From Bernardetia sp. (GTDB lineage: Bacteria; Bacteroidota; Bacteroidia; Cytophagales; Bernardetiaceae), in assembly GCF_020630935.1 (NCBI RefSeq), contig NZ_JAHDIG010000023.1, forward strand, positions 26,546 to 59,111: a stretch of 32,566 bases of DNA. The letters are read 5' to 3'. Each line of letters starts with the position of its first letter. Positions within the stretch are counted from its first letter, which is position 1. Below the pieces are notes generated by a model that was not told where the DNA came from, searched no databases, and was given only the letters and a program-made list of their open reading frames with translations. The position numbers and the translations under genes are program-made. Shown piece after piece: positions 1 to 32,566 of this stretch.

Positions 1-327
1 GCTGGTTATATTTTTAATCAAGCAGAAATAGAAATTGACGTAAAAGATGAACCTGAAACAAAAGCTATCAGAGTAGGAAGAAAAATTGATGTTTCAGCCA
101 ATCTAAATCCTCTGATAAAGTCTTTTCAAAAAACAGATATAAAAAATCTATCAGAAGAAATTTCTGACTTTTTGATACAAATTCCTACTTCTTCAAAAAA
201 AGAATTAGATAAGACACTACAAAAAACGGCTTTCCAAAGATATGCCGATGCTGCTACCAACAAAAATGAAAAAATAAAAGCGTGGGTAGTTTCCATTCTT
301 AGCTTGCCAGAATATCAACTTTGCTAA
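1..327 (+). CDS. C-terminal fragment of a DUF1800 family protein
   Basis: An open frame runs in from the left edge and stops at TAA 325-327, giving 108 residues. It ends in the pattern SLPEYQLC, which resembles the usual end of DUF1800 proteins (a 'LLSSPEYQ'-like tail). The identity is supported by the neighbour: a DUF1501 gene starts 10 nt downstream on the same strand, and DUF1800-DUF1501 pairs are a common two-gene unit in Bacteroidota and other bacteria. DUF1800 proteins are usually exported, and their biochemical role is not established. The N-terminus and most of the gene lie outside the window, so start, signal peptide and length cannot be judged. Confident that it is coding; family call moderately confident. 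Confidence 0.75.
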   Translation, partial: AGYIFNQAEIEIDVKDEPETKAIRVGRKIDVSANLNPLIKSFQKTDIKNLSEEISDFLIQIPTSSKKELDKTLQKTAFQRYADAATNKNEKIKAWVVSILSLPEYQLC

Positions 328-337
328 AAATACAATT

Positions 338-1567
338 ATGAAAATCAATAGAAGGAAATTTCTTGGACAAATGGGACTTGCTACGGCAGGGACGCTTTTT
401 GTGCCTATGTTTTTGAAAGGTTTTGATGCGATTGCTGCAAATTCTATCAAAAACTCTGACAGAAAACTTATCATCATTCAGTTTTCGGGTGGAAATGATG
501 GTTTGAATACAGTTGTTCCATTCAGAAATGATATATATTACCAACAACGTCCACAGATTGCTATTCCAAAAAATGAAGTCATCAAGCTTTCCGATGAGCA
601 AGGCTTTAATCCTGTTCTTTCACCACTAAGAAAACTCTATGATAAAGGAGAACTAGCTATTATCAATAATGTAGGCTATCCAAACCCAGACCGTTCACAT
701 TTTCGCTCAATGGATATTTGGCAAACAGGAAGTAGTGCAGACGAATATCTATCAACAGGTTGGCTAGGAAGATATTTAGATTCAATATATCAAAAAAACA
801 AACAACAAACTGCCCATTTTGCCTTAGAAATGGATGATACATTGAGTCTGACTTTAAAGGGAAGTGTAAAAAGTGGCTTTGCAGCACAAGATTTGAACCG
901 ATTAAAAAGAACTGTCAATACGCCAGTAATTCAAGCCCTTAGTGAGCATCGCACTATAGTATCTCACCACGCACATGCACACGATGAACAAATAAGTTAT
1001 CTCTATCAGACATTAGCCAATACAGCAGCAAGTTCAGAGTATTTGTTTGAGAAAAATAAGCTCGGCAAAACAGTTGCAGATTATCCTTCTAATCGTTTTG
1101 GAAAGGATTTGAAACAAGTAGCACAGCTTATAGAAGCAGGTTCAGATTCACAAATTTATTATGTTACACTAGGAGGTTTTGATACGCACGCCAACCAAAA
1201 AAATCAACAAGAACGTTTACTAGAAAATTATGCAGAAGGAATGAATGCTTTAACCGAAGACTTAAAGAAAAACAATCAGTGGGAAAATACACTTATCATG
1301 ACCTTTTCAGAATTTGGTAGAAGAGTAGGAGAAAATGCTAGTCGTGGTACAGACCACGGAACGGCTAATGTAGTTTTTTTGGCTGGTGGCAGCCTCAAAA
1401 AAGCTGGTTTTGTTGGAAGTGAACCTAATCTTACTGACTTAGATAATGGAGACTTGAAGTTCAAGATAGATTTTCGACAAATTTATAGTGATATTCTCAA
1501 TAGATGGCTCAAAGTTGATAGTAAAGATATTTTGAAGAGTGGTTTTGATAGTTTGAATATATTTTAA
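338..1567 (+). CDS. DUF1501 family protein with Tat signal
   Basis: A 409-residue protein. The N-terminus carries a twin-arginine motif (RRKFLGQ, residues 5-11) followed by a hydrophobic stretch to about residue 34, so export in folded form by the Tat pathway is likely. Motifs typical of DUF1501 are visible: GGNDGLNTVVP near residues 51-61, RSHFRSMDIWQTG near 119-131, and FSEFGRR followed by GTDHG in the C-terminal third. The fold belongs to the alkaline phosphatase/sulfatase-like superfamily, but substrate and reaction are unknown. It begins 10 nt after the DUF1800 stop, so the two are probably cotranscribed. Length is normal and nothing suggests disruption. Family call is firm; function is not. 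Confidence 0.9.
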   Translation: MKINRRKFLGQMGLATAGTLFVPMFLKGFDAIAANSIKNSDRKLIIIQFSGGNDGLNTVVPFRNDIYYQQRPQIAIPKNEVIKLSDEQGFNPVLSPLRKLYDKGELAIINNVGYPNPDRSHFRSMDIWQTGSSADEYLSTGWLGRYLDSIYQKNKQQTAHFALEMDDTLSLTLKGSVKSGFAAQDLNRLKRTVNTPVIQALSEHRTIVSHHAHAHDEQISYLYQTLANTAASSEYLFEKNKLGKTVADYPSNRFGKDLKQVAQLIEAGSDSQIYYVTLGGFDTHANQKNQQERLLENYAEGMNALTEDLKKNNQWENTLIMTFSEFGRRVGENASRGTDHGTANVVFLAGGSLKKAGFVGSEPNLTDLDNGDLKFKIDFRQIYSDILNRWLKVDSKDILKSGFDSLNIF

Positions 1568-1753
1568 TAGACTTCAAAATTACCTAACGAAAAATAATAG
1601 GAGGGAGTACTTGATTTCTTCATTTTAAATTGACTTAAAAATAACACCTGTTTTTCTCTTATCAGAATACAAATGTGCATCTTGCTACTAGATAGTGATA
1701 AGCAAAAGGCTTTCATTCATTTTTTAATTTCAACTTTAAAAGAGAATTTGATT

Positions 1754-1963
1754 ATGAACAGAGAAAATTTTGAAGAACTTTTGGAGCAAGCCTCTTATTT
1801 TTTTCAATCGTCGAAACACGATGTGGTATATTCTGCCCCAGATGGAAAATTTTATAGAGAAAAAGATTTATACAGAATAGAAACAAAATTTGGAGCAGAA
1901 AGCCTTATCAAAATTCATAGGCACGAAACGCTCCCATACATAGAAGAAACGCTTTATTTTTAA
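1754..1963 (+). CDS. Small hypothetical protein (69 aa)
   Basis: I do not recognise this gene. The open frame can start upstream at ATG 1673, but the first 27 residues from there look like read-through of AT-rich spacer. Starting at ATG 1754 gives a compact soluble protein beginning MNRENFEELLEQ: an amphipathic N-terminal helix, then a strand-rich part (DVVYSAPDGKFYREKDLYRIETKFG) and a basic patch IKIHRHE. There is no signal peptide, membrane segment or known motif. It stands alone on the plus strand, about 190 nt after the DUF1501 gene, and ends just before a strong bidirectional terminator shared with convergent ettA. Likely a real small gene, but this rests on codon pattern and the terminator position. 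Confidence 0.5.
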   Translation: MNRENFEELLEQASYFFQSSKHDVVYSAPDGKFYREKDLYRIETKFGAESLIKIHRHETLPYIEETLYF

Positions 1964-1976
1964 ACATAAAACAACA

Positions 1977-2008
1977 AATAGGGACAATGCATGTGCATTG
2001 TCCCTATT
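1977..2008. terminator. Bidirectional terminator hairpin
   Basis: A perfect inverted repeat, GGGACAATGCA-tg-TGCATTGTCCC, extended by AATA/TATT to 15 paired bases, sits between the stop of the small plus-strand gene (1963) and the stop of convergent ettA (2021). A/T-rich runs flank both sides, so it can end transcription in both directions. Confidence 0.75.
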
Positions 2009-2020
2009 ATTTTATTAATA

Positions 2021-3706
2021 CTACACCAATTTTTTATATTTCAAACGCTTTGGAATTTCTTCTCCTAGTCGTTTTTTACGGTCTTCCATATATTCGCTAA
2101 AGTTTCCTTCATAAAAACGAACTTGAGAGTTGCCTTCAAAAGCTAAAATATGTGTTGCAATTCTGTCTAAGAACCATCTATCGTGAGAAATAACCACAGC
2201 ACAGCCAGCAAAATTTTCCAAACCTTCCTCCAAAGCTCTAAGAGTCTTGACATCCAAATCGTTGGTAGGCTCATCTAGTAGGAGTAGATTTGCACCTTCT
2301 TTGAGGGTTAGAGCTAAATGCACACGATTGCGCTCGCCTCCAGAGAGTTGTTTTAGTTTTTTCTGTTGGTCTGAACCTCCAAAATTGAAGCGACTTACAT
2401 ACGCACGAGAGTTTACTTCTCTTTTGCCAAGCATCATCAGTTCGCTTCCTCCAGAAATAGTTTCGAAAATCGTTTTTTCATTATCTATATTAACGTGTTC
2501 TTGGTCGGCATAACCTACTTCTACTGTCTCACCAACTTTAAATGTTCCATTATCGGGCGTTTCTTTTCCCATAATCATTTTGAAAAGGGTGGTTTTTCCA
2601 GCTCCATTAGGTCCTATAACTCCCACAATTCCACCTTTAGGCAACGAAAAACTTAGGTTTTCAAATAAAAGTTTATCTCCAAAGGCTTTCGAAACTTCAT
2701 TTGCTTCAATAACAACATCTCCCAAACGTTCACTAGCAGGAATAAAAATTTCTAGTTTTTCATCTTTTTGAGATGGGTCTTCACTTGCTAATTTATCGTA
2801 AGAAGCCAAACGTGCTTTAGATTTTGTTTGTCTTCCTTTTGCATTCATTCTTGACCATTCCAATTCTTTTTGAAGAGCTTTCTGATAACGAGAAGCTGTT
2901 TTTTCACTTTCAGATAATTTTTGTTGCTTTTGGTCTAACCAATCAGAATAGTTTGCTTTCCAAGGAATACCTCTGCCATTGTCTAATTCTAAAATCCAAC
3001 TGGTTACATTGTCTAAGAAATAACGGTCGTGCGTAACAATAATAACTGTTCCTTTGTATTCTCTCAAATGATGCTCTAACCAATGTACAGATTCTGCATC
3101 TAAGTGGTTGGTAGGCTCATCTAAAAGCAAAACATCTGGTTCTTTCAAAAGCAAACGACAAAGTGCCACACGTCTTTTTTCTCCTCCTGAAAGATTACCA
3201 ATAATGGCATCTTCTGGTGGTGTTCGGAGTGCATCCATCGCTTTTTCTAGCTTTGTATCTAAATTCCAAGCATCCAAAGCATCTAGTTTTTCCTGCACTT
3301 TTCCTTGCTGTTCGATGAGTTTTTCCATTTTGTCTGGGTCGTCCAAAACTTCTGGGTCGCCAAACTTTAAGTTTATCTCTTCAAACTCTTTGAGTAAATC
3401 AACAGTTTCTTGTGCGCCTTCCTGTACAATTTCTTTTACTGTTTTGGTAGGGTCTAGCTGTGGTTCTTGTTCTAAATATCCCACTGAATAGCCAGGCGAA
3501 AAAACTACTTCACCTTGATATTCTGTTTCTATTCCTGCAATAATTTTCAGAATAGTAGATTTTCCTGCTCCATTCAGACCAATAACACCAATTTTAGCAC
3601 CATAGAAAAAAGAAAGATAAATATCTTTCAAAACCTGTTTTTGAGGAGGATAGGTTTTACTAACTCCTGCCATTGAAAAAATGACTTTATTGTCGACTGT
3701 ACTCAT
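2021..3706 (-). CDS. ettA: EttA, ABC-F ribosome-associated ATPase
   Basis: A 561-residue ABC-F protein with two ATPase domains and no membrane segments. The family's E. coli member, the energy-dependent translational throttle, binds the ribosomal E site and gates entry of initiating ribosomes into elongation according to ATP/ADP level. Walker A sequences are GLNGAGKST (residues 43-51) and GPNGAGKTT (near 362-370); ABC signatures are LSGGEKRR and LSGGERNR; Walker B sequences are VLLLDEPTNHLD and LLLLDEPTNDLD. The acidic helical insert at about residues 105-160 matches the EttA arm, and the ~80-residue interdomain linker is rich in K, R and Q. Length agrees with the ~555 aa of the family. Monocistronic by spacing, with a terminator at 1977-2008. 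Confidence 0.95.
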   Translation of the reverse strand: MSTVDNKVIFSMAGVSKTYPPQKQVLKDIYLSFFYGAKIGVIGLNGAGKSTILKIIAGIETEYQGEVVFSPGYSVGYLEQEPQLDPTKTVKEIVQEGAQETVDLLKEFEEINLKFGDPEVLDDPDKMEKLIEQQGKVQEKLDALDAWNLDTKLEKAMDALRTPPEDAIIGNLSGGEKRRVALCRLLLKEPDVLLLDEPTNHLDAESVHWLEHHLREYKGTVIIVTHDRYFLDNVTSWILELDNGRGIPWKANYSDWLDQKQQKLSESEKTASRYQKALQKELEWSRMNAKGRQTKSKARLASYDKLASEDPSQKDEKLEIFIPASERLGDVVIEANEVSKAFGDKLLFENLSFSLPKGGIVGVIGPNGAGKTTLFKMIMGKETPDNGTFKVGETVEVGYADQEHVNIDNEKTIFETISGGSELMMLGKREVNSRAYVSRFNFGGSDQQKKLKQLSGGERNRVHLALTLKEGANLLLLDEPTNDLDVKTLRALEEGLENFAGCAVVISHDRWFLDRIATHILAFEGNSQVRFYEGNFSEYMEDRKKRLGEEIPKRLKYKKLV

Positions 3707-3819
3707 AAAATGATGTATCTATTTTTATAAAAATGTGATTTCGTAATTATATCACTAATTTAGTCAAAAAAGGATAATTTGAAACATTGAATTTGATTTT
3801 TCTCCCATTCTCACTAAAT

Positions 3820-3946
3820 GTTATCACAGTCGTTGATGTATGTCAGACCTTCTAACCTAATGGCAAAGATTAAAAAAGACTTTATTTGAGCTAAAAACTA
3901 AGTGTTTGGCTCAAATAAAGTCTAGGAGGACTATACAAAATTAACT
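3820..3946. repeat. Degenerate copy of the intergenic hairpin repeat
   Basis: This stretch aligns by eye with the element at 26517-26653. They share the left end GTTATCACAGT, GTCAGACxTTC, the block AAAGATTAAAAA(A)GACTTTATTT, AAACTAAGT, and the right block TACAAAATTAACT. Here the right end has lost the terminal inverted repeat (AACTAAAGC instead of AACTGTGATAAC) and the outer hairpins have decayed. The central stem is perfect over 15 bp (3877-3891 pairs with 3909-3923). It lies between ettA and the 3' end of the first lipoprotein gene and may also work as that gene's terminator. Confidence 0.7.
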
Positions 3947-3952
3947 AAAGCA

Positions 3953-4384
3953 TTATTTTTCTAAAAAACCAAGAGATTCGTGTCCATCATCATACTGATA
4001 AAGAACAATAACGAAATTATGTTTTCCAGATTTTTTAACTGGATAATCTTCTAATCCTGTTCCACACCAAAGCCCAGAATCTGTGCCGAAGCTATGTAGT
4101 TCTCTTTCAAATTTTCCTTTTAGAGTAGCATATACAGATTTCATAGGTTCAAAATCTTTTGTTTGGATATAGCCAGAGGTTTCATTTTTTGCAAGGGATG
4201 TGATTTGAATATCATCAATTTTTATATTTGTCAAATCATAGCCTGTTTTGTTCTCAATTTGAATTTCTAAAGGAGCATAATCCTCATCGCAACCTTCACA
4301 CGAGAAAGCCGAAAAAGACAAAACAACAGCAGAAAGAAAAAGATAAACCAATGGTTTAAAACGAAGTGTTTTTACATTTTTCAT
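3953..4384 (-). CDS. Putative surface lipoprotein, paralog A
   Basis: A 143-residue protein of unknown function. Basic start (MKNVKTLRFK), hydrophobic core (residues 11-28) and Cys29 preceded by SAFS form a lipoprotein signal in the relaxed Bacteroidota style. The acidic residues right after Cys29 (EGCDED) resemble the lipoprotein export signal that directs lipoproteins to the cell surface in this phylum; that destination is an inference. The mature part begins with a beta-strand pattern (LEIQIENKTGYDLTNIKIDD), like a small immunoglobulin- or lipocalin-type sandwich. The adjacent gene at 4444-4881 is a tandem paralog: the first 146 bp of the two genes are identical and the remainder has diverged. 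The gap to that gene is 59 nt, so cotranscription is possible. Confidence 0.7.
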   Translation of the reverse strand: MKNVKTLRFKPLVYLFLSAVVLSFSAFSCEGCDEDYAPLEIQIENKTGYDLTNIKIDDIQITSLAKNETSGYIQTKDFEPMKSVYATLKGKFERELHSFGTDSGLWCGTGLEDYPVKKSGKHNFVIVLYQYDDGHESLGFLEK

Positions 4385-4443
4385 TAAGTAAGAGAAATTT
4401 AGAGTGAAATAAATATTAAGGCAAAGAGTTTTAATATTCTAGT

Positions 4444-4881
4444 TTATTTTTTTGAAAAATGAAGATATTCTACACCATCCTCTTCATAAATAGAAATAGA
4501 AAAATCATATTTTCCTGACTGTAGAGCATTTTTATGATGTTTGGTGTCATAATATGAGTCATTTCCACACCACGGAATTGTAGAGATGCTACGCAATTCT
4601 CTCTCAAATTTTCCTTTCACAGTCGCAAAGATAGATTGCAGATATTCAAAATCTTCTGTTTGTATATACCCAGAGGTTTCATCTTTTTTGAGAGACTCAA
4701 TATGAATATCGTCAATATTAATGTTTGTCAAATCGTAGCCTGTTTTGTTCTCAATTTGAATTTCTAAAGGAGCATAATCCTCATCGCAACCTTCACACGA
4801 GAAAGCCGAAAAAGACAAAACAACAGCAGAAAGAAAAAGATAAACCAATGGTTTAAAACGAAGTGTTTTTACATTTTTCAT
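4444..4881 (-). CDS. Putative surface lipoprotein, paralog B
   Basis: A 145-residue tandem paralog of the gene at 3953-4384, with the same signal peptide, Cys29 and acidic post-Cys segment. Residues 1-53 are the same in both proteins; after that they differ at many positions while keeping the frame, the DETSGYIQT segment, VYATLKGKFERELHS/IFATVKGKFERELRS and a Trp-Cys-Gly segment. Both mature parts keep a Cys in WCG, which could pair with Cys32. Function is unknown. It is the upstream copy on the minus strand. The 5' non-coding regions share only short matches (TTTAGAGT, AATAAATATT), so the identity stops close to the start codon. Confidence 0.7.
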   Translation of the reverse strand: MKNVKTLRFKPLVYLFLSAVVLSFSAFSCEGCDEDYAPLEIQIENKTGYDLTNINIDDIHIESLKKDETSGYIQTEDFEYLQSIFATVKGKFERELRSISTIPWCGNDSYYDTKHHKNALQSGKYDFSISIYEEDGVEYLHFSKK

Positions 4882-4987
4882 AATCAGAGTAAATTTTAGA
4901 GTTAATAAATATTTACTCTCATTACTCTAAAAGTTTTCATTTTGCTGCAAAGACCATTTAAAAAATAGAAATTTAACATTTAGGCAT

Positions 4988-5027
4988 AAAAAAACGAACT
5001 ACAAATTAGATTGCAGTTCGTTTTTTT
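4988..5027 (-). terminator. Terminator after the M20 dipeptidase gene
   Basis: Inverted repeat AAAAAAACGAACT (4988-5000) and AGTTCGTTTTTTT (5015-5027) with a 14-nt loop, 30 nt past the dipeptidase stop. Read on the minus strand it is a stem followed by a T run, the form of a factor-independent terminator, and it separates the peptidase from the lipoprotein genes. Confidence 0.75.
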
Positions 5028-5056
5028 TAATAGATAATTATTAATTCTTCATTACC

Positions 5057-6436
5057 TTAAACCAATTCTGGCTTATAAATCTCAGCATAACGGAAAAAGA
5101 AATGAGGAATAGTATTGATTCCTTTATAATAATTGAAAAGTCCGTAGTGTTCGTTAGGCGAGTGAATGGCATCTGAATCTAAGCCAAAGCCCATCAGAAT
5201 ACTGTCAATGCCAAGTTCAGATTTGAACATCGCAACAATTGGAATACTTCCACCTCCACGCATCGGAATAGGCTCTTTGTCAAACGTTTGTTTGTAGGCA
5301 AAACTTGCTGCTTGGTAGGCTTGTGAATCTATTGGCGTAACTACTGGCTCGCCTCCATGATGAGGTTTTACTAAAACACTTACCGAAGGAGGAGCAATTT
5401 TTTCAAAATGCTTTTTAAATAATTTCGTAATCGTTTCAGAATCTTGATTTGGCACTAAACGCATAGAAATTTTGGCATAAGCCTTAGAGGCAATTACTGT
5501 TTTTGCGCCTTCACCTGTGTAGCCACCCCAAATTCCATTTACATCCAATGTTGGACGGATAGAAGCACGCTCTAGGGTAGAATATCCTTTTTCGCCTTCT
5601 ACGTCTTTCAAACCAATAGAATTTTTATATTCTTCTAAAGAAAAAGGAGCTTGTGCCATTTTCTCACGCTCTTCTGCTGAAAGCTCTACCACATCGTCAT
5701 AGAAATTTTCTACTGTGATTCTGCCCTCTTCATCTTTCAATGAAGAAATCATATCACACAAAACATTGATAGGATTTGGAACAGCACCACCATACAAACC
5801 AGAGTGTAAATCACGGTTTGGTCCTGTTACTTCTACTTCTACATACGAAAGTCCACGAAGTCCAGTAGTGATAGATGGAATATCGTTGGCAATCATTCCT
5901 GTATCTGAAATCAAAATAACATCGGCAGATAGCTTTTCTCTATTATTTTTTACAAAAATTCCTAAGTTATCAGAACCCACTTCTTCTTCGCCTTCTATCA
6001 TAAACTTTACATTACAAGGTAAAGCATCCGTTTTCATCATGGCTTCAAATGCCTTTACGTGCATATACATTTGTCCTTTGTCATCACATGCTCCACGAGC
6101 ATAGATTTTTTCATCTCTAACCGTTGGCTCAAAAGGAGGCGTTTCCCAAAGGTCTAATGGGTCTGGTGGCTGAACATCGTAGTGTCCATAAACTAAAACT
6201 GTTGGAAGAGAACTATCTATAATCTTTTCTCCATACACAATAGGATAACCTGCTGTCTGACAAAGTTCTACATTATCTGCTCCAGCTTCTTCTAGTTTTT
6301 CTTTTAGAAATTCTCCTGCTCTAAAAACGTCTTCTTTGTATTTGCTATCTGCACTTACAGAGGGAATACGAAGTAAATCTTTGAGTTCTTCTAAGAAGCG
6401 TTCTTTATTTTTTTCTATATAATCGTGTGTATTCAT
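5057..6436 (-). CDS. M20 family metallodipeptidase
   Basis: The first upstream ATG would give 480 residues, but its extra 21 residues (MLLFYLKVADCYS...) have no counterpart in the family. ATG 6434-6436 gives 459 residues starting MNTHDYIEKNKERFLEEL, a normal M20 start. Metal and catalytic motifs are complete: GHYDVQP (His85, Asp87), ARGACDDKG (Asp118), IEGEEEVGS (catalytic Glu151, metal ligand Glu152), ISDTG (Asp178), DLHSG (His211) in the dimerisation lid, and a C-terminal HSPNEHYG. The closest relatives are bacterial dipeptidases of the cytosolic nonspecific dipeptidase type, which use two Zn2+ or Mn2+ ions to hydrolyse dipeptides. No signal peptide, so cytoplasmic. Single gene with its own terminator. 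Confidence 0.88.
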   Translation of the reverse strand: MNTHDYIEKNKERFLEELKDLLRIPSVSADSKYKEDVFRAGEFLKEKLEEAGADNVELCQTAGYPIVYGEKIIDSSLPTVLVYGHYDVQPPDPLDLWETPPFEPTVRDEKIYARGACDDKGQMYMHVKAFEAMMKTDALPCNVKFMIEGEEEVGSDNLGIFVKNNREKLSADVILISDTGMIANDIPSITTGLRGLSYVEVEVTGPNRDLHSGLYGGAVPNPINVLCDMISSLKDEEGRITVENFYDDVVELSAEEREKMAQAPFSLEEYKNSIGLKDVEGEKGYSTLERASIRPTLDVNGIWGGYTGEGAKTVIASKAYAKISMRLVPNQDSETITKLFKKHFEKIAPPSVSVLVKPHHGGEPVVTPIDSQAYQAASFAYKQTFDKEPIPMRGGGSIPIVAMFKSELGIDSILMGFGLDSDAIHSPNEHYGLFNYYKGINTIPHFFFRYAEIYKPELV

Positions 6437-6692
6437 TAAGGGTATTTTGTATAAGTTTATTGAATAACAATCTGCTACTTTCAGATAAAAAAGTAACACG
6501 TAAAATGAATGATTTAGGCTTGAATATACGGCTTTTTCTTCAAAAAAAGAACCTTCATCTATCTAAAAGATATGATGGTCTAAAAACAGGGTATCTACTA
6601 CTTCTTTGGTTCGTGGTTTGTTCTTTACACAAAAAAATAAAAACCTAGAAGGAAAACAATTTCAATCATTCCACTCCAATACGTATTAGATA

Positions 6693-7670
6693 ATGAATTA
6701 TCTCATTTTTATAGTTAGTGTTATCGTGCTTGTCAAAGGAGCTGACTGGGTAACAGACGGAGCTTCCTCCATCGCCAAACGCTTTAATATTTCAGACCTT
6801 ATTATTGGTCTTACAGTTGTTTCTATCGGAACATCTGCTCCAGAGCTTGTCGTGAATTTGTTTGCTTCGGGTAGTGGTAGTTCGGATTTGGCAATCGGCA
6901 ATGTTTTGGGAAGTAATATTTTTAATACGCTTGCTATCTTAGGAATTTGTGCAATGATTTCACCTGTATTTGTCAAGCGAATAACGGTTCAAGTAGAAAT
7001 CCCATTAGGACTTTTGGCTGCTTTAGCATTAGGAGTGTTGGCAAACGATGCTTTAATAGATAATTATAGTAGTTCTGTTTTGTCAAGGGGAGATGGTATT
7101 ATCTTGCTCTTTTTCTTTATAGTTTTTATGTATTATACGTTTTTCTCTGCTATGAGAGACAAAAAACTATCTATAGAAGAGGCTGAAGAAATACAAAAAT
7201 TACCTTTAGGACTTTCTATTTTGATGCTTTTGGGTGGTTTTGCAGGACTTATCGGAGGAGGGAAATTTATGGTGGATTCTGCTGTTGAAATTGCCCAGTC
7301 TTGGGGAGTAAGTGAAGGAATTATTGGACTTACCGTAGTGGCAGCAGGAACATCTTTTCCAGAACTTGTAGTTTCTGTAATGGCAGCAAGAAAAGGAAGC
7401 ACAGACATGGCAATCGGAAATGTAGTAGGTTCAAATGTTTTTAATGTCTTTTTTGTCTTGGGAATTAGTGCCACCATACGTCCTATTCCATTTAGTCCAA
7501 ATGCTAATAATTTAGATGTTGTCGTTACAGCATTAGGCTGTTTGATGGTAGTAGCATTTGTTTTTATGGGAGAAGGTAGAAAAATAAGCCGAGGAGAAGG
7601 AACAGTTTTGACATTGGGTTATATTACTTACATAGGTTACTTGGTGTATCAACAAATCATTTTGGTCTAA
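6693..7670 (+). CDS. CaCA family cation exchanger (YrbG-like Na+/Ca2+ antiporter)
   Basis: A 325-residue integral membrane protein with about ten hydrophobic segments. It shows the internal duplication that defines the Ca2+:cation antiporter superfamily: alpha-1 repeat with GTSAPE (residues 46-51) and AIGNVLGSNIFN (67-78), and alpha-2 repeat with GTSFPE (219-224) and AIGNVVGSNVFN (240-251). The Glu in each GTS-PE motif is the expected ion ligand. The two halves are inverted in the membrane and joined by a charged cytoplasmic loop around 155-170. Family members expel Ca2+ using a Na+ or H+ gradient; the exact ions are not deducible here. The 3' end overlaps the convergent next gene by 4 bp. 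Confidence 0.92.
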   Translation: MNYLIFIVSVIVLVKGADWVTDGASSIAKRFNISDLIIGLTVVSIGTSAPELVVNLFASGSGSSDLAIGNVLGSNIFNTLAILGICAMISPVFVKRITVQVEIPLGLLAALALGVLANDALIDNYSSSVLSRGDGIILLFFFIVFMYYTFFSAMRDKKLSIEEAEEIQKLPLGLSILMLLGGFAGLIGGGKFMVDSAVEIAQSWGVSEGIIGLTVVAAGTSFPELVVSVMAARKGSTDMAIGNVVGSNVFNVFFVLGISATIRPIPFSPNANNLDVVVTALGCLMVVAFVFMGEGRKISRGEGTVLTLGYITYIGYLVYQQIILV

Positions 7671-8413
7671 TCACTTACTACAATATCTAAATTTTTCTCT
7701 ATTACTTTTTGCTTATCATGATAGTTATTAATTTTTATTTTTATTCGTGTGTATCTTGATAAAACGGTTACAAAGCCAAGCAGTTTATCATCGTGAAAGT
7801 TAGTTAGTGATTCATTTAATAAAATATCATACGTTCCTCTGTGTTTGTATTTGATATGTATTCTTCTTGCCACATTGTCAGTTTCGTAGCACTGTATAAT
7901 TATGTATTGTATATCAGCATAATTGATTTTGGTTTTACCTACTGCTTTCTTTATGAGTAAATAGGAGCTATGCAACTCTACTTGTGTTGTAGGAGTAATC
8001 AAAATGCCAATAGCAACAGGAAGAAGTACTATAATAGCTCCTAAAACCAACAATAACATCAAGGAGTCCTGTAGAAGCGAATAGAAAAGAGAAATTAATA
8101 TGATTTCTATGATTGCAACTAAAGAAAATTTAGATAAAATATTTTCAATAGGTGTAAGTGGTAGAAAGTTTACTAAACCAGCTTTTTTCAAGCTAAGTTT
8201 GCTTTGCTTTGGAATAACGACAAGTGTTTCATTTTGATTACAATGTTCTTTTCCTAAATACTCCCAGCTCTCTTTCAAAAATACAGACTTACACGAACTA
8301 CAAATTACTACTTCATCGTTTTCTTTTATCAAATCGCCAGTAATAGGGTCTTTACGATGTTCGTTGAGAAACTCAAAATGCGTTTCAGTAGATAGTTTGT
8401 GAATGTGTGTCAT
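7667..8413 (-). CDS. Membrane protein with N-terminal zinc-ribbon/RING-like domain
   Basis: A 248-residue protein I cannot assign to a named family. Residues 22-65 look like a bacterial RING/zinc-ribbon variant: DPITGDLIKENDEVVICSSC with CxxC at 38/41, then a conserved-looking Trp50 and Cys58, where eukaryotic-type fingers have 'CPIC...C..C...H..CW'. The first expected Cys pair is missing (DPITG instead of CPxxC), so metal binding may be incomplete. Two membrane segments follow (about 96-115 and 117-140). The remainder (144-235) is a strand-rich domain reminiscent of the PH-like domains found after membrane pairs in bacterial proteins. Its stop overlaps the exchanger's stop by 4 bp on the opposite strand. 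Function unknown. Confidence 0.6.
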   Translation of the reverse strand: MTHIHKLSTETHFEFLNEHRKDPITGDLIKENDEVVICSSCKSVFLKESWEYLGKEHCNQNETLVVIPKQSKLSLKKAGLVNFLPLTPIENILSKFSLVAIIEIILISLFYSLLQDSLMLLLVLGAIIVLLPVAIGILITPTTQVELHSSYLLIKKAVGKTKINYADIQYIIIQCYETDNVARRIHIKYKHRGTYDILLNESLTNFHDDKLLGFVTVLSRYTRIKIKINNYHDKQKVIEKNLDIVVSD

Positions 8414-8538
8414 CTTCTTATTTTAAAAACTTATTTTAAATTCAAAGTGAATTTTTTGCGTATTTATCTAACAAAGATATTATATAGGTAGGATGTACGA
8501 AAAACTATTCTAAGTCTTTGAATTGATATTTGAACTAC

Positions 8539-8937
8539 TTACCATCTCTCAATTTTAAGATTGCTTATTTCAGAAAAGTGTTTGTCTCTAGTTACTAAAA
8601 TTAAATCGTGTTCCTTTGCTAAAGCAGCTATCCAAATATCGTTTTCTGGAATAGGTCTTCCTTTCTTTTTTAATTCAGTTTTGATTTCTCCGTATATCAT
8701 ACTCGTTGTATCAGAAGCTCTTAAAATAGGAATGACTTGGCGAAATTTTTCTAACTGTATGAGATTTTCTTCTATTTTAAAAGAATTAAAAGCACCATAA
8801 TACAACTCCCCAATGGTTATAAAAGATGTAGAACAGATATTATCTTCAACGCTTAATTTTTCAATAATCGCCTTTTCGTATTTGAAAAGAGCTATCAGAA
8901 TATTGGTATCTAACAAAAATTTACCACTCATCTTCAT
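8539..8937 (-). CDS. vapC: VapC family PIN-domain toxin
   Basis: A 132-residue PIN-domain ribonuclease. The four acidic residues of the active site are present: Asp10 in LLDTN, Glu44 in IGELYYG, Asp100 in ENDIWIAA and Asp118 in TRDKHF. VapC toxins cut specific RNAs, often tRNA or rRNA, when free of antitoxin. The gene follows the putative antitoxin on the same strand and its ATG (8937) lies inside the antitoxin's last codons, a 17-bp overlap typical of toxin-antitoxin pairs and of translational coupling. A second in-frame ATG two codons later is an alternative start. Family call firm; the RNA target cannot be inferred. Confidence 0.88.
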   Translation of the reverse strand: MKMSGKFLLDTNILIALFKYEKAIIEKLSVEDNICSTSFITIGELYYGAFNSFKIEENLIQLEKFRQVIPILRASDTTSMIYGEIKTELKKKGRPIPENDIWIAALAKEHDLILVTRDKHFSEISNLKIERW

Positions 8938-9133
8938 CTATTTTATTACCTTCTTCAATAACTTTTTCCATTTGTTCTACATCTTCCAAGTTTATTGCCC
9001 CTGCAAATTGTAACAGACTATTTGACTTGGTTGGTGGATGAAGAATACTCTCTAAAAAATGAAACAACTCTTTCTTTTGATAATAAGAAAGTTCAAGAAT
9101 TAGATTCCGAATTTTATTTTCTATTGCAATCAT
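8921..9133 (-). CDS. vapB: VapB-type antitoxin of the VapC pair
   Basis: A 70-residue protein directly upstream of, and overlapping, vapC. The first half (IENKIRNLILELSYYQKKELFHFLESIL) is helical and could form the dimerisation/DNA-binding part. The second half, FAGAINLEDVEQMEKVIEEG ending in IDEDEW, is the kind of acidic helix that wraps around a PIN toxin. An FAG...EE...EW tail is common in small antitoxins next to PIN toxins in Bacteroidota and cyanobacteria. It has no recognisable AbrB (SpoVT) signature, so its DNA-binding class is uncertain. It starts 80 nt after the dnaX stop on the same strand, with no terminator seen between, so read-through from dnaX is possible. Confidence 0.78.
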   Translation of the reverse strand: MIAIENKIRNLILELSYYQKKELFHFLESILHPPTKSNSLLQFAGAINLEDVEQMEKVIEEGNKIDEDEW

Positions 9134-9213
9134 AATTTTTACTTTAATTTTATTTTATCAGTTCATTATAAAACGAAAAGCTAACTTATTTGGTTTGTTT
9201 ACTTCTAAAAATT

Positions 9214-10940
9214 CTAGCTCTCCAACTTCAAACCAAATCTTCGCATGGCTTCATTGATAAGAGGAAATTCTTTTACCAATATATCTAGTTTTTCTTGTTC
9301 GGATAATGATTTTGCTACTACTTGTTTTTTTATCTTTTGGTCTATAATCTCAAGTTTGATAAAATCATTGTCCAAATGTTTGGCTAAATAAGGATTTAAA
9401 GCTATTCGTATAGTTGAAAACTCTGAACGCAAAGCAATATTGTTGAGTAATTCTACTTTTATGATAGGCGATTTTTCTACTACGATTTTTGCATTTATCA
9501 GACTTCCTGCAAAGCCAGAAGGACTTGTTTTGAAAAACTCCTTCCATACTCTTTGTACTTTTATTGTATCAAAACTAGAATTACGGTCAGCTTGTGAAGC
9601 CATTGGTTGCTGAACTTCTTTTTCCTCTGTTTCTACTTTTGAGTTTGCTATCTCCTTCTTTTTTATTCTTACATTTGTCGTAACTTTTGGTGTTTTGCGC
9701 CAAGGAGTTTCTTCTGCATTTTTTTGTAATGCAGGATTAGAAATATTTTTCTTTGAAGTGTCCGAACTTTGTTCTTGCGAAGGGTTTTGAGATTTAGCTA
9801 GTCTTTTTTTTTTAAATCTTCTACCAGTTGAGGAATAGAAATGGCAGCCATAACATGAGAGAGCTTTAGCAAAGTCATTTCTACGTGCAAACGTTGGTTT
9901 TTACTATTTTTATAACCCAATTCACAAGCAGACGCTAGATTTAGAGCCGACATCAAAAATGAGAAGGACGAACTGGCAGCCTGTGATTTATATTTTTCCT
10001 TCACAGCATCTGAAAGCTCCAACAAAGAAATAGTAGCAGCATCTTTAGCTACTAACAAATCACGTAAATGCTCACACAAGCCCACTATAAAATTATGTCC
10101 ATCAAAACCTTTTTTCAATATTTCATCAAAAATGAGTAAGGCTTCTGTGTGATTTCTACTCAAGAAAGCATCAGTCAGTTTGAAATAATAATCATAATCC
10201 AAAACGTGCAAGTTCTCAATAGCACGAGCGTAGGTCAGCTTTCTGTCTGGCGAAAAAGTAACGAGCATATCAAAAATAGAAAGTGCATCACGCAATGCTC
10301 CATCTGCTTTTCTTCCAACAAGTTGAAGGGCTTCTTCTTCTGCTTCTACATTCTCGTTTTTTGCAATTTTTTCCAAATGACGAGCTACATCATTGGGTTG
10401 GATTCTATTAAAATCAAAAATTTGACAACGAGACAAAATAGTAGGAATAATTTTATGCTTTTCCGTTGTTGCCAAAATAAAAATAGCATACGAAGGGGGT
10501 TCTTCCAATGTTTTGAGAAAAGCATTAAAGGCTTGATTGGAAAGCATGTGAACCTCATCAATAATGTAAACCTTCTTCTTTCCAGCTTGAGGGGGGTAAC
10601 GAACCTGTTCTATAAGATTGCGAATATCTTCAACAGAGTTGTTAGAGGCAGCATCTAACTCACTAATATTCAGTGAACTACCACTGTTAAAAGACTTACA
10701 AGAACTACATTCATCACAAGGTTCGGTTTCTGCTGTAATATTCAGACAGTTGATGGTTTTTGCCAAAATACGAGAGCAAGTCGTCTTACCCACACCACGA
10801 GGACCACAGAATAAAAAAGCCTGTGCCAGTTGGTTAGAACGAATAGCATTTTTGAGTGTGTCAGTAATATGAGACTGTCCCACAACTGCATCAAAGGTAT
10901 CTGGGCGATATTTACGTGCCGAAACTACATAATTTTCCAT
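9214..10940 (-). CDS. dnaX: DNA polymerase III tau subunit (frameshifted product of dnaX)
   Basis: The full gene spans two frames. Frame 0 (10940 down to the A10 run at 9813-9804) encodes the clamp-loader ATPase. A -1 shift at that run continues AGA CTA GCT... without a stop to TAA/TAG-class stop 9214-9216, adding 196 residues for a total near 575. The tail has a linker rich in K, T, E and Q (about 65 residues) and then a 129-residue domain ending in FPLINEAMRRFGLKLES. That ending resembles the usual Bacteroidota DnaX C-terminus, where a 'NPALKKLxxxFxL' pattern is common. Tau holds polymerase cores and helicase at the replication fork in other bacteria. An ATG at 9603 lies in the tail, but an independent 129-aa gene starting there is less likely, because the frame is open all the way back to the slip site. 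Confidence 0.82.
9798..10940 (-). CDS. dnaX: DNA polymerase III gamma subunit (unshifted product of dnaX)
   Basis: Translation without shifting gives 380 residues that stop two codons after the A run (KKK-D-stop). All clamp-loader parts are present: Walker A GPRGVGKTT (46-54), a four-Cys zinc site (Cys65, 75, 78, 81), Walker B with DEVH (128-131), the SRC sensor (170-172), and domains II-III to about residue 375. The stop falls at the domain III boundary, just where E. coli gamma ends relative to tau, so the short product should be a competent clamp-loader ATPase that loads the beta clamp on DNA. The gene begins after a hairpin (11009-11043) that ends the upstream mdaB transcript. Confidence 0.9.
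   Translation of the reverse strand: MENYVVSARKYRPDTFDAVVGQSHITDTLKNAIRSNQLAQAFLFCGPRGVGKTTCSRILAKTINCLNITAETEPCDECSSCKSFNSGSSLNISELDAASNNSVEDIRNLIEQVRYPPQAGKKKVYIIDEVHMLSNQAFNAFLKTLEEPPSYAIFILATTEKHKIIPTILSRCQIFDFNRIQPNDVARHLEKIAKNENVEAEEEALQLVGRKADGALRDALSIFDMLVTFSPDRKLTYARAIENLHVLDYDYYFKLTDAFLSRNHTEALLIFDEILKKGFDGHNFIVGLCEHLRDLLVAKDAATISLLELSDAVKEKYKSQAASSSFSFLMSALNLASACELGYKNSKNQRLHVEMTLLKLSHVMAAISIPQLVEDLKKKD
9804..9813 (-). other. Slippery A10 run, probable dnaX frameshift/slippage site
   Basis: On the minus strand the run reads GAT TTA AAA AAA AAA GAC TAG: ten consecutive A residues followed one codon later by the frame-0 stop. The downstream coding frame is exactly -1. E. coli dnaX shifts -1 on A-AAA-AAG by ribosomal frameshifting; Thermus dnaX uses an A9 run with transcriptional slippage. 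No strong stimulatory hairpin is evident downstream (only a 4-bp GAAC-aaa-GTTC), which favours slippage. A homopolymer sequencing error (true A11) would give tau only. Confidence 0.7.
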
Positions 10941-11008
10941 TCGACGAAGTTACGAAGAAATATGAGTTTTTGGTAGTTATTTTTTGCTAATTATACTGGA
11001 AAAATAAA

Positions 11009-11043
11009 ATAACCTTAGCTAAAAAAATCATAACTAAGGTTAT
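11009..11043 (-). terminator. Terminator after mdaB
   Basis: ATAACCTTAG (11009-11018) pairs with CTAAGGTTAT (11034-11043) around a 15-nt loop. On the minus strand it follows the mdaB stop by 30 nt and is followed by a T-rich run (TTTATTTTT), as expected of an intrinsic terminator. It also isolates dnaX from upstream transcription. Confidence 0.7.
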
Positions 11044-11072
11044 CCATATAGATAAAACTATGAAATAGAGGC

Positions 11073-11678
11073 TTATACTTTCTCTACTAAAGCAGGAAAG
11101 TGTTGTTTTAGATGATTTTCAAAACGAATAAAATCGTTCTCTATATTAGGGTTTTTCATCACATCATAACAAGCAAAAGTTTCTAACGGCTTCATTCCAA
11201 AGAATTTAAAATTCATGTGTGTTGGGAAAAATAAATCATCTACGCTCTTACCACCAAAAAGGTATTCATTTTTATCGTCGAAGGCTTCTTTTGGTGCATT
11301 GAAAGTAAGGGAAAGCATATATTTTGTGTTTTCTAAATTTCCACCTGTGCCATAATTTTTCTTAGGTTCTTCAGCATTTCTCCCATCGTTATTACAAAGC
11401 TTTCCCATCATTCCAGTTGTATAGACCACATCAGCGTATTTTTTAAAACTCCAAGGGTGTCCCATCCAATTTACAGGGCTTTGCAGAAATACAACATCTG
11501 CCCAAAGATGATTTTCAATTTCCTCTTCTACGTTGTACTCGTCTTGCATTGTTCTGACTCTGACATTATAACCACTTTCTTCAAAATATTTTTTTGCTTT
11601 CTCTGTGAGTGTATTATTTAGTTTTCCCTCTGCAAAAGGATAGTATTCGTGTGCATTAATGATGAATATATTTTTCAT
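11073..11678 (-). CDS. mdaB: MdaB-like NAD(P)H:quinone reductase
   Basis: A 201-residue flavodoxin-fold protein close in length and motif layout to E. coli MdaB (193 aa). It starts [21 protein letters not shown], with the phosphate/FAD-contact loop after strand 1. Other family hallmarks are [27 protein letters not shown] and YGTGG. MdaB-type enzymes carry FAD and reduce quinones by two electrons with NADPH, which avoids semiquinone radicals; they are cytoplasmic dimers. The gene lies 114 nt downstream of a peroxiredoxin gene on the same strand, and a LysR regulator is divergent to that pair, so a role in redox defence is likely. A terminator follows at 11009-11043. Confidence 0.85.
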
Positions 11679-11745
11679 TTTTTCGAATGGATTTTAAATT
11701 TGTTGTACTGGTAAAATAAGGTTTTTACATAAGATGTATTTGCTA

Positions 11746-11762
11746 TTCTGTGAGCCACAGAA
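11746..11762. other. Small perfect hairpin between peroxiredoxin and mdaB
   Basis: TTCTGTG-agc-CACAGAA, a 7-bp stem with a 3-nt loop, 31 nt past the peroxiredoxin stop and 68 nt before the mdaB start. It lacks a T run on the minus strand, so it is more likely an operator, processing site or weak attenuator than a classic terminator. This role is an inference. Confidence 0.35.
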
Positions 11763-11792
11763 CAGGGAAAAGGAGCAATGTCTTATAATTCT

Positions 11793-12461
11793 TTAAAGCG
11801 TTTTCAAGACTTCAATCAACTCTTCTGGATTAGGTCGTTGTGTATAATCTGCATTACTTTCTGCATAGCGAGTGATTCCATTTTTATCTACCAAAAAACG
11901 AGCTGGCATTGGGAGGGTCCAATCTTTGTCGCCGTGATGTTCTTCCAAGTCAATTTTGAATTTATCTCTGTAAAGCTCAATAAGCGAATCAGGCATTTTG
12001 AATTTTAAACCTAATTTTTGTGCAAACTGGTTGCTTTGGTCATGCAGAATATCAAAATTGAGGTTTTGCGTTTTGATGATTTTTTGTAGATAACTTGTTT
12101 TTTCTGGAGAAATAGCTACCATCGTTCCCCCTAATTCCTCAATTTGAGGCAAATATTTATTAAGGTTTGCCAAATCTGCATTGCAGTACGGACACCAAAC
12201 ACCACGATAAAACGTAATCACTAAAAATTTATCTTGATACAACTCTTGAGCAGAAACAATTTTTTCATCTTGATTAGGTAGTTCAAAATTTGGAAGTGAG
12301 TTGCCTACTTTGATTACTTTCTCTTCAATATTGGACGCTTTTAAGTCTGCTGTTGCTTTGTGCATTGTCTGAACGTACTCTGAAGGCATTTTTCCTTCTA
12401 TATTTTTTTTGAGTTGAATGAGTTTCTCTTGGAATGTTGTCATATAGTCTTGAAAAGTCAT
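11793..12461 (-). CDS. Peroxiredoxin-like (AhpC/TSA) protein
   Basis: A 222-residue thioredoxin-fold protein. After a helical N-terminal extension (residues 1-50), the core begins GNSLPNFELPNQDEK. The active site is FYRGVWCPYC (Cys90 and Cys93), a CxxC arrangement seen in the atypical 'peroxiredoxin-like' branch rather than the PxxxTxxC of classical 2-Cys enzymes. The core ends with a Pro-rich cis-Pro region (MPARFLVDKNGITRYA). It probably reduces peroxides using thiols in the cytoplasm; no signal peptide is seen. It is first in a probable operon with the mdaB-like gene and divergent from a LysR regulator 119 nt away. Family firm, substrate not. Confidence 0.85.
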   Translation of the reverse strand: MTFQDYMTTFQEKLIQLKKNIEGKMPSEYVQTMHKATADLKASNIEEKVIKVGNSLPNFELPNQDEKIVSAQELYQDKFLVITFYRGVWCPYCNADLANLNKYLPQIEELGGTMVAISPEKTSYLQKIIKTQNLNFDILHDQSNQFAQKLGLKFKMPDSLIELYRDKFKIDLEEHHGDKDWTLPMPARFLVDKNGITRYAESNADYTQRPNPEELIEVLKTL

Positions 12462-12527
12462 CTTTAAAAAAGTATCTGGTTGAATAAATTATTTTGTTTT
12501 TGACAATGCAAAGTAAGGTAAAATTAA

Positions 12528-12535
12528 TATATTTG
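12528..12535 (+). promoter_or_regulatory. Candidate -7 box for the LysR gene
   Basis: TATATTTG fits the Bacteroidota -7 consensus TAnnTTTG and lies 45 nt before the lysR start codon. No convincing -33 TTG lies at the right distance, so this is a weak call. Confidence 0.35.
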
Positions 12536-12548
12536 TAAAACAGATTTT

Positions 12549-12578
12549 TTAGATTACACTTAGCTAAATTTTAGATTA
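12549..12578. promoter_or_regulatory. Paired TTAGATTA direct repeats, candidate LysR operator
   Basis: TTAGATTA occurs twice (12549-12556 and 12571-12578), exactly 22 bp apart, or two helical turns. Between them are TTAGCTAA and CTAAATTTTAG, both palindromic or nearly so. The cluster ends 2 nt before the lysR start in the divergent lysR/peroxiredoxin spacer, a usual place for autoregulatory LysR sites. Seen directly; binding is inferred. Confidence 0.35.
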
Positions 12579-12580
12579 AT

Positions 12581-13420
12581 ATGAATATTCAATTCTTAAA
12601 ATACTTCATAACACTCGCTGAAACTCAAAACTTTACACAGGCAGCCGAAAAAAATAATGTAGTGCAGTCAGCTTTTTCGTCTGGGATTAAAAAATTGGAA
12701 GAAACGCTAAATTGTAAGCTCTTTTTTAGAGATAAAAGAAACGTAAGGCTTACCAAAGAAGGCGAAATACTTTTGCCACAAGCTAAATCTATACTTAGTA
12801 TTTGGTACGACATGGAAACAAAATTTGTAGCCGAACAAGCAAAGGTTTTGAATTTGGGTGTACTTGATGTGTTAGATTTTGATGAGATTGTACCGATGAT
12901 GAAGAGTTTTAATGAACTGTATGGCTCATACAAAATTAATTTGATAGAAGGAGATACAGAAGTTTTATGTGAAAAGTTATTAAAGGAGAAACTAGACGCT
13001 GTTTTTATAAAATCTATTCCTACAGAAAAGAAACTAGCTTACAAAATCATCACAGAAGATAAAATGGTAATTGGAGTTCCTCAAACTCACTCGCTGGCTC
13101 AAAAAAAAGAAATCGATTTATCAGCAATTCATCAGCTACCTTTCATTCAGCGCAATAACTGTAATCTATATGATGAAATTCAAGAAGTTTTTTCTCAAAA
13201 AAATATTGCGCCAAATATCATTTTTAGTGCTAATGGAGACGAGGTAGCAAAATCGTTGGTAGCTTCTGGTTTAGGAATTACGATGCTTCCTAAGCCTAAG
13301 AAAGAGCTTGAAGGTATTTGTTGCGTTTCTATAAAAGATGTGGATTTCAAGCGAAAAATAGTTCTTGCTTGGAAAAAAGAAAATGTACAAAATGCGCTAA
13401 AGAACCTTCTAAGTGTTTAA
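12581..13420 (+). CDS. LysR family transcriptional regulator
   Basis: A 279-residue regulator. The N-terminal winged helix-turn-helix is typical (FLKYFITLAETQNFTQAAEK, then VQSAFSSGIKKLEETLNCKLFFRDKRNVRLTKEG in two adjoining parts), followed by a linker helix and a two-lobed sensor domain ending GLGITMLPKP. Cys194 in FIQRNNCNLYDEI lies about where OxyR has its peroxide-sensing Cys199, but no second Cys stands at the Cys208 position; an R-x-NC motif also occurs in other LysR proteins. It is divergent from a peroxiredoxin-mdaB gene pair, the usual arrangement for a LysR regulator and its target. Regulation of that pair in response to oxidants or quinones is therefore inferred. Confidence 0.9.
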   Translation: MNIQFLKYFITLAETQNFTQAAEKNNVVQSAFSSGIKKLEETLNCKLFFRDKRNVRLTKEGEILLPQAKSILSIWYDMETKFVAEQAKVLNLGVLDVLDFDEIVPMMKSFNELYGSYKINLIEGDTEVLCEKLLKEKLDAVFIKSIPTEKKLAYKIITEDKMVIGVPQTHSLAQKKEIDLSAIHQLPFIQRNNCNLYDEIQEVFSQKNIAPNIIFSANGDEVAKSLVASGLGITMLPKPKKELEGICCVSIKDVDFKRKIVLAWKKENVQNALKNLLSV

Positions 13421-13439
13421 GATTAGGAAGTTTATTTTT

Positions 13440-14222
13440 TTATTTCACTTTCTCAATAATTTGAATGGTAATATTATCTTTCCCTCCTGCTTCTAGTGCA
13501 TATTCCATCATTCGCTCTACTTTTTCTTCTAGGTCTAGCGTTTCATTTTCAAGAAAGTTTTTAATTTCAACGTCTCCAAGTTCGTTAGAAAGTCCGTCAG
13601 AGCAAAGTAAAAATAAGTCGCCTACTCTAAGGTCTTGCAATACTCGTCCTAAATTAGAAATATCGGGTTGTGCTTCGTCAGAACCTAAAGCTCGGTCTAT
13701 AAGATTTCTTTTCGGATGATAGAGAGCTTCAGCTTCTGTAATTACACCATCACTTATCAAACGCTGTACGAAAGAGTGGTCTTCTGTTAGGCGTATAAGT
13801 TCGTTATTTCTATAAATATATAAACGGCTATCTCCTACATGAGCGCAAAAAGTAGCATCTGGGTGAAATAAAACAGCTACACATGTTGTTCCCATTCCTT
13901 TTAAAAGCGGATTGCTTTCTGCTTCATAAGCAATGGCAGCGTGTGCAGAGGTAAAAGATTGGTCTAGGGCATCTATGAGTTTTCCTAAGGGAAATTTTTC
14001 TGCGCTCATATAATTTCCTATCTTTTCTAAGGCAAGTTTGGATGCTCTTTCTCCTCCCAAATGTCCACCCATTCCATCACAAACAACACATAATAATCCG
14101 TTAGGCGTTTCAAAAACAGCACAAGCATCTTCATTGTGTTTGCGAATTTTTCCAGTATGTGTTTGCTCATAATAGACAAAGTCAGCAAACTGAGAAGCAG
14201 ATTTTGAAGTAGAAAGTGGCAT
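13440..14222 (-). CDS. PP2C family Ser/Thr protein phosphatase
   Basis: A 260-residue single-domain bacterial PP2C (PrpC/Stp type). All metal-binding motifs are present: RKHNED (Asp32), VCDGMGGH (Asp49-Gly50), HVGDSRLY (Asp131), CSDGL (Asp209) and GKDN (Asp249). Such enzymes use two Mn2+/Mg2+ ions to dephosphorylate Ser/Thr residues and often oppose Hanks-type kinases; no kinase gene is in the window. There is no signal peptide or membrane segment, so it is cytoplasmic. It is converged upon by lysR (19-nt gap). Upstream lies an unrelated secreted protein gene on the same strand, 104 nt away, with a good -7 box in between, so it probably has its own promoter. Confidence 0.92.
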   Translation of the reverse strand: MPLSTSKSASQFADFVYYEQTHTGKIRKHNEDACAVFETPNGLLCVVCDGMGGHLGGERASKLALEKIGNYMSAEKFPLGKLIDALDQSFTSAHAAIAYEAESNPLLKGMGTTCVAVLFHPDATFCAHVGDSRLYIYRNNELIRLTEDHSFVQRLISDGVITEAEALYHPKRNLIDRALGSDEAQPDISNLGRVLQDLRVGDLFLLCSDGLSNELGDVEIKNFLENETLDLEEKVERMMEYALEAGGKDNITIQIIEKVK

Positions 14223-14266
14223 AAACCTAAAAGGAAAAATTATTTGTGTGTTTTTATTGATTCTAA

Positions 14267-14274
14267 CAAATATA
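14267..14274 (-). promoter_or_regulatory. -7 promoter box of the PP2C gene
   Basis: On the minus strand this reads TATATTTG, a full match to TAnnTTTG, 45 nt upstream of the PP2C start. It sits in the small inverted repeat ACAAAtatagTTTGT (14266-14280), a possible operator. No clear -33 element. Confidence 0.45.
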
Positions 14275-14326
14275 GTTTGTTTTGTATAGAGAATACTGTA
14301 AAAAAGCTAAAAATGTTAGGTTTATA

Positions 14327-16018
14327 TCACTTTTTCTTATTCCTTCTTTCAAAAATAGGGGTGATTTTATATATTCTATAATCATTTTTTGAATAGTACA
14401 AAACGTACAAATTCCCTACTATTAGCGGATTTACAATTATATCTATGAAAGTATATTTTCCTATTTTCTTAGGGAGGTCATATTTAAAGGTTTCTATTCC
14501 TGCACAGCCGATCTTATTATAAGTTAGTTTATGTTTATCGTCAATAAATTTAGAAGAAGACAAAATGTTTGTAGTGGTTTTATTATCATTTTTATAGCTT
14601 TCATAGTCTTTGTAGTAGAACCACCTTATGGGGTATTTCAATTGTAATAGATTACTTTCAATTATATTTTCATCTTTGTCTATACATAAGTATAGTGTTT
14701 CTTCAGTAAGACCTCTCTTAGGAGAAAAGTCGTGAATAAGCATTTCTATCATAGAGTTCTGCTTTCCCACAGGATTTGACATATAGTTAATTTCTGCCAG
14801 TTCTAAGCTGTTATCACGCTGTCTCGATTTTATTTTCTTCAAACTCTCTGGGGCGAACTCTAGTACTTTATCTCTAATTTTCTTTCCATCTTGAAATTCT
14901 TGAATATATATACCTTTTGCATCATTGACTACATTTATTCCCCCTTGAGTATTAGAAACTTGAAGACCTCCGTGTGGTGAAACATATCCAGGCTGAATGT
15001 AAATCAAGTTATACGTTTCTTGTTGTGCTTTATTTGAAAATAAGCCAACACATTGAATTTTCCCCTTCTCTAACAGAAAACACTGTGACTTATCTGTATA
15101 ATAATTAGATTGGTCTAGAACATATTTTTGAAGGTTTTTGCTTTTAGTATTATAAGTATAAATCAAATGAATAGTTTTTCCATAACCTTTCTTTTTGCTG
15201 AGTCCCATTTGAGCTGCTTTATTTTCTGAGAATCTCTCGTGGGTAACTAATTCGTACTTTATAAAACTATTTTTTACTTCTATAGACATGAGGAGTGAAA
15301 GCACATTCCAAAAGCTGAATCGCTTGATAATCGTAGATTCATCTGCCACGTACGAAGCGAACATACTTTCATAATTATCATTCTCAATAACAAAAGAATG
15401 TATCAGCTTTTTTGCTGATATATCTATAATGAAAATCCCATATAATGGGTCTTGTAAAGTTTCAGTTACAAGCCAATTCTTTGTTTTTGTATGTAATTTT
15501 CCTGTAGCTTGTACACCAATAGCAAGTAGGTTACTTGTTATCTTGTGTATCGTGAAATCATCTTTAGTAGAAAAGCTATTCTTACCTATTGTCAAGTCCA
15601 AACCCCAACAGCTAGTATGTTTTCTATCATCTTCCTGTGATAAATAAATTTTACTTCTGTCTTTTTTATTATCCAAAATATAATACGTACTATCATCTTT
15701 GCCATATTGAATAGATTTTATTACGCCATCTGGTCGTTTTGGTAAAAAGCTATATGGTTTTAGTTCGCTATAATCATCTGTATTTTCTGAGATGTCTAAT
15801 TTAAAAAGTCTTTTATCCACTTCTAAAATAAAGGAGCTATCATCATCCAAAAAAAACTGGGATACAAATTTTTTTTCTTTCTTATATGTTTTGAAAGATG
15901 CTACTTTTTCTATTTGCGCTTGTACTGCTTTTGTAGAAAGAAATGATAAAGCTAAGGCAAGAAATGTGATATTGTAGAGCAATGTTTTTTTATTTCTAAA
16001 GTTGATGTCTTGAGTCAT
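14327..16018 (-). CDS. Secreted protein of unknown function (563 aa)
   Basis: I do not recognise the family. The N-terminus has a basic stretch (NFRNKKTLL), a hydrophobic core (about residues 14-30) and an AQA-type cleavage region (STKAVQAQ), so Sec export is likely. The mature protein is rich in Lys, Asp, Ser, Tyr and short strands, with repeated patterns of the kind 'hydrophobic strand, DDDSSF, ILEVDKRLFKLDI', compatible with a beta-propeller or other all-beta fold. It has no T9SS tail, lipobox or membrane segment after the signal. It lies between the PP2C gene (same strand) and the divergent STAND operon. Coding is certain from length; function unknown. Confidence 0.7.
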   Translation of the reverse strand: MTQDINFRNKKTLLYNITFLALALSFLSTKAVQAQIEKVASFKTYKKEKKFVSQFFLDDDSSFILEVDKRLFKLDISENTDDYSELKPYSFLPKRPDGVIKSIQYGKDDSTYYILDNKKDRSKIYLSQEDDRKHTSCWGLDLTIGKNSFSTKDDFTIHKITSNLLAIGVQATGKLHTKTKNWLVTETLQDPLYGIFIIDISAKKLIHSFVIENDNYESMFASYVADESTIIKRFSFWNVLSLLMSIEVKNSFIKYELVTHERFSENKAAQMGLSKKKGYGKTIHLIYTYNTKSKNLQKYVLDQSNYYTDKSQCFLLEKGKIQCVGLFSNKAQQETYNLIYIQPGYVSPHGGLQVSNTQGGINVVNDAKGIYIQEFQDGKKIRDKVLEFAPESLKKIKSRQRDNSLELAEINYMSNPVGKQNSMIEMLIHDFSPKRGLTEETLYLCIDKDENIIESNLLQLKYPIRWFYYKDYESYKNDNKTTTNILSSSKFIDDKHKLTYNKIGCAGIETFKYDLPKKIGKYTFIDIIVNPLIVGNLYVLYYSKNDYRIYKITPIFERRNKKK

Positions 16019-16325
16019 AAAATATGTTCTTTGTTGTTAAACGTTACTTAAATTCTTGTATTATTATTCTATACTTGACTTTAATATACAAGTTTAGTTT
16101 GATAAACTTTGTATGAATTGGTACTATTATACAAAAAAAATTGATTGAGTTTGGCACTTGTAGAATATTTTTCTATATCAAAAAACCAAAAATACTTTTG
16201 TTTCGTTTCTATAAAAAGATGCAAACAATACAATCAAAATAGGGAAGTTTCTCAAAAAAAATTGTATTTTTATAGTTCCTGTAAATCAATTATCCTAAAA
16301 AAACTAATAGCTGCTCACTAAAACT
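16019..16325. promoter_or_regulatory. Divergent spacer between secreted-protein gene and STAND operon
   Basis: 307 nt of very AT-rich DNA without a plausible gene. TACTTTTG at 16193-16200 fits the TAnnTTTG -7 box for the plus-strand STAND operon and would give a leader of about 120 nt. No matching minus-strand box and no strong hairpin were found. Confidence 0.4.
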
Positions 16326-18275
16326 ATGACAAGTAGTCCATTTAAAGTACTGGAAGCGTATGGACGCAAAGACAAAGAGATTTTCTTCGGTAGAGATGCC
16401 GAAATACAATTACTTTTTAAAAAAACTACTGAAAGTAATTTGGTCTTGGTCTATGGCGCATCTGGAACAGGAAAAACAAGTCTTGTACATTGTGGACTGC
16501 CTATTTGTTTTTCTTCAGACGACTGGTTACCTCTTCACGTCCGTAGGAAAGACCACATCGGAACTGCCATTTTAGAAGAGACCAACAAATATTTACAGCG
16601 AAAACTTAAAGCCCATACACCTCTTCATCTTGCTATCAAGGCACTTCACATGACGTTTTTTCGTCCGATTTATGTTATCATAGACCAATTTGAGGAGCTT
16701 TATATTTCTGGCAGTAGAGAAGAGCAAAACCAGTTTTATGACTTTGTACAGACTGTGTTGTCTAGTGAATATAATTGTAAAGTCATCTTGGTAATGCGTG
16801 AGGAATATTTAGCTGACCTTTCAGTTTTTGAGGAGCGTGTGCCACAGCTTTTCGATTATAGAGTGCGAGTGGAGAAAATGCGTAGAACCAATGCAAAGGA
16901 AGTAATTCTCAAATCAGCAGAGGCATTTAATATCAAAGTAGAATATCCAGACGAAACGGCTGATTTAATCGTTTCACAAGTGGCAGAAGAGCGCAGTCTT
17001 ATAGAACTTACCTATCTCCAAATTTATTTAGACCGTCTTTTTGAACTTGCCAAAAGCAAACAAGGCGTATTGGCTGGCTATACAGGCAGTATGAATAATG
17101 GTTGGGCAGACCCAGTAGTTTTTAATCCCGAATTGGTAAAAGAACTCAGTACGATAGGTGATGTTTTGGGAGAATATTTGGAAGAGCAAGTAAAAAAAGT
17201 TCAGAACCGTTTACCCAAAGCAGAAGAACGTCAAGTTTGGACAATCTTGAACCTTTTGGTTACAGAAGATGGAACTCGTGTGTCTATGGACTTGCACGAG
17301 GCTACTAATCTTATGTATTCGCACGGAGCAAGCAAGGAAAATATTACATTTTGTTTAGAAGAGCTTAGTAAAGTCAGAATTATTCATCTTTCAGAGCAGC
17401 GTGTAGAACTAGCTCACGATAGTTTGGCTCTAAAAATCGTGGAAAGACTGACAACAGAAGAGAAAAATGTAGCCAAAGCTAAAGAAATACTACAAGTCGG
17501 ACTGAAAAATTATAAAAATACAGGAGAGGTACTTTCAAAAAATAGCTTAACACTCATTGAGCCACATTTAGAAACACTCCAACTAACTGTTGAGGAAGAG
17601 GAATTAATAAAAAAGAGTAAAAATAGAGCAAAGGCAAATCGAATTATCAAAACAGTTTCTATTGCTTTAGTGATGTTTATGCTTGGCATTTCGGCTGCAT
17701 GGGCATTGCGTGAAAGAGGCATTGCTATTGAGAGAAAAAATGAGATTGAGAGACAGAACGAGCAAATAAAGTTGCAGCTTGAAAATACAATGAAGGTTAG
17801 TAAGAAACTAGATGACCAGTTAGACAAACTCATAGAAAAAGAAAAAGTCTTGGAAGAAGTTCTAAAGCTAGACAAAAGCACCTACCGAGTGATTGAAAAT
17901 AAAAATAAAGAAATCAATCAGTTGGGTGTTACAGTAGATGCTTTGAAAGAGCGCATTGATAAAAAGGACAAAACACAGGAGCAGATAGAACGCAAAGCAA
18001 AAGCCAATGAGCTTTTGACAGAAGCTCTATTACAAGCTGAATACAATCCAAATTATGCTTTTCGCTTGGCAGAGATTGCTCATAAAATATATCCAACCAA
18101 GAATGCCAAAACAGCAATTGAGAATATTTATAGAGAGTATTTTATGAGGAATTATCCTACCAACAGGAATATTTCTATCTATGAAAATGCCAAAAACTTA
18201 CTAAATACTAATAAAATTCCTAAGCTATCAGAAACTAAAAAAGAAGATTTGGGAATTACACCATTTGAGAAATAA
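16326..18275 (+). CDS. STAND-type NTPase with membrane segment and coiled coil
   Basis: A 649-residue protein. It opens with SPFKVLEAYGRKDKEIFFGR, the characteristic lead-in of the nSTAND1 class ('PYKGLxxFxxxDxxxFFGR'). Walker A is GASGTGKTS (44-52), Walker B VIIDQFEE (117-124), followed by a sensor region (ILVMREEYL) and a winged-helix part to about 370. Such signal-transducing ATPases usually carry C-terminal WD40 or TPR sensor repeats. Here the C-terminus instead has one membrane segment (about 443-463), a long Glu/Lys/Gln-rich coiled coil (465-560) and one short TPR-like stretch (LLQAEYNPNYAFRLAEIAHK). The start of the WD40-type linker is kept, but no WD40 repeats follow. A 3-nt gap leads to the next gene. 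STAND call firm; role (sensing, cell death or defence) not established. Confidence 0.85.
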   Translation: MTSSPFKVLEAYGRKDKEIFFGRDAEIQLLFKKTTESNLVLVYGASGTGKTSLVHCGLPICFSSDDWLPLHVRRKDHIGTAILEETNKYLQRKLKAHTPLHLAIKALHMTFFRPIYVIIDQFEELYISGSREEQNQFYDFVQTVLSSEYNCKVILVMREEYLADLSVFEERVPQLFDYRVRVEKMRRTNAKEVILKSAEAFNIKVEYPDETADLIVSQVAEERSLIELTYLQIYLDRLFELAKSKQGVLAGYTGSMNNGWADPVVFNPELVKELSTIGDVLGEYLEEQVKKVQNRLPKAEERQVWTILNLLVTEDGTRVSMDLHEATNLMYSHGASKENITFCLEELSKVRIIHLSEQRVELAHDSLALKIVERLTTEEKNVAKAKEILQVGLKNYKNTGEVLSKNSLTLIEPHLETLQLTVEEEELIKKSKNRAKANRIIKTVSIALVMFMLGISAAWALRERGIAIERKNEIERQNEQIKLQLENTMKVSKKLDDQLDKLIEKEKVLEEVLKLDKSTYRVIENKNKEINQLGVTVDALKERIDKKDKTQEQIERKAKANELLTEALLQAEYNPNYAFRLAEIAHKIYPTKNAKTAIENIYREYFMRNYPTNRNISIYENAKNLLNTNKIPKLSETKKEDLGITPFEK

Positions 18276-18278
18276 ATT

Positions 18279-19037
18279 ATGAAATCTCTTATCATATTAC
18301 TACTCACATTATTTTTATTTCCTCAAAATTCTGTAAAAGATTTACCTATTTGGAATCCAAAGCAAGGTGTTTTGATAGATAAAAGTAAAGAGGGAGAGGC
18401 GCAGTTTATAGTCGAGCAGCAAAAATATTATGCTATGGTAGAAAAAGGCTATGAGAACCTTTCTACATCAGAAAAAAAGTTTTATGATAATTTTGATGAA
18501 ACCTATGAAACATATTGGGATGTGATTGGAATGGGAGATAGTTGGTATGATGGGATGGAAATAGAATCTGTTTGGGCTTCTTCCCATTTAAAAAGTAATT
18601 ACAAAACTATCAATTATATTCCACATAATATACATGATTTGGATTATCAGACAGCTTGGGTAGAAGGAGTAGAAGGCTATGGAATAGGCGAAAAAATAAA
18701 ATACAGCTTTTCATCACAACAGCCTAGAATTACGTCAATAATTGTTGTGAATGGATATGTGAAGTCTGAAAAAGCGTGGAGAGAAAATTCAAGAGTAAAA
18801 CAACTCAAACTCTATATTAATGGCGTTCCGACAGCCTTACTAAATTTGGAAGACACAAGAAATGAGCAAATTTTTGAAGTAGAGCCTATCGGAAATGCTG
18901 ATAGGGAAAATTTAGAAGAGTTAAGAACAAAACCTAATTGGACGCTCACTTTTGAAATTACGGAAGTTTATAAAGGTGAGAAATACGCAGATACTGCCAT
19001 CACAGAAATTTATTTTGATGGCATTGATATGTATTGA
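18279..19037 (+). CDS. Exported NADase-type glycan-binding domain protein
   Basis: A 252-residue protein with a signal peptide (MKSLIILLLTLFLFPQNS, roughly residues 1-18). The C-terminal part (about 95-250) matches, in my reading, the discoidin-like 'NADase-type glycan-binding' domain: a VWASSHLKSNY start, LDYQTAWVEGVEGYGIGEKI, NGYVKSEKAWRENSRVKQLK, and a final FEITEVYKGEKYADTAITEI. That domain is named after the translocation domain of streptococcal NADase and is thought to bind glycans. There is no NADase catalytic part here. The start codon follows the STAND stop by 3 nt, so the two are almost surely one operon. A periplasmic or surface sensor partner for the membrane STAND protein is a reasonable inference. 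Confidence 0.72.
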   Translation: MKSLIILLLTLFLFPQNSVKDLPIWNPKQGVLIDKSKEGEAQFIVEQQKYYAMVEKGYENLSTSEKKFYDNFDETYETYWDVIGMGDSWYDGMEIESVWASSHLKSNYKTINYIPHNIHDLDYQTAWVEGVEGYGIGEKIKYSFSSQQPRITSIIVVNGYVKSEKAWRENSRVKQLKLYINGVPTALLNLEDTRNEQIFEVEPIGNADRENLEELRTKPNWTLTFEITEVYKGEKYADTAITEIYFDGIDMY

Positions 19038-19058
19038 TAAGAGTAGAAATATTTTTCT

Positions 19059-20591
19059 TCAAACAGTTTTTTTACAAAAGCCCAAAATCAGTTCTTCTAC
19101 GGTTTCATAACATCCAAATTCTGTAAAATTATAATTTTCTTGTGGTAACTCTAGTTTATTTTCTTCTAAGAAAGTTGGGTTAAAATCGTTTTGAGCAAGT
19201 TTTATCAAATGCAATACAAACTGACACAGTCTTTCATCTTTCGAATCTTTCAAATGACGTTGGTAATAGTTTCTGAAGTTATTGGCTTCCGAATTAAAAT
19301 CTTGCATTCCTGTATAGAATAGAAAAATAACCTTTATCCAAATTCTGATGGTATTATAGCCAGTTTTGTCTTTGTTTATAGGTTCGTGGGGCAGCTCTAA
19401 AAGGACATTTTTTTTGTAAAAATTAGGCGTATATTTTTTAGTAAGTTTGGGGTCTTTATTTTGTAAAATTAGAAATAAATAGGCTTCACGCAGTCGCCAA
19501 GAGGCTTTATCCCATTTATCTAATCTGTCGAATTGAGAAGTTTGCAATACCTCCAAAAGTAGTAAGGCTGCCTGTTTGTAGCCGTGTTTGGGTTCATTTA
19601 TCTTTAAAAGCGTATCAAAGTAAAGTTCTTGAATTTTGAATTTGTTGAAGGCTTGATAAGTTGTGAGTTTTGTGGCTTTTTTGATAAGTTGTAGAGCCTG
19701 CATAAATTCCCCAGCATAACGAAGCGTATAAATTTGTGCTATCAAAAGTTCTAAATTGCGTGTAGGTGTGTTTAGGTGAGGATAACTTTTAAAATGTTCT
19801 TCCCAGCTATTTGTATTTTTTTTAAGTTCTTCTAATTGAGGTTGGCTTTGCAACAAACGAATATTTCTAAAGCGAAAACCATAAAGTTTGGCAAGTGGAT
19901 GTGTTTGTTTTTGCTTTTCTTCGTACTTTTTATAGAATTTTTCAGTCAGTTTTTCGGCTGCAAAGGCTTCTGCTTCCCATTCTGGATATTGCCCTATAAA
20001 AAATTTGGTTTTGGCTTGCATTACCTCCCAATAACTTTTCAAATTGTCTAAGAAAATCATTTCTTCCCTTAGTTCTTGCGCCTCTAGTGTGTATTTTTCA
20101 GTTTCATTTGCAAATCCTTTAAGAGCATAAATAGTTCGGAGTTTTCGCACACATTCCCATTCTGTTTCTATCAAATGATATTCTTTTGCTTTTTGCCTTA
20201 CTCTTTCAATAATTTTCTCTGCATTGTGATACACATTCTGAATAAGCAGTTTGTCTGCAATGATAAGATATTGATGTGCTAAAAACTTAGTTTCTTCTTG
20301 ATTGAAAACCTCTTTGCGTTTACTCTTTCGGATTTTTTTCTCTACTTCTGAATCGTTGGAAAGCAAGAGTTCGAAAAGTTTATTTATCAAGTTTCTTTTG
20401 AGCATCAAGTAACGCTTATCAGAAGGCGAAGTTTCATATAAAAAATGAGATGCTTCTTCATCAGTTTGAATAATTCCCTTCGAAACGGCATCAAATAATC
20501 TTCTCATTTTAGAATCTTTGGGCAAGATTTGGTCTAATGATTTGAGGGAGTATTTGGATAAAATAAAAGCTAGTTCTAAGAGTAAATCCAT
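19059..20591 (-). CDS. All-helical TPR-like protein of unknown function
   Basis: A 510-residue cytoplasmic protein without signal peptide or membrane segment. The N-terminus is patterned MDLLLELAFILSKYSLKSLD, then a segment with IIQTDEEASHFLY and KRYLMLKRNLINKLFELLL that I believe recurs at the start of Bacteroidota proteins of this type. The rest is a run of helix pairs rich in Leu, Lys, Glu, Trp and Tyr (e.g. AEKIIERVRQKAKEYHLIE, ALQLIKKATKLTTYQAF) that resembles degenerate tetratricopeptide repeats. It is probably a protein-binding scaffold. It converges with the glycan-binding gene (21-nt gap) and is divergent from the secreted nuclease across a 497-nt spacer. No catalytic motif seen. Confidence 0.65.
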   Translation of the reverse strand: MDLLLELAFILSKYSLKSLDQILPKDSKMRRLFDAVSKGIIQTDEEASHFLYETSPSDKRYLMLKRNLINKLFELLLSNDSEVEKKIRKSKRKEVFNQEETKFLAHQYLIIADKLLIQNVYHNAEKIIERVRQKAKEYHLIETEWECVRKLRTIYALKGFANETEKYTLEAQELREEMIFLDNLKSYWEVMQAKTKFFIGQYPEWEAEAFAAEKLTEKFYKKYEEKQKQTHPLAKLYGFRFRNIRLLQSQPQLEELKKNTNSWEEHFKSYPHLNTPTRNLELLIAQIYTLRYAGEFMQALQLIKKATKLTTYQAFNKFKIQELYFDTLLKINEPKHGYKQAALLLLEVLQTSQFDRLDKWDKASWRLREAYLFLILQNKDPKLTKKYTPNFYKKNVLLELPHEPINKDKTGYNTIRIWIKVIFLFYTGMQDFNSEANNFRNYYQRHLKDSKDERLCQFVLHLIKLAQNDFNPTFLEENKLELPQENYNFTEFGCYETVEELILGFCKKTV

Positions 20592-21088
20592 TTTTTATAG
20601 AGTTTTTGCTCAAATAGAAATTCTGAATTAAGCAAAAAACGTAAAATTAAAATAGTGTTAATGTTAAAATCACTTTACTATTCTGTGGTTTTTTATCAAA
20701 ATAAAAAAATAATTCTGAAAAAATTAATTAACATTTTGTTCACACAAAATTAGCATTGTATAAGTGTAGTTATTGTATCTAAAAACTATATATAGCGTTT
20801 GTAGGCAGTGTTTTTGATTTGTTTTTGTACTACAAAGTTCGTATTAACTTCTTAGTAATCAAGGGTTTTTATATGAACAAATCGATAACAAAAGTTTACG
20901 TGTTGGTGTCTAATTCTGAATAATTTCTTAAAATTCTTACACAAAAATCAGTTTACTATCCTAACCAATTTTTGATTGTGATGCTAATTTAAAGAAGGTA
21001 GCTTTGAACGTATTTAAAATATAAAGGTTTTGAATATCCCCTTTTTTATTAAAATTTATTTCACAAAGTTCCCTTTCCCTTTTCAAAA
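20592..21088. promoter_or_regulatory. 497-nt divergent spacer before the nuclease gene
   Basis: Very AT-rich and without a plausible gene; a 16-codon frame at about 20872 has no support. A good plus-strand promoter is visible: TTG at 20976-20978, 20-nt spacing, then TAGCTTTG at 20999-21006 (fits TAnnTTTG). This predicts a leader of about 75 nt for the nuclease. No strong hairpin, repeat or RNA gene was recognised in the remaining ~380 nt. Confidence 0.45.
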
Positions 21089-23611
21089 ATGGCAACAAAT
21101 ACTCTTTTCCGTTTTTATTCAGTTTTACTCATTTTTCTTTGTTTTACTTTTTCAGTAGAAGCTCAAACTCCTCCTTCTACTCTTTCTGGCTCTTCTTTGA
21201 GAACTTGGTTGAAGCAAAACTATCACGATGGAAAGCACAATACGCTTGGCTACTCAACAGCAAGAATGTATATGTACAACTACATCGACAACAAAAATAA
21301 CTCTATTAGAGGTGTTTATTCAGGTTTTGTACAGCCGTGGACGTATGGAGGTTCAGGAACAAATCCAATGCCTATCAACTGTGAGCATACTGTGCCACAA
21401 AGCTTCTTTGGCAAGGCTGACCCAATGGTTTCAGACATTCATCATCTTTTTCCTACATATTCTAACTGGAACAGCACTCGCTCAAATTATCCTTTTGCAG
21501 AAATCAATGATTCTCAGACAGAAAAATGGATGGTAAACTCATCTCAACAAACTTCTGTTCCAAGTTCAAATATTGATGCGTATAGCGAATATGCAGCACA
21601 AAAATTTGAACCTCGTGAAGACCAAAAAGGAAATACAGCTCGTGCAATTTTTTACTTTTATACAATGTATCCGACACAAGCTGGTAATATGAGCCAAGTT
21701 GGAGACATCGATGTTTTGTATCAATGGCACTTACAAGACCCTGTGGATGCAGATGAAATAGACAGAAATAATAAAATTGAGCAATATCAAGGCGACCGTA
21801 ATCCATATATTGACTATCCAGAACTTGTTGCTAGAGCGTGGAATCTTTCTGGTGGCTCTACTGGTGGAGGTGGAGGAACTACCACTCCTTCTTATTGTGC
21901 ATCAAAAGGAAATTCAGTTTCTGACGAATGGATAAACCGAGTAGTTTTTGGTTCTATTGATAATACATCTGGTGCAAATGGTGGGTACAAAGATTACACA
22001 AATCTTTCTACAAGTGTTACACAGGGAGCAAACCAAACAATTACTATTTACCCTGCTTGGGGAGGTTCGCAATATGCAGAAGGGTATGCTGTTTGGATAG
22101 ATTTTAATAAAGATGGCGATTTTACTGATAGTGGAGAGTTAGTGTTCTCAAAAGCAGCTTCTACTGCCACAGCTACTGGCTCAATTACAATTCCTTCATC
22201 AGCATCAACAGGCGCAACTCGTATGCGTGTTTCGATGAAATACAATGGAATCCCTACTTCTTGTGAAACATTTTCTTATGGAGAAGTAGAAGATTATACT
22301 ATAAACATCCAAGCTGGTTCTACTGGTGGAGGTGGCAGCACAGGTGGAGGAACAACTCCAACAGGAGCAGAGCTTTTCATTTCTGAATACGTTGAGGGTT
22401 CTTCAAACAACAAAGCTATCGAAATTTATAATCCAACTTCTTCATCAGTAAGTTTATCTGCTTATTCTCTTCAAAAACAAGCTAATGGAGCAGGCAGTTG
22501 GTCATCTACGCTTTCTTTGAGTGGAAGCTTGGCTGCAGGACAAACGTATGTAATCGTTTATTCTTCAGCTTCTACTACTTTACAAAACAAGGCTGATTTG
22601 GTAAGCTCTTCGGGTGCGCTTACTTTCAATGGAAACGATGCTGTTGGACTTTTCAAAAATAACTCTTTAATTGATGTTGTAGGAGTGTTCAATAGTTCAG
22701 CTACTTTTGGACAGGACATAACCTTAGTTAGAAAATCTACTGTTACACAAGGAAATACAACTTACACAGCTTCTGAATGGACATCCTACCCACAAGATAC
22801 ATTCTCTTACTTGGGAAACCATAGTGCCAGTGGAGGAAGCACTGGCGATACAGGAGGAGGAAGTACGGCAGCTCCAACAGGATATTGTGCATCAAAAGGA
22901 AATTCAGTTTCTGATGAGTGGCTAAACCGAGTAGTTTTTGGTTCTATTGATAATACATCTGGTGCAAATGGTGGATATAAAGATTATACTAACCTTAGCA
23001 CAACAGTAAGCAAAGGCAGCAGTCAGAACATTACTATCTATCCATCTTGGGCTGGTAGTACGTATAGCGAAGCCTACACTGTTTTTATTGACTGGAACAG
23101 AGACGGAGATTTCGACGATGCTGGAGAAACAGCTTTTTCTCGCTCAGCAACTACATCAAGTTCTGTAAGTGGAACAATCAGTGTACCTGCTACGGCTTCT
23201 ACTGGAACAACTCGTATGCGTGTGGCAATGAAATACAATGCTAATTCTTCACCTTGTGAAACATTTTCTTACGGAGAAGTAGAAGATTATCATATCAATG
23301 TTACTGGAACAGCTAAAATTTCTACTAGAAATACTAAGGAAGAAACAACTATTCAAAGTAGAGTAAATGAGTTTACTATCTTCCCAAATCCAACTTTCCA
23401 AAATGCAACACTTCAATTATCAGTAGTTGAGGCGCAAAACGTAACAGTTCGTATGTTTGATGCACAAGGGAAAGAAGTTTCTCGTCAAAATGTTTTTGTA
23501 AATGGAAATGAGGAAATTACACTTCCTACACAAAAATTAAAGACTGGTCTTTATATTGTAAAAATCATTGGAGAAGATTTTAACTTTACACACAGAGTAG
23601 TAAAGAAATAG
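21089..23611 (+). CDS. Secreted endonuclease I with GEVED, lamin-tail and T9SS domains
   Basis: An 840-residue modular exoprotein. Order: signal peptide (1-25, ending VEAQ); endonuclease I-type nuclease (about 35-250) with NCEHTVPQ (His100), DIHHLFPT and NSTRSNYPF; GEVED domain (about 268-405, ending YGEVEDYTI); Ser/Gly/Thr linker; lamin-tail domain (about 425-578, LFISEYVEGSSNNKAIEIYN); second linker; second GEVED domain (about 598-735); type IX secretion sorting tail (about 760-840: FTIFPNPT, then LKTGLYIVKI). EndA-like enzymes cut DNA (and RNA) without sequence preference, His-Mg2+ dependent. Likely exported by T9SS to the surface or medium to use extracellular DNA for nutrients or biofilm turnover. 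The two GEVED domains are close duplicates. A terminator follows. Confidence 0.92.
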   Translation: MATNTLFRFYSVLLIFLCFTFSVEAQTPPSTLSGSSLRTWLKQNYHDGKHNTLGYSTARMYMYNYIDNKNNSIRGVYSGFVQPWTYGGSGTNPMPINCEHTVPQSFFGKADPMVSDIHHLFPTYSNWNSTRSNYPFAEINDSQTEKWMVNSSQQTSVPSSNIDAYSEYAAQKFEPREDQKGNTARAIFYFYTMYPTQAGNMSQVGDIDVLYQWHLQDPVDADEIDRNNKIEQYQGDRNPYIDYPELVARAWNLSGGSTGGGGGTTTPSYCASKGNSVSDEWINRVVFGSIDNTSGANGGYKDYTNLSTSVTQGANQTITIYPAWGGSQYAEGYAVWIDFNKDGDFTDSGELVFSKAASTATATGSITIPSSASTGATRMRVSMKYNGIPTSCETFSYGEVEDYTINIQAGSTGGGGSTGGGTTPTGAELFISEYVEGSSNNKAIEIYNPTSSSVSLSAYSLQKQANGAGSWSSTLSLSGSLAAGQTYVIVYSSASTTLQNKADLVSSSGALTFNGNDAVGLFKNNSLIDVVGVFNSSATFGQDITLVRKSTVTQGNTTYTASEWTSYPQDTFSYLGNHSASGGSTGDTGGGSTAAPTGYCASKGNSVSDEWLNRVVFGSIDNTSGANGGYKDYTNLSTTVSKGSSQNITIYPSWAGSTYSEAYTVFIDWNRDGDFDDAGETAFSRSATTSSSVSGTISVPATASTGTTRMRVAMKYNANSSPCETFSYGEVEDYHINVTGTAKISTRNTKEETTIQSRVNEFTIFPNPTFQNATLQLSVVEAQNVTVRMFDAQGKEVSRQNVFVNGNEEITLPTQKLKTGLYIVKIIGEDFNFTHRVVKK
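21893..21996. repeat. Internal GEVED repeat, copy 1
   Basis: About 104 bp encoding YCASKGNSVSDEW and the following ~20 residues nearly matches the stretch at 22883-22986, including most third codon positions. It marks a recent duplication or homogenisation of the GEVED domain start. Confidence 0.75.
22883..22986. repeat. Internal GEVED repeat, copy 2
   Basis: Counterpart of 21893-21996, 990 bp (330 codons) downstream and in frame. Only a few base differences in the first ~104 bp (e.g. GACGAATGG/GATGAGTGG), while the later parts of the two domains diverge clearly. Confidence 0.75.
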
Positions 23612-23638
23612 ATAAAAAATTATCTTAGTGAATAAGAC

Positions 23639-23672
23639 AAACACCTTGCTTTTTCTTGAAGTGAGGTGTTTT
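23639..23672 (+). terminator. Terminator after the nuclease gene
   Basis: AAACACCT (23639-23646) pairs with AGGTGTTT (23664-23671), followed by a T run, 28 nt past the nuclease stop. Form and position fit an intrinsic terminator. Confidence 0.65.
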
Positions 23673-23776
23673 TTAATCTTATTGGATTTTCTCTTCTCTC
23701 TCACGGACATATAGCAGATTATATTGATGTTCGGACTGGGTTTGTTTTTTAAAGGTAAGTTATTAAAAAGGGCATC

Positions 23777-24838
23777 TTACCATTCAATCTCTAAACTTGG
23801 TAATAATTCTTGTAGCCTTTCTTTTTGTTCAGGAGTTCTATTACAACCTCTGATAGTAAATGATTTTAGTTTTGTTAGCTTCTGGAAGTCATCTGGAATA
23901 GGTGGAAGTATTGTGCCAAAGTCAAAAAATAGCGTTAGATGTTCTAAGTTAGTCATTTCAAAAATCAGAGGTGGAAACTCATCAAACCTAGTATCTGCAA
24001 GGGTCAAACTATAAATATTTTCTGCATTCTTGAGGTTTTGGGGTAGGGCATCGGTATTTGGAACAGACAATGAAAGAATTGTGAGATTTTTAAGTTCTCC
24101 AATTTCTTTTGGTAGGTTTGTATTAGATTCTCCTCCTACTAATTGACCCCAAAGAATCAAGAATTTTAAATTTTGTAACTTCTTTATGTTGGGCGAAATG
24201 TATTTGAGATTATTATTTCCTAATGTCAATTCTTGTAACTGCTCCAATTCAAAGATAACTTCTGGAAGTGTGTCTATTTTATTATTTGATAAAGACAATC
24301 TAGTAAGGTTCTGAAATTTTGATAGTTCTTTGGGTAGAGTTTTGATATTTGTTTCTGAAATATATAAAGATTTTATGTGTTGAAATTTTTGAATATTTGA
24401 TGGTAAGACAGAATCTTTAGCGTCACTAATAAACAAACTACTATCTTGTTGCCAATTTTTATTTGTTTTTATACCGTGTTCTAGCCTTTCTTCAAGCGTT
24501 CCATCATAGCCAATACTAGTTCCATACTTTTTTATACTTTCTTGATGTTCATAAATATTATAGACAAGCGAACAACAAATTAATACACAAAGACTTGCAA
24601 AAATAATAGAGTATGACTTCCGAAACTGAACTAAAAATTTCTTCTTTAAGATAAAAAAAACAGCGTATGAAGCAGCTATGATACAAGAAGCTACTCCTGT
24701 TATCAAGAGTAACAGGACATCAGAGAAAATACTATGGAAAAGTGCTTTACCAATGAACATACGAAAAATGATAGAAGCTATCATTACCAAAGCAAAAGCA
24801 CTAAAAATTATGATAATGTCTCTTTTGTATTCTTTCAT
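23777..24838 (-). CDS. Membrane-anchored leucine-rich repeat protein
   Basis: A 353-residue protein with three N-terminal membrane segments (about residues 9-31, 38-65 and 76-96), a ~45-residue charged connector, and then about eight leucine-rich repeats from about 140 to the end. The repeats follow LxxLPxxIxxLxxLxxLxLxxN (IKTLPKELSKFQNLTRLSLSNN; IDTLPEVIFELEQLQELTLGNN, each slightly varied), the 'LP' subtype common in bacterial proteins. LRRs usually bind proteins. With an odd number of segments the LRR part should face the side opposite the N-terminus, probably the periplasm if the N-terminus is inside; this is an inference. It lies alone on the minus strand after metK, separated from it by a terminator. 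Specific function unknown. Confidence 0.75.
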   Translation of the reverse strand: MKEYKRDIIIIFSAFALVMIASIIFRMFIGKALFHSIFSDVLLLLITGVASCIIAASYAVFFILKKKFLVQFRKSYSIIFASLCVLICCSLVYNIYEHQESIKKYGTSIGYDGTLEERLEHGIKTNKNWQQDSSLFISDAKDSVLPSNIQKFQHIKSLYISETNIKTLPKELSKFQNLTRLSLSNNKIDTLPEVIFELEQLQELTLGNNNLKYISPNIKKLQNLKFLILWGQLVGGESNTNLPKEIGELKNLTILSLSVPNTDALPQNLKNAENIYSLTLADTRFDEFPPLIFEMTNLEHLTLFFDFGTILPPIPDDFQKLTKLKSFTIRGCNRTPEQKERLQELLPSLEIEW

Positions 24839-24868
24839 ACTGAGTAAGTATAATTTTTTTGAATAAAA

Positions 24869-24911
24869 AAAACCCTTTCAAACATTTACAAATAAAATTT
24901 AAAAGGGTTTT
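24869..24911 (-). terminator. Terminator after metK
   Basis: AAAACCCTTT (24869-24878) pairs with AAAGGGTTTT (24902-24911); loop of 23 nt. On the minus strand it begins 22 nt past the metK stop and is followed by a T run, an intrinsic terminator before the LRR gene. Confidence 0.7.
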
Positions 24912-24932
24912 AGAAAAATCTATAATTACAAA

Positions 24933-26222
24933 TTATGCTTCAACAGCTTTCATTGCGCTTTTAAAAGCATCTTTGATTTTATCTACATAATCTAATTTTT
25001 CCCACGTAAAGAACTCTACTTCACGCTCTTCTACTGTTGTAGTTTGGCTAGTAACATTTCCTTTCTGTTCTGTTTTGATAGTAGAGAAAGTTACTTTTTC
25101 TGAATACGATTCACGTCCCATGTGTCCGTAAGCAGCTGTAGGAGAGAAAATTGGGTTAGTAAGTCCTAAACGCTCAATGATAGCAGAAGGACGCATATCA
25201 AAGATTTCGTTTAATTTTTCTGCAATTTGTCCGTCTGTCAAATCTACTTTAGAAGTTCCGTAGGTTTCAACAGAAAGAGAAACTGGTTTTGCTACACCGA
25301 TTGCATACGCTACTTGTACAAGAGCTTCATCTGCAATACCAGCAGCTACTAAGTTTTTAGCAATATGACGAGTTGCGTAAGCAGCACTTCTATCTACTTT
25401 AGAAGAATCTTTTCCAGAGAAAGCACCTCCACCGTGTGCGCCTTTTCCTCCATACGTATCAACGATAATTTTACGTCCTGTAAGACCAGCATCTCCGTGA
25501 GGACCTCCAATAACGAATTTTCCTGTTGGGTTGATATGGAAAACAGTATTGTCTGTAATTAAGTCTTTAGAAATAACACGAGGAATAACGATGTTCTTCA
25601 CATCTTCATTGATTTTAGCAAGCATATTTGCTTCCGTATCAAAATCATCGTGTTGAGTAGAAACTACTACTGTATGTACGTGAACAGGCTGATTGTTGTC
25701 ATCATACTGGATAGTAACTTGTGCCTTTGCATCTGGACGTAAATAAGGCATCAAATCAGATTCTTCTTTACGAATTTTGGCAAGTTCTTTTACAATTCGG
25801 TGAGAGAAAGCAAGTGCCATTGGCATATACTCAGGAGTTTCTTTAGTAGCATAACCAAACATCATTCCTTGGTCGCCTGCACCTTGGTCTTCGTTTTCTC
25901 TGTCCACACCTTGTGCAATATCTGGAGACTGGCTATGAAGTGTAACTACAACACCACAAGATTCAGCATCAAAACGATATTTATCGCTATTGTAACCAAT
26001 TTTTTGAATTGTTTTGCGAGCTACTTCAGAAATATCAACATACGCTTTTGTTGTTACTTCACCAGCCACTACGGCAAGTCCAGTAGTTACAAGCGTTTCA
26101 CAAGCTACTCTTGATTTTGGGTCTTGAGCAAGCATTGCATCCAATACAGCGTCAGAGATTTGGTCAGAGATTTTATCTGGGTGTCCTTCAGATACAGATT
26201 CAGAAGTGAACAAATAAGCCAT
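24933..26222 (-). CDS. metK: S-adenosylmethionine synthetase
   Basis: A 429-residue enzyme that makes S-adenosylmethionine from ATP and methionine, releasing phosphate and pyrophosphate; a cytoplasmic tetramer. Hallmarks: the N-terminal ATP/metal motif [17 protein letters not shown] (15-31), GAGDQG with MMFGYA, the catalytic-loop region, and the P-loop-like [19 protein letters not shown] near residues 264-282. It is longer than E. coli MetK (384 aa), mainly by a C-terminal insertion ([23 protein letters not shown]), a length I associate with Bacteroidota enzymes. Monocistronic: a -7 box lies about 140 nt upstream and a terminator directly follows. Identification certain. Confidence 0.96.
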
Positions 26223-26361
26223 TCGTATAAATTTAGAAAAATGAAGTGAATTAATTTTTTCTTAGTAGTTGATAAGCCTATAAGTTAATATGACTTATTA
26301 AAACAGTATTTTATGATTAAAAAATTCTATTGCTACTACCTATTTTAAGCAAGCAAAAATA

Positions 26362-26369
26362 CAAACCTA
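26362..26369 (-). promoter_or_regulatory. Candidate -7 box of metK with long leader
   Basis: On the minus strand this reads TAGGTTTG (TAnnTTTG) and would give a metK leader of about 135 nt. In that leader ATAAGT pairs with ACTTAT, and TAGTAG near its 5' end can pair with CTACTA near 26260. I cannot match it to a known SAM riboswitch class. Confidence 0.35.
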
Positions 26370-26516
26370 AATGTAAATAACAAAAATATTACTCTATTAT
26401 CCAGCCTAAATACACTATAATTTACTTACAAAGTCGTTTAAGAACAAAGAAAGAGGATTCTTTTTACTCTGTTTGATAACATGAATTTGAAATTAAACAT
26501 AGGCTTTTTATTAAAG

Positions 26517-26653
26517 GTTATTACAGTTATTTGTGTAGGTCAGACTTCCAGTCTGACGACAAAGATTAAAAAGACTTTATTTCAGTCAGAAACTAAGTTT
26601 TTGACTTTACTGACCAGTCTGGAAGACTGGTGTACAAAATTAACTGTGATAAC
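26517..26653. mobile_element. MITE-like element with 13-bp terminal inverted repeats
   Basis: A 137-bp non-coding element. The ends GTTATTACAGTTA (26517-26529) and TAACTGTGATAAC (26641-26653) are inverted repeats with one mismatch. Inside are two perfect short hairpins, GTCAGACT-tcc-AGTCTGAC (26539-26557) and CCAGTCT-gga-AGACTGG (26614-26630), which can also pair with each other, and an imperfect central hairpin (GTCAGAAAC...GTTTTTGAC). No reading frame of its own and no clear target duplication. A related, decayed copy lies at 3820-3946. REP/BIME-like or MITE nature is inferred. Confidence 0.65.
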
Positions 26654-26771
26654 GTTTATTGTTTTAAAAAAAAGATTAGATAAAGTTATTAGTTCGCTCT
26701 AACGAGACTGACTTCACTTAATTAAGGTCAGTGCCGAATGAAAAACATGAGACATATAAAATAGCAACATA

Positions 26772-26804
26772 AAAAAAGACTGACCTTTTCGGACAGTCTT
26801 TTTT
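26772..26804 (-). terminator. Terminator after etfA
   Basis: AAAAAAGACTG (26772-26782) pairs with CAGTCTTTTTT (26794-26804), with an inner CC/GG. It starts 36 nt past the etfA stop and ends in a T run on the minus strand. Confidence 0.75.
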
Positions 26805-26840
26805 CTATCATAACTTATATTTTGTTATTAATAGTGCTTG

Positions 26841-27797
26841 TTATATTCCAGCTTTTTCTAAAGCAGCTTGAAGCTTAGGAACAACATCAAAAGCATCTCC
26901 TACAACACCGTAGTCAGCAGACTTGAAGAATGGAGCTTCCTCGTCTTTATTAATTACTACAATCGTTTTAGAAGAGTTTACTCCAGCAAGGTGCTGAATA
27001 GCTCCAGAAATACCTACTGCAATATACAATGAAGGAGCGACTTTGATTCCTGTCTGACCTACGTGTTCGTGGTGAGGTCTCCAATCCATATCAGAAACAG
27101 GTTTTGAACAAGCTGTTGCTGCACCCAATGTTTTAGCAAGGTTTTCAATCATATCCCAATTTTCAGGACCTTTAAGTCCACGACCAGCCGAAACAACTAA
27201 ATCTGCTTCTGGTAATAAAATATCTCCTTCTTGTTTCTTAACATCAGTTACTTTAACAGCAAAATCTTTAGCTCCGTATTCTGGACTAAATGCTTCTACT
27301 GTAGCTGCGCCACTTCCTGTTTCTTCTACACCGATAGCATTTTTAGCAATCGTAAGAATTTTGATTTCTCCTTCTAGTTTTGTGTCTGCAAATGCTTTTC
27401 CTGTATAAACACCTCTACGAACAACAAAACCATTGTCTGTTTGAGGAAGAGCTACAACGTTTGAAGCTACTGTTGCTTTTAATTTTACACCTACTCTTGG
27501 TGCTGCTGCATCTACGGTAGAAGAGCGAGACATTACTACTGCATTTGCTCCTACTTTCTGTGCTGCTGCTGCAATAGCACTAGCGATAGCACTTACTGGA
27601 CGAGTAGAAAGTTTGTCATCACTTACTTGCAAAACCGTTTTTACACCATATTTTCCTAGGTCTTCCAAACCTTCTGCTTTGTCTGTAACTAAAGCTGTTA
27701 CATCACCTGCACTCATTTTTGCAGCATACGTTAAAGCCTCTAAAGACGACTTCTTTACTGCATTATTATCTGCTTCTATATATACTAAAACTGACAT
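26841..27797 (-). CDS. etfA: Electron transfer flavoprotein, alpha subunit
   Basis: A 318-residue ETF alpha subunit that binds FAD and, with the beta subunit, carries electrons from acyl-CoA and other dehydrogenases to the membrane quinone pool. The N-terminal half (MSVLVYIEADNNAVKKSS) forms the alpha/beta domain shared with EtfB. The C-terminal half has the FAD-binding signature of the family: SAGRGLKGPENWDMIENLA, then SDMDWRPHHEHVGQTG, PSLYIAVGISGAIQHLAG, and DEEAPFFKSADYGVVGD. The conserved Arg in RPHHEHVGQTG is present. Length is normal (~310-330). It is 108 nt downstream of etfB on the same strand and followed by a terminator, so etfB-etfA form the unit. Confidence 0.95.
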   Translation of the reverse strand: MSVLVYIEADNNAVKKSSLEALTYAAKMSAGDVTALVTDKAEGLEDLGKYGVKTVLQVSDDKLSTRPVSAIASAIAAAAQKVGANAVVMSRSSTVDAAAPRVGVKLKATVASNVVALPQTDNGFVVRRGVYTGKAFADTKLEGEIKILTIAKNAIGVEETGSGAATVEAFSPEYGAKDFAVKVTDVKKQEGDILLPEADLVVSAGRGLKGPENWDMIENLAKTLGAATACSKPVSDMDWRPHHEHVGQTGIKVAPSLYIAVGISGAIQHLAGVNSSKTIVVINKDEEAPFFKSADYGVVGDAFDVVPKLQAALEKAGI

Positions 27798-27905
27798 GTT
27801 TTATTAAATTTAATGTTTTTGATATGAATTTTTTAAGTTCAAAAGAGTTATCTAATAAATAAAATGGTTTAATTAATCGTTAAAAATTAATCATTGATAA
27901 TTTAT

Positions 27906-28637
27906 TTATAGAACTTTCGCTTCTTCTTTCAAGAGTCTTACAAGCTCGTCAAGGTTATCTGCATCAATCATTTTTACATTACCACGCTCTGCAGGTAGTT
28001 CATAATTAACAACTTCTGTTGGAGCAGATTCTGTTGTAGGTTCAATAACCTCTAATGGCTTCTTACGAGCCATCATAATTCCACGCATGTTAGGGATTTT
28101 CCACTCTGCAATTGGCTCTTGACAACCTGCTACAAATGGCATTTCACACTCTACATACTCTTTTCCTCCTTCAATCTCACGTCCCATTTTGGCAACATTA
28201 CCATTTACTTCAAGGGTCATACAAGGTGCAACACAAGGCATATCTAACATTTCAGCTACCATTCCGTGTACTTGTCCACCGTTGTAATCACTTGCCTCAC
28301 GTCCCATCAAAATCATATCAAAGTTTTTATCTTTTGCATACGCTGCAATTTGTTCTGCTACGAAATAAGCATCTTTAGGGTGTGCATTGATACGAACAGC
28401 GTTGTCTGCTCCGATAGCCAATGCTTTACGGATAGTAGGTTCTGTATCTGCTTCTCCTACATTGAGGACAGTAAGTTTTCCTCCACTTGCATCTTTAAGT
28501 TCTACGGCACGAGCAAGCGCATAATCATCATAAGGCCCAATAATAAACTGTACGCCGTTTTTATCTAATTCTGTACCATTAAATTTAATTTTTGTTGTTG
28601 TGTCAGGTACATGACAAATGCAAACTAATATGTTCAT
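27906..28637 (-). CDS. etfB: Electron transfer flavoprotein, beta subunit
   Basis: The frame is open upstream to 28787, but those 50 extra residues (MRFWRRCRIF...) are basic and hydrophobic spacer translation. ATG 28635-28637 gives the family start MNILVCICHVPDT and 243 residues, close to the usual ~250. The adenine-nucleotide motif GREASDYNGGQVHGMVAE (113-130) is intact, as is the C-terminal anchor (DNLDELVRLLKEEAKVL) that contacts the alpha subunit. EtfB binds AMP in classic ETFs. It accepts electrons for transfer via EtfA to ETF:quinone oxidoreductase; that enzyme is not in the window. First gene of the etfBA unit. Identification firm. Confidence 0.94.
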   Translation of the reverse strand: MNILVCICHVPDTTTKIKFNGTELDKNGVQFIIGPYDDYALARAVELKDASGGKLTVLNVGEADTEPTIRKALAIGADNAVRINAHPKDAYFVAEQIAAYAKDKNFDMILMGREASDYNGGQVHGMVAEMLDMPCVAPCMTLEVNGNVAKMGREIEGGKEYVECEMPFVAGCQEPIAEWKIPNMRGIMMARKKPLEVIEPTTESAPTEVVNYELPAERGNVKMIDADNLDELVRLLKEEAKVL

Positions 28638-28805
28638 ATAAAGAGATTGGTAAAAACAAGTTAAAAAATGAGTAATTCCTTTTCCTAATTTTCTGAAATA
28701 ATAATGGTAAAAAGGAATGATTAACAAAATTGTTTGGTATGTGTGTATTCTAACTGCGAATATACGGCATCTTCTCCAAAAGCGCAATTTTGCAAAAGAT
28801 TGTTT

Positions 28806-28813
28806 TACCTTTG
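28806..28813 (+). promoter_or_regulatory. -7 promoter box of rluE
   Basis: TACCTTTG, a full match to TAnnTTTG, 35 nt before the rluE start codon. A TTTTG lies upstream, but only 14 nt away, shorter than the usual spacing. Confidence 0.45.
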
Positions 28814-28848
28814 TGTATTATCATCTCTGATTTAAAAAACACTATAAA

Positions 28849-29436
28849 ATGCGTTATTTCATTATTTATAAGCCCTATCAAATGCTTTGTCAGTTTTCTA
28901 AGGAGGGCGACAAAGAAACACTAGCAGATTTGCCCTTCGATTTTCCAAAAGACATTTATCCAGTGGGAAGACTAGACACAGACAGTGAAGGACTTCTTAT
29001 TCTGACCAACGATAAAAAGCTCAATCATAAACTTTTAAATCCTCAATTTGCTCACAAACGCACATATTATGTACAGGTAGATGGACAAATCCATAAAGCT
29101 GCGATTCAGCATTTAGAAGAAGGCATTACAATTCGTGTCAAAAAGAAGGACTATTTTACCAAACCTGCTAAGGCAGAAATTATTAGTGAACCAAACCTAC
29201 CTCCACGTAATCCTCCTGTGCGTTACCGTGCTTCTATTCCTACCTCTTGGATTTCTCTTACTCTTACAGAAGGAAAAAATAGACAAGTAAGGCACATGAC
29301 AGCAGCCGTAAAGTTTCCTACATTGAGACTAGTACGTTTTGCTATTGAAGGAATTGAGCTTGGAGAAATGCAATCTGGAGACATTATAGAGCTTTCTGGC
29401 ACAGAACTTTATGAAAAATTGGGAATGAAATCATAA
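28849..29436 (+). CDS. rluE: 23S rRNA pseudouridine synthase, RluE type
   Basis: A 195-residue RsuA-family pseudouridine synthase without the N-terminal S4 domain, as in RluE, which modifies U2457 of 23S rRNA in E. coli. It begins directly with the catalytic domain ([16 protein letters not shown]). Motifs: [19 protein letters not shown] with catalytic Asp43 in [13 protein letters not shown]-like [11 protein letters not shown], and the C-terminal [15 protein letters not shown] that contacts RNA. Bacteroidota proteins at this size are normally annotated as RluE. The stop codon overlaps the convergent phosphopantetheinyl transferase gene by 6 nt. A -7 box precedes it. Good confidence in family; exact target uridine is inferred. 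Confidence 0.88.
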
Positions 29437-30096
29437 CCAAACAACAACAAAATCATTATTTGGATTGCTAAAATTGTGATACGATAAAGGAAGCCATTGT
29501 GTAGGAAGTATATTGCTTTTGATTCGTCCCAACAGTTGATTTTTACTGTCGAACTTAACATTCAAATCTTCTTTAAAGAAAAGTCCTTCAATATCTGCAT
29601 ATTTGTACAAGGCTTCTTTGGCTGACCAAAACAAAGTTTGAGTAGCTAAGTTTTGAGCGTTTTTTTGTTCTCTTTCGCTCATGACACGAGGAAAAACTCG
29701 GCTGATTTTGGAAACTTGTGATTGAATATCAATGCCAACTTCTTTTTCTATATCTATAATAGCTGCACAATAAGGGAAATCGTGAGAGATAGACAAGTTG
29801 AGATTTGTATTTTCACTCAAAAAAGGTTTTCCTGTTGGAGTTTTGTCTAAAAATGTATAGTCTAAATGTAGTTTCTTTACCAAAGTTTTGACTGATAAAC
29901 GAACGGCCAAACGCTCCAGTTTTTTTTCTATCTGTCTTTGCTGTAATTTTTCATTAGAACTAGCTACTGAATACTTGCTATTTACATATTCCTTGTCTTC
30001 CTTTGGAAGTTGGTCTTCAAAAAAAGAAGTAGTTTCTGTGATTTGCCAAATAGCAACCAAATGTTGGGGAGTTTTTTCTAAAATTTGTAGAGGCAT
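29431..30096 (-). CDS. 4'-phosphopantetheinyl transferase superfamily protein
   Basis: A 221-residue Sfp-type enzyme, which transfers 4'-phosphopantetheine from coenzyme A to a Ser of acyl or peptidyl carrier proteins. Motifs in order: GKPFL (88-92), [10 protein letters not shown] (101-110), GIDIQ (120-124, Asp122 as metal ligand) and [10 protein letters not shown] (155-164, Lys159/Glu160). The residue two after the metal Asp is Gln124 where Sfp has Glu; this is tolerated in some family members. Sfp-type enzymes are two pseudo-repeats, and the length here fits. There is no polyketide or peptide synthase in the window, so the carrier protein is unknown. Convergent with rluE, overlapping by 6 nt. 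Confidence 0.87.
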
Positions 30097-30176
30097 TTTT
30101 ATTAATTAGCTTCGCTAAACTATCGTTTGACAATGAAAAATAGAGAATTGATAAATCTAACCATAAAAATAACCTA

Positions 30177-31934
30177 ATGAAAAAAATAATTTATATAATT
30201 TTTGCAATAGTATTTGTTTTGCAAAGTGAATCAAATTTTGTTTTTGCCCAACATGCAAAGATGACATTTTCTCGTCAAGATTCTCTGCGTGGTTCGCTGC
30301 GAAAAGAGCGAGCTTACGATGTAAAATACTATGATTTGAATTTGAAAATTGATATTGAAAATCAGTCTATTACAGGATATAATGCCATTACGTTTCAAAA
30401 TACGAGTTTAGATTCAGTTTTGCAGCTAGATTTGTTTGAGCAGTTTGAAATAGACTCTATTGTGTATCAAAATCAGAAATTAGAATACAAAAGAGATGGC
30501 AATGTAATTTGGGTTACTTTTTCAAACCAAACAAAATTAACTCTTCAAAAGTCAAAAACAGATAAAACGAATGAAATCTTAACTGTTTTTTATCATGGAA
30601 AACCTCAAAATGCAGTAAATCCACCGTGGGATGGAGGTTTTACGTGGAATACAAAAGCCAATGAAAAGCCGTGGGTTACGGTAAGCTGTCAAGGATTGGG
30701 AGCGAGCAGTTGGTTTCCTTTAAAAGACCATTTGAGTGATGAGCCAGATAGTGTCAGAATGTATATTGAAGTGCCAAAAGAGTTATTTTGCGTTTCGAAT
30801 GGCGATTTAATTTCTATCAATAAAAACACAGAAGATGATGATTATTTTGGCTATGAATGGAAAACGTCTTATTCAATCTCCTCTTATAATATGACTTTAA
30901 ACATTGGAGATTACGTTCATTTTGAAGATAAATATATTTCTAAAATAGAAGAAAATGAAATAACAAATCCCAAAAATGAAAAAGAAGTTTTAAAATTAGA
31001 TTATTATGTAATTAAGGGAAATGAGAAGAAAGCAAAACCGTTTTTTGAAAGTCAAGTCAAGCCAATGTTGGAAGTTTTTGAGTATTTTTTTGGAGAATAT
31101 CCCTTTAAAAATGATGGTTATGCACTTGTAGAAACTCCGTACTGGGGAATGGAACATCAGTCTTGTGTGGCGTATGGAAATAATTATAGACTAAATCCGT
31201 TTGGTTTTGATTTTATCATCATTCATGAGTCTGGACATGAATATTTTGGAAACAGCATTGGTGCAGACGACAATGCAGAACTTTGGATTCATGAATCTTT
31301 TACAACGTATTCGGAAGCTCTTTTTGTAGAATATTTTCAAGGCAAAGAAAAAGCAGTAGATTATTTGCTCACTCAAAAGCCAAAAATTATGAATAAAGAT
31401 GTTATTCTTGCTCCTTTGGGAGTAAATTATAACAACTGGCTAGGTGCAGATATGTATTACAAAGGAACTTGGATGTTGCATTCCTTGCGTTCGGTGGTGG
31501 GAAATGATGAACTTTGGATACAAACCATTAGAGATTTTTATCAGACTTATAAACATTCGCACATCAATACAGAGCAAGTAATTGAATTTTTCAACAAAAA
31601 AACAGGCAGAAATTTAACTTCTATTTTTAACTTTTATCTTACCAATAAGAATGTTCCAATGCTAGAATATAAAATTATAAAGGAAGATAAAAAAGTGTTT
31701 TTATCTTATAAATGGCTGTTAAATGAGGATAATAAGGATAGAAATGCAGATTTTAATATGCCTGTTGAGGTATTTTTGGATGGAAAGACGAAATCTTTTG
31801 AATTAACTCCAACTACCACAAGTCAAAAGGTAGATATTTCTAAACATCTGACTGCAAAAGAGAAAAAATCTTTGAATGGACTAGAAATAAAAATTAATGA
31901 AAGAAAATATCTAGCTAAAACTGTAAAGAAGTAA
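30177..31934 (+). CDS. M1 family metallo-aminopeptidase, exported
   Basis: A 585-residue M1 peptidase with a signal peptide (MKKIIYIIFAIVFVLQSESN...FAQ, about residues 1-25). The zinc motif is complete: HESGH (His350, Glu351, His354) followed 18 residues later by Glu373. The exopeptidase motif G-x-MEN appears as GMEHQ (Glu326), a variant also common in Bacteroidota M1 enzymes. Order: N-terminal beta domain (35-230), thermolysin-like catalytic domain (about 235-470), short C-terminal beta domain; the large helical domain of full M1 enzymes is absent, so it is a short type. It removes N-terminal residues from peptides, probably in the periplasm. No T9SS tail. A strong bidirectional terminator follows. 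Family firm. Confidence 0.92.
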   Translation: MKKIIYIIFAIVFVLQSESNFVFAQHAKMTFSRQDSLRGSLRKERAYDVKYYDLNLKIDIENQSITGYNAITFQNTSLDSVLQLDLFEQFEIDSIVYQNQKLEYKRDGNVIWVTFSNQTKLTLQKSKTDKTNEILTVFYHGKPQNAVNPPWDGGFTWNTKANEKPWVTVSCQGLGASSWFPLKDHLSDEPDSVRMYIEVPKELFCVSNGDLISINKNTEDDDYFGYEWKTSYSISSYNMTLNIGDYVHFEDKYISKIEENEITNPKNEKEVLKLDYYVIKGNEKKAKPFFESQVKPMLEVFEYFFGEYPFKNDGYALVETPYWGMEHQSCVAYGNNYRLNPFGFDFIIIHESGHEYFGNSIGADDNAELWIHESFTTYSEALFVEYFQGKEKAVDYLLTQKPKIMNKDVILAPLGVNYNNWLGADMYYKGTWMLHSLRSVVGNDELWIQTIRDFYQTYKHSHINTEQVIEFFNKKTGRNLTSIFNFYLTNKNVPMLEYKIIKEDKKVFLSYKWLLNEDNKDRNADFNMPVEVFLDGKTKSFELTPTTTSQKVDISKHLTAKEKKSLNGLEIKINERKYLAKTVKK

Positions 31935-31935
31935 T

Positions 31936-31982
31936 AACAAAGCCTTGATAATGCGATAATAGAGCATTGTCAAGGCTTTGTT
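31936..31982. terminator. Strong bidirectional terminator
   Basis: AACAAAGCCTTGATAATGC (31936-31954) pairs with GCATTGTCAAGGCTTTGTT (31964-31982): 19 bp with one G-T wobble and a 9-nt loop. It lies between the convergent aminopeptidase (stop 31934) and gcvH (stop 32002). Confidence 0.8.
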
Positions 31983-32001
31983 TAGACCAAAAAAAACGAA
32001 A

Positions 32002-32376
32002 TTATATTATTCCCTCATAATCTTCAGAAGACATAAGCTCTGCTACATCATCTGGATTATTAACTTTAATTTTTATCATCCAACCTTCGCCATAAGGGTC
32101 AGAGTTTACCGTTTCAGGAGCATCTTCTAAATCTGGATTTACTTCTATTACTGTTCCTGTGATGGGCATATATAAGTCTGAAACCGTTTTTACAGCTTCA
32201 ACAGAACCAAAAACATCTCCTGCTTCTACTTCGTCTCCTTCTGTTGTGATGTCCACATAAACAATATCACCAAGTTCAGATTGTGCGTGTTCGGTGATGC
32301 CAACTGTTGCAATGTCGCCTTCTAAGCGAATCCACTCGTGTTCTTTTGTGTACTTTAATTCCTTTGGAAAATTCAT
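32002..32376 (-). CDS. gcvH: Glycine cleavage system H protein
   Basis: An upstream ATG would add 15 residues (MTSKYFFNLSHKKIK) that no H protein needs. ATG 32374-32376 gives 124 residues, MNFPKELKYTKEHEW, the normal start. The lipoyl site is Lys63 in VEAVKTVSDLYMP, and the ends GIT (VGITEHAQSELGDIVYVD) and GEGWMIKIK are typical. Lipoylated H protein shuttles the aminomethyl group between the P, T and L proteins, which are not in the window, in glycine breakdown to CO2, NH3 and methylene-THF. A -7 box CAAATATA on the plus strand (TATATTTG on the minus strand, 32419-32426) sits about 43 nt upstream, so it probably has its own promoter. Confidence 0.95.
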   Translation of the reverse strand: MNFPKELKYTKEHEWIRLEGDIATVGITEHAQSELGDIVYVDITTEGDEVEAGDVFGSVEAVKTVSDLYMPITGTVIEVNPDLEDAPETVNSDPYGEGWMIKIKVNNPDDVAELMSSEDYEGII

Positions 32377-32418
32377 TTTGATTTTTTTATGAGAAAGATT
32401 AAAAAAATATTTAGATGT

Positions 32419-32426
32419 CAAATATA
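32419..32426 (-). promoter_or_regulatory. -7 promoter box of gcvH
   Basis: TATATTTG on the minus strand, a full TAnnTTTG match, 42 nt from the chosen gcvH start. It supports the internal ATG at 32376, since the longer frame starting at 32421 would overlap the box. Confidence 0.5.
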
Positions 32427-32471
32427 CAAAATAGAATAGGCAAAAAATACGGTTTTTAGCAAAGATTAGGT

Positions 32472-32511
32472 AAAAAAATAACCCATAAATCTAATTATGA
32501 GTTATTTTTTT
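32472..32511. terminator. Bidirectional terminator upstream of gcvH
   Basis: AAAAAAATAAC (32472-32482) pairs with GTTATTTTTTT (32501-32511), with an inner CATAA/TTATG stem. Likely ends a minus-strand transcript entering from the right, before the gcvH promoter. Confidence 0.65.
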
Positions 32512-32518
32512 AGGTTCT

Positions 32519-32566
32519 TTATGAATTTGGTTGCAAATAGACTTTTTGGTTAAATACAAATCGTAT
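32519..32566 (-). CDS. Possible C-terminus of a minus-strand gene
   Basis: Reading in from the right edge on the minus strand gives 15 codons (IRFVFNQKVYLQPNS) and a TAA at 32519-32521, followed 8 nt later by a terminator hairpin. Position relative to the terminator suggests a real gene end, but the piece is too short to identify or to exclude chance. Confidence 0.3.
   Translation of the reverse strand: MRFVFNQKVYLQPNS

What the first reader, a model, noticed from the sequence alone, without database searches (positions are those of the whole stretch)
9214..10940. dnaX with an A10 slip site: gamma in frame 0, tau in the -1 frame
The clamp-loader frame stops one codon after ten consecutive A residues. 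From the same run, the -1 frame is open for 196 more codons and encodes a typical Bacteroidota DnaX tail. The short product ends just where gamma ends in E. coli. No strong downstream hairpin is visible, which points to transcriptional slippage as in Thermus rather than the E. coli signal. If real, this is an independent instance of programmed gamma/tau production in this phylum.
Basis: partly seen in the sequence, partly recalled or inferred. Interest (0 to 1): 0.7.

Follow-up and report, generated by a model that had tools for sequence, protein, structure and literature searches.

The report
Slippery A10 run in clamp-loader gene
A run of ten A's in this bacterium's dnaX gene very probably lets the RNA copy slip so that one gene makes both a short and a long clamp-loader protein; this kind of gene is already described, but here it is seen across much of the phylum, with the DNA-encoded product switching repeatedly between short and long.

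Summary
On the minus strand, dnaX (10940-9798, 380 codons) ends GAT TTA AAA AAA AAA GAC TAG; the A10 is 9804-9813 and the -1 frame runs on to 9214 as a DnaX tail. The third frame also stops within three codons, so of run lengths 9-13 only A11 gives the 575-residue tau. Of 240 dnaX loci examined, 239 were readable; 198 carry A9-A12 (166 exactly A10) at the same place. The DNA frame encodes tau in 108 and gamma in 90 (tau in -1 in 86, +1 in 4), with 28 polarity changes on the tree, some within a genus. All 90 gamma-in-frame tails match a profile of the 108 in-frame tails. Both non-tau frames close within ten codons in 186 of 198, against 26% at control positions; no hairpin excess. This fits RNA-polymerase slippage as in Thermus better than E. 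coli-type ribosomal frameshifting, but no RNA or protein data were available. Gamma-in-frame dnaX with ten A's was described in 2013 (PMC3711429), so this is a new member of a known kind, not an independent invention. I did not find the repeated polarity flips in print (openly licensed papers only).

The parts
9798..10940 (-). dnaX frame 0: gamma form, 380 residues, ATG start, TAG stop one codon after the A run
   Evidence: NCBIfam PRK14971 and TIGR02397, Pfam DNA_pol3_delta2, DNAX_ATPase_lid, DNA_pol3_gamma3
9804..9813 (-). A10 slip site (T10 on the + strand), KKK codons at about residues 376-379
   Evidence: conserved in 198 of 239 readable loci as A9-A12
9214..9813 (-). tau tail in the -1 frame, entered within the A run; with A11 the product is 575 residues
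   Evidence: the stop-to-stop open stretch is 9900-9214
9798..9800 (-). TAG, gamma stop in frame 0
9794..9796 (-). TAA closing the third (+1) frame, reached by transcripts with A9 or A12

Best explanation
This is dnaX of a Cytophagales-type Bacteroidota with a programmed transcriptional slip site. RNA polymerase copying the A10 run makes a mixed pool of mRNAs. Faithful A10 transcripts are translated to gamma (380 residues, ending KKKD); transcripts with one extra A are read into the -1 frame and give tau (575 residues); A9 and A12 transcripts stop one or two residues later than gamma and give gamma-like products. Because both non-tau frames stop at once, the run splits expression into gamma and tau whichever of the two the DNA encodes, so the genomic frame can flip in evolution while the run stays at about ten. 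Shown: sequence, frames, homology of the tail, conservation of the run, flips of polarity, excess of stops in both off frames, absence of a general hairpin. Inferred: that slippage happens in this organism, its efficiency, and that both proteins are made and used.
For: Run conserved, frame not: 198 of 239 readable loci have A9-A12 at the gamma/tau boundary, with tau in frame 0 in 108, -1 in 86, +1 in 4 (one tau-in-frame contig stretch is in twice, L031 = L123). The tails are homologous whatever the frame: 90 of 90 gamma-in-frame tails match a profile of the 108 tau-in-frame tails, 0 of 198 wrong-frame translations do. The polarity changes 28 times on the tree (shuffled labels 55-75), with 14 independent pairs on well-supported branches. 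Close pairs differ: Siphonobacter L039 (A10, tau in frame) against L079 (A9, gamma in frame); L122 against L123 in the window's own family, both A10. Both off-tau frames close within 10 codons in 186 of 198: 97 of 108 tau-in-frame loci taken alone (controls 25%) and 89 of 90 gamma-in-frame loci (controls 27%). Third-frame stops, which -1 ribosomal shifting would not need: 97 of 108 within 10 codons against 48% in controls, and 85 of 86 against 53%. Run length is ten in both polarities (88 of 108; 78 of 90) and the run occurs in all three codon phases, while KKK triplets elsewhere in the N-terminal parts of these loci are all-AAA in only 1 of 15. No hairpin excess (median -8.8 kcal/mol at the run and in controls). 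Published rule that orthologues with different shift directions suggest transcriptional realignment (PMC3711429 section 10). Bacteroidia ribosomes do not use Shine-Dalgarno pairing (PMC9976891, abstract and outline only), which removes one E. coli dnaX stimulator.
Against: No RNA reads or protein data were available. Direction is lopsided: 86 tau(-1) against 4 tau(+1), and in tau-in-frame genes the -1 frame closes within 5 codons in 104 of 108 but the +1 frame in 65 of 108; this fits insertion-biased slippage but also -1 ribosomal shifting. Each tau(+1) case (L212, L228, L244, L248) is a single genome, one base away from tau-in-frame, so base-calling errors are possible. Four of 198 loci leave an off frame open for more than 20 codons (L047, L176, L218, L277). 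SD-like motifs are somewhat commoner upstream of the run (31 of 198, 16%, against 5% in controls). The genome shows only tRNA-Lys UUU (two genes), as in E. coli and unlike the two-tRNA situation that the review PMC5009743 offers as a possible reason for slippage in Thermus. 41 of 239 loci lack a run of nine or more, including 11 of 11 Pontibacter (A7). Loci are related, so counts are not independent.
Confidence: 0.78

Rival explanations
1. Ribosomal -1 frameshifting at A_AAA_AAA inside the run: ribosomes on a faithful A10 mRNA slip back one base and make tau, as a mirror image of E. coli dnaX.
For: The needed shift is -1 here and in 86 of 90 gamma-in-frame loci; -1 stops are the closest in tau-in-frame loci (104 of 108 within 5 codons); only tRNA-Lys UUU found; SD-like motifs 16% against 5%; PMC3711429 says poly-A sites may act in transcription or translation, and PMC5009743 section 21 treats the reversed arrangement as apparent ribosomal frameshifting.
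Against: A7 would do, but ten A's are kept; the +1 frame is also closed far above control; polarity flips; no hairpin at this locus or in general; no SD-like motif at this locus; SD pairing is blocked in Bacteroidia ribosomes (PMC9976891 abstract). It may add to slippage.
Confidence: 0.14
2. Sequencing or assembly error: the true run is A11 and dnaX is one tau frame.
For: Homopolymers are error-prone; a single base would do it.
Against: Five congeners have the same A10, stop and -1 tail; 86 loci, the window's included, have tau in -1; the stop-rich flank in both other frames is not explained by an error.
Confidence: 0.02
3. DNA-level phase variation: the run mutates by one A in some cells, switching between gamma-only and tau-only clones.
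For: The frame does flip between species, in one genus with run lengths differing by a single A (L039/L079).
Against: Most tau-in-frame and gamma-in-frame genes have exactly A10 (88 of 108 and 78 of 90), so polarity is mostly not set by run length; a gamma-only clone would lack tau, which is expected to be needed for replication (general knowledge); switching within a species was not testable here.
Confidence: 0.03
4. Two separate genes: gamma alone, and the tail translated from its own start (ATG at 9603, 129 residues), or a decayed remnant.
For: An ATG-started ORF 9603-9214 exists.
Against: The tail frame is open from the run itself, a homologous tail is fused in frame in 108 loci, and the run with its flanking stops is conserved.
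Confidence: 0.03

Closest known systems
Two-ORF dnaX cluster of GeneTack (Antonov et al. 2013, PMC3711429: abstract, passages and section 10 seen; the supplementary figure with the species could not be read)
   Same: Gamma ends in frame 0, tau needs a -1 shift, ten A's in nine of 17 genes, transcriptional realignment proposed by comparison with Thermus
   Different: That set is 17 split genes of 12 genera; here the tau-in-frame orthologues with the same A10 are included, which shows polarity flips, third-frame stops and the run length held at about ten
Thermus thermophilus dnaX (Larsen et al. 2000; not held, known through PMC5009743 section 21 and PMC1088944 passages)
   Same: A-run slip site late in dnaX that separates gamma from tau, stops nearby in both non-tau frames
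   Different: A9 and tau in the DNA frame there; A10 and gamma in the DNA frame here; slippage shown there, only inferred here
Escherichia coli dnaX (through PMC5009743 and PMC3711429 passages)
   Same: One gene, gamma and tau from a shift about two thirds along, products sharing the N-terminal domains
   Different: A_AAA_AAG with SD-like stimulator and hairpin there, and the ribosomal -1 shift makes the short product; no hairpin or SD-like motif at this locus
Shigella flexneri mxiE (PMC1088944 passage)
   Same: Slippage on a homopolymer is needed for the longer protein
   Different: Unrelated gene, run of U's in the mRNA, not the gamma/tau pair

Membership tests
dnaX clamp-loader gene, Bacteroidota type | N-terminal AAA+ and domain III of gamma/tau | tested here: met
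   PRK14971 E 8.7e-213, 708.5 bits over its cut-off of 685; TIGR02397; Pfam DNA_pol3_delta2, DNAX_ATPase_lid, DNA_pol3_gamma3
dnaX clamp-loader gene, Bacteroidota type | tau C-terminal region downstream | tested here: met
   -1 frame tail matches PRK14971 positions 423-613 of 614, E 1.1e-12 (alone below the whole-protein cut-off; no Pfam match), and the profile of tau-in-frame tails, E 2.7e-16
Programmed transcriptional slippage dnaX (Thermus type / GeneTack two-ORF type) | homopolymer of nine or more A at the gamma/tau boundary, conserved in orthologues | tested here: met
   A10; A9-A12 in 198 of 239 readable loci
Programmed transcriptional slippage dnaX (Thermus type / GeneTack two-ORF type) | stops close by in both non-tau frames | tested here: met
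   TAG and TAA within three codons here; 186 of 198 loci within 10 codons
Programmed transcriptional slippage dnaX (Thermus type / GeneTack two-ORF type) | needed shift direction differs between orthologues (PMC3711429 rule) | tested here: met
   tau in 0, -1 and +1: 108, 86, 4; the +1 cases are weak singly
Programmed transcriptional slippage dnaX (Thermus type / GeneTack two-ORF type) | heterogeneous run length in mRNA and two proteins | not testable with these tools
   needs RNA reads and peptides
E. coli-type ribosomal -1 frameshift signal | downstream stem-loop | tested here: not met
   -1.5 kcal/mol, z +1.34
E. coli-type ribosomal -1 frameshift signal | slippery heptamer | tested here: met
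   A_AAA_AAA is contained in the run, and T_TTA_AAA overlaps its start
E. coli-type ribosomal -1 frameshift signal | upstream SD-like stimulator | tested here: not met
   none of eight SD-like pentamers in the 16 bases upstream of the run

The most novel reading that the evidence does not exclude
In Bacteroidota the reading frame after the dnaX run is close to a neutral character: selection holds the run at about ten A's and keeps both off frames closed, and RNA polymerase sets the gamma to tau ratio, so species flip between tau-encoding and gamma-encoding genes some dozens of times without changing the protein pair. A reason could be that Bacteroidia ribosomes cannot use an SD stimulator; the few lineages that lost the run (Pontibacter A7 with a stem, Arcicella-type G_GGA_AAG) would then be replacements of polymerase slippage by ribosomal frameshifting.
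Probability: 0.4. Interest if true: 0.6.

Novelty: new member of a known kind. Interest (0 to 1): 0.45.

Why it matters
Gene callers are likely to split such dnaX genes or call them broken (PMC3711429 says none of its 17 was annotated as frameshifted in RefSeq), so tau can be missed. If the neutral-frame reading is right, it is a clear case in which a frameshift mutation in a replication gene has little effect because transcription, not the DNA frame, decides the product. It also makes testable whether SD-blind ribosomes push a phylum towards polymerase slippage, and it suggests that making gamma as well as tau is under long-term selection outside the model species.

Tried and rejected
Rejected: sequencing error (five congeners agree); chance run; general hairpin-driven frameshifting. 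Considered and kept as a rival: ribosomal -1 shifting. Tried without much gain: the consensus structure of the 11 Pontibacter sites gave ten pairs with no compensatory change, so the stem there is only suggestive; my own count of flips with weak branches collapsed gave 29, more than the 28 of the full tree, because it is not a true minimum, so I use 28 and the 14 supported pairs. In those pairs polarity showed no link with whether the run is exactly ten. The first table misread eight loci whose gene lies on the minus strand (L001, L115, L116, L118-L122); one search repeats it after orientation by tblastn. Larsen et al. 2000 and one further paper asked for by a recalled DOI are not held. Searches for earlier reports of the flips: (one found no paper); I saw listings only, apart from the papers and passages cited.

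Full report
What is there. The minus strand of the window carries dnaX from 10940 to 9798, 380 codons, ending GAT TTA AAA AAA AAA GAC TAG. The ten A's are 9804-9813. The -1 frame is open from 9900 through the run to 9214. The N-terminal part is a clear gamma/tau protein (PRK14971, 708.5 bits, over its cut-off; TIGR02397; Pfam AAA+ and domain III models), and the -1 tail matches the C-terminal third of PRK14971 with E 1.1e-12 but no Pfam model. Translating the same gene with other run lengths gives 380 residues for A10, 575 for A11, 381 for A9, 382 for A12 and 381 for A13: both frames other than the tau frame close within three codons of the run.

More than chance. The run is the only one of nine or more A's on either strand of the window, against 13.3 matches expected after dinucleotide shuffling, so long A runs are scarce here. 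The genome (G000, 4,748,171 bases) has 36 distinct A10+ runs by my count of the 49 overlapping matches. Of the 21 runs read, only that in dnaX lies in two long same-strand frames.

Relatives. One scan of named genomes gave 80 loci, the best of 581; searches of whole genomes gave the family (11 genomes searched, dnaX itself in 10; G002 had only weak matches), 193 of 198 genomes in the class and 196 of 198 in the phylum, with overlap between the two draws. I did not read all of these: 240 loci were examined, namely 80 named, 10 of the family with the window's own, and 150 from the class and phylum searches (51 as returned, 99 fetched, picked by hand, mostly one per family plus extra gamma-in-frame cases). 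That choice over-represents gamma-in-frame genes, so the ratio of polarities is not a population estimate. One locus was cut off at the run and dropped (L162), and one contig stretch is present twice (L031, L123; the only identical pair).

The run. Of the 239 readable loci, 198 have A9 or longer at codon 354-416: A10 in 166, A9 in 19, A11 in 12, A12 in one. The run occurs in all three codon phases, and KKK triplets elsewhere in these N-terminal regions are AAA AAA AAA in only 1 of 15, so it is not simply a lysine-coding constraint.

The frame. Of the 198, tau is encoded in the DNA frame in 108; in the other 90 the DNA frame encodes gamma, with tau in -1 (86) or +1 (4). That the open frame after the run is the same tail was tested: a profile of the 108 in-frame tails matches 90 of 90 gamma-in-frame tails (the window's with E 2.7e-16) and 0 of 198 wrong-frame translations of the same DNA. 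On a FastTree tree of residues up to about 352 (the run left out) the polarity changes 28 times, against 55-75 for shuffled labels, and 14 independent pairs rest on well-supported branches. Genera holding both kinds are Siphonobacter (A10 tau against A9 gamma), f1/g4 in the window's own family (L122 gamma, L123 tau, both A10, same phase), f43/g48, f55/g95 and f74/g145. The window's genus is uniform in the six genomes whose dnaX was found: gamma in frame, A10.

The stops. Both non-tau frames close within ten codons of the run in 186 of 198 loci and within five in 128; at control positions in the same tails the figures are 26% and 9%. Taking only tau-in-frame loci, where no stop is implied by the classification, it is 97 of 108 and 64 of 108 against 25% and 9%. 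Split by frame, tau-in-frame loci close the -1 frame within five codons in 104 of 108 and the +1 frame in 65 of 108 (controls 34% and 30%); within ten codons the +1 frame is closed in 97 of 108 (control 48%). So both frames have been closed, the -1 frame more tightly. One extra A leads to the -1 frame, and insertions predominate in the Thermus dnaX run as tested in E. coli (PMC6260861 passage; 'extra bases', PMC5009743 section 21), so insertion-biased slippage explains the order; but a share of -1 ribosomal shifting would give the same order. Four of 198 loci leave an off frame open for more than 20 codons.

Signals for the ribosome. Folding of 60 bases downstream shows no excess (median -8.8 kcal/mol at the run and at controls), and the window site folds worse than its shuffles (z +1.34). 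SD-like motifs upstream are commoner than in controls, 31 of 198 against 5%, which is against a pure slippage picture, though the window site has none; ribosomes of Bacteroidia do not recognise SD sequences (PMC9976891, abstract and outline only). The genome shows two tRNA-Lys genes, both UUU, among its 42 tRNA-model matches; three of the matches were not called by ARAGORN and the genome is a draft, so a CUU gene may be missed. That resembles E. coli and removes the argument from two lysine tRNAs that PMC5009743 offers for Thermus.

Mechanism. The best reading is transcriptional slippage: a mixed mRNA pool from the A10 run, gamma from A10 and most other lengths and tau from A11 (by the same arithmetic A8 or A14). 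The rule of Antonov et al. that orthologues needing different directions point to transcriptional realignment (PMC3711429 section 10) is met, with the caution that the four +1 cases are each single genomes one base away from tau in frame. The strongest argument is the pattern as a whole: run conserved, frame flipping, both off frames closed. No RNA or protein has been looked at, so occurrence and efficiency in this organism remain inferred.

What is known. Thermus dnaX (A9, tau in frame, gamma by slippage) is the founding case; I know it here through PMC5009743 and PMC1088944, as Larsen et al. 2000 is not held. The gamma-in-frame type is also published: PMC3711429 reports 17 dnaX genes of 12 genera in which tau needs recoding, nine with ten A's, and proposes slippage; it names Chloroherpeton and Chlorobium species with shorter runs, while the list of the nine is in a supplement not readable here. 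PMC5009743 section 7 already notes that near 50% efficiency a single-base change can reverse the roles of the two products, with dnaX as the example. The window gene is thus a new member of a known kind. The extent in Bacteroidota, the number of flips and the third-frame stops in these genes I did not find in the listings, which cover only openly licensed papers.

Exceptions. 41 of 239 loci have no run of nine or more: 17 outside the class, 11 in the class searches and 13 named. All 11 Pontibacter have A7 followed at once by stops in both other frames; 7 of 11 have AGGA within 16 bases upstream, and three of the four folded have strong stems (z -2.8 to -4.2; the fourth +0.3), without covariation. 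Arcicella L036 ends gamma at GGG GGA AAG TAG with a 224-codon open stretch in -1; this contains G_GGA_AAG, a heptamer of the type used by ribosomes (my recall of the class; the related G_GGA_AAC is named in PMC5009743). L060 has the same heptamer but its contig ends 59 bases after the stop. These look like switches to ribosomal frameshifting, untested.

Noticed in passing
L005, L007-L015, L017 (Pontibacter), around 2624-2700: All 11 Pontibacter dnaX have A7 instead of A10 with stops at once in both other frames, AGGA within 16 bases upstream in 7 of 11 and, in three of four folded with shuffles, a strong downstream stem: possibly E. coli-like ribosomal frameshifting in a phylum that often keeps A10.
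   Followed up: partly
L036 (Arcicella, MAG) and L060 (Cytophagales MAG), end of the gamma frame: No A run; gamma ends GGA AAG TAG, which contains G_GGA_AAG, and in L036 a long frame is open in -1. L060 ends too soon to see its tail.
   Followed up: partly
L230 (G201), stop of the gamma frame: Gamma-length frame without any homopolymer of six or more; a 206-codon tail in the -1 frame starts only after a -1 stop, so I saw no slip site that explains it. Could be an assembly error or a different signal.
   Followed up: partly
L268, L269, L271, L286, L287 against L278 (f74/g145, outside the class): Within one genus outside the class five dnaX loci encode gamma and one tau at the same A10, so the flipping is not limited to the class of the window.
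   Followed up: partly
L332:1081-1165 (G000:C19:37180-37263): ARAGORN calls a tRNA with a four-base anticodon (gcag) in the window's genome; rather weak score (44 bits) in the tRNA model.
   Followed up: no
G000:C24:14127-14325, C63:23812-23936, C2:2051-2169: tRNA-model matches of 199, 125 and 119 bases that ARAGORN does not call as tRNA genes in the stretches read (L325, L329, L331).
   Followed up: no
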